Of a stretch of 33,193 nucleotides of DNA, positions 1 to 33,193 are shown one piece after another. Made by a program: the position numbers and the translations under genes. Source of the DNA: a virus; IMG/VR virus record IMGVR_UViG_3300024521_000002, positions 1-33,193 of that record, one strand, 5' to 3'. The notes under the pieces are model-generated. The model did not search any database. It saw only the letters and a list, made by a program, of their open reading frames with translations, and was not told the DNA's origin. Every line of letters starts with the position of its first letter. Position 1 is the stretch's first letter.

Positions 1-1
1 A

Positions 2-100
2 TTGATGATTATTGGTGTATGTGCCGCTCTTGGTGTTGGTATGGGTTTAGCGGTAAAGATAATGTTGGTTATAATTTTATGGGGTGATAAGAGTGAATAG
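2..100 (+). CDS. C-terminal part of a small hydrophobic protein
   Basis: An open frame runs from the window edge to TAG at 98-100. It encodes a strongly hydrophobic stretch (Leu/Ile/Val/Ala/Gly) followed by a short polar tail, WGDKSE. This looks like one membrane helix. An internal ATG at position 5 could start a 31-residue protein, but the frame is also open to the edge, so the true start may lie upstream. The next gene starts inside it, as in the rest of this cluster. Function unknown. Confidence 0.45.
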   Translation: MMIIGVCAALGVGMGLAVKIMLVIILWGDKSE

Positions 101-197
101 ATTTAAGAATAAATTTGAGGCCATAGCATTTTACGTAGTGGTAGTGGTAACTGCTGGCGTTTGGTTGTATGCGTTTGAATTGCTGGGGTGGATATGA
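93..197 (+). CDS. 34-aa single-helix membrane protein
   Basis: This gene has a GTG start at 93, which overlaps the end of the previous frame, and TGA at 195-197. The product has a basic N-terminus (MNRFKNKFE) and then one hydrophobic segment rich in Val, Tyr and Trp, giving a predicted single-pass inner-membrane peptide with the basic end inside. Its stop overlaps the start of the next gene in an ATGA arrangement, which indicates translational coupling. No family is recognised. It could be a small regulator of lysis or membrane function, but nothing in the sequence decides this. Confidence 0.5.
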   Translation: MNRFKNKFEAIAFYVVVVVTAGVWLYAFELLGWI

Positions 198-403
198 TGA
201 ATAGATATGATTTTTTTGTGTATTGCGCATTGTTTTGCGTGTATGTTCTTGTTGGGTGGCTGACGCCGCTAGCTATGATCGGCGGGTTTGATAATAGATG
301 GTTTAACGTCATTGCTTTTCATTCGTTTATCTTGGCTATTGTTGGGTTTCTTTTTGCGGTCAGTTACGCAGCTAGTAAATCAAAAAACTTTAGGGGTTAT
401 TAA
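194..403 (+). CDS. 69-aa membrane protein with two predicted helices
   Basis: I chose ATG 194 because it overlaps the previous TGA (ATGA) and follows the GGGGTGG ribosome-binding stretch at 185-191; ATG 197 is nearly as good. The product has a short polar N-terminus, a first hydrophobic helix around residues 7-28, a short loop with Asp/Asn/Arg, a second helix around residues 38-60 and a basic C-terminal tail (SKSKNFRGY). It is one of several small membrane proteins in the 1-1395 cluster. Function unknown; a holin-like role is possible only by size and topology. Confidence 0.6.
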   Translation: MMNRYDFFVYCALFCVYVLVGWLTPLAMIGGFDNRWFNVIAFHSFILAIVGFLFAVSYAASKSKNFRGY

Positions 404-535
404 ATGAAGCTAAATAAAATATCACTACTAATTAAGTCACAAGTTAACCCGCCAAAGTCTGATAATGACCTGTACAGCGATGCCTTGTATGTGTTTATTA
501 GTCGATTGATAGAGGGAAGTTATGCGATTAGATAG
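404..535 (+). CDS. 43-aa hypothetical protein
   Basis: ATG 404 directly follows the TAA of the previous gene and the frame closes at TAG 533-535. The product is a mixed polar sequence without a membrane segment. Its support is the gap-free packing with neighbours on both sides: the next gene starts inside it at 522. No family is recognised. Confidence 0.45.
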   Translation: MKLNKISLLIKSQVNPPKSDNDLYSDALYVFISRLIEGSYAIR

Positions 536-683
536 ATGGTTACTCGTTATTGTTTTTTATGTGTCAGTTAATGCTATTGACTTGATTAAAATGGCGCTCG
601 GCTTTTCAGATATGGGTAGTCAGGAGCTTAATTTATTAATTGCCTTTGTTTGCGCTTGGTGTAAGGACGGAAGTTATGAATAA
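522..683 (+). CDS. 53-aa membrane protein
   Basis: ATG 522 lies inside the end of the preceding gene and is preceded by GAGGGAAG at 512-519, a good ribosome-binding site. The N-terminal half is hydrophobic (WLLVIVFYVSVNAIDLI) and a second hydrophobic patch (LNLLIAFVCAW) occurs near the C-terminus, consistent with one or two membrane helices. TAA at 681-683 lies just inside the next gene. Function unknown. Confidence 0.5.
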   Translation: MRLDRWLLVIVFYVSVNAIDLIKMALGFSDMGSQELNLLIAFVCAWCKDGSYE

Positions 684-945
684 CTGCGAAAAGAAATTAG
701 ACGCGCTTATTGATGCGTTAGGATTTGATGTTGAAGAGGTGATTGGTGATGTGTTTATGGGGAGGTATTCAGGCCGGGACATACATGACAAACAGGTCGT
801 TGATTACAAACTAACTAAACGAACCTACAGCAAGAAGCAATCACTTCACAGAATTGTACGCGCGTATGAAAAAGGCGATATAACAGCCGCCAAAATGATT
901 AGGGATGTGATGTGGGCGGAGGGGCTAACAGATGAAGAAATTTAA
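676..945 (+). CDS. 89-aa hypothetical cytoplasmic protein
   Basis: ATG 676 is the start (MNNCEKKLDAL). It follows GGACGGAAG at 666-674, and the longer frame back to a TTG at 640 runs through the previous gene. The product is charged and soluble with predicted helices at both ends; the centre is basic (LTKRTYSKKQ), which could suit nucleic-acid binding. It overlaps the next gene by 14 bases. No family is recognised. Confidence 0.6.
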   Translation: MNNCEKKLDALIDALGFDVEEVIGDVFMGRYSGRDIHDKQVVDYKLTKRTYSKKQSLHRIVRAYEKGDITAAKMIRDVMWAEGLTDEEI

Positions 946-1108
946 CGCAGGCGATCTATCAAAGAAGCCTTCAGAAGTATTCGAAGCCGCAAGAGTTGAG
1001 GGTGCAATTATTCAGCATAAGGATAGGCAGGGTAAAGTTGTTGAAGAGTTTGTGTTTGTGACTAAAGATAAATACATGGGTATTAATGATATAAAGGGTG
1101 ATTTATGA
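932..1108 (+). CDS. 58-aa protein, possible Phd/YefM-like antitoxin fold
   Basis: ATG 932 lies in the tail of the previous gene behind GGCGGAGGGG at 915-924. The layout of the protein (an N-terminal helix with SKKPSEVFEAAR, then a strand pair ending in VFVTKDKYM) resembles the Phd/prevent-host-death fold, in which an N-terminal helix set and hairpin bind DNA and the tail binds a toxin. Here the tail is very short and no RelE- or Doc-like toxin adjoins. It may be a lone DNA-binding regulator. The resemblance is judged by eye only, so the function is uncertain. Confidence 0.4.
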   Translation: MKKFNAGDLSKKPSEVFEAARVEGAIIQHKDRQGKVVEEFVFVTKDKYMGINDIKGDL

Positions 1109-1317
1109 ATAAATACAAAGTGTTGTTTTTTGGGTTGCTTTTTATTGTCTATATTATTCTTGCGTGGGTGCTAGTTCCGGCAATGAAAGTGCCTGATGTT
1201 AGCTACCTTACGCACGTTGCTTTTGCTCACTTACTTGTGGTGACTGCGTACATATCTAACTCTATTGTAAATGTTTTTTTGTGGTTGTACGGCAAGGCGT
1301 TTGATAAGGGGTGGTGA
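1105..1317 (+). CDS. 70-aa membrane protein with two predicted helices
   Basis: The start overlaps the preceding stop (ATGA at 1105-1108). The product has a short basic N-terminus (MNKYK), a long hydrophobic helix (residues 6-26), a loop and a second hydrophobic helix around residues 38-62, ending in a basic tail. Its size and topology echo the protein at 194-403, and both may belong to one family of paired small membrane proteins. Function unknown. Confidence 0.55.
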   Translation: MNKYKVLFFGLLFIVYIILAWVLVPAMKVPDVSYLTHVAFAHLLVVTAYISNSIVNVFLWLYGKAFDKGW

Positions 1318-1320
1318 TTT

Positions 1321-1395
1321 ATGAAAGTAACGCAAGATGAGATAGAGCGAGCCGCCTTTGTTATTGGCTTGATACTTATATATTTAATTAGTTAA
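1321..1395 (+). CDS. 24-aa single-helix peptide
   Basis: ATG 1321 follows the previous stop by three bases and is preceded by AAGGGGTGG at 1306-1314. The product is a charged N-terminus (KVTQDEIER) followed by a hydrophobic helix (AFVIGLILIYLI). It is the last gene before the terminator at 1400-1422. It is a very short frame, so it is called mainly from its ribosome-binding site and position. Confidence 0.4.
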   Translation: MKVTQDEIERAAFVIGLILIYLIS

Positions 1396-1399
1396 CACG

Positions 1400-1422
1400 A
1401 AGCCCCTTGATTGGGGTTTTTT
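1400..1422 (+). terminator. Rho-independent terminator after the small-gene cluster
   Basis: AAGCCCC and GGGGTTTT form a stem around a TTGAT loop and are followed by a T run. It separates the 1-1395 cluster from the structural genes. Confidence 0.75.
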
Positions 1423-1508
1423 ATTGCCCGAATTTTATTTGATACCCTCGCAACACGCACCGAATTAATAACGCTCCCATTCAAAATAACCGAATTATAT
1501 ACAGGTAT

Positions 1509-1537
1509 TTGCTAGTCAAGCGAATTAGTTGTAAAAT
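1509..1537 (+). promoter_or_regulatory. Candidate promoter for the scaffold-coat genes
   Basis: TTGCTA at 1509-1514 and TAAAAT at 1532-1537 are separated by 17 bases, close to sigma-70 consensus. The site lies downstream of the terminator at 1400 and 63 bases before the scaffold ATG. A CGAATTA motif at 1521-1527 sits in the spacer, and further copies lie upstream at 1491, 1461 and (partial) 1429. Confidence 0.5.
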
Positions 1538-1599
1538 AAACTTCAAAGGTTTACTCAACGCCTAAAGTTGAGGCTAAAATTCTCCGAAAGGTGCTTAAA

Positions 1600-2406
1600 A
1601 TGTCAGATGAAAATAACGAAGGTATAGTTATGCCTGCTGTGGTTAGTGATAAACCGATTACAGAAGAAATAATCCAACCTGAAATTATCGCTGAGTCATC
1701 CCCAGCTAGTGAAGAAAATCACGAACAAAAATCAAATGGGGTTCAAGGTCGTATTAATGACTTGACGGCAAAACGATACAAAGAAGAACGACGCGCAAAC
1801 GAGGCCGAACAAGAGTTAGCTACATTAAAAGCTCAGTACGCCACACAAACGCCAGCCGTTCAATCAGCGCAAGATAACGCGCCCGTATTGCCTGAAGATA
1901 TATACGATGAAGAAGCTATGCGGAAATATCATACTGATAGCGCAACGTATACTAATACAGTTGCTCAGAATGCCGCTAAGTCTCAATTTGAAACCCAACA
2001 ACAAGCGAGTGTGCAACAAGCTCAAAACGCGAAGCATCAAGCTAATATTGACACTTACGCATCTAACGCAACACGCGATGGTGTGGACTTTGACAAGCTA
2101 GCAATTGCCGAGCAAACGCTCAAACAAAATGGACTTAGCAAAGAATTAGGTAATTACTTATTAAGTGACCCTAACGGCGCTAAGATAGTAGAGTATCTTA
2201 ATGATAACCCTGCTGAAATGCATGAAGTATTAAAGTTAGATCCCGTATCTGCTGGCATACGCATTGCCACTGAAGTTAAAGCAAAAGCTTTGTCGCAAAC
2301 TCCTAAAGTATCTGGCGCGCCCGATCCTATCCCTGAAGTGACAGGTGGTGGGTATGTTGCAGTTGATGACTTCGACAAGAAATACCCTGGCGCAGTAATA
2401 ATTTAA
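1600..2406 (+). CDS. Scaffolding protein (P22 gp8 role)
   Basis: This 268-residue acidic protein lies directly before the coat gene, the position of the scaffold in P22-type phages. ATG 1600 (MSDENNEG) is preferred over GTG 1591 because GAAAGGTG at 1585-1592 gives a good ribosome-binding site. Residues about 50-85 form a charged helical or coiled-coil segment (GRINDLTAKRYKEERRAN), followed by a Gln/Ala-rich helical middle and a C-terminal part ending DDFDKKYPGAVII. In P22 the scaffold guides procapsid assembly and leaves before packaging is complete. P22 gp8 is about 303 residues. The assignment rests on position and composition rather than clear residue matches. Confidence 0.75.
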   Translation: MSDENNEGIVMPAVVSDKPITEEIIQPEIIAESSPASEENHEQKSNGVQGRINDLTAKRYKEERRANEAEQELATLKAQYATQTPAVQSAQDNAPVLPEDIYDEEAMRKYHTDSATYTNTVAQNAAKSQFETQQQASVQQAQNAKHQANIDTYASNATRDGVDFDKLAIAEQTLKQNGLSKELGNYLLSDPNGAKIVEYLNDNPAEMHEVLKLDPVSAGIRIATEVKAKALSQTPKVSGAPDPIPEVTGGGYVAVDDFDKKYPGAVII

Positions 2407-2426
2407 CTCCTTAAGGAATACATACA

Positions 2427-3707
2427 ATGGCTAATAATTACCAAAGCAATACAAACGAGAAGCTTTTACGTAGCTTCATTAAAGGCTTCGAGTCTAGCAC
2501 TGTTTTATTAAATACAGTGTCTAAGCAATTAGTAAATGACATCGATGCTTCAACCGGCGCAGGTGCTACACCTGTTAAAATGAAACGCCCTACACAATAC
2601 AAGCCTGTACGCTCTGCTGATGGTGATTTAACGTCAACAACTGCAAACCCTGTACAAGTTGGTTCTGTTTACGGCCATGTTTCAGCTAACGGTTATATCA
2701 CTGTTTACGTTGAAAACACGCAAGTAGAAGAAGCGTTAGAAACCGATCAACTAGATGCATTATTGATGCCTATCGCAGAAGATATGGTTATCACGTGTGA
2801 ATCTGAATTAGCGCAGTACATGACTCGTGCGGCTCAGTTACATTCAGGAACTGCTGGTGTTTCAATCGCCAAATGGTCTGATATTGCTAACGCAGGCGCT
2901 TTGTTTAAAGAAATTGGCGCTCCTGCTGGTAAAAAGTATGCGGCTATCAATTCTTTTGATGAAACAGTTTTAGCTGACTTACAAACTCAGTTAGGCGTTA
3001 ACCCTGAAGTAAATCAAGCATGGAATGATGCGGTTATTAAAACTGGCTTTGCTGGTTTAAACCAAGTTATGACTACTAATAACCTTGATGAGTATGCTTC
3101 TGGTGTTCCAGGTACTGCCATTACGTTAGCGGCTACTCCGGCGGCAACCTACGTAACATATAAAGATAGCTACCAAATGTCTTTATCGTTAACGGGTTTA
3201 ACTGTAACAACTGGTACACTTAAAGCTGGTCAACAATTATCATTCCCTGCATCTTCTTTATTGAATATGCGTAATGGTAAAGTAGTTCGTAAGAGTGGTA
3301 CTGCTGTTCCATTTACTGCAACCGTATTAGCTGACGTTACTGCTGATGGCTCTGGTAATGCTACTGTGTTGGTTTCTGGTGCGGCTATCTTTGAAACTGA
3401 CGGGGCATACAACACTGTAAGCGCCGCGTTAACTTCAGGTGATACTGTAACGGTAATTGATGGCGCTACTTCGGTAGATAAACGTCCTGCACTTGCATAC
3501 TGTGAAGGTTTTGTTGGTATGGGTTCGGTCGTTCTTCCTAAGTTACACTCGATTGATTCAAATATCATCAACCATAAAGGTGTTAGTATTCGCGTTCATC
3601 GCTTCAGTGATGGCTTAGGTAACAAAAACCGTTACCGTTTTGATATCTTACCAACGTTCGCCACTTTCAATCCAAGCTGGGGCATCCAGTTGGAAGGAAC
3701 TGCATAA
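2427..3707 (+). CDS. Major coat protein, P22 gp5 family
   Basis: At 426 residues it is almost the length of P22 coat (430). It builds the capsid shell. The start MANNYQSNTNEKLL and the stretch NGYITVYVENTQVEEALETD match the HK97-fold coat of P22-like phages, and the C-terminal part (KGVSIRVHRFSDG) also fits. Residues about 222-345 form a beta-rich Thr/Ser/Ala/Gly insertion (TGTLKAGQQLSF, then SGDTVTVIDG) that corresponds to the I-domain inserted in P22 coat. ATG 2427 is 20 bases after the scaffold stop, behind TTAAGGAA. A terminator follows at 3739, so coat and scaffold can be transcribed as a unit. Confidence 0.93.
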   Translation: MANNYQSNTNEKLLRSFIKGFESSTVLLNTVSKQLVNDIDASTGAGATPVKMKRPTQYKPVRSADGDLTSTTANPVQVGSVYGHVSANGYITVYVENTQVEEALETDQLDALLMPIAEDMVITCESELAQYMTRAAQLHSGTAGVSIAKWSDIANAGALFKEIGAPAGKKYAAINSFDETVLADLQTQLGVNPEVNQAWNDAVIKTGFAGLNQVMTTNNLDEYASGVPGTAITLAATPAATYVTYKDSYQMSLSLTGLTVTTGTLKAGQQLSFPASSLLNMRNGKVVRKSGTAVPFTATVLADVTADGSGNATVLVSGAAIFETDGAYNTVSAALTSGDTVTVIDGATSVDKRPALAYCEGFVGMGSVVLPKLHSIDSNIINHKGVSIRVHRFSDGLGNKNRYRFDILPTFATFNPSWGIQLEGTA

Positions 3708-3738
3708 GTTTAAAAACTTATCAATTGGTGTTATTATT

Positions 3739-3766
3739 AAGGGACTTTAAACAGTCCCTTTTTTTT
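3739..3766 (+). terminator. Rho-independent terminator after coat
   Basis: AAGGGACT (3739-3746) pairs with AGTCCCTT (3753-3760) and is followed by a long T run. It probably damps transcription of the tail genes relative to coat and scaffold. Confidence 0.85.
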
Positions 3767-3776
3767 GGAGCTAAAA

Positions 3777-3944
3777 ATGACGAACGTTACACACATGACA
3801 ATGCTTAAGTATTCAACAAATGAGCAGGGTTACTTTCAAGTAGTGACTAATTCAGATAATAAAAAAGAATTAGAGGCGCTTGGTTTTGTTGATCACATTG
3901 ACAAGGTAAAGGCCCCGACTAAATCAAAAGCGCGAGCAAGTTAA
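3777..3944 (+). CDS. 55-aa hypothetical protein between coat and gp4-like gene
   Basis: ATG 3777 follows TGGAG at 3766-3770, and TAA lies one base before the next gene. The short product has a mixed N-terminal part (LKYSTNEQGYFQVVT) and a Lys/Ala-rich basic tail (KAPTKSKARAS). It lies where some P22-like phages carry a small head-decoration or joining gene, but no family is recognised. Confidence 0.6.
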   Translation: MTNVTHMTMLKYSTNEQGYFQVVTNSDNKKELEALGFVDHIDKVKAPTKSKARAS

Positions 3945-3945
3945 T

Positions 3946-4665
3946 ATGCCTAAAAAAATAGACTTAGTTAATGGTGCTTACCAGTTAATTAGAATTAGCG
4001 GATTGACCAGCGTGGCTATCCCTGAAGAAACCATCATCGGCTTGCAAGTCTCTGATGATTTAGCGGGCGAGTTATCCACAACATTGAACACAGGTTATAT
4101 ACAGCCTACAGAGTACGGGCAAAGCGACCCTAATGATTACTCAGGCTTAACCGTTCAAACTGCCGGCCCATTTAAAAAACTATTAGCTATGGAGTTGGTT
4201 GATTTTTTTGGTAAGCAGATTCCTATGTCGCTTAAGGGAAATGCAGATAAGGGGCTTCGCTCATTAGAGCAATTACTCGTTAATGTATTGCCTATGCAAA
4301 ACCCTGGCACTTTGCCTATCGGGTCTGGTAATGAGTGGGACTATCGCAGTGATAAATTCTACCCTGAACCTATTAGCGATGATGGCGCAGAGTACCACTA
4401 CAAAACTGACGTGTTCCCGTTTTACAAAGACTGGTCACAATGGCTGGCTGGTGCGGCCACCTTAGTTAGTGTTGAGTATGACTTTGATGCTGGCGTTGTT
4501 TTATCTAATGAGATTATTGTTGATAATACATCAACGGTAACAGTTGGTTTCTCCACTGTCGGACAGTTTACTTTATGCGCCAAGGCTACCGATTCAGGCG
4601 GCAATGTTAAAAGTGTAAAAGTTATATATAACGTTATAAAGTGTAAAAATAACTACTACCCATAA
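3946..4665 (+). CDS. Tail accessory factor, P22 gp4-like
   Basis: The 239-residue protein begins with the P22 gp4-type region: residues 1-30 (VNGAYQLIRISGLTSVAIPEE), then GQSDPNDYSGL and GPFKKLLAMELVDFFGKQIP. In P22, gp4 assembles under the portal after packaging and forms the first ring of the closed tail tube. The C-terminal 80 residues (from about VSVEYDFDAGVVLSN) look like a beta-sandwich (Ig-like) extension, so it is longer than P22 gp4 (about 166 residues). It sits in the canonical order coat, gp4, gp10. Family confidence is good; the role of the extra domain is inference. Confidence 0.85.
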   Translation: MPKKIDLVNGAYQLIRISGLTSVAIPEETIIGLQVSDDLAGELSTTLNTGYIQPTEYGQSDPNDYSGLTVQTAGPFKKLLAMELVDFFGKQIPMSLKGNADKGLRSLEQLLVNVLPMQNPGTLPIGSGNEWDYRSDKFYPEPISDDGAEYHYKTDVFPFYKDWSQWLAGAATLVSVEYDFDAGVVLSNEIIVDNTSTVTVGFSTVGQFTLCAKATDSGGNVKSVKVIYNVIKCKNNYYP

Positions 4666-4676
4666 GAGATAAATTA

Positions 4677-6116
4677 ATGGCTTCAATACCGTTTATTAAA
4701 GGCGACAAAGCAGATAATAATACTGATTACCGAGACTCATTACCTGTAAATTACTATGCCGTATTGCGTAATATTTACGGTGAGCAAGGTTATATGCTCA
4801 ACTACTACGGGCTATCTAGTTTCGCCACTGGTCAAGGCATTAGTCGCGGCTCTATATGGGTAGCGCGTACCACCTTTGAAGGTCAATATAGAGTGTCGGG
4901 TCAGAAGTTAATTAAGATTGAAGATAGCGGCACTGCAACTGTTCTGGGCGATATACCCGGTACGAGTCAAGCATCATTAACTTACTCACTTAATAACTTG
5001 GCTATCGTTGCTGATGGAAGGTTATATTATTACAACCCAACGGCAGGGTTTAGACAGATTACAGATACAACAGTCGGCACCCCTATCGATATTGTATGGT
5101 CAGATTTTCGGTTTATCCTTACTGATGGCGAATACTTGTATCAGTCTAAAAGCTTAAATGAAGAAGAGTACGAGCCGTTAGATTTTCAAGGGTCGGACTT
5201 TCAACCAGACCAAATATGGGGCGTCGGCCTTAATGATGATAACGAGCTAATAGCGTTCAACGAGTTAACCACTGAATACTTTGTTAATACGGGCATCAAT
5301 AACACTACAGCCGTAGATCCTGTCACTGCTAACTTTTCATATTCACGCATACAATTAAAGGCGGTTAAGTCTGGTATTGTAGGGACTCACGCCAAAGCCG
5401 AACATAAAGATACTTGGTATGTACTATCAAGACGCGCAAACACTCAATACCAATTTACAATAATTCAATCGGGTTCGTCTGAGTCAATAACGAGCCGTGA
5501 AATTGAAAAGGTGCTTGCTACTTATACTGGTGATCAACTAGCAAAAACAGTTATAGAAGTATTCACCAAAGATAGCGTTACATGGATGATTGCCCACCTA
5601 CCTAATGAAACACTCGCTTATAATGACACTGTCGCTAAGAAGTTCGGCATTGAATTAGCTTGGTCTATATTGAAAACTGACGTACTTGGTAATGCCACCT
5701 ATCGCGGCAAGGATATGACCTATGACCCGCGTTTCAGTAAGTGGTGTATCGGTGATAAATTAGACGAGAAAATAGGCTTTCTTGATGACTCAGTGTGTAC
5801 GCATTACAGCGCAATAGTTGAAGGTATGCTATATACGCCTGTTATGGATATGGAGGCGCTTTCTATTGATCAACTAAGGGTTGAAACTATCCCAGGCATA
5901 TCACCAGATAATGACGCGACTGTATTTATATCTCGCTCAGAAGATTTGCGCATTAACGGCATGGAATGGACGGCAGAATACGGAACTAATCTTGACTACA
6001 ATAAAAACTTTGAGGTTAGGCGTTTAGGGTATGTTCGAAACAGCGTATCATTTAGATTAAGAACGGCTTCACGGTCAAGAATGGCATTTTGCCGTCTTGA
6101 TTTGCAGGCTTCATAA
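4677..6116 (+). CDS. Packaged-DNA stabilisation protein, P22 gp10-like
   Basis: The 479 residues are close to P22 gp10 (472). The N-terminus (ADNNTDYRDSLPVNYYAV) is the signature opening of this tail-hub family, and WSDFRFILTDGEYLYQS and SRRANTQYQFTI lie in the beta-propeller-like body. In P22, gp10 binds below the gp4 ring and closes the head with the needle. The start is 11 bases after the gp4-like stop, and its last base overlaps the following ATG (TAATGG). The order gp4, gp10 matches P22. Confidence 0.9.
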   Translation: MASIPFIKGDKADNNTDYRDSLPVNYYAVLRNIYGEQGYMLNYYGLSSFATGQGISRGSIWVARTTFEGQYRVSGQKLIKIEDSGTATVLGDIPGTSQASLTYSLNNLAIVADGRLYYYNPTAGFRQITDTTVGTPIDIVWSDFRFILTDGEYLYQSKSLNEEEYEPLDFQGSDFQPDQIWGVGLNDDNELIAFNELTTEYFVNTGINNTTAVDPVTANFSYSRIQLKAVKSGIVGTHAKAEHKDTWYVLSRRANTQYQFTIIQSGSSESITSREIEKVLATYTGDQLAKTVIEVFTKDSVTWMIAHLPNETLAYNDTVAKKFGIELAWSILKTDVLGNATYRGKDMTYDPRFSKWCIGDKLDEKIGFLDDSVCTHYSAIVEGMLYTPVMDMEALSIDQLRVETIPGISPDNDATVFISRSEDLRINGMEWTAEYGTNLDYNKNFEVRRLGYVRNSVSFRLRTASRSRMAFCRLDLQAS

Positions 6117-6451
6117 TGGCTGAACCTAGACGGATATCAACAAGGCGAGCGGTATTAAGTTACAGTCAGATAAAGGAAATGAATCCGCAATGGACTGATT
6201 TAATGGTAAAGGATTACCAAGGGATATTACAGGATTTTGCATTTACTGCTGATGAAGTGGATGGGTTAGAGGTTATTGTTTTTGAAAACAGCAATGATAT
6301 TGTTGAATTACAAGACTCTCATTACCCTAGTCTTTCAGCGCAAATGCAACAGATACAAAAACAATTAAAAGGCTTGGCAGAATTCACGATAGACACAAGC
6401 GGCTTTACAACTGATTTAAGCTTCATAACAACTGATAAGGTTATTGCCTAA
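6116..6451 (+). CDS. 111-aa tail-region protein, unknown family
   Basis: The ATG overlaps the gp10-like stop (TAATG). The protein starts MAEPRRISTRRAV, has a helical middle and a predicted coiled-coil around SLSAQMQQIQKQLKGLAEF, and ends in a Thr/Ile-rich stretch. It occupies the place of the P22 tail needle gp26, but is less than half its length. It could be a small tail accessory protein or half of a two-gene needle. I do not recognise a family. Confidence 0.65.
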   Translation: MAEPRRISTRRAVLSYSQIKEMNPQWTDLMVKDYQGILQDFAFTADEVDGLEVIVFENSNDIVELQDSHYPSLSAQMQQIQKQLKGLAEFTIDTSGFTTDLSFITTDKVIA

Positions 6452-7731
6452 TGGCTCAACAAAATATAATTATAGGTACTCAAGATGCCAAGCAAGGCGA
6501 TAATTTATTTACCGCTTTCACGAAAACACAAGCTAACTTTACCGAGCTTTATGCGGGGCTATCCGCACAGCCTCAAAATGTGATCGTAATAAATCAAGAG
6601 TCAGACTTTCCAACACAAGACGCGACAACTATCACTCTTGACGCAAACACACGGTTTTTTATTGGCAGTCAGTTTTCTACATCTAAATCATTTACTGTAC
6701 TAACTGGCGCGGATATATCGTCAATAGGCCCATTCTCCCTATCGGTAATTTATACCGGCACAGGGGTTATGTTTAATAGCTCAGTTGCTAGTTGGTCAAT
6801 GGCAGGGCTGGGGTACTCATGCACCAATGGGACTATATTTGGTTGCGCAGGCGTAGGTAATTTATTGTCTATGGTTGACTCTGTCTGTGTGTCTTCAGCT
6901 AATGTAGGGTCGTTTACAGATATCAGTCCTATAATGTCAAATAGTGGGTTTTTATCAATTACAGGGCAAGGGATAACGCTGGCCGGTTCAATAAATACCG
7001 TCTCTATAACAAGAATGCTTCATCAGTCAACTAACTCCGCACATGTGGCTGTTGATTTAGGTACGGCCACTATTGATAACTTAGAGATTAGCAACTTTGA
7101 ACCTGAAGCTCCCCTGGGCTCAGTGGCAATAAAAGGGCTAGCAAATAGCGCAAACATAAACGCGAACAGACTAGCGGTGGTTAGCTTATCAACACTGAAT
7201 GGCGGGGGCATGGCGGCAACATCAGGAATATTAAAGAACGATATACGATGGAATTTCACAGGAAACTCAGGAATAGGCAATACACAAAACGCAGGAGATT
7301 TATACTTAACCGGAGGAAGTGAAACGATAACAGTGGGCGGGATTGGTAATTGGTACGAAATAGGAACTCCATCAGTTGCCACTTGGGTCGGAGAGATAGC
7401 CGATAGATTTATAATTAATAGCGCGGGTTATTTGGAATATATAGGCGAAAGAGATATTGACATAGCCATAGAGGGCCGCGCCACAGTAGAGAAGTCTGGT
7501 GGTGGTTCTGATGTTTTAGAATGCCGGATAGCAAAGAATTGGACGGGAGCGACAACCGATTCAGGGCTAGAAAAAACAAGAGCACAAACACAAAACACAT
7601 CACCCACAACCGTACCTACAGGCGGGCTGGTTTCAGCATCTACAGGCGATAATTTTAGGGTGATATTCGCAAACTTAACAAGTACATCGAATATTATAGC
7701 AACAGTAACCAGCTTAGAGGCGTCAGGCTAA
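6451..7731 (+). CDS. Tail fibre/needle-type structural protein
   Basis: The N-terminus (MAQQNIIIGTQDAKQGDNLF, then TKTQANFTELYAG) is the widespread motif that opens many phage tail-fibre or virion-surface proteins. The 426-residue body is low in charge and rich in Ser, Thr, Gly and Ile with short repeated strands, typical of a beta-helix or beta-prism. The C-terminal part (ERDIDIAIEGRATVEKSGGG) resembles a compact beta-sandwich seen at fibre ends. It is translationally coupled to both neighbours by single-base overlaps. It probably forms a surface appendage near the tail hub; receptor specificity is not readable. Confidence 0.7.
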   Translation: MAQQNIIIGTQDAKQGDNLFTAFTKTQANFTELYAGLSAQPQNVIVINQESDFPTQDATTITLDANTRFFIGSQFSTSKSFTVLTGADISSIGPFSLSVIYTGTGVMFNSSVASWSMAGLGYSCTNGTIFGCAGVGNLLSMVDSVCVSSANVGSFTDISPIMSNSGFLSITGQGITLAGSINTVSITRMLHQSTNSAHVAVDLGTATIDNLEISNFEPEAPLGSVAIKGLANSANINANRLAVVSLSTLNGGGMAATSGILKNDIRWNFTGNSGIGNTQNAGDLYLTGGSETITVGGIGNWYEIGTPSVATWVGEIADRFIINSAGYLEYIGERDIDIAIEGRATVEKSGGGSDVLECRIAKNWTGATTDSGLEKTRAQTQNTSPTTVPTGGLVSASTGDNFRVIFANLTSTSNIIATVTSLEASG

Positions 7732-8057
7732 TGGCAACCAAACAAATAGTTGATAACTTTAAAAACACCACAGTAGACACGGTGCAAGTTGCATTTACCG
7801 CTACACTCCCTGTTGTTATAGAGGCGTTCACGGCAACCAACAATTCTACAGTTAACGCTAGCTATAAAGCTTACATTGTATCTGCTTCAGGAGTTGAACA
7901 GCCACAAGTACCCTTTACTGTAATCGTGTGGGGTGATAATGATTTTGGTCAAGGACTAGCTAATCAAGTCATTCCTGCTGGTGGTTATTTAAAAGTAGAA
8001 TCATCAGCTTTAGACTCTATATACTTTACTGTTTCTGGTAGAGAAGTTACGGGTTAA
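7731..8057 (+). CDS. 108-aa beta-rich virion protein
   Basis: The ATG overlaps the previous TAA. The product is a small all-beta protein (FTATLPVVIEAFTATNNSTV, then GYLKVESSALDSIYFTVSG), the style of phage tail-tip or head-decoration domains. It ends just before an extended -10 promoter and the ejection-protein genes. It probably partners the preceding fibre-like protein. Family not identified. Confidence 0.6.
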   Translation: MATKQIVDNFKNTTVDTVQVAFTATLPVVIEAFTATNNSTVNASYKAYIVSASGVEQPQVPFTVIVWGDNDFGQGLANQVIPAGGYLKVESSALDSIYFTVSGREVTG

Positions 8058-8063
8058 GTTACG

Positions 8064-8072
8064 TGATATAAT
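8064..8072 (+). promoter_or_regulatory. Extended -10 promoter candidate for ejection genes
   Basis: TGATATAAT at 8064-8072 is a perfect TGn-TATAAT extended -10, 27 bases before the ATG at 8099 in the only gap of this operon. No good -35 box lies upstream, which extended -10 promoters tolerate. Confidence 0.4.
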
Positions 8073-8098
8073 AAACAAAACAAAGAGAGGGTAGTACA

Positions 8099-8917
8099 AT
8101 GGGACTTTTTGACTTTACTAAGAACTTTAGAACGGGACGTACAGCGGCAGGGAAAGCGGCTGATGCGGCATCGGCTCAAGCTACTGACTTGGGTAACCAG
8201 ACGTTAAACGAACAACAGGCGTTAAAAAAACAGATAGGCGGAATATATCAGCCTATGATGGATGCTGGTGGGTCTGCTTTCAATGATTTGTCTGGATATT
8301 ATGCCGGCGATCAACAACCCATATTAAATCAAGCTATGTCATCCCCGTACATGAGTCAGTTAATTGACACTGGCGAACAGGCTATTGCTAGAAACGCACA
8401 AGCAACCGGCGGCTTTAGGTCTGGTTCGACTAAAGAAAACTTAGCGGGTAATAGTCAAAATGTATTGATGAGTCTTGTTAACCAAGTATTACAAGGCAAG
8501 CAAGGTATCGCTAATGCAGGCATGGGCGCTACTGACGCTTATGGAAATGCTATGCAGAATATACAAGCAGGCGTTGGTGCTACTCGCGGAAACATTGCTA
8601 ATATTGATATCGCTAATGCGGCACAAAAAACAAATACAGCGGCAGGAATGACCAATATGTACGGGAGCATTATCGGTGGTGCGGCTTCTGGTGGTGCGGC
8701 TGCATTAATGAGTGATGCTAGGCTCAAGAAGAATGTAGTTAAAGTTGATGAAAAGCACGACCTCCCTTGGTACACATGGGACTGGAACGAACTTGCCGAG
8801 GATATAGGTTTAACTGGTGTTAGTGAGGGTCATATAGCACAAGAAGTGCAAGAGGTTCGCCCTGATTTAGTTACAACTAAAAACGGTTACTTAGCAATTA
8901 ATTACGGAGGTTTTTAG
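8099..8917 (+). CDS. Ejection-type internal virion protein with C-terminal S74-like chaperone
   Basis: Residues 1-195 match a common podovirus virion type: MGLFDF start, Ala/Gln-rich helices, then ATGGFRSGSTKENLA and repeated NAG/GATxxYGNA segments, ending in a Gly/Ala-rich hydrophobic stretch (IIGGAASGGAAAL). This gene occupies the P22 gp7 position. Residues about 205-272 begin SDARLKKNV and end LAINYGGF, the pattern of the peptidase S74 intramolecular chaperone. Ser205 and Lys210 have the five-residue spacing of the self-cleaving Ser-Lys pair in that family. At about 68 residues the domain is short. Start ATG 8099 is preceded by AGAGAGGG. The following gene starts two bases after the stop. 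Confidence 0.75.
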   Translation: MGLFDFTKNFRTGRTAAGKAADAASAQATDLGNQTLNEQQALKKQIGGIYQPMMDAGGSAFNDLSGYYAGDQQPILNQAMSSPYMSQLIDTGEQAIARNAQATGGFRSGSTKENLAGNSQNVLMSLVNQVLQGKQGIANAGMGATDAYGNAMQNIQAGVGATRGNIANIDIANAAQKTNTAAGMTNMYGSIIGGAASGGAAALMSDARLKKNVVKVDEKHDLPWYTWDWNELAEDIGLTGVSEGHIAQEVQEVRPDLVTTKNGYLAINYGGF

Positions 8918-8918
8918 T

Positions 8919-10292
8919 ATGACTGGTTTTAAAGTTAATATGTCCCCATTGGTAAACAGCTCTATAAATATGGGCAATGCTTACCGAGGAATTGGGCAAC
9001 AATTAGGGGGTGCAATTCAAAACGCGGGGGAGATGTACGCGCAAAAGCAACAGCAAGAGCAAGACCTATTACTTCAACAGCAATCTCAACAACAGCAACA
9101 AGGCGCACAGGCGGCACTTAATGACTTGTCATCAAGAGCTATGCAGGGTGATCCTGAAGCTTTCCAGCAATTAATGACACAAAGCCCACAAGATGCTCAA
9201 AAGGTCGCTCAGTATTTACAGCAACAGCAACAGGGGCAGAATGCACAGGATGATAGATTCACATCTAAAATGGCACAGGAAACAGCAGGATTTGTTGAGC
9301 AACTGCACCTCGCGCCAGTGGAGCAACAAGAGGCGATGTTTAACGCCGCCGTTGGTGATGACCGTTATGATATTGATGAAGAAGATCGCGCACACTTCAT
9401 GGACCCGAACGCTAGAAAGGCTTTGGTTTCACAGGTGAAGGGTGAGGATTATTCCAATACATTCTTTGGTGGTGGTGAAAATGACTTTGATGTTCAATCG
9501 TCAAAAATACTAGAGGACGGTTCTATTGTTGCAATTTCTAACGCTGGAGTTAGACAGGTTACCTCGCCAACAGGGGAGATAATAACAGGGGAAGCCGCAA
9601 AAGAAGCGGTTAAGAACTCTAACAAGCTATCACATCAAAGAAAGGTTGAGCTTAAAAGATTAGACCAAACAATTAAAAAATCACAACTTGATGATAGCTT
9701 ACTTAATGACCAGCAAAAAGGCATACAAAGAAGCAACATACAAAGATTATCTACCTTGTCAAATACATCATCAGGTAGAGAGTCTGCAATTAAGAAAGCA
9801 ACAAAATTTAAAGGCGCACTATCAAGCGGTGAGGCGCTATCTGGCGCAGGAAGAAAGGCGGCAACTTATGTCCCTGGTGTATTTACTAGCCAAGGGCAGT
9901 TCGATGAAGAGTTTAATGCTTTCTCTGAAGTGGCGGCAAGACAACAACTTAAAGCTTCTGGCGAGACTAGGCCGACGGATGCTGATGTTCAAGGTATGAA
10001 GCAAGCTATGTTCGGCATAGGAAGGGATGAAAAGGTAAACGTCCAACTTCTTGAGGATTTTATTGCTGACCAAATAAAACAAAATGAAGAGTTAGATCAA
10101 CTTATAGGTGCTGGACACTCTGGTGATTTAAGTAACTTTACTTATTTGCCGGGTGTTGACGATCAACCTAAAAGCAATGACGAAACAAGGGCGGCAGTAA
10201 ACCAAGACAACCAAGCTTTACAATGGGCACAAGCAAACCATAACGACCCTCGTGCGGCTCAAATAATGCAGAAGTTACAAGGAAATCAATAA
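8919..10292 (+). CDS. DNA ejection protein, P22 gp20-like
   Basis: This 457-residue protein has a very Gln-rich N-terminal third (runs of Q around residues 44-62 and 97-108) and a helical remainder containing FKGALSSGEALSGAGRKAA and GETRPTDADVQGMKQAMFGI, a block typical of gp20-type DNA transfer proteins. P22 gp20 is about 471 residues. It rides inside the head and is ejected to help form the trans-envelope channel. It lies between the other two ejection proteins in P22 order (7, 20, 16). The next ATG overlaps its TAA. Confidence 0.8.
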   Translation: MTGFKVNMSPLVNSSINMGNAYRGIGQQLGGAIQNAGEMYAQKQQQEQDLLLQQQSQQQQQGAQAALNDLSSRAMQGDPEAFQQLMTQSPQDAQKVAQYLQQQQQGQNAQDDRFTSKMAQETAGFVEQLHLAPVEQQEAMFNAAVGDDRYDIDEEDRAHFMDPNARKALVSQVKGEDYSNTFFGGGENDFDVQSSKILEDGSIVAISNAGVRQVTSPTGEIITGEAAKEAVKNSNKLSHQRKVELKRLDQTIKKSQLDDSLLNDQQKGIQRSNIQRLSTLSNTSSGRESAIKKATKFKGALSSGEALSGAGRKAATYVPGVFTSQGQFDEEFNAFSEVAARQQLKASGETRPTDADVQGMKQAMFGIGRDEKVNVQLLEDFIADQIKQNEELDQLIGAGHSGDLSNFTYLPGVDDQPKSNDETRAAVNQDNQALQWAQANHNDPRAAQIMQKLQGNQ

Positions 10293-12367
10293 TGGCTGAA
10301 TTTAATCCAGATAGTTATTTGAACAACGCTTTAGCTGATGAGCCGTTTAACCCTGATTCATACTTAAGCACTAGCGCTGTGCAGACATCTCCTACGCAAG
10401 GGTTGGATATGTCTGACGTTCCTCGCGGAGATAACTACACACCTACAGCAGAAGAAGCCGCATGGGATGCCGAGTTAAAAGCAAAGCGAGAGGCTAAACG
10501 TAACCGTAGCTTTGGTGATATTGCTGAAGGAGTGGGAGAGGCGGCTTTAACTATCGGTACTGGTGCAACTACTGGCGCTTTGGGCTTCTTAGGTGGCTCA
10601 ATAGAGGCCGCAATAGGTAAATTAACCGGTGGATTAACTGAAAAAGAGGCTATTAAGCTAGTTCAAGAACGCTCTGGTGGGATGACTAACATGCCTGAAA
10701 GCGAAGCGGGTCAAGAGTATGTGAAATGGATAGGTGATAAACTTGGTGCCTTGCCCCCTGTGCTTGGAACTCCTGCCGCAACGGGTTTAAAGGGTGTTGG
10801 TCGCGTAACCCCCACAAGTAGAGTGGCTGAGGCCGCCGACCTAAAGTCATTTGTATCACAAGGATTTGAGCCAAAACAATTTAAGTGGAGTAAGACGTTT
10901 AGTGGCGCACAAAAGAAAGAGCAATTAAACAAGGCGCTATCCTCTGGTGACAAAGAAAGCTTGTCTGCCATGATTGATGCTGACCCAGAATTCTTTAAGG
11001 CAATGAAGGAGCTAGACGTTAAAGAAAAAGGACTACCATCAGCATCAAGCAAGAATAGGCAGTACCAAGAAACCGAGCAAGCGCTTAAGAAAATACCCGG
11101 TTCAGACTTATCCAAGAAAGAGTTTGATCAAGTGTCTGAGTTACAAAAAATATCTGACGACTTAATAACTGAGTTTGGCGGCACAACGGATAAATCAGCA
11201 CTATCTATGGATCTACTTAGGGATTCGGACAAAGCTATTGACAACTTAAGCGTAGCAACGGAAGCCGCCTATACCAATATTGGTGACAACATACCAAAGC
11301 AAACACTTTCAACAATGGATAGTATTGGTGGTTACGTTAAAACTGAGCTAGAAAACCTCGGTGGTGATAAGTCACAGCTTAGCTCACTGGAAAAAAGATT
11401 GCTGGCAATGTCTGAAAATGGCGCGACATATCACGCGATAGATAAAATACGCAAAGAAGTAGGCAACACACTAGGTAAGAAAAGCATGAAATATGCTGAT
11501 GAAGATACCGGTGCGCTTAATCGTATATACGCAAAACTTACTGACGATCAAGAAGTGGTTGCTAACGAGTTCGGCATGGGGGACGCATGGGCAGGAGCTA
11601 AAGATTTAGTTATTATGCGCAAAGAGCTGGAAGATAACTCTATTAAAATGTTTGGCAAAAACTTATCTGAAGCGTTCATGCCTAAAATGGGGTTGGCTAT
11701 GAAAAAACTAACTGACGGAGATTACAAAAAATTTAATGAGCTAATGGAGTCAGTGCCAGCAAACAAAAAGGAAGAGGTAATCGTTTCGGCACTTAATGAC
11801 GTTTTTACTATGGGCAGTAGAAAGGAGAAGCAATTAAATATTGCCGGCTATGCTGACTGGATGAACGGATTAAATAAAAAACCAAGACTTAAAAAAGAAA
11901 TATATAACCAGCTACCAAAAGGGTTAGGAAAAAAACTTGACGCTATGGGCAAGGTAACAAACGGAATAAGAAACGCACAATCGGCCGCCCCTGTTGGTGG
12001 TCAAGTAATGGCTAGCTCTAAAGTATTAGACAAGGTTGTTAATGGCGTAGCTAGTAGGTTTTTAACGCGGCTTCCAGGTGTTATAGGGGATTTAGCAACC
12101 GTTGGCCTAGATAAAAGCAAAAGTAAAAATATAGATGCCGCCATGGCTGTTCTTGGTGATCCTGATTTTGTTGCTAATATTAGCGCACTAGCAAAAGGGC
12201 AGGCTAAAAAGGCGGCGATGTTAGAGAAAAGATTGATGAACAAGAAAACGTTTAAACACTTTGCTTCAACTCTTTCACCAAAAGAAGCTAAAGCAATAGG
12301 TGTTCTTGGCCTAACGTCATGGCTTGCTAGGTCAGACGAAAAGCAGGACGATACCAGCGCCCCATAA
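10292..12367 (+). CDS. DNA ejection protein, P22 gp16-like
   Basis: The 691-residue protein opens with two copies of FNPDSYL (residues 4-10 and 19-25), similar to the repeated FDPDxYL openings of gp16-type ejection proteins. A Gly/Ala-rich hydrophobic segment at about residues 75-110 (LTIGTGATTGALGFLGGSIEAAI) could insert in membranes. The rest is long charged helices. I see no clear lysozyme or transglycosylase active site. In P22, gp16 (609 residues) is needed for DNA entry. It is the last gene of the ejection block, followed by a non-coding leader for the tailspike. Confidence 0.75.
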   Translation: MAEFNPDSYLNNALADEPFNPDSYLSTSAVQTSPTQGLDMSDVPRGDNYTPTAEEAAWDAELKAKREAKRNRSFGDIAEGVGEAALTIGTGATTGALGFLGGSIEAAIGKLTGGLTEKEAIKLVQERSGGMTNMPESEAGQEYVKWIGDKLGALPPVLGTPAATGLKGVGRVTPTSRVAEAADLKSFVSQGFEPKQFKWSKTFSGAQKKEQLNKALSSGDKESLSAMIDADPEFFKAMKELDVKEKGLPSASSKNRQYQETEQALKKIPGSDLSKKEFDQVSELQKISDDLITEFGGTTDKSALSMDLLRDSDKAIDNLSVATEAAYTNIGDNIPKQTLSTMDSIGGYVKTELENLGGDKSQLSSLEKRLLAMSENGATYHAIDKIRKEVGNTLGKKSMKYADEDTGALNRIYAKLTDDQEVVANEFGMGDAWAGAKDLVIMRKELEDNSIKMFGKNLSEAFMPKMGLAMKKLTDGDYKKFNELMESVPANKKEEVIVSALNDVFTMGSRKEKQLNIAGYADWMNGLNKKPRLKKEIYNQLPKGLGKKLDAMGKVTNGIRNAQSAAPVGGQVMASSKVLDKVVNGVASRFLTRLPGVIGDLATVGLDKSKSKNIDAAMAVLGDPDFVANISALAKGQAKKAAMLEKRLMNKKTFKHFASTLSPKEAKAIGVLGLTSWLARSDEKQDDTSAP

Positions 12368-12374
12368 TAAATCA

Positions 12375-12410
12375 CGCAATGATTTTTGACTGTCACCGAT
12401 TATCATTGCG
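12375..12410. promoter_or_regulatory. 9-bp perfect inverted repeat upstream of the tailspike gene
   Basis: CGCAATGAT (12375-12383) and ATCATTGCG (12402-12410) form a perfect dyad with an 18-base loop and no T run after it, so it is more operator-like than terminator-like. It overlaps the -35 region of the promoter candidate that follows. Confidence 0.45.
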
Positions 12411-12427
12411 ACTACTATGGTTATAAT
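12400..12427 (+). promoter_or_regulatory. Candidate tailspike promoter
   Basis: TTATCA at 12400-12405, a 16-base spacer and TATAAT at 12422-12427 lie in the 161-base gap before the tailspike. The -35 box lies within the right arm of the inverted repeat at 12402-12410, so a bound protein would block it. Confidence 0.4.
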
Positions 12428-12528
12428 TCCAAACATAAAAACCCTTGATTAAAATAGTATAAACAGAGTTTAGCAATAAACGTTAAATAAACCAAAACAC
12501 CATAAACTAAATCAAAAAGGTGAATACA

Positions 12529-14553
12529 ATGAGCATAATTAACTTCCCAATACTTTACGTCCCAGACCCGCTAAAAGGCCGTCCGTTATTTTCTGGTCAA
12601 ATATTTGTAGGCGAACCGGATACCGACCCAGAGATCATCATCAACCAAAAGCAATTAAACATCGTGCAAGAAGATGGGACGATTGTGGCCGTTCCTCAGC
12701 CGTTTATATTAAGCGCTGGCGGTGTGCCTATTTACAACGGGTCAACCGTTCGCCTTGATGTTGATGGAAATTACTCGTTAAAAATACTTGATAGACTAGG
12801 CGCACAAACCTATTACATTGATAATGTGTATGAAGGGGAGCCGGTGCTTGTTGGGGACTTACCTGCGCTAGTTGATCCGATAGTTGAAGACCTATTAATA
12901 AACGACCTATCACAAGCTTATGAGTTTGCAACGGTGGCGTTAATGAAGGCTAGTCTGGTTGTATTTCCTGCTGGCAAGACTATCTCTTGGGGATATTACG
13001 CCTCTGGTGATGATGGCTCTAACTCAGGGGTAGTTAAATCGGGCGCTCATACTGAGGATTTAGGTTCAATCTTTACACTTGCTGATGGTCAGTACGTAGA
13101 AGCGAGAGATTCTGGTTCTAGGGTTCCTGAGCAATGGGGCGTCGTCGGTAATGACGGACTTGCTGGCGTTAACAACAAAACTAGATGGGACGCTATGGCG
13201 TTGTTTATAGCGACCAATGGCGGCGCGGTGTCTTTAAGTGCTAAAGGTTATTATTTCACTGGTGAGATAGACCCGACGGTTAATGGGCAGACCAACGGTA
13301 TAAAATGGGTAGGACCAGGCTCTTTAGGTTGCGAGCTTATATTTTCATCTTATGTAAGTGGGCAGGTTTCAGGTATAGAGCTAGGGCTTAACGCCTCTAA
13401 CGTTCATTTTGAAGGGTTCACGGTTAGGGGTGCGGGTAGCGGTGTGTTAAATGACGCATCAGCTACTTTGAATGGCCTGAATGATATAGCAACAAGTAAC
13501 TCTCCCGGATTTTACGCTAAAGATGTCGCATTTAGGGACTGGTCTGGTGATGGTGGGGTTCTTAATAGATGGTTTCAACAAAGATGGATTGGTTGTTATG
13601 GTCGTGACAATGGGGGTTGGGGTATTGTTAGTGATGGGGACCAGGCGCCATACTTCTCCTCTGGTGGTGGTCAGTTCTTTAGAGAGAATGGCACAGGCGG
13701 CCTTTGGATTAAAAAAGGCGACGCATTCGTCCAAGACTTCAATGGAGAGAATGAGGACATAGCCATTAAACTAGGGGTGGATTCAGATAAGCGTGCAACA
13801 TTGACAATGATAGGTGGAAACCTTGAAAGGCTTAATGTAAATGCTACAGGGATATATGTATCAGAGTTTTCACAGATTTTAGACATAAAAGGAGGGACGG
13901 TACAAGGGACAGAGACAGCGGCTAGTACCTCTCTATATGCTTTATATTTTGAAAAGTTAAACGGTTATAATAAATTAGAAGATTTTACCCCTACATGGTT
14001 TTCAGGAAGTAACGGTGATGGTTTTGCTAATTCGATATACATAGCAGCGGCAGAATCAAGCGCAGTGCTTGAAATAACAGTATCAAGAGATAACCCCGTA
14101 CCAGTGGCAGCTGGAACTATCCCTTATGTAACAGGGCCTAGTGCAGATAAAGCAAAATGTGTTAGGGCGAATGAATTTTGTGATGACCCTATAGAGGCAC
14201 TTGCTGGTGTTAAAAGCTCTAAAGCCGATAGAGATATTGAGGTTTTCTGGACTCAATCTATCGACGGTTCCACCATAGATCTAAGAACTACACCCGCTGA
14301 TATTGTGCCTATTTACATTGTAAATTGTGATGGGGGTGCTGTAACCCTTCAGCTACCAGATGGGGCAGACGCATCAACAGACAACATGAACTTTAAGATT
14401 ATGAAGATAGATAATGCATTTAACTTAACGCTTGATACGCTGGGTACGCAAAAAGTGAACGGAGTAGATAACCCTGTACTAACTACGCAATATGAACTAT
14501 ATGAGATATTCAAACCAAGTCTAGGCACTAACTTTTTTAACTTGAATGTATAG
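12529..14553 (+). CDS. Tailspike with P22-type head-binding domain
   Basis: Residues 1 to about 106 are a clear P22 tailspike head-binding domain (INFPILYVPDPLKGRPLFSG, GQIFVGEPDTDPE, SAGGVPIYNGSTVRLDVDGN, then YYIDNVYEG). The remaining 570 residues are Gly/Asn/Ser-rich with periodic short strands, consistent with a right-handed beta-helix that binds or cleaves surface polysaccharide. Total length is 674, compared with 667 in P22. ATG 12529 is chosen over GTG 12520 because AAAGGTG at 12514-12520 is the ribosome-binding site. The only conserved part expected between hosts is the head-binding domain; the receptor enzyme activity cannot be read here. Confidence 0.9.
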   Translation: MSIINFPILYVPDPLKGRPLFSGQIFVGEPDTDPEIIINQKQLNIVQEDGTIVAVPQPFILSAGGVPIYNGSTVRLDVDGNYSLKILDRLGAQTYYIDNVYEGEPVLVGDLPALVDPIVEDLLINDLSQAYEFATVALMKASLVVFPAGKTISWGYYASGDDGSNSGVVKSGAHTEDLGSIFTLADGQYVEARDSGSRVPEQWGVVGNDGLAGVNNKTRWDAMALFIATNGGAVSLSAKGYYFTGEIDPTVNGQTNGIKWVGPGSLGCELIFSSYVSGQVSGIELGLNASNVHFEGFTVRGAGSGVLNDASATLNGLNDIATSNSPGFYAKDVAFRDWSGDGGVLNRWFQQRWIGCYGRDNGGWGIVSDGDQAPYFSSGGGQFFRENGTGGLWIKKGDAFVQDFNGENEDIAIKLGVDSDKRATLTMIGGNLERLNVNATGIYVSEFSQILDIKGGTVQGTETAASTSLYALYFEKLNGYNKLEDFTPTWFSGSNGDGFANSIYIAAAESSAVLEITVSRDNPVPVAAGTIPYVTGPSADKAKCVRANEFCDDPIEALAGVKSSKADRDIEVFWTQSIDGSTIDLRTTPADIVPIYIVNCDGGAVTLQLPDGADASTDNMNFKIMKIDNAFNLTLDTLGTQKVNGVDNPVLTTQYELYEIFKPSLGTNFFNLNV

Positions 14554-14558
14554 ATAAT

Positions 14559-14584
14559 AAAAAGGGCTTGACGGCCCTTTTTTT
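14559..14584 (+). terminator. Rho-independent terminator at the end of the structural block
   Basis: AAAAAGGGC pairs with GCCCTTTTT around a six-base loop, followed by further T. The A-rich 5' side means it may also act on leftward transcripts converging from the minus-strand operon. Confidence 0.85.
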
Positions 14585-14587
14585 AAA

Positions 14588-14665
14588 TCAACAATATGGC
14601 AATGGTATCTCTGAATTACACTCGCATTCAAAACAGTACTCAACATACCATGCTGGATAATTCAT
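14588..14665 (-). CDS. 25-aa Cys-rich peptide, last gene of the leftward operon
   Basis: ATG at 14665 lies just past the ninG stop (TAAAATG). The peptide MNYPAWYVEYCFECEC has a CxxCxC cluster with a further Cys at its end, so it may bind zinc. It ends next to the convergent terminator. Very short; supported by spacing only. Confidence 0.35.
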   Translation of the reverse strand: MNYPAWYVEYCFECECNSEIPLPYC

Positions 14666-14666
14666 T

Positions 14667-15245
14667 TTATACCCCGTTATTTAGTTTAATTATTTTATCT
14701 TTAAAATACGCCTCAATATCTCGATAATCATCAGCGGTAAGTTTTATCTTATTGCTCCTGTTGTCATCGAGGTATTTAACTCTTTCAGCGCCTATTCGCT
14801 CAATTAAGTTTCTCCTGTAAAAGCCAGAGTCACCACCTTTAAACGTATTGCATGATTCTTTTTGCCCGTGAATATTATCCTCATTAAATCGTATAAATGA
14901 AAAGTTGCCTGACTCCCAAAAATGACCAGCATGGAACGAATCACCCAAAGGCTCCCCGCAACAAATACAGGGCTTACCTTTATCCCTAATGCGAATATAT
15001 AGGTGACAGACTTCTTTAGCCGCACGTTTGCGCGTTGGCAACTTATTGGCGTTGTACTCCTTCTTTTTAACTGCGAACTCTGCATCAATCCGCTTGACCG
15101 TCTTTTTCTTTAACTCGATAGGCTTCTTTGTTGCGTAATTATATCGACAATCATTATCACAAAAGAAACCTATTGGAGCGACAATGCCCTTGTCAGCTTC
15201 CTTGTATTTTTTGCATGACGTACAGCGCCTTTTTTTATTTGCCAT
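14667..15245 (-). CDS. ninG: NinG recombination protein (Rap family)
   Basis: This 192-residue basic protein carries the NinG layout. An N-terminal zinc-binding CTSCKKY and CDNDC (residues 9-35) precedes a Lys/Arg-rich helix. The conserved core follows: PCICCGEPLGDSFHAGH, then RFNEDNIHGQKESCN, with its Cys/His set. Lambda NinG (Rap) is a structure-specific DNA nuclease that aids phage recombination. It overlaps the acyl carrier protein gene by 11 bases and belongs to the leftward early operon, together with the ninB homologue at 16912-17355. Confidence 0.9.
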   Translation of the reverse strand: MANKKRRCTSCKKYKEADKGIVAPIGFFCDNDCRYNYATKKPIELKKKTVKRIDAEFAVKKKEYNANKLPTRKRAAKEVCHLYIRIRDKGKPCICCGEPLGDSFHAGHFWESGNFSFIRFNEDNIHGQKESCNTFKGGDSGFYRRNLIERIGAERVKYLDDNRSNKIKLTADDYRDIEAYFKDKIIKLNNGV

Positions 15246-15543
15246 TTAAACGATCGTCAACTATCAACACAATTTCAGCTAATGTAAACGCCTCGTAGTT
15301 ATCGCCTAAAAATAAATCATCTTCAATTTCAATTTTAAACTGTTCTTCAATACGCATCAGAATCTCAATGGTATCTATCGAGTCGCAACCTAAATCATTT
15401 ACGAACGCCTTATTTAACGTTACTTCCTTGCTTGATAAATCCATGTGATTCTTTACGGTGCTTATTACTCTTTTTTCTGTATCGGTTAATTTATTCACCT
15501 TTAACGCCTCCAGGTTAGTGATAATCGTTTTAAATTCAGGCAT
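15235..15543 (-). CDS. Acyl carrier protein
   Basis: The 102-residue acidic protein has the ACP core: helix I, then VNDLGCDSIDTIEILMRIEE, in which Ser55 of the DSI motif is the expected 4'-phosphopantetheine attachment site, then FKIEIEDD and a final helix (TLAEIVLIVDDRL). Bacterial ACPs are about 78 residues; this one has about 20 extra at the N-terminus. ACP carries acyl chains for fatty-acid and related synthesis. No acyltransferase or ketosynthase gene is nearby, so it would have to work with host enzymes or act as a partner or decoy. It is embedded between a 42-residue ORF and ninG with overlaps on both sides, so it belongs to the phage operon. Confidence 0.9.
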   Translation of the reverse strand: MPEFKTIITNLEALKVNKLTDTEKRVISTVKNHMDLSSKEVTLNKAFVNDLGCDSIDTIEILMRIEEQFKIEIEDDLFLGDNYEAFTLAEIVLIVDDRLNGK

Positions 15544-15664
15544 TCATACTCACCAATAAAATACGAGTCAACACCGCCGCCCGAATATGTTTACCATTAA
15601 TCGCTTGATTCCATATCCAACTTTCACGCGAGTAGCTTCTGATTGTGCATCTTGTTTTATTCAT
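15536..15664 (-). CDS. 42-aa basic hypothetical protein
   Basis: ATG 15664 follows a strong ribosome-binding stretch (GGGGTGATC on the minus strand), and the frame ends at 15536, overlapping the ACP start by eight bases. The product (MNKTRCTIRSYSRESWIWNQ, then an Arg/Leu-rich tail) is basic. Its stop-start overlap suggests coupled translation with the ACP. No family recognised. Confidence 0.5.
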   Translation of the reverse strand: MNKTRCTIRSYSRESWIWNQAINGKHIRAAVLTRILLVSMNA

Positions 15665-15666
15665 GA

Positions 15667-15951
15667 TCACCCCTGCTTTTGTGTAAAATATTTAAACTCT
15701 TTTTCTAAGAATTCATCTATTTTTATACAAGTTAGTGCATGAACCGTATCGGTCTTAGATATTGAGGTTGTTACACCGTCAAGTATTCCGCACATTTTTA
15801 CCGTTTGAGCTTCCAGCTTTGCTACCTTTACCTTTTCAGTGTCAAGTAACCTTTGAAACTCCTCAAGCTGATTTACTACTGATTCTTTCGGTATAGTATC
15901 GACAAATATACCTAACCATAACTGCAAATTTTCATGTAGTGCTGTATTCAT
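15667..15951 (-). CDS. 94-aa helical hypothetical protein
   Basis: ATG 15951 is chosen over GTG 15954 because AAGGGGTGAG lies at the right distance. The product is largely helical, with a coiled-coil-like stretch (LEEFQRLLDTEKVKVAKLEA) in the middle and a charged tail. It ends two bases before the next gene. Function unknown. Confidence 0.55.
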   Translation of the reverse strand: MNTALHENLQLWLGIFVDTIPKESVVNQLEEFQRLLDTEKVKVAKLEAQTVKMCGILDGVTTSISKTDTVHALTCIKIDEFLEKEFKYFTQKQG

Positions 15952-15976
15952 CACTCACCCCTTATTAGTTTATAAA

Positions 15977-16129
15977 TTAATTTTGAGCATTTAACGCATC
16001 TAAATACCCACGCACCCATTCAACATGTTCATTTGAGCCTGCCGAGTATGGGTTATCATTGAGCTCAAAGTCAGCATAGTAGTTTTCGTCACCACGTTGA
16101 TATGGGCTACTTATGCGGTCTATCGTCAT
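15977..16129 (-). CDS. 50-aa protein resembling the Rmf/CrpP-like phage family
   Basis: The minus-strand frame begins at ATG 16129. SSPYQRGDENYY and the block DNPYSAGSNEHVEWVRGYLDA match the pattern of small phage proteins (YxxG then DNPYxxGSxxHxxWxxGY) often annotated as ribosome-modulation-factor-like. Whether it touches ribosomes is unknown. It lies in a run of small genes separated by short repeats containing ATTCAATTAAT. Confidence 0.55.
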   Translation of the reverse strand: MTIDRISSPYQRGDENYYADFELNDNPYSAGSNEHVEWVRGYLDALNAQN

Positions 16130-16152
16130 CTTCAACACTCCCATTCAATTAA

Positions 16153-16308
16153 TTACCGAAGCTCTGCGGTTGCATACCAACCAACACTAAGAACCTCATC
16201 ACAGCTATCGTTTGTGCATTCAATATCAACAGAATCACACGCATAATTTGATAAATCCTCGTTATCCAAGTCTATAACCTTGTCACATTTAGGGCATTCT
16301 ATTTGCAT
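16153..16308 (-). CDS. 51-aa zinc-ribbon protein
   Basis: Start ATG 16308 follows GAGGAAATAAA on the minus strand. The product opens MQIECPKCDK and has a second pair CTNDSC around residues 31-36, a likely four-Cys zinc ribbon, with an additional Cys at residue 24. Function unknown; small zinc ribbons are common phage early proteins. Confidence 0.6.
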   Translation of the reverse strand: MQIECPKCDKVIDLDNEDLSNYACDSVDIECTNDSCDEVLSVGWYATAELR

Positions 16309-16347
16309 TTTATTTCCTCATTCAATTAATACACACGCTATAGCTAT

Positions 16348-16503
16348 TTATTGCGTAACTCTATTTTTATCCAGAAATTCAAGCCATTTATTCAGAACGT
16401 AAAATCTATTTTGATGCCCGCCCATCCAGCCATCAGGCATTTTACCGTCAAACTTTGGCTTGATATCCTTATTGGGGCTAACTTTAATTCTAATCTTTTC
16501 CAT
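16348..16503 (-). CDS. 51-aa hypothetical protein
   Basis: ATG 16503 lies behind a very strong GGGAGGGGGG ribosome-binding run that falls within the preceding gene (14-base overlap). The product has basic strands first (KIRIKVSPNKDIKPKF), a Gly/Trp/Met turn (PDGWMGGH) and a C-terminal helix (FYVLNKWLEFLDK). No family recognised. Confidence 0.5.
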   Translation of the reverse strand: MEKIRIKVSPNKDIKPKFDGKMPDGWMGGHQNRFYVLNKWLEFLDKNRVTQ

Positions 16504-16645
16504 TTATTACCCCCCTCCCATTGCGTAACTCTGCTAGCTTAGCTTTTAAAATAACGTGTTCGGAGTCTGTTAAATAAAACTCCCGCTTTAACCGGCCTAG
16601 CTCTTTTTGTCTAAGTCGGTATTGTTTAACTCTTTCCTTGCTCAT
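16490..16645 (-). CDS. 51-aa basic protein, possible ribbon-helix-helix
   Basis: The start ATG 16645 overlaps the previous stop (TAATG). The sequence KERVKQYRLRQKELGRLKRE followed by FYLTDSEHVILKAKLAELR suggests a basic helix, a short strand with a Ser/Asp helix cap, and a second helix, compatible with an Arc/MetJ-like DNA-binding unit. This is by eye only. Confidence 0.5.
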   Translation of the reverse strand: MSKERVKQYRLRQKELGRLKREFYLTDSEHVILKAKLAELRNGRGVINGKD

Positions 16646-16842
16646 TATGGGCTTACCGGGTAACCGTTTTTAGCTAAACAAAACAAACTACAAATTAAAT
16701 CTTTTCTTGTTTCGTAAATGAACTTGCCAGACCATGTTTTGAATTTTGTTTTTTTGTACCTTAACGTTAAGTTGCTTTCTAATTTTACATCAAACCCTTT
16801 ATTGCTTGCTTGATTTATAAATCTATCGGTTAATTTGCTCAT
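16645..16842 (-). CDS. 65-aa basic hypothetical protein
   Basis: ATG 16842 follows AAAGAGATAAT on the minus strand. The product is basic with a predicted two-strand region (ESNLTLRYKKTKFKTWSGKF) and a C-terminal helix with two Cys. It is the first gene after the promoter/operator candidate at 16887-16915. Unknown family. Confidence 0.5.
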   Translation of the reverse strand: MSKLTDRFINQASNKGFDVKLESNLTLRYKKTKFKTWSGKFIYETRKDLICSLFCLAKNGYPVSP

Positions 16843-16886
16843 TTGATTATCTCTTTGTTAAGTTGATATAAGGAGTATGAACTAAG

Positions 16887-16915
16887 GTTACATGTAACGC
16901 AAGTGTTATAGTCAA
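16887..16915 (-). promoter_or_regulatory. Minus-strand promoter candidate with palindromic operator
   Basis: On the minus strand TTGACT (16915-16910) is followed after 17 bases by TGTAAC (16892-16887). The -10 lies inside the perfect 12-bp palindrome GTTACATGTAAC at 16887-16898. The -10 is weak, so the palindrome may be the more reliable element. Confidence 0.35.
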
Positions 16916-17355
16916 TTAATTTGTCGCTCCATTAAATCCCGATAATCACACTTGGCAGGTATTCTTATTGTGCATCCTATCCCTTGCGCAAAATCCAATA
17001 TATGCGTTGTATAGTGGTATGATTCGCCCTTATCCAAGCCGCTAGTGCTTTTTAATGTTTCTTTGATAGTAATCTCGCCCGTATGAACGTTTGTGCATTC
17101 TGTTTGCTCCCAGCCAAGAAAGTTGTTTTTCATTTCAAACTTAACCTTTTTTGGCGTCCAACCCTTGCGGCCCTTGCTTATCAGATATTTTGACAGCTCG
17201 GTGTATACAGAATGTTGTAATGCGTTCTGCGACAACGACCGCTTTTCTCGCCACTCAACAATAGTTACCCGCCAGCTTTTACCGGTAGCAACCATTCGTC
17301 CAATTTCAACAGCTAAAGACGCAATATTGGTCGCGCATAATTTAAAGTCTTTCAT
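16912..17355 (-). CDS. ninB: NinB-like recombination mediator (lambda Orf family)
   Basis: This 147-residue protein has the NinB signature: a strand (WRVTIVEWREKRSLSQNALQ), then helices, and a C-terminal helix (YTTHILDFAQGIGCTIRIP). Lambda NinB (Orf) binds single-stranded DNA and SSB and helps load recombinases. Its presence with ninG at 14667-15245 marks this leftward operon as a Nin-type region, here oriented away from the replication genes. There is a gap of 74 bases to the upstream gene. Confidence 0.8.
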   Translation of the reverse strand: MKDFKLCATNIASLAVEIGRMVATGKSWRVTIVEWREKRSLSQNALQHSVYTELSKYLISKGRKGWTPKKVKFEMKNNFLGWEQTECTNVHTGEITIKETLKSTSGLDKGESYHYTTHILDFAQGIGCTIRIPAKCDYRDLMERQIN

Positions 17356-17429
17356 TCATCCCACCACAAATACAAAACACCGCCGCCCGTCAATATCACA
17401 AAGTAGGCGGCTATTAAAATACACGACAA

Positions 17430-17891
17430 TTAAAACGCTCCAAGTTTCTCAAATATATGTCCAACTTCTTCTTCTAAAAAATCACGGCACACCGGAGAGG
17501 CTACCCATCCAACCCCGGTAACATTCACATTTAACGCCTTTTGCCTGGCTACAAACGCCTGGTGCTTCACGTTTAAATCAGCAACAATATTTCGCTGATA
17601 TTCACGGCTGTTTTTATGCTCAAGCTCTGCCAGTTCCATTTTTATAGTAGCCAATCCTTTTTCAATGCAGAATATACAAAGCATTACACTCCACTTATAC
17701 GGGTACATCTGAAGCGCATCGGCTAATTTAGGCGTAACCTTTAACAACTCACCTTGAAGATTAACCGGCTCAGGTTGTTGGTCGTGGTCGTTATCATTAA
17801 CAAAATACGATACCGCCACATTTCGCAAGTGCTTTTCATTCTCAAGCACCGCCATTCGTAAAGGGTTATGTTTTTTATTGCGCTTACTCAT
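17430..17891 (-). CDS. 153-aa hypothetical early protein
   Basis: ATG 17891 overlaps the stop of the upstream gene (TAATG). The alternative ATG at 17903 lies inside that gene with a poorer ribosome-binding site. The product has a basic N-terminus (SKRNKKHNPLR), a middle helix (YPYKWSVMLCIFCIEKGLATI) and a long charged helix (MELAELEHKNSREYQRNIV). No catalytic motif or family recognised. Confidence 0.55.
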   Translation of the reverse strand: MSKRNKKHNPLRMAVLENEKHLRNVAVSYFVNDNDHDQQPEPVNLQGELLKVTPKLADALQMYPYKWSVMLCIFCIEKGLATIKMELAELEHKNSREYQRNIVADLNVKHQAFVARQKALNVNVTGVGWVASPVCRDFLEEEVGHIFEKLGAF

Positions 17892-18361
17892 TAACAATTC
17901 CATCTTATATCTAAGCTTCGCTCTAGTTTACGATCTTCCAGTATCACATCTATTCTGCGCCTGCTATCAGTATGGATAACCTGTACCGGTAAATCTTTGG
18001 TGCTTATAAATACGGGGCTGGTTGTTTTATCCTGGCAGTCATTACAATGTAAAGCGCTTGCCTTTTCAGCAGTAGCTTTATACTCGCCACAATTACCACA
18101 GAAGAATATCCCCACCTCTAAAGTCGATTTCTTTTTGGCCCTGACTTTATCGTCAGCAAATTTATGTATGTTAGCCAGTAACCATTTATTCATCACCGGA
18201 AGCTCGTAATGCTTAGTAGCATTTTTAATAAACGATGAGTGTATATTATTATCGTGACGAACCAGACTTCTGAGCTGTTGCACGTTCAGGTCGTTATTGT
18301 TGGCGAATTGGCGAATCGTTACGTGTCCGTTATCTATAAATGCGTTATGTATATTTTTCAT
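17891..18361 (-). CDS. 156-aa putative DNA-binding protein with zinc ribbon
   Basis: The N-terminal half looks helix-turn-helix-like (HVTIRQFANNNDLNVQQLRS), followed by a basic linker (DDKVRAKKKST) and a clear zinc ribbon at about residues 88-113 (FFCGNCGEYKA, then HCNDCQ). The C-terminal part is mixed alpha/beta and basic. The order HTH then zinc ribbon suggests a DNA-binding early regulator or recombination accessory. Start ATG 18361 follows AGGATTATAAC. Its stop overlaps the next start. Confidence 0.55.
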   Translation of the reverse strand: MKNIHNAFIDNGHVTIRQFANNNDLNVQQLRSLVRHDNNIHSSFIKNATKHYELPVMNKWLLANIHKFADDKVRAKKKSTLEVGIFFCGNCGEYKATAEKASALHCNDCQDKTTSPVFISTKDLPVQVIHTDSRRRIDVILEDRKLERSLDIRWNC

Positions 18362-18410
18362 GTTATAATCCTATTACTAATGTGGTTGTTAGTTATCCGT
18401 TAATGAAAGG

Positions 18411-18575
18411 TTAACGGTTTATTCTAGTTACGCTTAGTATTGATTCCTCTGTAAACTTAAAGCAGGCGGTTATGTGTTCGCCTAGCTGTTTATCATTATC
18501 TATATGAACGGTATACACTCGGCCGTCATTTGATTGCTTTACTATTATGTATTTACAATTGATACCTAAGTTCAT
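18411..18575 (-). CDS. 54-aa hypothetical protein
   Basis: ATG 18575 lies in the conserved leader (18573-18598) that also precedes the gene at 18599-18982. The product is strand-rich (CKYIIVKQSNDGRVYTVHI, then ACFKFTEESILSVT) and resembles a small beta-sheet domain. Unknown function. Confidence 0.5.
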   Translation of the reverse strand: MNLGINCKYIIVKQSNDGRVYTVHIDNDKQLGEHITACFKFTEESILSVTRINR

Positions 18576-18598
18576 CTTTCTACCCCTGTTTAATTAAT
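18573..18598 (-). repeat. Copy 1 of a 26-bp direct repeat carrying a ribosome-binding site and start codon
   Basis: This 26-base segment is identical to 18980-19005. On the minus strand it reads from an ATTAATTAAA end through ACAGGGGTAGAAAGATG, so it delivers the ribosome-binding site and start codon of the gene at 18411-18575. Confidence 0.75.
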
Positions 18599-18982
18599 CT
18601 ATTCGTCAATCTCATAATCAGCTCTAAATGGCGTATGTGAGTTAACGTGCTTTAAAAATAATGTTTCTGTTAATATTTCTATTGATGACTTTCCGTATTT
18701 ATTGCCGTCAGGATCAACTTTTGACTTCTTAAATACCACTCTATCAATAAGTCCTTTAGGTAATTTAACTATAGACATTACCTCGTATTGAATTTTACCC
18801 TCACCATTAGCAGTAAAAAACCTAGTACAGTTATTTTCTGATCCGTCATCCTCTTCTGTTAGTTTACATCCAGAAGCCCAATTTTCGTAAAACTCAGGCT
18901 CGTACCTGCTACCTTGAATGGTTTCATACATATAAAACGGCCAAGCCATTGAATACTTTTTACCAACCGTTAACTCTTCCAT
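18599..18982 (-). CDS. 127-aa hypothetical protein
   Basis: The start ATG 18982 lies in the second copy of the 26-bp leader repeat. The product is acidic and aromatic at the N-terminus (YSMAWPFYMYETIQGSRYEP), has a Gly/Glu-rich turn (TEEDDGSENN), and a Lys-rich second half (VVFKKSKVDPDGNKYGKSS). No family recognised; probably a soluble host-interaction protein. Confidence 0.55.
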   Translation of the reverse strand: MEELTVGKKYSMAWPFYMYETIQGSRYEPEFYENWASGCKLTEEDDGSENNCTRFFTANGEGKIQYEVMSIVKLPKGLIDRVVFKKSKVDPDGNKYGKSSIEILTETLFLKHVNSHTPFRADYEIDE

Positions 18983-19005
18983 CTTTCTACCCCTGTTTAA
19001 TTAAT
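18980..19005 (-). repeat. Copy 2 of the 26-bp leader repeat
   Basis: Identical to 18573-18598. It supplies the ribosome-binding site and start of the 18599-18982 gene. The downstream coding sequences share no similarity, so the leader itself was duplicated or conserved. Confidence 0.75.
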
Positions 19006-19220
19006 AAATCCCAAAATACATCATCTACCGACTTACCGCCGATGATGCTTGAATACTCCCCATCCGCGTTATACTGATTAAAATACCGCTGTGCTTCACG
19101 TTGAACTCTTGATACACACCGACTGCTAACAGTCCATAAACCCAACTTGCATGATATTGTTGTACGTCCATGGCTTATTGATATATTAGTGCACGCTTTA
19201 TATTCGGTTAAAGAATTCAT
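18987..19220 (-). CDS. 77-aa hypothetical protein
   Basis: ATG 19220 starts a basic protein with several Ser/Thr/Cys in the first half (NISISHGRTTISCKLGLWTV) and a helical middle (VSRVQREAQRYFNQYNADGE). The stop TAG lies within the second leader repeat, only five bases before the next start. Function unknown. Confidence 0.45.
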   Translation of the reverse strand: MNSLTEYKACTNISISHGRTTISCKLGLWTVSSRCVSRVQREAQRYFNQYNADGEYSSIIGGKSVDDVFWDLLIKQG

Positions 19221-19231
19221 AAGCCACCCAT

Positions 19232-19438
19232 TTAATTCTTATAAACTATTGCGCTAATCTGTGTTTTAGTCATGTAAATGTCACAACCCATTTTTTCGTT
19301 ATCTATCGAGCCTGTATAAGTGAAGTACGTCTTGTGATTTAACTCTTTATATTGCTGAACACATTTACAGGCGTATTTCAATTGATTATCGGTCATCGGT
19401 TGCTCTTGCCGCTTTGGTGTTCTAATTGCTATTTTCAT
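19232..19438 (-). CDS. 68-aa hypothetical protein
   Basis: ATG 19438 is preferred to ATG 19444 because GGAG would be too close to the latter. The product has a basic N-terminus (MKIAIRTPKRQEQP), a helix with Cys (QLKYACKCVQQYKEL) and a strand-rich C-terminus. Its leader contains the ACAACGCAAT element shared by four consecutive genes. Unknown family. Confidence 0.5.
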   Translation of the reverse strand: MKIAIRTPKRQEQPMTDNQLKYACKCVQQYKELNHKTYFTYTGSIDNEKMGCDIYMTKTQISAIVYKN

Positions 19439-19450
19439 TTTCATTTCTCC

Positions 19451-19468
19451 ATTGCGTTGTTAATTAAA
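19451..19468 (-). repeat. Shared leader element (copy 4)
   Basis: The plus strand reads ATTGCGTTGTTAATTAAA. On the minus strand it lies just before the GGAG of the gene at 19232-19438. Related copies lie at 19678-19694, 19992-20009 and 20279-20290. Confidence 0.65.
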
Positions 19469-19667
19469 TAAGATAAAGGTCTTCAATCACCTTGCCCTCA
19501 TAACCTACCGTAATCGGTTCGTCGTGCATGTCTATAACCTGAGTAAGCCCCATCACATCAATAGTTAAAAGCCCACAACTTAGCTCAACATGTACAACTG
19601 GAAATCCCTTACAGTAAATTACATCATCAATTTTTAACCATTTTTCATTTCCTGTAAGTACATCCAT
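19464..19667 (-). CDS. 67-aa hypothetical protein
   Basis: ATG 19667 has GGAG seven bases upstream. The product is strand-rich and acidic (LKIDDVIYCKGFPVVHVELS, then LTQVIDMHDEPITVGYEG), suggesting a small beta-barrel. The stop TAA is formed within the shared leader element of the next gene. Unknown function. Confidence 0.5.
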   Translation of the reverse strand: MDVLTGNEKWLKIDDVIYCKGFPVVHVELSCGLLTIDVMGLTQVIDMHDEPITVGYEGKVIEDLYLI

Positions 19668-19677
19668 TTCATTTCTC

Positions 19678-19694
19678 CATTGCGTTGTTAATTG
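19678..19694 (-). repeat. Shared leader element (copy 3)
   Basis: CCATTGCGTTGTTAATT on the plus strand. It precedes the gene at 19464-19667 and is followed by the same GGAGAAATGAAA context as copy 4. Confidence 0.6.
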
Positions 19695-19699
19695 ATGCT

Positions 19700-19972
19700 C
19701 TAAACTATTGTGAATAAATGCCTTGGTATTACGTGATCATCATCTGTCATTTCAAAATAATCTTTCTCAGGGTTTTCGTGCGGGTATTCGTAAACTTGTA
19801 CAAAATCATTTCTAGCCATGCGATCTAAAAAATTATCCATAGCCTCTGTGTGTTTAAATTCTGGGTCGTAACCCTTTAGCCATTCAAAATATTTCACTCT
19901 AAAATGATCTACAGGCTTTACTGTAAAATAATTATGATCTATTACCCATTGGCTTTGCGGTGCGTCACTCAT
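19700..19972 (-). CDS. 90-aa acidic hypothetical protein
   Basis: Starts at ATG 19972 behind GAGAGAGTTAAA. The product is acidic and aromatic (VIDHNYFTVKPVDHFRVKYF, then QVYEYPHENPEKDYFEMTDD). No family recognised. Small acidic early proteins in this position often inhibit host enzymes, but nothing specific can be said. Confidence 0.55.
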   Translation of the reverse strand: MSDAPQSQWVIDHNYFTVKPVDHFRVKYFEWLKGYDPEFKHTEAMDNFLDRMARNDFVQVYEYPHENPEKDYFEMTDDDHVIPRHLFTIV

Positions 19973-19985
19973 TTTAACTCTCTCT

Positions 19986-20261
19986 TTAGTTGATTGCGTT
20001 GTTAATTAAATACTTTGCGAGGGCTTTGCACTGTACTGCTCCGTTGTGGCGAATCCACCATTGAGGGTAAATACCTAAAAATATAGCGTCATCAAAGTTA
20101 CTATCTCCGTGTTCCTTTTTTTCTGTGTACCGAATAAAGTGCCCGTTTACAAAAACTTCATTTACATGTGCCTTTTCTGGGTTCCCGTCGAGATCAGGTA
20201 TAGGGAACTCTTTAATTAATTCATCCTGTTGCTTACTGTAAAAGTATTTGTATGGTTTCAT
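19986..20261 (-). CDS. 91-aa hypothetical protein, first gene of the leftward operon
   Basis: ATG 20261 is the first start downstream of the minus-strand promoter at 20303-20331. The product (YKYFYSKQQDELIKEFPIPD, then FLGIYPQWWIRHNGAVQC and ALAKYLINNA) is a mixed alpha/beta soluble protein rich in aromatics. Being promoter-proximal it should be made earliest and most. Unknown family. Confidence 0.55.
   Translation of the reverse strand: MKPYKYFYSKQQDELIKEFPIPDLDGNPEKAHVNEVFVNGHFIRYTEKKEHGDSNFDDAIFLGIYPQWWIRHNGAVQCKALAKYLINNAIN
19992..20009 (-). repeat. Shared leader element (copy 2)
   Basis: GATTGCGTTGTTAATTAA on the plus strand. It precedes the gene at 19700-19972 with the same CAACTAAAGAGAG context as copy 1 at 20279-20290. 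Confidence 0.6.
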
Positions 20262-20278
20262 TTCAATTCTCTTTAGTT

Positions 20279-20290
20279 GATTGCGTTGTT
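20279..20290 (-). repeat. Shared leader element (copy 1, partial)
   Basis: GATTGCGTTGTT, the core of the element, lies between the leftward promoter and the first gene (19986-20261). Confidence 0.5.
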
Positions 20291-20302
20291 GATGAGGTAA
20301 TA

Positions 20303-20331
20303 ATAATATATAAACACTTGCATGTATACAA
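20303..20331 (-). promoter_or_regulatory. Leftward early promoter
   Basis: On the minus strand TTGTAT (20331-20326), a 17-base spacer and TATTAT (20308-20303) form a near-consensus promoter for the 20-gene minus operon. The -35 overlaps that of the rightward promoter. Confidence 0.7.
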
Positions 20332-20333
20332 GT
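20316..20333. promoter_or_regulatory. Operator-like palindrome between divergent promoters
   Basis: ACTTG-CATGTATA-CAAGT is an 18-bp dyad in which seven of nine base pairs are symmetric. It contains both -35 boxes. It is the natural binding site for the HTH protein encoded at 20375-20629; that pairing is inference. Confidence 0.55.
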
Positions 20334-20346
20334 ATTTTAATATAAT
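20318..20346 (+). promoter_or_regulatory. Rightward early promoter
   Basis: TTGCAT (20318-20323), a 17-base spacer and TATAAT (20341-20346) lie 29 bases before the HTH gene, whose ribosome-binding site is AGGAG at 20366-20370. Confidence 0.75.
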
Positions 20347-20374
20347 CAATCTAAGTTAATAAATAGGAGTAAAT

Positions 20375-20629
20375 ATGAAAACGTACAAGAGTGCATTTGA
20401 GTTAGTAGAAGATAACCCTGCAAAGGTGAGATTACTTAAGGCTAAGTCTGACTTAATGAATGAGGTGATTGATCTAATCAACTATAAAATTAACAGTTGT
20501 GATTACACGCAAAAAGATGTGGCTGTAATGCTAGGAGTTACACAGCCGAGAATAAGTAGACTGTTAAGTGGTGGATTTAGTGAGTTTTCAATAGACATGC
20601 TAACTCAATTTAAGTTCGGACTAGAATAG
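20375..20629 (+). CDS. XRE-type helix-turn-helix regulator
   Basis: An 84-residue protein with a helical N-terminus and an HTH at about residues 44-68 (YTQKDVAVMLGVTQPRISRL), then a C-terminal helix. The arrangement resembles the HTH_37 / HigA-like group. It is the first gene behind the rightward promoter and probably binds the palindrome at 20316-20333, setting the balance between leftward and rightward early transcription. There is no LexA-like cleavage domain, so a classical SOS-induced repressor role is not supported. Confidence 0.8.
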   Translation: MKTYKSAFELVEDNPAKVRLLKAKSDLMNEVIDLINYKINSCDYTQKDVAVMLGVTQPRISRLLSGGFSEFSIDMLTQFKFGLE

Positions 20630-20690
20630 CAGGCATAAAAAAGGCGCTCCGTAAAAGCACCTAATTAATATCAACATAGGAATTATAACA

Positions 20691-21455
20691 GTGCATTATT
20701 TTCAATTCAACATAGGAGACTATGCGAGTCATACAAGCAGATTAACCCCGCTTGAAGATTTAGCGTATAGACGAATGCTTGACTTGTATTATTTAAATGA
20801 ACAGCCGTTGAACGGATGCTTAACAGACGTTGCACGTGAGTTGGGATTATCTGAACACGTGAATGAAGTTGAGTATGTTTTAAGTAAATTCTTTACTGAA
20901 ACTGAAACAGGTTTTTCACAAAAAAGAATTGATTTAGAAATCAAAAAATACAAATCTAACGCAAAAAATAAAAGTAAGGCTGGCAAGGCTTCCGCGAAAG
21001 CTAGAGCTACAAAGGCTTCAAAGGAAGTAACAGGTGTTGAACAGGTGTTGAACGCATCGGCAACAAACGTTGAACTAAACATAAACCATAAACCAATAAC
21101 CAATAACCAAGAACCATTAAACAGTTTAGTAACTAAAGATATAGTCGCTAAGGCTCCAAAGTTTAATTTCAAAACTGAGTTATTAGCGTTAGGTGTTGAT
21201 CCTGAAATTCTTGAAGATTGGCTAACTGTTCGTAAAAAGAAAAAGGCTAGCAATACAAAAACAGCCTTAAGAGGTTTGATCGCTGAAATAACAAAATCAG
21301 GATTGATGATCAACGATGCTATCGAATATGCCGCAAGTAAAAGTTGGTCAGGATTTAAAGCGGATTGGTATTTCAATGAAAACCCAATAAACACAGTTAA
21401 GCAGTATTCAGATACTACAGCTAAAAACCTTAAAAACTTAGAAGGGGAATGGTAA
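20691..21455 (+). CDS. DUF1376-type replication initiation protein
   Basis: The 254-residue protein starts with GTG at 20691 behind ATAGGAATT. Residues 1-100 are a clear DUF1376 domain (FNIGDYASHTSRLTPLEDLA, YRRMLDLYYLNEQPL), followed by a Lys/Ala-rich basic linker (KNKSKAGKASAKARATKAS), a variable Asn-rich stretch and a C-terminal domain (LEDWLTVRKKKKASNTKTAL, ending AKNLKNLEGEW). DUF1376 proteins precede helicase loaders or primases in many phages and are thought to act in replication initiation. The next gene overlaps its stop. Confidence 0.85.
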   Translation: MHYFQFNIGDYASHTSRLTPLEDLAYRRMLDLYYLNEQPLNGCLTDVARELGLSEHVNEVEYVLSKFFTETETGFSQKRIDLEIKKYKSNAKNKSKAGKASAKARATKASKEVTGVEQVLNASATNVELNINHKPITNNQEPLNSLVTKDIVAKAPKFNFKTELLALGVDPEILEDWLTVRKKKKASNTKTALRGLIAEITKSGLMINDAIEYAASKSWSGFKADWYFNENPINTVKQYSDTTAKNLKNLEGEW

Positions 21456-22045
21456 TGATTGAGTCGGACAAAGTAGATTTTAAAATTTTAATGGTCGGAG
21501 TTGGCGAGCTATACAACAAAGAAATCACAAAGCCTTTAATGCGCATTTATTTCTCATCATTAACAAACTACTCACTAATTGATGTTGAGAAAGGAATTAG
21601 CGCACATACGATGGATGCTAAACATGGCTCTTTCTTTCCAAAACCTGCCGATATTGCGCGACACCTCCAAACGGGCGATATAAGCACGGAAAATAAAGCG
21701 GAGTTAGCGTGGGCGCAAGTGATACGAGAAATACGTGTGACGGGTTCGTATGGTAGCTTAAGGCTCGATGATAAACAGGCATTGGCGGCTGTAAAAGCTC
21801 TTGGCTCATGGAAACAGCTTTGCGCGTCAACTGTTGACGAAATGACATGGAAGAAAAAAGAGTTTATGTCGATGTATGAAACTTATGAAAAAACACCTCT
21901 TGATATGTTGCCTAGCTCGTTACCGGGTCGAATAGCATTAGTTGAGCACAAAAAAGAACAAGCGGAATCAATGACCAGATTAATTGATGGTGTAGAAAGT
22001 TACCGTAATAATTTAATTAACAAAGGGGTGAATAAGAATGAGTGA
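21455..22045 (+). CDS. DUF6475-type replication-associated protein
   Basis: ATG 21455 (MIESDKVD) is preferred to ATG 21449 because GAAGGGGA at 21441-21448 gives correct spacing, and it forms TAATG with the preceding stop. The 196-residue helical protein carries ITKPLMRIYFSSLTNYSLID, GSFFPKPADIARHLQTGD, AELAWAQVIREIR and LGSWKQLCAST, a pattern I associate with DUF6475 proteins next to DUF1376 genes. The FxPKPADI region also recalls lambda P/DnaB-loader partners. It probably helps load the host helicase; that is inference. Confidence 0.7.
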   Translation: MIESDKVDFKILMVGVGELYNKEITKPLMRIYFSSLTNYSLIDVEKGISAHTMDAKHGSFFPKPADIARHLQTGDISTENKAELAWAQVIREIRVTGSYGSLRLDDKQALAAVKALGSWKQLCASTVDEMTWKKKEFMSMYETYEKTPLDMLPSSLPGRIALVEHKKEQAESMTRLIDGVESYRNNLINKGVNKNE

Positions 22046-22256
22046 ATCAAAAAGAATATTGAAATGTTTAAAAGCTTCAGACGTAATGCATTTTAAAGAT
22101 AATTTTATTGAGGGCAAAAGTTATGAAGTTGTCGACGGTGGCGGCGGTACTCCTTGTGTAAAGTCGGAGAAAGGTACTTTTTACCCTGTTCACGCGTCGC
22201 TGGATGAGTTGATAGATGTAGATCTTAGCTTTGAGTTCAAGCCGCTATTTATTTAA
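22038..22256 (+). CDS. 72-aa hypothetical protein
   Basis: ATG 22038 overlaps the end of the replication gene and follows GGGGTGAATAAG. The product has the look of a small SH3-like barrel found in phage genomes (DNFIEGKSYEVVDGGGGTPC, then KGTFYPVHASLDELID). Function unknown. Confidence 0.6.
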   Translation: MSESKRILKCLKASDVMHFKDNFIEGKSYEVVDGGGGTPCVKSEKGTFYPVHASLDELIDVDLSFEFKPLFI

Positions 22257-22276
22257 ACAACTAGAGGATAAATAAC

Positions 22277-22420
22277 ATGAGACAATCAAACATAACTGAA
22301 TTTACAGATGAAACTATAATCGAGGTTGACGACGCTGAGACAGGTGAAACCATCGGATATAGTTTTGATAATTGGGATGAGGCTGTAGAGGCTTTTATCG
22401 ATATAATTAAGGATAAATAA
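22277..22420 (+). CDS. 47-aa acidic hypothetical protein
   Basis: ATG 22277 follows AGAGGATAAATAAC, and TAA at 22418-22420 is directly followed by the next gene. The product is strongly acidic (TDETIIEVDDAETGETIGYS, then NWDEAVEAFIDIIKDK). Unknown family. Confidence 0.5.
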   Translation: MRQSNITEFTDETIIEVDDAETGETIGYSFDNWDEAVEAFIDIIKDK

Positions 22421-22421
22421 C

Positions 22422-22688
22422 ATGAGCGATACAAAATTTACAAAAGGTAGTTGGTATGTTCATACGATGTACCCAGCAGTGGTAATAATCCCAGGAGGCG
22501 GATTTGATATTGTCGGCATCCCTAACGCAAAAGCTAACGCACATTTAATAGCTTCTGCACCTGATATGTATAAATTACTAGATAGCATCGCTGAGTTAAT
22601 GAACTCTGATGACCAGACGATTGCTGATGAAATGGTTCAGAAGTTTGACGATATTGAATTACTACTTAAAAAAGCAAGGGGCGAATAA
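22422..22688 (+). CDS. 88-aa phage protein with ANAHLIASAPDMY motif
   Basis: The central motif NAKANAHLIASAPDMYKLLD is found in many small early phage proteins of gammaproteobacterial phages. The N-terminal part is strand-rich (KGSWYVHTMYPAVVIIPGGG) and the rest helical. The role of this family is not known. It overlaps the next gene by one base (TAATG). Confidence 0.65.
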   Translation: MSDTKFTKGSWYVHTMYPAVVIIPGGGFDIVGIPNAKANAHLIASAPDMYKLLDSIAELMNSDDQTIADEMVQKFDDIELLLKKARGE

Positions 22689-23065
22689 TGAGGCTGAATT
22701 TTAAAATACCAATCTACGACCACAGCATATCTTTTTTTACATCAAAGGATGAGTTGCTGAAGTATAAGGATATAGAAACTAAACATGATTTCGTTTGCTT
22801 CTTTGGGAGTGAAAATAATAATCTAGCTATTCTTGTTAGCGACCTTTGGGGTAGTTATACGGAAGTTAATTTTATGAGGTGCCTTTCGCACGAATGCAAT
22901 CATGCGGCAATGACTATATTAGATTCCGTTGGCGTTACTTTCGATGGTGACAATCAAGAGGCGCTTTGCTATCTGCAAGACTTTATATTTTCTAAAATAT
23001 TGAGCGCGTTATGCAAGGAAGTCAGAAAAGAAAAGGCAATAATAGAGGCGAATAATGAAAACTAA
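22688..23065 (+). CDS. 125-aa HEXXH metallopeptidase-like protein
   Basis: Residues 68-72 are HECNH, matching the zinc-metalloprotease HExxH motif, in a helix (NFMRCLSHECNHAAMTILDS), followed by DNQEALCYLQDF, in which Glu91 could be the third ligand. The N-terminal half is strand-rich with a possible Trp-containing surface (VSDLWGSYTE). Phage proteins of this kind are usually uncharacterised. Catalysis is plausible but unproven. The C-terminus is Lys/Glu-rich and overlaps the next gene. Confidence 0.6.
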   Translation: MRLNFKIPIYDHSISFFTSKDELLKYKDIETKHDFVCFFGSENNNLAILVSDLWGSYTEVNFMRCLSHECNHAAMTILDSVGVTFDGDNQEALCYLQDFIFSKILSALCKEVRKEKAIIEANNEN

Positions 23066-23198
23066 ATTTTATAAATACGAATGTTCAGACTGTAAAATCT
23101 CAACAGTGGAAACAAACAACAATCACGGGTATATCTGGTTTAGAACTAGGTGCACAGCATGCCGGTGTAATTCATTTATTTTAACGGGAGAGCGATAA
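23055..23198 (+). CDS. 47-aa zinc-ribbon protein
   Basis: ATG 23055 lies in the end of the previous gene behind AGAGGCGAATA. YECSDC (Cys10, Cys13) and RCTACRC (Cys33, Cys36, Cys38) give a four-Cys zinc ribbon. The stop is separated by one base from the next ATG. Unknown function. Confidence 0.6.
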   Translation: MKTKFYKYECSDCKISTVETNNNHGYIWFRTRCTACRCNSFILTGER

Positions 23199-23199
23199 C

Positions 23200-23631
23200 A
23201 TGAGAGTAATTAAATTTCGAGCTTGGAATAAATCTAGCCCGCACCCTCATATGATTGATATAGAGTCTGTTATGTATGATGAAAAAAACAGTGTATCTAT
23301 ATGCGGATATCCTTTAGATAGGGATAATGGAGGGTTTACCCATCTTGAAGGTGATAAGTTCGATTTAATGCAATTCACAGGCTTAACCGATAAAAACGGT
23401 GTAGATATTTATGAGGGGGATATTATGCTAAAGGTTATGGTTGATGACTCTATTCATCGTTGCGTAATCCGGTATAGCGACAAGTACGCCAAATTTGTGT
23501 TTTGCCCTATAATGGAGAAGTGGGATTTTGACATGGATGCTGTGGATAACCCTTACGAACGCCAATCTTACGAGGTTATCGGAAATATTCACGAAAACCC
23601 CGAGTTAATGGAGAGTAAAAATGTTCAATAA
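23200..23631 (+). CDS. YopX-family protein
   Basis: The 143-residue protein has the YopX signature: an N-terminal VIKFRAWNK and the core DLMQFTGLTDKNGVDIYEGD, followed by a strand-rich region and YEVIGNIHENPEL at the end. YopX proteins are common in phages; their function is not established. It lies in the rightward early operon, and a 25-residue ORF overlaps its end. Confidence 0.85.
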   Translation: MRVIKFRAWNKSSPHPHMIDIESVMYDEKNSVSICGYPLDRDNGGFTHLEGDKFDLMQFTGLTDKNGVDIYEGDIMLKVMVDDSIHRCVIRYSDKYAKFVFCPIMEKWDFDMDAVDNPYERQSYEVIGNIHENPELMESKNVQ

Positions 23632-23698
23632 AAAAATGTACATGGTGTGGTTAATGATAGCGTTCATTGGCTTGATTATTTTTCAGGGTTGTCAATAA
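23621..23698 (+). CDS. 25-aa single-helix peptide with C-terminal Cys
   Basis: ATG 23621 lies in the end of the YopX-like gene behind GGAGAGTAAAA. The product is one hydrophobic segment (MVWLMIAFIGLIIFQGCQ). The Cys lies after the helix, as in a lipobox, but too near the end to leave a mature lipoprotein. Unknown. Confidence 0.4.
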   Translation: MFNKKMYMVWLMIAFIGLIIFQGCQ

Positions 23699-23709
23699 GG
23701 GGGTAGGTT

Positions 23710-23844
23710 ATGAATAAAGCATTCAAGAAACCAAAGCCGCATTACACTGTAAAAAAGATGGCGTTACTAAATACGATTAAAAGCCTGTACGGTTGCGCTA
23801 CGTGTAAAGATAATAGGGCGCATTGCTATTGTCTGGCGGCGTAA
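23710..23844 (+). CDS. 44-aa basic Cys/His-rich protein
   Basis: ATG 23710 follows GGGGTAGGTT, a ribosome-binding context repeated before the gene at 23873. The N-terminus is basic (NKAFKKPKPHYTVKKM) and the C-terminus has CATCKDNRAHCYC, which could bind zinc. Unknown family. Confidence 0.5.
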   Translation: MNKAFKKPKPHYTVKKMALLNTIKSLYGCATCKDNRAHCYCLAA

Positions 23845-23872
23845 ATAACACACATAAAAAAAGGGGTAGGTT

Positions 23873-24064
23873 ATGAAGGACGATATAAAAGAAGCGGTAA
23901 TCAAAATATTGGAAATACTTTCAACAGCAGAGCCAGTTAGAGATGCTATCAATGTTGAGGGGTCACTAGTTCAATGTCAATACATCATAGGTACGGTTGA
24001 GGTTAAACAATGTAAGGAGTTGCTTGCGCGAATCGACCCAGGTAATCAGCAATTAAGATATTAA
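23873..24064 (+). CDS. 63-aa hypothetical protein
   Basis: ATG 23873 has the same GGGGTAGGTT leader as 23710. The product is helical (DIKEAVIKILEILSTAEPVR), with two Cys in the middle and a short C-terminal helix. It is the last rightward gene before the tandem terminators at 24077-24101 and 24243-24272. Confidence 0.5.
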   Translation: MKDDIKEAVIKILEILSTAEPVRDAINVEGSLVQCQYIIGTVEVKQCKELLARIDPGNQQLRY

Positions 24065-24076
24065 ATAACACGCATA

Positions 24077-24101
24077 AAAAGCCACTACCACAGTGGTTTT
24101 T
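24077..24101 (+). terminator. Rho-independent terminator
   Basis: GCCACT pairs with AGTGGT, flanked by A and T runs, directly behind the 23873-24064 gene. The sequence CGCATAAAAAGCCACTAC at 24071-24088 recurs with two extra A at 24236-24255 in the second terminator. Confidence 0.75.
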
Positions 24102-24116
24102 TACACATTAAATAGG

Positions 24117-24131
24117 TGTGATTTTTTCGCA
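24117..24131. repeat. 15-bp direct repeat, copy 1
   Basis: TGTGATTTTTTCGCA, identical to 24225-24239, 108 bases apart. The two copies bracket an AT-rich gene-free stretch between two terminators. Confidence 0.6.
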
Positions 24132-24224
24132 AATAATCAGTAGGCTGTTTTGGTGTTGGTAAGTGATTGATTTAACTAAAAATTTTATAGTGTAATTGGT
24201 CGTAAATTTTCGGTGTATATCGCC

Positions 24225-24239
24225 TGTGATTTTTTCGCA
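24225..24239. repeat. 15-bp direct repeat, copy 2
   Basis: Second copy of TGTGATTTTTTCGCA, running into the second terminator. The stretch 24132-24224 holds no gene I can support. Confidence 0.6.
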
Positions 24240-24242
24240 TAA

Positions 24243-24272
24243 AAAAAGCCACTACAATCGCAGTGGCTTTTT
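24243..24272. terminator. Bidirectional terminator
   Basis: AAAAAGCCACT and AGTGGCTTTTT form a perfect 11-bp stem around an eight-base loop. It serves rightward transcripts and the leftward pair ending at 24298. Confidence 0.85.
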
Positions 24273-24297
24273 AATATGAGTTAGTAGTTATGCGGCA

Positions 24298-24459
24298 TCA
24301 CTGAAACCAAATCATAACGCCATGTATAATGCCTATCGGAAAAAATAAAGCGCCGGCAATTAAAAATCCCCAGACGGCAGATGATAAGCAAAATATTATA
24401 TGCGTAAACCATGCCGCGATTAAGCCGATTACAAAAATAACGCTAAAAGTATCACTCAT
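24298..24459 (-). CDS. 53-aa membrane protein in the leftward switch operon
   Basis: ATG 24459 overlaps the stop of the HTH gene (TAATG). The product is almost entirely hydrophobic with two predicted helices (FSVIFVIGLIAAWF; AVWGFLIAGALFFPIG). A small membrane protein co-expressed with an HTH regulator and opposed to the lytic operon could be a superinfection-exclusion factor. This is inference from context only. Confidence 0.55.
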   Translation of the reverse strand: MSDTFSVIFVIGLIAAWFTHIIFCLSSAVWGFLIAGALFFPIGIIHGVMIWFQ

Positions 24460-24662
24460 TATTCCTCTCCTATTGATATGCAGGACAATTTAACACCTAA
24501 TGTTAAGGCGATAATTCCTGCATCATTTAAATAAGCTTGAGGCTCACCATTAAGAACCGCCAAAGTTCGTTTGTACGAAACGCCAGACACCTCTGAAACC
24601 TCTTTCGCATACTTGATACTCTTTTCTACCATTGCTAATTTTAATTGTTTTTGAATGCTCAT
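24459..24662 (-). CDS. 67-aa putative HTH regulator
   Basis: The small basic protein contains an HTH-like stretch (YAKEVSEVSGVSYKRTLAVL) and a hydrophobic C-terminal part (DAGIIALTLGVKLSCIS). It is transcribed leftward from its own promoter at 24703-24730, against the surrounding operon, like a Cro or CI-type repressor gene. No dimerisation or cleavage domain is present. Confidence 0.55.
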   Translation of the reverse strand: MSIQKQLKLAMVEKSIKYAKEVSEVSGVSYKRTLAVLNGEPQAYLNDAGIIALTLGVKLSCISIGEE

Positions 24663-24702
24663 TTATGTTACGCCTTGTTGTTATGCTGATTAGATAACCC
24701 TC

Positions 24703-24730
24703 ATTATAAATAGATTTCCGAAATAAGCAA
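24703..24730 (-). promoter_or_regulatory. Leftward promoter for the HTH/membrane pair
   Basis: On the minus strand TTGCTT (24730-24725), a 16-base spacer and TATAAT (24708-24703). The -10 is perfect. Confidence 0.6.
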
Positions 24731-24737
24731 TTAAAAG

Positions 24738-24765
24738 TTGACTATCAATTTGCCTGTGCTAATAT
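24738..24765 (+). promoter_or_regulatory. Rightward promoter for the recombination operon
   Basis: TTGACT (24738-24743), 16 bases, TAATAT (24760-24765), 33 bases before ATG 24799. The -35 lies in the short dyad TTGACTATCAA (24738-24748). It stands back-to-back with the leftward promoter. Confidence 0.5.
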
Positions 24766-24798
24766 TATCCCAAGTCGAGAAATTAAAGGGTTTATAAA

Positions 24799-24984
24799 AT
24801 GACACCACAGCATAAGCACACAATGAAGTGTATGAATTATTCATCAATACAAACTTTAAATAGGTTGATTGCTGAAATTGATAGAGAAGATTATCAAACA
24901 GCTTCTCAGATTAAAGGATCAATAAATAGCTTTTTAGAAGAGCTACATAAAACGAGTAAGGAGAAAGGTTATTATCAAATTTAA
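24799..24984 (+). CDS. 61-aa hypothetical protein
   Basis: First gene after the rightward promoter, with AAAGGG before the ATG. The product is helical and polar (SSIQTLNRLIAEIDREDYQT, then FLEELHKTSKEKGYY). Unknown family. Confidence 0.5.
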   Translation: MTPQHKHTMKCMNYSSIQTLNRLIAEIDREDYQTASQIKGSINSFLEELHKTSKEKGYYQI

Positions 24985-24985
24985 A

Positions 24986-25273
24986 ATGATTCCTCCTAAT
25001 TATCAAAAGGTGTGTAAAACAACTGATGATTATTTTAGTTTAATAAAATATTGCTGGGAGTGCATAGGGCATTTAAGCAAGGAGGCTTTAGGGATGAATT
25101 TTTATAATTCAGATGTTCAATATGATATGAATTTTTATAAAAAATCACTACAGGCTCACCATACAAGAATAAATGAATGTTACGCGCATTTAAAATCAAT
25201 AGGTAATAACGTTGATGTTTCACATGTTAATAGCGTTTACACGGCACCAAAAAACGATAAAGGGAGAAGGTAA
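24986..25273 (+). CDS. 95-aa hypothetical protein
   Basis: ATG 24986 lies one base after the preceding stop with no clear ribosome-binding site, so translation is probably coupled. The product is helical with Cys, His and aromatic residues (YFSLIKYCWECIGHLSKEAL, then HHTRINECYAHLKSIGN). No metal-site family is recognised. Confidence 0.5.
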   Translation: MIPPNYQKVCKTTDDYFSLIKYCWECIGHLSKEALGMNFYNSDVQYDMNFYKKSLQAHHTRINECYAHLKSIGNNVDVSHVNSVYTAPKNDKGRR

Positions 25274-25404
25274 TGGATAGCGAAACAATCACTATAATCA
25301 TAAAGGGTGTGCCTCATTATTTTAACGGTGACGAGTTAACATCACCAATACATTATGCTCAAGCATTTTTACAAAAAGAACTTGAAAAGGAGATGAAATT
25401 CTAA
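25273..25404 (+). CDS. 43-aa hypothetical protein
   Basis: ATG 25273 overlaps the previous stop behind AGAAGG, and its TAA overlaps the next ATG. The product has two strands (ETITIIIKGVPHYFNGDEL) and a C-terminal helix (YAQAFLQKELEKEMKF). It sits just before the Sak4-like gene. Confidence 0.5.
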   Translation: MDSETITIIIKGVPHYFNGDELTSPIHYAQAFLQKELEKEMKF

Positions 25405-26063
25405 TGGGTATTCCAGTATTGATATTAGGTGAAAGCGGGTGTGGCAAGTCTACAAGTATGCGTAACCTTAACCCTGATGATTGCGTTGTGGTTCAGCCGA
25501 TAAGCAAGCGGTTACCGTTCAGGAATAAATTTAAAGCGATGACTAAGGGAGGGGGTCAGATAAAAGCTACTGATAACGCTGAAATGATAAACAAGTTAAT
25601 TACTGGAGCGGCTAAAGCTGGCAAGAAGGTGTTTATCATCGATGATTTTCAGTATGTAATGGCTAACGAATTCATGCGCAGAAGCAAGGAGAAGTCATTT
25701 GATAAGTTTAATGATATAGGGTTTAACGCTTGGTCTATTATCAATCATGCGCAATCTGTTGCCGGTGATATGCGTATTTATTTTATGTCTCATGTTGAAA
25801 GTGATATGTCAGGTAAAACGAAAATAAAAACAATCGGTAAGATGCTCGACGAAAAAATAACAATAGAGGGGATGTTTACAATAGTTTTGGGGGCGCAAGT
25901 TTCTGATAGCAAATATACTTTCTCTACACAGAATAACGGTAGCAATACAGTTAAAAGCCCGATGGGTATGTTTGAAGAAATGAATATAGATAATGACTTA
26001 AATATGATCGACAACACAATAATCGAATACTACAGCCTGGAGCAAACAAATGAACAAGTTTAA
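25404..26063 (+). CDS. Sak4-like RecA-fold ATPase
   Basis: The 219-residue protein has a Walker A motif at residues 9-16 (GESGCGKS) and a Walker B-type strand at about 76-81 (VFIIDD), followed by FQYVMANEFMRRSKEKSFDK and a strand ending YFMSHVE. This is the AAA_24 type that includes phage Sak4 proteins, which support annealing or strand exchange together with a phage SSB. An SSB-like gene follows with a 14-base overlap, the usual pairing. Confidence 0.85.
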   Translation: MGIPVLILGESGCGKSTSMRNLNPDDCVVVQPISKRLPFRNKFKAMTKGGGQIKATDNAEMINKLITGAAKAGKKVFIIDDFQYVMANEFMRRSKEKSFDKFNDIGFNAWSIINHAQSVAGDMRIYFMSHVESDMSGKTKIKTIGKMLDEKITIEGMFTIVLGAQVSDSKYTFSTQNNGSNTVKSPMGMFEEMNIDNDLNMIDNTIIEYYSLEQTNEQV

Positions 26064-26676
26064 CTACAACGAGCAATTAGCAACACAAATCGGTGCAGGT
26101 CAATATGTTACAAAGTCTGGCGGTTACGATCTTAAAATAGTTCGTGCTGAATTCACGAAAAGCCCAAACAATAGCGCTGAGTTTTTAGAGTTAGATTTTG
26201 AAACTCGCGAAGGTTTAAAGCTAAATTACGTGTCGATTAATTTTGTTGATGGTAAAGGTCAAGAAAACGCCTTTGGTATGAAGATGATTAACGCAATCAT
26301 GGGTTGTGCAGGCGTTCAAAATCTAACACAAGGCAATAATGGTAATTGCCCTGAATTATTCAACAAAGGTATTAAGGGGGTTGTTCAGCGAGTAGATTAC
26401 ACTAAACAGTCAGGCCCTAAAGCGGGCGAGGATGGGTATAAGTTTGAGTTTAAATTACCTGCAAATATTGGTACGGGGCGAACAGTAAAAGAAACCTCAA
26501 CACAATCAGAGGCAACAGCTTTTGCTCAATATGCTGGCTCAGTTGAAGATAAAGACACAAGAACATCGCCACAAGCCAGTCAGCAGGGTGGTGGTTTTAC
26601 TTCACAACTTAATCAACAGGGCGGTGCTGGCCAGCAAGAACCATCAGTTGACTTTGATGATGATATACCTTTCTAG
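26050..26676 (+). CDS. Single-stranded DNA-binding protein, DUF669-like
   Basis: The 208-residue protein has an OB-like N-terminal part (GGYDLKIVRAEFTKSPNNSA, LELDFETREGLKLNYVSIN), a Gln/Gly/Ser-rich linker (residues 170-198) and the acidic SSB tail DFDDDIPF at the C-terminus, which in SSBs recruits partner proteins. The DUF669-type body suits a phage SSB working with the Sak4-like ATPase. It is the last gene before the cassette-like array. Confidence 0.85.
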   Translation: MNKFNYNEQLATQIGAGQYVTKSGGYDLKIVRAEFTKSPNNSAEFLELDFETREGLKLNYVSINFVDGKGQENAFGMKMINAIMGCAGVQNLTQGNNGNCPELFNKGIKGVVQRVDYTKQSGPKAGEDGYKFEFKLPANIGTGRTVKETSTQSEATAFAQYAGSVEDKDTRTSPQASQQGGGFTSQLNQQGGAGQQEPSVDFDDDIPF

Positions 26677-26734
26677 ATCACGTTTAGGGGCGGTTAACCT
26701 TTTACAATGACAGGTTGCGTAGTAATTACAACGG

Positions 26735-26778
26735 TCTAGGGTATGTCGGCGACACTGATGACGGTGACATATCCTAGA
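26735..26778 (+). ncRNA. Strong hairpin, possibly structured RNA or recombination site
   Basis: TCTAGGGTATGTC (26735-26747) pairs with GACATATCCTAGA (26766-26778): 13 base pairs with one G-U, an 18-base loop and no T run after it. It is not a terminator. It may be a structured leader of the array or the remains of an attachment site. Confidence 0.4.
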
Positions 26779-26798
26779 GCTAAACGGGCGCTAACACC
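26773..26798 (+). repeat. Left flanking repeat of the cassette array
   Basis: This 26-base segment (beginning CCTAGAGCTAAACGGG) recurs at 29213-29238 with a single T/C difference. Both copies are followed shortly by TAATTGAA. The two copies bracket all the cassette genes. Confidence 0.75.
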
Positions 26799-26810
26799 GC
26801 CTTTAATTGA

Positions 26811-26853
26811 AACCAACGAGCTAGCAGCGCTCCTTTTGAGCGTATTGTTAGGT
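26811..26853 (+). repeat. attC-like site A (upstream edge of cassette 1)
   Basis: The R''-like box AACCAAC (26811-26817) and R'-like GTTAGGT (26847-26853, an exact GTTRRRY match) flank a short hairpin (GCGCTC and GAGCG around CTTTT). It is compact and lies just upstream of the first cassette gene. Confidence 0.5.
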
Positions 26854-26879
26854 TCGCACAAGCACAAAAGGTAGAAACA

Positions 26880-27110
26880 ATGAATGATTATTTATGGGAA
26901 ACTGAAGAAGAATTAGCAACAAATGAATTAACGATGCATGATTGGTTGGATTACCATATTGATGATACCTGGGATATTATTTTTCATGACGGCACTTATG
27001 CAGAAATAAAGACCGATGATGATTTAGTTTATGAAGTTCATGCAAGTGGTAACGGCGACTTTAGAAGTCACAAGGTTGAATTTAAGCTGATGCATGGCGA
27101 TGCAACCTAA
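26880..27110 (+). CDS. Cassette 1: 76-aa acidic hypothetical protein
   Basis: ATG 26880 follows AAAGGTAGAAACA. The product is highly acidic and aromatic (LWETEEELATNELTMHDWLD, DDTWDIIFHDGTYAEIK), strand-rich, and may be a small DNA-mimic-like protein, though nothing proves this. Its TAA lies inside the R''-like box of site B. Not recognised. Confidence 0.55.
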   Translation: MNDYLWETEEELATNELTMHDWLDYHIDDTWDIIFHDGTYAEIKTDDDLVYEVHASGNGDFRSHKVEFKLMHGDAT

Positions 27111-27222
27111 CCTTTGCATTAAAGGGTAAAAACGAAACACACACAAATATTAATTATTAACACAAATTTAACAACGACAGCAGACTGTTTTTATCCCGTT
27201 TGAATGCGTTGTCATGTTACCA
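27105..27222 (+). repeat. attC-like site B
   Basis: R''-like ACCTAAC (27105-27111, exact RYYYAAC) holds the stop of cassette 1. The left arm GCATTAAAGGGTAAAAACG (27116-27134) pairs with the right arm at 27187-27207 with unpaired bases on one side, and GTTACCA follows at 27216-27222. The loop is about 50 bases. The long imperfect stem with one-sided bulges is typical of attC folding. Confidence 0.65.
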
Positions 27223-27248
27223 CCACTGAAATTAATTAAGGATATAAA

Positions 27249-27398
27249 ATGGAACAATGTACATATGAGCACTGCTCAAACCCTGCGGAATTTATTGACG
27301 AAATGGACGACAAGGTTTGTCGTGAGTGCATGGAAAGAGAAATAAACGAGAGCGGTGCGTCACCTGAAGATTTCGAGCAGTTTTGCTTAGTAACATAA
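27249..27398 (+). CDS. Cassette 2: 49-aa zinc-finger-like protein
   Basis: ATG 27249 follows AAGGATATAAA. The first half has CTYEHC (Cys4, Cys9) and CREC (Cys24, Cys27), a plausible four-Cys zinc site, then an acidic tail. The TAA lies in the R''-like box of site C. Unknown function. Confidence 0.5.
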   Translation: MEQCTYEHCSNPAEFIDEMDDKVCRECMEREINESGASPEDFEQFCLVT

Positions 27399-27454
27399 CC
27401 TTTATTATTAACGAGCCGCAGCTTTTCGCGGTCACGTTGAATTAGTTGTTTAGG
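27393..27454 (+). repeat. attC-like site C
   Basis: ACATAAC (27393-27399) holds the stop codon. Stem parts AACG/CGTT and CCGC/GCGG (27410-27438) are offset by unpaired bases, and the right side reads GAATTAGTTGTTTAGG. The left side TAACCTTTATTATT is shared with site D. Confidence 0.6.
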
Positions 27455-27477
27455 CGGTAACTATTGGAGGATTACAA

Positions 27478-27696
27478 ATGTTTTTTAAATTACTAGTATG
27501 GTTAGGTAAGAAGTTTGAGATTGAAGGTGCGCCACTTTGTAGGGTATGGAATGATAAACACTCCGAACATTACACACTAAATAATGACGGCTGGATCATT
27601 ATTAGCGCACCAAGAAGTAAGTCGCATGACATGGTACATATTAGTTGCGCTAGTTCGACATTGCACAAAAAGTTTGAAGCGGCTTTAACCGCCTAA
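27478..27696 (+). CDS. Cassette 3: 72-aa hypothetical protein
   Basis: ATG 27478 follows TTGGAGGATTACAA. A short hydrophobic/basic N-terminus (MFFKLLVWLGKKF) precedes a strand-rich domain (HYTLNNDGWIIISAPRSKSH) and a C-terminal helix. The stop lies in GCCTAAC of site D. Unknown family. Confidence 0.55.
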   Translation: MFFKLLVWLGKKFEIEGAPLCRVWNDKHSEHYTLNNDGWIIISAPRSKSHDMVHISCASSTLHKKFEAALTA

Positions 27697-27757
27697 CCTT
27701 TATTATTCAGAGGAAAAGCGCGTACTTTGCTTTTTCCTTTGTAATTAGTTGTTATAT
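27691..27757 (+). repeat. attC-like site D
   Basis: GCCTAAC (27691-27697, exact RYYYAAC) contains the stop. AGGAAAAGC (27711-27719) pairs with GCTTTTTCCT (27729-27738) with one bulge, and TAATTAGTTGTTATAT ends the site. Arms are nearly the same as in site G. Confidence 0.7.
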
Positions 27758-27785
27758 TTTGCCGCAAACACAGGAGTAGAAACGA

Positions 27786-27938
27786 ATGAAGAACAAGAAA
27801 GCAAAACAAATGATTGAGAGTTTAACAGGGGCGAATTTCGGTAAAGTGCCTGTTGTTTCGTATTGGCATGGGTACAGACAGGCTAAATTAGTTTATTGCT
27901 TGGCAAAGAATAACAAGCCATATCCAAAGGCAATATAA
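27786..27938 (+). CDS. Cassette 4: 50-aa basic hypothetical protein
   Basis: ATG 27786 lies behind AGGAGTAGAAACGA. The product is basic (MKNKKAKQMIESLTGANFGK) with Trp/Tyr in the centre (SYWHGYRQAKLVYCLAK). Its TAA lies in ATATAAC of site E. Unknown function. Confidence 0.5.
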   Translation: MKNKKAKQMIESLTGANFGKVPVVSYWHGYRQAKLVYCLAKNNKPYPKAI

Positions 27939-28030
27939 CGCCTCATTAAGAGGCAAAAATACGTTTGCTAAAATGGTTGAGGGACGAAAACAGCAAACGT
28001 ATTTTTGTCCTTTTGAATGACTTGTTATAC
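27933..28030 (+). repeat. attC-like site E with 15-bp perfect stem
   Basis: ATATAAC (27933-27939) holds the stop, and GTTATAC ends it (28024-28030). Between them AAAAATACGTTTGCT (27955-27969) pairs perfectly with AGCAAACGTATTTTT (27992-28006), and outer arms CATTAAGAGG / CCTTTTGAATG pair with bulges. This is the clearest attC-like structure in the array. Confidence 0.75.
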
Positions 28031-28034
28031 GTAT

Positions 28035-28367
28035 TTACCAGTGACTTTTAAAAGAAGGAATTACAAAATCATGTTTGTCATCAACTTTTGCGTTAAGCAC
28101 TTCAATTTGGGTGTTAAGTTTACCAACAACATCTTCGTGTTCTTTTTGGATGCTAGAGACGGATTTATTGGTATTATCTTGGATAGCTTTAAGTTCAGAC
28201 TTGATGCTATTAAGGTTTTCGTCTATGTCCTTAATCGTTCTGGATCTAGACTCGGCTTCGAGGTGAGACTTGAACCAACCCCTTGCAAGAAACCAATTAA
28301 CACTAAAGGAAGCGCCTATAATCCAGTGGTAAGGGTTGCCGATAAAGTCGAAAATTGCTTTCTCCAT
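28035..28367 (-). CDS. Cassette 5: 110-aa membrane-anchored coiled-coil protein (reverse orientation)
   Basis: The minus-strand frame starts at ATG 28367 (MEKAIFDFIGN); ATG 28385 is a possible longer start. Residues 8-28 form a hydrophobic, Trp-rich segment, probably a membrane anchor. The rest is a long charged coiled-coil (SRTIKDIDENLNSIKSELKA). It is the only array gene on the minus strand. A plus-strand frame over the same bases looks less protein-like. It has no RBS of its own at the usual distance. Holin- or spanin-like topology is conceivable; no function can be assigned. Confidence 0.6.
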   Translation of the reverse strand: MEKAIFDFIGNPYHWIIGASFSVNWFLARGWFKSHLEAESRSRTIKDIDENLNSIKSELKAIQDNTNKSVSSIQKEHEDVVGKLNTQIEVLNAKVDDKHDFVIPSFKSHW

Positions 28368-28394
28368 GATGATTACACACTCCATTGATTATAC

Positions 28395-28451
28395 GTATAA
28401 CCTTTTATATTAGCCGGCAGTTTACTGTCCGTGCTGAATTTGTTGTTATGT
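28395..28451 (+). repeat. attC-like site F
   Basis: GTATAAC (28395-28401) and GTTATGT (28445-28451) enclose TTAGC/CGG/CAGT pairing with ACTG/CCG/GCTGAA, interrupted by single unpaired bases. It has the same TAACCTTT start and GAATTTGTTGTTA end as the others. Confidence 0.65.
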
Positions 28452-28471
28452 TACGCCTTGGAGGAGTGATT

Positions 28472-28642
28472 ATGAAAAGAAGAAAGCTAGATTACAGGGC
28501 AAGCGCCTATAGCGACGCGGCAGATATGTTGTATTCGATGGCGGCAGATTGCGGAGTAGAAGAAAAAATGAAAGAGTATGAGTTTATAGCTAAAAAATTA
28601 GATGGTGAAGCTAACAAGCTATATAAAACGAAAGCAACATAA
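28472..28642 (+). CDS. Cassette 6: 56-aa helical hypothetical protein
   Basis: ATG 28472 follows GGAGGAGTGATT; the frame upstream belongs to site F. The product is a helical, mixed-charge protein (YRASAYSDAADMLYSMAADC, then EEKMKEYEFIAKKLDGEANK). The stop lies in ACATAAC of site G. Unknown function. Confidence 0.5.
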   Translation: MKRRKLDYRASAYSDAADMLYSMAADCGVEEKMKEYEFIAKKLDGEANKLYKTKAT

Positions 28643-28698
28643 CCGATATTATTCAGAGGAAACGGCTTCATGTTTTCCTTTGGAATTGGTTGTTAGCA
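28637..28698 (+). repeat. attC-like site G
   Basis: ACATAAC (28637-28643) holds the stop. CAGAGGAAAC (28654-28663) pairs with GTTTTCCTTTG (28672-28682), and GAATTGGTTGTTAGCA ends the site. Arms match site D closely. Confidence 0.7.
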
Positions 28699-28734
28699 GT
28701 TGAATTGCTAGCGACACACTAACGGAGATAAATA

Positions 28735-28935
28735 ATGCACATTGAATTGAATGACGATGAATTAAACAGGTTAGCTAGAAAGTTTGAAGGGAGCGCGTAT
28801 CATCAAGGTTATGCGCTGCATAGAAATAACAATAGAGAGAAACGTTTTGATTCAGAGTTAACCCAAGCAGCGTTCACTGGATATATATTAGCTACGAAGG
28901 GTAGGAGCTTTATATATGCAAACGGTGGGGAATAA
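28735..28935 (+). CDS. Cassette 7: 66-aa hypothetical protein
   Basis: ATG 28735 follows ACGGAGATAAATA. The product begins with an acidic amphipathic helix (IELNDDELNRLARKFEGSAY) and continues basic and aromatic (YALHRNNNREKRFDSELTQA). Its stop lies five bases before the R''-like box of site H. Unknown function. Confidence 0.5.
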   Translation: MHIELNDDELNRLARKFEGSAYHQGYALHRNNNREKRFDSELTQAAFTGYILATKGRSFIYANGGE

Positions 28936-28939
28936 TTCC

Positions 28940-28959
28940 TGCTAACCTTTGCGTTAAGC
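28940..28959 (+). repeat. Collapsed attC-like site H
   Basis: TGCTAAC (28940-28946) and GTTAAGC (28953-28959, exact GTTRRRY) stand only six bases apart. Their complementarity (GCTAAC/GTTAAGC) remains but the central stem is missing. It may be a deletion product of a full attC. Confidence 0.45.
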
Positions 28960-28984
28960 GGCTACGATATTAAAGGAGAAAACC

Positions 28985-29212
28985 ATGAGTACAGATTACA
29001 AAGCAATGCTAGAGAGTACGAGTAACCACCAGCCAACTGTTAGTAGTCCGACTTGCACGGCGTTGTTATGTTGCCCCTTCTGCGGGGGAGCTCCACACAA
29101 AAGGGTTATACACGATGTTGTTTACGCAAAATGTATTAATACTGACTGTCATCTTGGTAGAGTAAGAGGGTATTTATTCACTAAAACAAAATGGAATACT
29201 AGGGCATCATAA
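28985..29212 (+). CDS. Cassette 8: Lar-like restriction-alleviation type zinc protein
   Basis: The 75-residue protein has CCPFCGGAPH (residues 29-38) and CINTDCHLG (50-58), the two Cys pairs of a Lar-family zinc ribbon, and the C-terminal WNTRAS typical of that group. Lar of Rac prophage alleviates type I restriction. A long Ser/Thr N-terminus precedes the ribbon. ATG 28985 follows AAAGGAGAAAACC. Stop in TCATAAC of site I. The family fit is good; the activity is not proven. Confidence 0.7.
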   Translation: MSTDYKAMLESTSNHQPTVSSPTCTALLCCPFCGGAPHKRVIHDVVYAKCINTDCHLGRVRGYLFTKTKWNTRAS

Positions 29213-29250
29213 CCTAGAGCTAAACGGGCGCCAACACCAAGCGCTAATTG
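29207..29250 (+). repeat. Degenerate right-end site I with flanking repeat
   Basis: TCATAAC (29207-29213) contains the stop of cassette 8 and runs into the 26-bp repeat at 29213-29238. A short GCGC/GCGC pairing and TAATTGAA follow, but no GTTRRRY box. It looks like half an attC or a boundary scar. Confidence 0.45.
29213..29238 (+). repeat. Right flanking repeat of the cassette array
   Basis: 26 bases matching 26773-26798 with one difference. Between the copies lie all eight cassette genes; recombination between them would delete the whole array. Confidence 0.75.
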
Positions 29251-29271
29251 AAGCATGCAGAGGTAATAATT

Positions 29272-29883
29272 ATGTTTATAGAAAAACCGTCATGTAAAAA
29301 CTCGCTATCTTCTAGGAAGTTAGTTTTTGGGGTTGGTGTTAATGACTCTTGGTATACGACAAAGTATAAGGATGATGGTGCGTGGGTTAGGTGTCCGTTT
29401 TACAAGGTATGGTACCATATGCTACAGAGGTGCTATGACGAAAAGTTTCATGAAAAAAACCCTACTTACGCCACCTGCTCTGTTGATGTTGAATGGCATT
29501 TGTTTTCAGAGTTTAGGTCTTGGATGGTTGAGCAGAACTGGCAAGGTAATCAGCTGGATAAGGATTTGCTTGTGCAGGGAAATAAAGTGTACTCAAAGGT
29601 TAGCTGTGTATTTATTAGTCGTGAACTTAATGGCGGATTGATAACTTCATCATCCAGAGGGGGTAGGCTTAAGTTAGGTGTAAAAGCGGTAAAAGGGAGC
29701 AGTAAATACGAGGCCGCGTGCTGTACCGGTGGAAAGCAAGTGCATATTGGCACGTACAGCACAGAGGGTGGTGCACATGAAGCATATAAGAAATTTAAGA
29801 TGTCTGTGCTTATTGGGTATGCAAAAGGGATGAGTCAAAAGATAAGAGAGGCGGTGCTTAGGATTGAGATACCAGAATACTAA
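29272..29883 (+). CDS. Putative DNA-binding protein, HNH/AP2-type homing endonuclease relative
   Basis: ATG 29272 follows AGAGGTAATAATT; the frame back to TTG 29248 lies in the boundary repeat. The 203-residue protein has WVRCPFYKVWYHMLQRCYDE, WHLFSEFRSWM, NQLDKDLLVQGNKVYS and, near the end, a basic AP2-like unit (GVKAVKGSSKYEA, then IGTYSTEGGAHEAYKKFK). This layout is seen in phage HNH/AP2 homing-endonuclease relatives, many of which have lost nuclease residues. No intact HNH triad is obvious, so it may be a DNA-binding protein only. It directly follows the cassette array. Confidence 0.65.
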   Translation: MFIEKPSCKNSLSSRKLVFGVGVNDSWYTTKYKDDGAWVRCPFYKVWYHMLQRCYDEKFHEKNPTYATCSVDVEWHLFSEFRSWMVEQNWQGNQLDKDLLVQGNKVYSKVSCVFISRELNGGLITSSSRGGRLKLGVKAVKGSSKYEAACCTGGKQVHIGTYSTEGGAHEAYKKFKMSVLIGYAKGMSQKIREAVLRIEIPEY

Positions 29884-29911
29884 TCACGAATTTTACGGGG
29901 AAAGGCGGCAA

Positions 29912-30013
29912 ATGATAATTGAATATATATACCAAGAAGTATTGGTCGGCCTTTTCGTGATGACGGTTATAGCTGTCGCTGTATTATTCAGCATTAGCAC
30001 ATGGGCGTTTTAA
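29912..30013 (+). CDS. 33-aa single-helix membrane peptide
   Basis: ATG 29912 follows GGGGAAAGGCGGCA. The product has a short acidic N-terminus (MIIEYIYQEV) and one hydrophobic helix (LVGLFVMTVIAVAVLFSI). Its TAA overlaps the lipoprotein start (TAATG), so the two are translationally coupled. Confidence 0.5.
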   Translation: MIIEYIYQEVLVGLFVMTVIAVAVLFSISTWAF

Positions 30014-30363
30014 TGAGATACCTATTAATATTATTACTAGCGGGTTGCCAAGCAACTCCACCTGATTTAGTTGGTAATTGGTCGGGTAAAGTTGGACCAT
30101 TCAAGGCGAGTTTTACATTAAATCCTGACGGTAATGGAACTTTCTGCTACTCAGGACGAAAGAAGAATAAAACGGAATGGATAAAATACAGTAACGGTAT
30201 AATTTACACTGAGAGAAATACTGAAATTGTTATCGAAAGTTTAAGTGGTAATATTTTGACAGTGGAGGTTGATAATTATGGTAGTAAAGAGTATGTATTT
30301 TATCGGGATAAGCATTTAAAAAAGGCGAGTTGGTTTTGTTGGAAAAAATTAAGTGTCAAATAG
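30013..30363 (+). CDS. 116-aa lipoprotein
   Basis: ATG 30013 is chosen over ATG 30001 because it gives a signal peptide directly ending in a lipobox: MRYLLILLLAGCQ, with Cys12 the lipidated residue. The mature part is a small beta-rich domain (LVGNWSGKVGPFKASFTLNP, then TVEVDNYGSKEYVFYRD), like lipocalin-type or Ig-like envelope proteins. A Thr/Pro next to the Cys gives no clear inner-membrane retention signal. It might alter the host surface after infection. It is followed by a terminator. Confidence 0.65.
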   Translation: MRYLLILLLAGCQATPPDLVGNWSGKVGPFKASFTLNPDGNGTFCYSGRKKNKTEWIKYSNGIIYTERNTEIVIESLSGNILTVEVDNYGSKEYVFYRDKHLKKASWFCWKKLSVK

Positions 30364-30378
30364 TGGTAATTTGTGGGT

Positions 30379-30409
30379 AAGCCGTTAACATTTAAGTTGG
30401 CGGCTTTTT
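30379..30409 (+). terminator. Rho-independent terminator ending the right early region
   Basis: AAGCCG...AAC pairs with GTT...CGGCTT and is followed by a T run. It closes the early operon immediately before the late promoter region. Confidence 0.75.
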
Positions 30410-30413
30410 GCGT

Positions 30414-30419
30414 TATAAT
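30414..30419 (+). promoter_or_regulatory. Candidate late promoter -10 box
   Basis: A perfect TATAAT lies just behind the terminator and 28 bases before ATG 30447. The -35 (TTTAAG at 30391-30396, 17-base spacing) is poor and lies in the terminator, so the promoter may need a phage activator. Confidence 0.35.
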
Positions 30420-30446
30420 GGTAAAAATCTTTTACACGACACCCGA

Positions 30447-30716
30447 ATGAGCAAACGAAAATTAAAATCCGAGCCTAAATTAGTGCAGTGTTTATCATGC
30501 AAAAAGAAGAGGCCGCCAGTTATTACAGGTGCGGCCTTTTTGATTTATGTGCGAAAGGGGTTTTACGACCATAAAGTCGGGACTGTCGAGGTTGACAAAA
30601 GTTTGATGGGTGTTTGTGAGTCTTGTATAGATGATAAAACAGAGTTTCAGCGGGATAAAAAAAGAAGATTCCCTGTAGACCCTGATAATAAACACTTAGT
30701 TTACAGGTCAGTGTAA
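30447..30716 (+). CDS. 89-aa basic zinc-ribbon protein
   Basis: ATG 30447 (MSKRKLKSEPKLVQC) is the first good start after the -10 box. CLSC (residues 15-18) and CESC (57-60) form a zinc ribbon split by a strand-rich insert. The basic N- and C-termini suit nucleic-acid binding. The coding sequence contains a terminator-like hairpin at 30511-30541 and its end contains a strong promoter. It could be a late-transcription regulator acting on this locus; that is inference. Confidence 0.6.
   Translation: MSKRKLKSEPKLVQCLSCKKKRPPVITGAAFLIYVRKGFYDHKVGTVEVDKSLMGVCESCIDDKTEFQRDKKRRFPVDPDNKHLVYRSV
30511..30541 (+). terminator. Intragenic terminator-like hairpin
   Basis: GGCCGC (30511-30516) and GCGGCC (30531-30536) form a GC-rich stem with a 14-base loop, followed by five T. 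It lies inside the coding region about 100 bases past the TATAAT at 30414, the layout of a promoter-proximal terminator controlled by antitermination. Confidence 0.6.
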
Positions 30717-30727
30717 TAACGTATAAT
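30700..30727 (+). promoter_or_regulatory. Strong promoter for the late/lysis operon
   Basis: TTTACA (30700-30705), a 16-base spacer and TATAAT (30722-30727) give five and six consensus matches. The -35 lies in the last codons of the preceding gene. It reads into 30792 and the lysis genes. Confidence 0.65.
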
Positions 30728-30759
30728 TGTAAATGGTGGTTAACGATGTGAATCAGGGG

Positions 30760-30783
30760 CCTCTAAATGAAATTAAATAGAGG
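30760..30783 (+). promoter_or_regulatory. Hairpin masking the ribosome-binding site of 30792
   Basis: CCTCTA (30760-30765) is fully complementary to TAGAGG (30778-30783), which is the ribosome-binding site of the 30792 gene. Folding would block translation initiation. Confidence 0.5.
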
Positions 30784-30791
30784 TAATGAAA

Positions 30792-31310
30792 ATGAGCAAT
30801 TTAAGCTTGTGGGTAGTAAATAAAAAGCGCTTTGAGTTTGTTGTTGATACGATTGAGGGTGTTACTCTAAATCTTATCGCGTTAACTGATGATTTAACTC
30901 AGTCAGTTAAGATGAATAAAAAAACTGATGATATGGTGCTAGCTTGTGCTGATTACGGCGTTTCAGATGAAGGCAATCGATTCTGTGATGACGACAAGTT
31001 AGCGGATTACTTGGGCGAGGCATGGTTGAGTCCTGAGTTTACGATTGATTGTGATCCGTCGCTGAAATTCCAAGTCGGCGAAAGGGTTGCTGAGCTTAGT
31101 GGTATCCTTGATTTTATTAAGGATCAACGCGAAACTGAAGAACTTGAGGCTCTTCAAGCAGAAGAGGATGCAAAAGACAATGAAGACAATGAAGGCGAGC
31201 TTGACGAAAGCGGAAATATAAAAATAGGAGTCCATTCAGTGCCAAGTGATACAGACTTAGGTAACATGTCAACTGAGCAGATGGCCCAACACCACAAAGA
31301 TAACGCATAA
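30792..31310 (+). CDS. 172-aa acidic late protein, unknown
   Basis: ATG 30792 is better spaced from AGAGG (30779-30783) than ATG 30786. The first 105 residues are mixed alpha/beta (KRFEFVVDTIEGVTLNLIAL, then DYLGEAWLSPEFTIDCDPSL), followed by a very acidic coiled tail (ETEELEALQAEEDAKDNEDN) and a Ser/Thr-rich end. The tail resembles acidic scaffold- or chaperone-like regions of late proteins. No family recognised. Confidence 0.6.
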   Translation: MSNLSLWVVNKKRFEFVVDTIEGVTLNLIALTDDLTQSVKMNKKTDDMVLACADYGVSDEGNRFCDDDKLADYLGEAWLSPEFTIDCDPSLKFQVGERVAELSGILDFIKDQRETEELEALQAEEDAKDNEDNEGELDESGNIKIGVHSVPSDTDLGNMSTEQMAQHHKDNA

Positions 31311-31324
31311 TAAGGTGATATAGC

Positions 31325-31822
31325 ATGACACAAACAGTAAAGATTAATAAAGCAGTGGTAAAAGACAAATTAGGCTGGGGTCATCCTAGTGCATTTATCG
31401 CAATATGGGATGTAACTGAAGAAATAAAATCCCGATCAACATCTAGTGATGGTATCGGTGATTATGTTGAAGAGTCGCATTCTCATGTGATCGAATACGA
31501 GGGGAATTATTGGGGTGATAGGCAGATGCAGATTGATGGGTTAGATTCGCGCCCGTTGGCTCATTTTGTTGAAATTGAGCAGGAGGTTGTTTACGAGAAA
31601 AACGAATTCAACGAGAACGTGCTAGACGATGTAGGGGAAAAAGTACCAACAGGGGAGATTAAGCCCGCTTACATGGTATGGACTGATAAGTTTACTGTTG
31701 ATATGAAGCACCCGCAATCAGTGCAGATAACCAGTAACCCGTCTATATCTGGCAAAGAAGAAAGAAACCGGTTGATTGAGCTTGATGTAAAAAGAAAGTT
31801 CCCAGAAACGGCGGCTAACTAA
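31325..31822 (+). CDS. 165-aa late hypothetical protein
   Basis: Starts 14 bases after the previous stop behind AAGGTGATATAGC. The product is a soluble mixed protein with many charged residues (HPSAFIAIWDVTEEIKSRST, HVIEYEGNYWGDRQMQIDGL). It is coupled to the endolysin gene by TAATG. Its place before the lysis genes suggests a virion- or lysis-associated role, but no family is recognised. Confidence 0.55.
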   Translation: MTQTVKINKAVVKDKLGWGHPSAFIAIWDVTEEIKSRSTSSDGIGDYVEESHSHVIEYEGNYWGDRQMQIDGLDSRPLAHFVEIEQEVVYEKNEFNENVLDDVGEKVPTGEIKPAYMVWTDKFTVDMKHPQSVQITSNPSISGKEERNRLIELDVKRKFPETAAN

Positions 31823-32244
31823 TGCGCTTACTTACGGAGGTTAAGTTCATAGTAATTCATTGTGCTGATACTAAATCTAGCATGGACGTTTCTGTTTGTG
31901 ATCTCCGTAAGTGGCATGTTGAAGATAGGGGATGGTCAGATATTGGCTATCACCACTTTATCAAGTTTGACGGATCAAAGCACTTATGTAGAAGCGAGAA
32001 ATACCAAGGCGCGCATTGCAAAACTGTTAATGATAAATCTATCGCTATATGTATTGAAGGCGGTTATGAGGGGATTAACAACTTTACTGACAAGCAAAAG
32101 ATATCATTAATGGAGTTGATAAAGTCCAAGAAAGCGATTTATAAAAACGCCGCTGTTGTTGGCCATAGTCATTTTGACGATAAAGAATGCCCTAGCTTTG
32201 ATGTTGTGGAATGGTACGAGGGGAATATTGCATGGCTGAGTTAG
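31822..32244 (+). CDS. Endolysin, N-acetylmuramoyl-L-alanine amidase of T7-lysozyme type
   Basis: The 140-residue protein is an amidase_2 domain. His13 (VIHCADT), His115 (VGHSHFDD) and Cys123 (KECPSFD) are the zinc ligands, with Tyr43 and Lys121 at the T7 lysozyme catalytic spacings (T7: His17, Tyr46, His122, Lys128, Cys130). It cleaves the amide between MurNAc and L-Ala of peptidoglycan at the end of infection. There is no signal peptide, so it needs a holin. Two small membrane-protein genes follow with overlaps. Confidence 0.92.
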   Translation: MRLLTEVKFIVIHCADTKSSMDVSVCDLRKWHVEDRGWSDIGYHHFIKFDGSKHLCRSEKYQGAHCKTVNDKSIAICIEGGYEGINNFTDKQKISLMELIKSKKAIYKNAAVVGHSHFDDKECPSFDVVEWYEGNIAWLS

Positions 32245-32558
32245 ACGAGGAAAAGAGTACTGATTTATTAATTCTTGAGCAGTTAACCAAGTTAAATGAA
32301 AAGGAAGGAAAACTGATTTCGTTAGGTGTTGAGATTCGCGATCTATCTAATGATAATCTTGGTACAAGTAAGAAAATCCTAAAACGTAAAGATGAACAAA
32401 AAGCGGGTGATATCACAGCAAGGCAACGGCAGGAGAAGCATAACAAGCTCAGTCTACGACTTCATTTGGTCAGTATATCAATAGCTAGTGCGGCCTTTTA
32501 TATTAGTATTGCTGGGCTTCCTGGGTTTATATCTGTATGGGTTAAGGGGGTTTTATGA
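32232..32558 (+). CDS. 108-aa coiled-coil protein with C-terminal membrane helix
   Basis: ATG 32232 follows GAGGGGA at 32218-32224 and overlaps the amidase stop. The N-terminal half is a charged coiled-coil (LLILEQLTKLNEKEGKLISL), then a basic linker (KKILKRKDEQKAGDITARQR) and a hydrophobic C-terminal region (LHLVSISIASAAFYISIAGL, FISVWV). This topology fits a spanin- or antiholin-like lysis protein. It overlaps the next gene by four bases. Confidence 0.6.
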   Translation: MAELDEEKSTDLLILEQLTKLNEKEGKLISLGVEIRDLSNDNLGTSKKILKRKDEQKAGDITARQRQEKHNKLSLRLHLVSISIASAAFYISIAGLPGFISVWVKGVL

Positions 32559-32962
32559 GTATAGTTGCCGGGTTAAAAATGATATTTGGCGGTGGTGGCG
32601 CTATGAAGTCAATAGAGAATATAGCCTCTGAATGGATAGAAACTGACATGGAAAGCGCCGAAGCTAAATCATTAATGGTTAAGACGCTCGACCCAAACGG
32701 CAAGATGAGGCGTGATCAGTCAAATAATGTCGGCAAGATGTATAAGTTTTACCTTATGTCAACTGCTATTATGCTTCTTATTGAGTTGGTTTATTCTGTG
32801 AATATGGGCGACACGCTAACTAAAGATAATTATGTCTTGATAGCACTAAGTAACACAACAGGTAAAATGACCGAACTGTTCTTTCCTATAACCACCTTGT
32901 ACGGTTTGATAGTTTCATCTAGTTTCGGTGTTAATTACGCCAATACTAAAAATGGCAAGTAA
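32555..32962 (+). CDS. Holin of the 3TM (gene-transfer-agent) type
   Basis: The 135-residue protein has an N-terminal amphipathic part (MSIVAGLKMIFGGGGAMKSI), then two clear hydrophobic helices (FYLMSTAIMLLIELVYSV; LFFPITTLYGLIVSSSFGV), the layout of Holin_3TM/GTA-type holins. It lies directly after the amidase and coiled-coil gene, the expected lysis-cassette order. It would make the membrane pore that releases the endolysin. Confidence 0.75.
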   Translation: MSIVAGLKMIFGGGGAMKSIENIASEWIETDMESAEAKSLMVKTLDPNGKMRRDQSNNVGKMYKFYLMSTAIMLLIELVYSVNMGDTLTKDNYVLIALSNTTGKMTELFFPITTLYGLIVSSSFGVNYANTKNGK

Positions 32963-33186
32963 TGAATGCCGGTGATAGTGTATTTAAAGCGGGTGACTAT
33001 GAAATATTCCCCGATGATATGCTATTTAATATATATTACATCAAAGGCATGAACGCAGAGTTAATGGTTGGCGGGTTTTTCTCACTCGCTGAAGCAATCG
33101 ATTATTTATTACATCCAAAGGCTTTTTCACATGAAAGAATCAATAAGAAGACCAATAAAAAGAGCGATAAGAAGATCAATACGTAA
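32962..33186 (+). CDS. 74-aa late hypothetical protein with Lys-rich tail
   Basis: ATG 32962 overlaps the previous stop (TAATG). The first 50 residues look like a small strand-rich domain (GDYEIFPDDMLFNIYYIKGM, then FFSLAEAIDYLLHPKA); the end is very Lys-rich (KKTNKKSDKKINT), a possible nucleic-acid-binding tail. In P22-type phages small terminase genes lie near here, but this does not resemble one. Unknown. Confidence 0.6.
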   Translation: MNAGDSVFKAGDYEIFPDDMLFNIYYIKGMNAELMVGGFFSLAEAIDYLLHPKAFSHERINKKTNKKSDKKINT

Positions 33187-33193
33187 AGGTGGC
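33131..33193 (+). CDS. N-terminal fragment of a possible next gene
   Basis: ATG 33131 opens a frame overlapping the end of the preceding gene in another frame and running off the window. It encodes an Arg/Lys-rich start (MKESIRRPIKRAIRRSIRK). An AAAGG lies 8-12 bases upstream. The gene cannot be identified and may be spurious. Confidence 0.3.
   Translation, partial: MKESIRRPIKRAIRRSIRKGG

Follow-up and report, generated by a model that had tools for sequence, protein, structure and literature searches.

Acyl carrier proteins (ACPs) encoded by phages have been described from several lineages. Alteromonas phage R22Y carries an ACP whose function is presented as hypothetical (PMC11705849), the paper on Erythrobacter phage R6L says of its ACP that the "function remains unclear", and ACP genes are reported from roseobacter prophages, three of which also have fabG and fabF (PMC8224337). 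The ACP examined here, encoded in a linear virus record of 33,193 bases that was analyzed at its full length and is called the window below, is phage-borne like these and comes from another lineage, the likeness being one of description. At the profile level it matches the phage ACPs of PHROG families 5934 and 4154, which are placed in the category "moron, auxiliary metabolic gene and host takeover"; with phage ACPs already forming PHROG families and appearing in papers, it is ordinary in kind. The literature searched, which left most subscription journals outside, held no experimental study of a phage ACP. Three further papers were considered and set aside: the gene in PMC5977210, a candidate link to DNA hypermodification, is named in that source as an "acyl carrier protein reductase", a different gene; PMC10433977 deals with mutations of host acpP in phage escape and not with a phage gene; and PMC11924767 does no more than name an ACP in a list of predicted genes. 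Among bacterial proteins, AcpB of E. faecalis is described as a dispensable protein that shares 30% identity with AcpA, is converted to the holo form by AcpS and is required for the regulation of fatty-acid synthesis (PMC6509188). AcpB is thus an auxiliary, regulatory ACP of a divergence (~30%) like that of the window ACP; it differs in being chromosomal and Gram-positive where the window ACP is phage-borne, and this comparison too is by description.

The ACP-like proteins of the Ackermannviridae (Det7, Ag3) belong to the same Pfam family as the window ACP and match it in tblastn at E of about 1e-3. All 11 of those read have Glu or Asp at the position of the serine: Ag3 and Det7 read DLGGDELD, and nine further Ackermannviridae-type loci in IMG/VR read GGDELD or GGDDLD (the serine-less loci are L126-L134, L004:5989-6315 and L043:3830-4153). 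Immediately upstream, Ag3 and the nine IMG/VR loci carry a large ORF whose start is VWA-like, the VWA match of the Ag3 upstream protein being sub-threshold (E 1.7e-4). The Ag3 ACP-like protein still scores over the PF00550 cut-off (25.0 vs 20.8 bits). Because the serine is replaced by Glu or Asp, the name "acyl carrier protein" is doubtful for this group, and its members are, to go by these residues, probable non-carriers. One protein of this kind, Sajous1 gp186, appears as a single retrieval in a proteomics table (PMC10892097). Unlike the Ackermannviridae proteins, the window ACP keeps its serine and is preceded by ORFs of only 44 and 95 aa. Elsewhere among phages, two carrier-domain genes, encoding 236 aa and 90 aa, lie side by side in Pseudomonas phage HRDY3 (L007:5313-6282), and HRDY3 and pf16 have similar-looking proteins of 693 aa and 665 aa near their ACPs, that of pf16 having no Pfam family match.

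The original prediction that the ORF at 15235-15543 on the minus strand (102 aa from ATG15543, with a TAA stop) encodes an ACP was borne out by Pfam, PHROG and PDB sequence matches. Against PF00550 (PP-binding) the product scores 35.4 bits (E 1.3e-8; gathering score 20.8), and the two Pfam models that match it at E up to 0.1 are both carrier families. Residues 17-100 match phrog_5934, "acyl carrier protein" (E 3.6e-12), and the protein also matches PHROG 4154 (E 1.7e-9), PHROGs having no curated cut-off; the best PDB sequence match is 2n57, an ACP (E 1.7e-11). The DSI site is intact, as had been proposed, with Ser55, within LGCDSIDTIEILM, falling at the start of helix II in the alignments; its codon lies at 15379-15381 (-), and reading frame and alignments mark it as the predicted 4'-phosphopantetheine site. 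The serine column of alignment A3 is invariant (44/44) by construction, since the search pattern required DS[LIF]D, and carries no evidential weight. The predicted ACP helices likewise reappear in an AlphaFold2 model (pLDDT 84.8) with four helices, at residues 21-34, 55-69 and 88-100 and, with low confidence, at 5-14 near the N-terminus; block means range from 84 to 96 over residues 21-100 and drop to 53 and 62 in the first 20 residues. Foldseek returned 43 PDB matches to the model at E <= 0.001, the best 20 of which are all ACPs, alone or in complexes (top match E 4.6e-5, TM by target 0.84), and five matches at E <= 0.001 in a viral library, including carrier proteins of pf16, Motura and Harreka_1. 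By family, intact serine and predicted fold we regard the ORF as confirmed, at the level of sequence and model, to encode an ACP, and phosphopantetheinylation of Ser55 is predicted.

Housekeeping AcpP (TIGR00517) has the fold, the DSx serine and the helix-II pattern in common with the window ACP, which differs from it in scoring below the cut-off, in being less acidic, in having no fab neighbors and in a 4-residue insertion before helix IV. Against TIGR00517 the window ACP reaches 57.5 bits (58.0 from the alternative GTG start described below) where the cut-off is 70.45 and the control, E. coli AcpP, reaches 129, and it falls under every AcpP-type NCBIfam cut-off listed. By score and by the absence of fab genes it thus lies outside the AcpP equivalog, its neighbors being ninG and ORFs without a family match. 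Compared with E. coli AcpP, from which the AcpP or auxiliary ACPs of the true host may differ, matching residues include Asp54, Ser55, Asp57, Glu60, Met63, Glu66, Glu67 and Ile73, located where helix II begins, along its face and in the loop behind it. Helix II of the window ACP keeps D54, S55, D57, T58, E60, M63, E66, E67 and F69, with R64 and Q68 replacing A45 and E49 of AcpP, two substitutions that could weaken binding to host enzymes. Its net charge is -9 against -15 for AcpP (helix II, -3 against -5); across 80 viral ACPs the helix-II charge averages -4.6, and 7 of the 80 stand at -3 or above. By these measures the window ACP is a diverged auxiliary ACP.

The nearest homologue of the window ACP is ~40% identical to it, and relatives generally share about 30-40% of their residues. 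In a tree of 84 ACPs (out of 91 sequences, duplicates and any with a stop having been dropped), built on the 83 columns kept and with 48 of 81 inner branches open, the window ACP sits on a long branch (1.2) and joins L048 (99/94), not E. coli AcpP. L048 is an ACP on a 25-kb uncultivated phage contig that has the CDSID motif in common with the window ACP and, like the window, comes from a record without a ketoacyl synthase. Its gene lies behind a Toprim/AAA protein, the Toprim match being just under its cut-off, and a GapR-like protein; the phage is otherwise unrelated to the window phage, and the pairing rests on the 83 columns. In single-protein scans, 23 stretches of viral contigs fitted the pattern and none was confirmed as a close relative, and one of 96 stretches from genome contigs was confirmed, as a bacterial ACP. 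Plasmid matches (51 records) were set aside as relatives; where annotated, they are bacterial ACP genes among the 15 matches listed.

Two start codons are possible for the ACP gene. GTG15498, which gives a gene at 15235-15498 (-) and a product of 87 aa, has GGAGG 8 bases upstream and a Shine-Dalgarno duplex energy of -9.3 kcal/mol, compared with -7.4 for ATG15543, the fifth percentile of background positions being -7.7. The residues before the helix-I column number 10 from GTG15498 and 25 from ATG15543; in 44 relatives (from 80 viral loci, hand-picked for length and with near-duplicates thinned) the median is 9, and four of the 44 have 27 or more. On these signals, and with residues 1-20 modeled at low pLDDT, we prefer GTG15498. 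The original prediction had the gene locked into a leftward operon by overlaps on both sides, and half of this stands: the gene lies in a leftward run with ninG (14667-15245 (-), a NinG/Rap-like endonuclease, PF05766, E 6.5e-31) and overlaps it by 11 bases. Upstream, the ATG-initiated frame overlaps the 44-aa ORF (15536-15670 (-); 42 aa with ATG15664; without a match in Pfam or PHROG) by 8 bases, an overlap that the uncertainty of the start codon makes doubtful; if the GTG is used, the ACP gene begins 37 bases after the 44-aa ORF and the ninG overlap alone remains. The 44-aa ORF itself has a Shine-Dalgarno energy of -8.6 at ATG15664 and -0.1 at GTG15670. It is preceded by a 95-aa ORF (15667-15954 (-)) with nothing over cut-off in Pfam or PHROG.

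The record, which may be a fragment because it is linear, encodes among its virion genes a P22-type coat protein (PF11651, E 7.3e-46) and a P22-type scaffold, together with a gp10-like stabilization protein (PF11134) and a tailspike with a P22 head-binding domain (PF09008). The nearest named-phage relatives of the gp10-like protein are ~44% identical at best and occur in Vibrio phages, and a search of 50,697 phage records found nothing that matches positions 1-25000 of the window at the nucleotide level. The leftward run, which extends from 20261 to 14667 on the minus strand, comprises 19 ORFs spaced by -14 to 74 bases (the list was made by hand and counts in small ORFs without homologues); it includes a NinB/Orf protein (PHROG 72, E 7.3e-25) and terminates with NinG, the ACP ORF standing immediately before ninG. 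The lambda nin genes serve as the model here, and by analogy with them the run would be transcribed early. A weak terminator-like hairpin at 14559-14582 (-), 3' of ninG, marks the probable end of the operon; six terminator-like sites were found in the window against 3.2 expected from shuffles. At the head of the run, at 20642-20710 (-), an extended -10 promoter-like site (10/12) is followed directly by a terminator-like hairpin, which could reflect attenuation or antitermination control; promoter-like sites across the window are no commoner than in shuffles. Between small ORFs of the same operon, a 41-base repeat with the core ATTGCGTTGTTRAT occurs in four copies (window 19431-20300), and the sister phage described below has similar repeats. 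A small ORF three genes upstream of the ACP, at 15977-16144 (-), matches ribosome modulation factor below threshold (PF04957, E 0.0034, 17.9 bits for a cut-off of 27.9) and has one matching phage record, Pseudomonas phage Ep020 (45%).

A sister phage, represented by contig pieces L037 and L038, has a gp10 that is 94% identical to that of the window and no ACP by tblastn and Pfam profile. The ACP is likewise missing by tblastn from all 28 related records, none of which has PF00550 over the cut-off; at E <= 0.1 a single one of the 28 gives a hit, of 12.5 bits inside a 453-aa frame and below the cut-off. No other ACP was found beside ninG in the ninG records searched (0/28 related records over cut-off), and a relative with a 70% identical NinG (L009, L040) has a DUF1367 gene in the ACP's place before ninG. 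The operon of the sister phage ends in a RusA-family resolvase (PF05866, 26.1 vs 22.8 bits) in the place of ninG. Two short blocks bound the region of difference. One, at 14661-14695 at the 3' end of ninG, consists of 35 bases that are 97% identical to the 3' end of the sister phage's RusA gene, and spans the stop codons of the two resolvase genes; the other, at 15946-15979, covers the intergenic Shine-Dalgarno sequence and start of the 95-aa gene, and its 34 bases recur, with 97% identity, at two places in the sister phage. Between them lie the 95-aa ORF, the 44-aa ORF, the ACP and NinG. Because the sister phage is without the ACP, has RusA for ninG and shares near-identical flanking blocks, we place the ACP in an exchangeable cassette, of which the 95-aa ORF is the first gene.

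Short near-identical blocks, these two among them (window 14661-14695, 15946-15979, 16127-16153 and 16319-16361; L037 12976-13010, 14091-14124, 14452-14482 and 14696-14753), border genes of the two leftward operons that are otherwise unrelated between the phages, and the intergenic unit with its Shine-Dalgarno sequence and start codon is present in two copies in the sister phage. These shared blocks look like module boundaries for gene exchange; in a search of viral contigs with the boundary sequences, the sister phage was the sole match. Mosaic exchange has long been known in lambdoid phages, and by analogy the cassette arrangement is mosaic exchange of the lambdoid kind, by a route that we infer.

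The expectation that no fatty-acid enzyme would be encoded nearby is borne out over the recorded 33 kb, linear and possibly a fragment: the record has neither a ketoacyl synthase (PF00109) nor a holo-ACP synthase (ACPS), and the window ORFs scanned with Pfam, many small ORFs lying outside that scan, include no fatty-acid synthesis (FAS) or acyltransferase family. The absence of such families argues mildly against acylation of a phage protein and against a self-contained pathway, and an ACP without a pathway must rely on host AcpS and host partners, or act in the apo form. Among 80 viral ACP records a ketoacyl synthase occurs in four, three of them contigs 9.6-20 kb long that bear a full-length FabF-like frame and the fourth a contig of 4.5 kb, and these four may be bacterial DNA. 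Since only four of the 80 have the enzyme, most phage ACPs are unaccompanied by FAS genes of the phage, and a solitary ACP is the rule among these records, several of which are short fragments. A defense-related role was also considered and set aside, PADLOC matching neither the ACP nor any of the six other leftward ORFs scanned with it.

The reading we favor, at a probability of roughly one half, is that the gene encodes an auxiliary ACP, an exchangeable accessory gene product of a P22-like phage, that is charged by host AcpS and takes part, or competes, in the acyl-ACP network of the host. Host AcpS would convert the phage ACP to holo-ACP, which would take acyl groups or partners from the host network, mainly by contacts through the conserved helix II, and host lipid synthesis or an ACP-binding regulator would thereby be shifted in the phage's favor during infection. 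A modulator competing with host ACP is more likely than a protein able to stand in for AcpP when fatty acids are made in bulk: the regulatory role of AcpB, the reported inhibition of glycerol-3-phosphate acyltransferase by surplus ACP, chiefly apo-ACP (PMC3896788), and the SpoT and MukB observations discussed below point to a competitor or modulator rather than a supplier, by steps that we infer. A viral DNA mimic that inhibits MukBEF is also reported (PMC7617805), so that at least one virus attacks this complex. The three functions originally suggested, namely redirection of host lipid synthesis, acylation of a phage protein and competition for regulators, are candidates at the level of sequence.

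Less probable is a protein that acts as a decoy or ligand for host ACP-binding regulators (SpoT, MukB or similar) through helix II, with the acyl group beside the point. Helix II of ACP is described as the site recognized by SpoT (PMC3340395), and the SpoT-mapped residues L42, V43 and M44 correspond to I61, L62 and M63 in the window ACP; the MukB ATPase is reported to be stimulated comparably by apo- and holo-AcpP (PMC8602292). The Ackermannviridae proteins keep the helix-II pattern with Glu or Asp for the serine in all 11 read, so that some phage ACP-like proteins probably work without a prosthetic group. However, the window ACP has kept a serine that a pure decoy would not need, and apo-ACP is reported not to be bound by SpoT (PMC3896788). 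Moreover, the single substitutions M44I and L42M are described as enough to disturb the binding of E. coli ACP to SpoT (PMC3340395), and the window ACP differs at two of the three SpoT-mapped positions.

A broader form of this idea, which we hold only tentatively, would make phage ACPs a host-takeover class that mimics the helix-II docking face and captures regulators (SpoT, MukBEF and others), with the Ackermannviridae having dropped the serine and the window ACP having kept it. We consider it equally doubtful that the window ACP is a metabolic helper boosting host fatty-acid or membrane synthesis, as AMG papers propose for roseobacter prophages (PMC8224337) and Alteromonas phage R22Y (PMC11705849). 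The retained serine and most of the helix-II residues would suit such a helper, but the protein scores under the AcpP equivalog cut-offs, the record is without a ketoacyl synthase, host AcpP is described as already very abundant (PMC8602292), and additional ACP tends to depress the synthesis of lipids (PMC3896788).

We consider it unlikely that the window ACP serves exclusively as the acyl or aminoacyl source for an unrecognized enzyme that modifies a phage protein, lipid or DNA base. It is common for a carrier protein to work with a single enzyme, and other phage ACPs adjoin or lie near large unassigned proteins, VWA-like in the Ackermannviridae and of 665-693 aa in pf16 and HRDY3; the direct neighbors of the window ACP, however, are the 44-aa ORF, the 95-aa ORF and NinG, and the window ORFs scanned yielded no acyltransferase, adenylation or ligase family. 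That the ACP is a functionless passenger, as its place inside a swap cassette and the lack of PF00550 over cut-off in the sister phage and 27 other related records might suggest, is very improbable given an intact reading frame that still preserves the serine and the residues of helix II where identity to relatives is down to about 30-40%.

In many genome annotations phage ACPs figure as metabolic genes, and in the Ackermannviridae the "ACP" annotation hides probable non-carriers. The window ACP, solitary and small, with its serine kept and its gene in an exchangeable cassette, is simple to test, and together with the serine-less Ackermannviridae proteins it provides a ready contrast for separating acyl carriage from docking.

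Follow-up and report, generated by a model that had tools for sequence, protein, structure and literature searches.

The window (the whole stretch of viral DNA that was analyzed, 33,193 nt) carries eight cassettes in tandem (26773-29212) that are bounded by integron attC sites; in the genome of this P22-like marine phage, they follow the ssb gene and precede the late region (Table 1). The assignment to this phage type rests on P22-type head and tail genes: the major head protein is related to those of Vibrio phage 234P9 and of the APSE phages, and a Head_binding tail protein and NinG are also present. An AAA ATPase gene and ssb adjoin the array, and the degenerate left unit presents an RYYYAAC-like box at 26692 and the closure GTATGTC/GACATAT. 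Integrons are gene-capture systems of bacteria, and attC clusters in phages are known as isolated cases. With eight model-supported attC sites inside 2.3 kb, the array satisfies the definition of a CALIN (a cluster of at least two close attC sites without an integrase).

Table 1. Features of the cassette array and its borders (window positions)
Feature	Position	Strand	Remarks
Phage SSB gene	26050..26676	+	directly 5' of array; phrog_743, E 3.5e-24
Degenerate left unit without ORF	26677..26772	.	read from sequence; unscored by any model
attC B	26767..26853	-	R2 24.4 bits, E 2.8e-3
Cassette 1: attC B + 76-aa ORF (26880-27110)	26773..27110	+	TAA at junction; closure GTTAGGTT/AACCTAAC
attC c1, 113 nt	27105..27217	-	R2 48.3 bits, E 1e-9
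Cassette 2: attC c1 + 49-aa ORF (27249-27398)	27111..27398	+	end complementarity
attC c2	27393..27454	-	R2 24 bits, E 3.5e-3
Cassette 3: attC c2 + 72-aa ORF (27478-27696)	27399..27696	+	closure with one inserted T
attC c3	27691..27757	-	R2 36.3 bits, E 1.7e-6
Cassette 4: attC c3 + 50-aa ORF (27786-27938)	27697..27938	+	end complementarity
attC c4, bacterial-type	27933..28030	-	R1 34.8 bits, E 2.7e-5
Cassette 5	27939..28400	-	116-aa ORF 28385-28035; attC c4 at ORF 3' end
attC c5	28395..28451	-	R2 36.4 bits, E 1.5e-6
Cassette 6: attC c5 + 56- or 64-aa ORF (28472 or 28448 to 28642)	28401..28642	+
attC c6	28637..28698	-	R2 31.2 bits, E 4e-5
Cassette 7: attC c6 + 66-aa ORF (28735-28935)	28643..28945	+	stop 10 nt before junction
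attC c7, long type	28940..29071	-	R2 28.3 bits, E 2.5e-4
Cassette 8: 75-aa ORF (28985-29212)	28946..29212	+	start inside own attC
Right-hand half attC (CATAACCTAGAGCTAAACGGGCGCC...)	29206..29245	-	3' arm missing
HNH endonuclease ORF	29248..29883	+	3' of half attC; phrog_953, E 6e-70

The attC sites were identified using two independent covariance models: R2, for which related phages supplied 14 attC sites and the window none, and R1, derived from a Shewanella prophage integron. Together they match eight window sites. R2 recognizes all seven phage-type sites (E 1e-9 to 3.5e-3) and gives one further window match, at 6423 (E 0.03), while the eighth site is matched by R1. As R1 barely scores the phage-type sites, these form a divergent family. 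R'' and R' boxes (RYYYAAC and GTTRRRY, self-closing in each cassette) are present, the RRRY part being often off consensus (GTTATAT), and so are the L''/L' stems, in which a single arm bears the extrahelical bases. The trimmed alignment of the sites gives a modest pair count, probably as a result of spacer lengths that vary by one base among attC subtypes. The hairpin of attC c7 contains an RBS, an ATG, and the leader MSTDYKAMLESTSNHQ. No Rfam family matches the array repeats.

The cassette ends are also mutually complementary. In the eight window units, 39 of the 48 bases beyond GTT pair, and this trace is equalled or exceeded in 3/40,320 permutations. When 34 cassettes from seven contigs are pooled, 156/170 bases are complementary, versus a permuted mean of 87 (0/100,000 permutations). 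Counts of closures of at least 7 bases are near chance on their own and were replaced by permutation of the tiled array. A generic hairpin and box scanner of our own was dropped, shuffled sequence giving as many matches as the window. A second one, which requires TAACAA, is near background outside arrays and served only to locate sites in phages PH101, TJE1, and P12002L; in P12002L it yielded no clear site.

A preliminary description of this locus, drawn from sequence alone, had proposed eight ORF units with attC-like sites, and this is upheld by the models and by the above-chance end complementarity. Its six stop codons in RYYYAAC-like boxes (27108, 27396, 27694, 27936, 28640, and 29210, all within RYYTAAC), its imperfect inverted repeats, and its common arms TAACCTTTATTATT and AATTAGTTGTTA are all present, and it places the locus correctly, with the SSB gene on one side and the late region on the other. 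Its idea of a phage-borne attC cluster lacking an integrase also holds, given the model matches, the swapped units in relatives, and the absence of a detectable integrase. The unit size, given as 230-420 bases, is in fact 242-462 bp. Both end sites need correction: the left one (26767), a lipoprotein-type derivative, has a mutated R'' box (CATATC), and the right end is a half site, a 31-nt repeat of 26768-26798 (94%, D4 repeat). The suggestion that cassette 8 is Lar-like remains weak. Its ORF runs on into a Lar-like CPFCGG zinc-ribbon domain, and its matches (PF14354 E 0.012, phrog_599 E 1e-3, TIGR03655 E 2.1e-3) lie below the curated cut-offs where these exist (18.3 vs 39.6 bits for TIGR03655; 16.3 vs 28.6 bits for PF14354).

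The preliminary description missed the polarity of the sites. Unpaired bases do lie on one side, as it had stated, but on the arm opposite to the canonical one when read in ORF direction. On the ORF strand, the phage sites display 22 single-base bulges on the 3' arm vs 2 on the 5' arm, whereas the canonical Shewanella control displays 10 on the 5' arm vs 2 on the 3' arm. Likewise, an 'AA' follows the R'' box in 12/13 canonical sites and is found at the other end in 34/34 phage sites. The textbook 5-1-3-1-3-1 extrahelical pattern, carried by attC c1, is seen in the reverse complement. Extrahelical bases are known to select the recombined strand, the crossover taking place within R' (Bouvier 2009, PMC2727003). 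The attC sites and the phage genes are thus on opposite strands throughout, as indicated alike by the TAACAA motif, the extrahelical bases, and the two models. It follows from this inversion that each attC very probably belongs to the ORF downstream of it, and that the seam is to be expected at TAA^C rather than at G^TT, either directly behind the stop codon or a few bases further on. The claim that the attC sites end the cassettes of their ORFs consequently fails. The probable layout of a unit is C-attC-5'leader-ORF-TAA^, with the bacterial-type cassette (27939-28400) as the exception; the canonical arrangement, in which an ORF precedes its own attC and both share one strand, is found only there and not in phage-type cassettes. 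Direct support for the seam comes from this one cassette only.

Among the 34 ORFs, 24 terminate in the TAA of the predicted seam. In five cassettes of four phages, the ORF starts inside the attC and continues in frame past R'. We infer from these sequences that the attC likely constitutes the 5' untranslated region of its own gene and, in two subtypes, the start of the protein as well: these two provide the N-terminus of the cassette protein, either a lipoprotein signal peptide or MSTDYKAMLES.... We abandoned a reading in which attC leaders are fused to genes of the following cassette when the polarity became clear, the leaders belonging to the same cassette.

The fifth unit also contains a plus-strand ORF (123 aa). 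We rejected it in favor of the minus-strand ORF (28385-28035), which is most likely the right one because of the attC polarity and of the layout of Pseudoalteromonas cassettes. The match of the 123-aa ORF to a pore-forming toxin subunit (18.6 bits, cut-off 360) is most likely coiled-coil noise. Over about 95 nt, attC c4 shows 74-83% identity to attC sites of Pseudoalteromonas, Aliivibrio, Vibrio, and Catenovulum replicons, and the cassette layout is the same in Pseudoalteromonas (L078/L080), where an intI fragment (TIGR02249 E 3.9e-29) adjoins the cassettes. In silico excision of cassette 5 produces the junction GGCAATATAAC|CTTTTATATTAGC, which is found in the related phage G003 and, with one extra A, in G004. 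The 116-aa ORF had no homologue in the plasmids searched. Cassette 5 thus appears to be a captured bacterial cassette, which we consider likely, although capture is inferred from sequence.

In related IMG/VR phages, different units lie between the same attC sites: the attC family recurs at one genome position in several of them and the genes are almost completely different, one relative encoding a Mom-like DNA modification protein as cassette cargo. The c1 subtype also occurs in G002, G003, and L075; c3 in G001 (two copies) and G002; c7 twice in G001, with one shortened copy in addition. The DNA common to the phages has edges that coincide with those of the attC module, with offsets of -2 to -4 at TAA^C and of +3 to +7 beyond R'. 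These modules reach about 140 nt with about 90% identity even though the ORFs on either side are different, and some 5' leaders are found again next to other attC sites. Such exchange of attC modules with both flanks is not explained by an integrase acting alone at one seam, and homologous recombination between attC repeats may possibly act as well. Pattern scans found only L075, G001, G002, and G003 as relatives; neither the array nor the genome has a close match among phage records, and an SSB alignment searched against bacterial genomes gave no match. The commonest attC subtype pattern matches three viral contigs, whereas none of 84,980 species genomes of bacteria and archaea contains it exactly. 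A phage-restricted attC family is possible, this evidence being weak because the pattern is strict.

No integron integrase (TIGR02249) was detected in the window, and 11 phage records show no tyrosine recombinase (PF00589); one of them, G001, is essentially complete, since its record ends overlap. The window, for its part, does not cover a complete genome. No attI was seen by eye in the window, no attI model being used. The array is therefore not a complete integron, which would have both an intI gene and an attI site.

CALINs in phages, among them TJE1, PH101, and P12002L, have been known since 2023 (Qi et al. 2023, PMC9892861), and the present array is not new in kind. In that study, IntI1 recombined five of the six phage attC sites that were assayed, the junctions lying at the R' box, and methyltransferase cargo was noted. 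Those arrays share with ours attC sites, small ORFs, and a phage genome without integrase. However, TJE1 has canonical polarity, with attC sites and ORFs all on the plus strand, and the sites of PH101 are surrounded by ORFs of either orientation, whereas here the phage-type ORFs run against attC polarity in all seven contigs and one attC family is common to related phages. Polarity relative to the ORFs is not addressed in the sections of that paper that were consulted. The sedentary chromosomal integrons of Vibrionales/Alteromonadales (compared using Pseudoalteromonas xiamenensis and Aliivibrio salmonicida replicons, L078-L080) resemble attC c4, the layout of cassette 5, the R boxes, and the extrahelical bases, but their ORFs end at their own attC, while here all cassettes but one are reversed and no intI was found. 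The Shewanella prophage vB_SspM_M16-3 (MZ568829), whose integron was our canonical control, also carries attC cassettes inside a phage genome, but it has an intI and an attI, and its polarity is canonical. Coupling of the ORF-11 type is known from short translated ORFs within attI1 and attC (reviewed in PMC8876359), where, as here, a recombination site with a start codon aids translation of the next gene; in contrast, two attC subtypes here form the actual N-terminus of the cassette protein. What is new is the inverted cassettes, the attC-borne start codons, and the apparent captured bacterial cassette.

The explanation we favor, and consider likely, is an integrase-less cassette array of inverted polarity that is moved by a host integrase in trans, the movement itself being inferred. 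It is supported computationally by the attC identity, the polarity, the end complementarity, the turnover around conserved modules, the empty-site match, and the lack of any detectable recombinase. A host integron integrase would recombine the folded attC strand in trans, adding and removing cassettes; marine Vibrionales/Alteromonadales such as Pseudoalteromonas may supply it. A phage early promoter would transcribe the array as an operon, and the cargo would consist of small accessory genes, some probably directed against host defences (Mom-like in a relative, Lar-like in cassette 8). Against movement by a host integrase, no recombination has been observed and no integrase-bearing host of the phage is known.

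The sites could also be true attC sites that are now dead, cassettes being exchanged by homologous recombination between co-infecting phages without any integrase today, with the attC repeats and conserved 5' leaders as substrates and the SSB and recombination genes next door. The attC modules common to phages (up to about 140 nt, about 90%) despite differing flanking ORFs, the leaders that recur next to different attC sites, the site with a broken R'' box, the half site, and the adjoining ssb and AAA ATPase genes all speak for it. On the other hand, the stem pairing, the extrahelical bases, and the end complementarity of each cassette are all kept, and a bacterial-type cassette sits on exact seams despite an attC unlike those of phage cassettes; we regard this alternative as unlikely.

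Canonical polarity, in which each attC ends the cassette of the preceding ORF and crossover occurs at G^TT, has less in its favor still. The ORFs do stop at the RYYYAAC box, like many ordinary cassettes, and the end complementarity is compatible with either seam. But the extrahelical bases, the TAACAA motif, and the matches of both models are carried by the minus strand, ORFs that start inside an attC would be split, TAA^C agrees with the empty site left by the bacterial-type cassette, and the bacterial counterparts of attC c4 lie 3' of a minus-strand ORF, so that this reading is very improbable and largely refuted. Transcription terminators or RNA processing sites between ordinary mosaic genes can be all but ruled out. 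Phages commonly have hairpins between small co-directional genes, but Rfam is silent, the boxes begin inside stop codons, the two ends of a unit fit one another better than they fit the ends of other units, and the sites match integron attC models, one of them being homologous to attC sites of bacterial integrons.

Returning to the integrase-less array served by host enzymes, a bolder reading can be proposed, in which a marine phage lineage without a recombinase of its own maintains a private pool of reversed cassettes and uses hired host integrases to trade anti-defence genes among its members and to sample host cassettes. Taken as a whole, this falls a little short of even odds. If true, an inserted cassette would be translated at once from the phage operon, its attC serving as 5' leader and sometimes as N-terminus. 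Because the attC family recurs across relatives and a bacterial-type cassette has apparently entered on exact seams, cassette exchange between bacterial integrons and phages can now be tested directly. The inverted polarity is suggestive of a separate kind of cassette, adapted to phages, whose recombination site is at the same time its translation start, and constitutes a simple sequence signature for finding further such arrays. A source of small phage genes that change fast is likewise indicated by the array, some of these genes being likely aimed at host defences.

The window, an IMG/VR virus record of 33,193 bp, covers most of a P22-like phage, with a major head protein 65% identical to that of Vibrio phage 234P9 and about 40% identical to those of APSE phages, and it encodes a P22-type head-binding tail protein, NinG and SSB. 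Eight units of 242-462 bp, each carrying one small ORF, lie between the SSB and HNH endonuclease genes (see table). The preliminary description had placed six of the eight stop codons inside a box close to RYYYAAC, and this held: at each of the six, the stop is the TAA within an RYYTAAC box. At its right end the array closes with a lipoprotein-type attC of which only the 5' half is present, and the HNH gene then begins where relatives carry the ATG of an attC-borne leader; possibly, a homing-type endonuclease replaced or invaded a cassette there. Elsewhere, ninG is adjoined by a gene resembling those for acyl carrier proteins (PF00550, E 1.3e-8), and a 42-nt stretch weakly resembles (86%) DNA of Vibrio phages helene 12B3 and eugene 12A10, probably by chance.

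Features of the array, its relatives and neighbouring loci
Feature	Sequence or record	Position or size
SSB gene, left neighbour of array	window	ends 26676
HNH endonuclease gene, right neighbour	window	29248-29883
Right half-attC (31-nt repeat of 26768-26798) and start of HNH gene	window	29206-29272
Acyl carrier protein-like gene	window	15235-15543 (-)
Weak 42-nt match	window	27773-27814
Bacterial-type attC	window	27933-28030
Apparently captured cassette	window	27939-28400
116-aa ORF of that cassette	window	28385-28035 (minus strand)
ORF start inside attC	window	28985
Mom-like cassette	L075	2992-3697 (reverse complement)
Signal-peptide attC	L064; L065; L002	6900; 4868; 4237
TAACACT... array end	L065; L002; L064; L068	6490; 4455; 7449; 9271
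TAACACT... array end, reverse complement	L066; L075	1970; 4382
CALIN of Pseudoalteromonas phage H101/PH101	L007	25900-28000
Related contig G001	3300027856_000076	40.5 kb
Related contig G002	3300024518_001002	
Related contig G003	3300038533_000058	
Related contig G004	3300030385_001022	
Related contig G016/L075	3300010430_002842	
Related contig G017/L002	3300024518_003978	

The first bases of an integron cassette and its end box derive from one circular molecule and are hence complementary. This holds for each of the eight units: the bases following GTT match the reverse complement of those preceding the unit's own AAC, seven directly and one once an inserted T is allowed (e.g., GTTAGCAG/CTGCTAAC); when starts were permuted against ends, only 3 of 40,320 permutations matched as well. 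Pooling 34 cassettes from seven contigs, 156 of 170 positions match; 87 would be expected, and none of 100,000 permutations exceeded 120. The sites can be aligned as attC arms, and in the best of them the extrahelical bases follow the order known from textbooks, 5-1-3-1-3-1. A covariance model built on 14 attC sites of related phages, window sites left out, recovers the seven phage-type sites of the window (E 1e-9 to 3.5e-3), and a model of the integron of Shewanella prophage M16-3 detects the eighth (E 2.7e-5), as well as sites of Pseudoalteromonas, Aliivibrio and Tetrasphaera phage TJE1. We have shown, from sequence alone, that the eight units are integron cassettes bounded by attC sites.

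A canonical cassette has its extrahelical bases in the coding strand's 5' arm, and AA directly after TAAC. The M16-3 control is canonical (10 bulges on the 5' arm vs 2; AA in 12 of 13 sites). Read in the ORF direction, the 34 phage sites have 22 bulges on the 3' arm vs 2 on the 5' arm (sign test 4e-5), with AA at the opposite end in every one. For both models, hits to the array fall on its minus strand, whereas hits to Aliivibrio, Pseudoalteromonas and TJE1 fall on the strand that carries most or all genes. The attC polarity of the array, as read in its sequence, is opposite to that of its ORFs. Extrahelical bases determine the recombined strand, and crossover occurs within R' (Bouvier et al. 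2009, PMC2727003); with these bases inverted, the expected seam on the ORF strand is therefore RYYYAA^C, straight after the stop codon. The stop is exactly the TAA of that seam in 24/34 cassettes, and the sequences place the seam at TAA^C. Each attC then belongs to the ORF downstream of it, and for this reason two attC subtypes have the ORF start within the hairpin and read through it. One, with MSTDYKAMLESTSNHQ..., occurs in the window and G001; the other, with a lipoprotein signal peptide (MKNNKLLIVLLSVLLVS), occurs in G001, G002 and L002. Between the window leader and one G001 copy, four codons differ synonymously and one non-synonymously, vs one and four in the shifted frames, numbers that remain small. 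In three relatives' arrays (L064, L065, L002), the 3' arm of attC encodes the signal peptide and two different mature lipoprotein families follow; a signal-peptide module would sit inside a recombination site.

Six IMG/VR contigs share the attC family of the window. G001, whose ends overlap (133 nt at 95% identity) and which is hence essentially a whole genome, has a head protein 97-98% identical to that of the window in the only two parts compared. An ssb-like gene lies just upstream of the array in the window, G001, G002, G004, L002 and probably L075; the G003 contig starts within its array. What different arrays share is the attC module itself, from mostly 2-4 bases ahead of the C in TAA^C to 3-7 bases beyond the G of R', sometimes extending into the 5' leader. 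Hardly any ORFs are related to one another: links are limited to the G002/L002 lipoproteins (44% identity) and the attC leader peptides. These comparisons, made from sequence alone, show cassette turnover around attC modules between phages. The 5' leaders of six arrays (window, L064, L065, L066, L068 and L075) form few classes (GTTATATTTGCCG..., GTTAGGCGGTAACTATTGGAG..., GTTAGCAGTGAATTGC...) recurring beside unrelated ORFs and differing attC sites, and ORFs might have been swapped while leader and closing box stayed in place as a constant frame. Relatives' arrays terminate in a common TAACACT... sequence rather than a full attC, conceivably a fixed terminal site of the locus. Regarding cargo, the 34 cassettes of all seven contigs include one in L075 for a Mom-like protein of 204 aa that would modify DNA (PF25680, E 3e-25) and is probably anti-restriction; one DUF7448 and one DUF3850 protein occur in relatives, and one window cassette matches Lar weakly.

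The bacterial-type attC is unlike the other window sites and shares 74-83% identity with attC sites on Pseudoalteromonas, Aliivibrio, Vibrio and Catenovulum replicons. In P. xiamenensis, where an integron integrase fragment lies nearby, and in Pseudoalteromonas sp. CuT4-3, the matching attC ends an opposite-strand gene, the very layout of the minus-strand ORF in the window. Deleting the cassette in silico brings GGCAATATAA against CCTTTTATATTAGCCGGCAGT, a junction close to natural ones in G004 (94% over 54 nt) and, with a different inner stem, G003. Given this layout and the empty junction, the unit seems to have entered on exact seams. Its sequence suggests that it was likely inserted in the orientation set by attC polarity, against phage transcription, a single such cassette having been observed.

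Neither the window nor G001 nor nine other phage records yielded a tyrosine recombinase, and on this ground we infer that the integrase of an integron-bearing host cell, no host being known, would recombine the phage attC sites in trans, as IntI1 does with other phage attC sites (Qi et al. 2023, PMC9892861). Homologous recombination between attC repeats probably adds to the exchange, since the neighbours of attC modules are also exchanged on either flank. Apart from the gene of the captured cassette, every gene is oriented like the SSB gene, so the array is likely transcribed from a phage early promoter, expression being inferred from gene direction.

Phage-borne clusters of attC sites lacking an integrase (CALINs) are a kind already known, described in 2023. 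Unlike the window array, TJE1 has canonical polarity, and in PH101 the attC sites are surrounded by ORFs of either orientation; the PH101 CALIN also shows repeated leaders in both directions. None of the open-licence papers searched, supplements excluded, was found to describe an array that is inverted throughout. All relatives are metagenome contigs, seven arrays were compared, and the negative result for the phage attC family in bacterial genomes relies on one strict pattern. The array departs from the canonical gene-cassette definition in one tested feature, namely ORF direction relative to attC. In conclusion, the window array is an inverted form of the known phage CALIN, with a specific, testable proposal.
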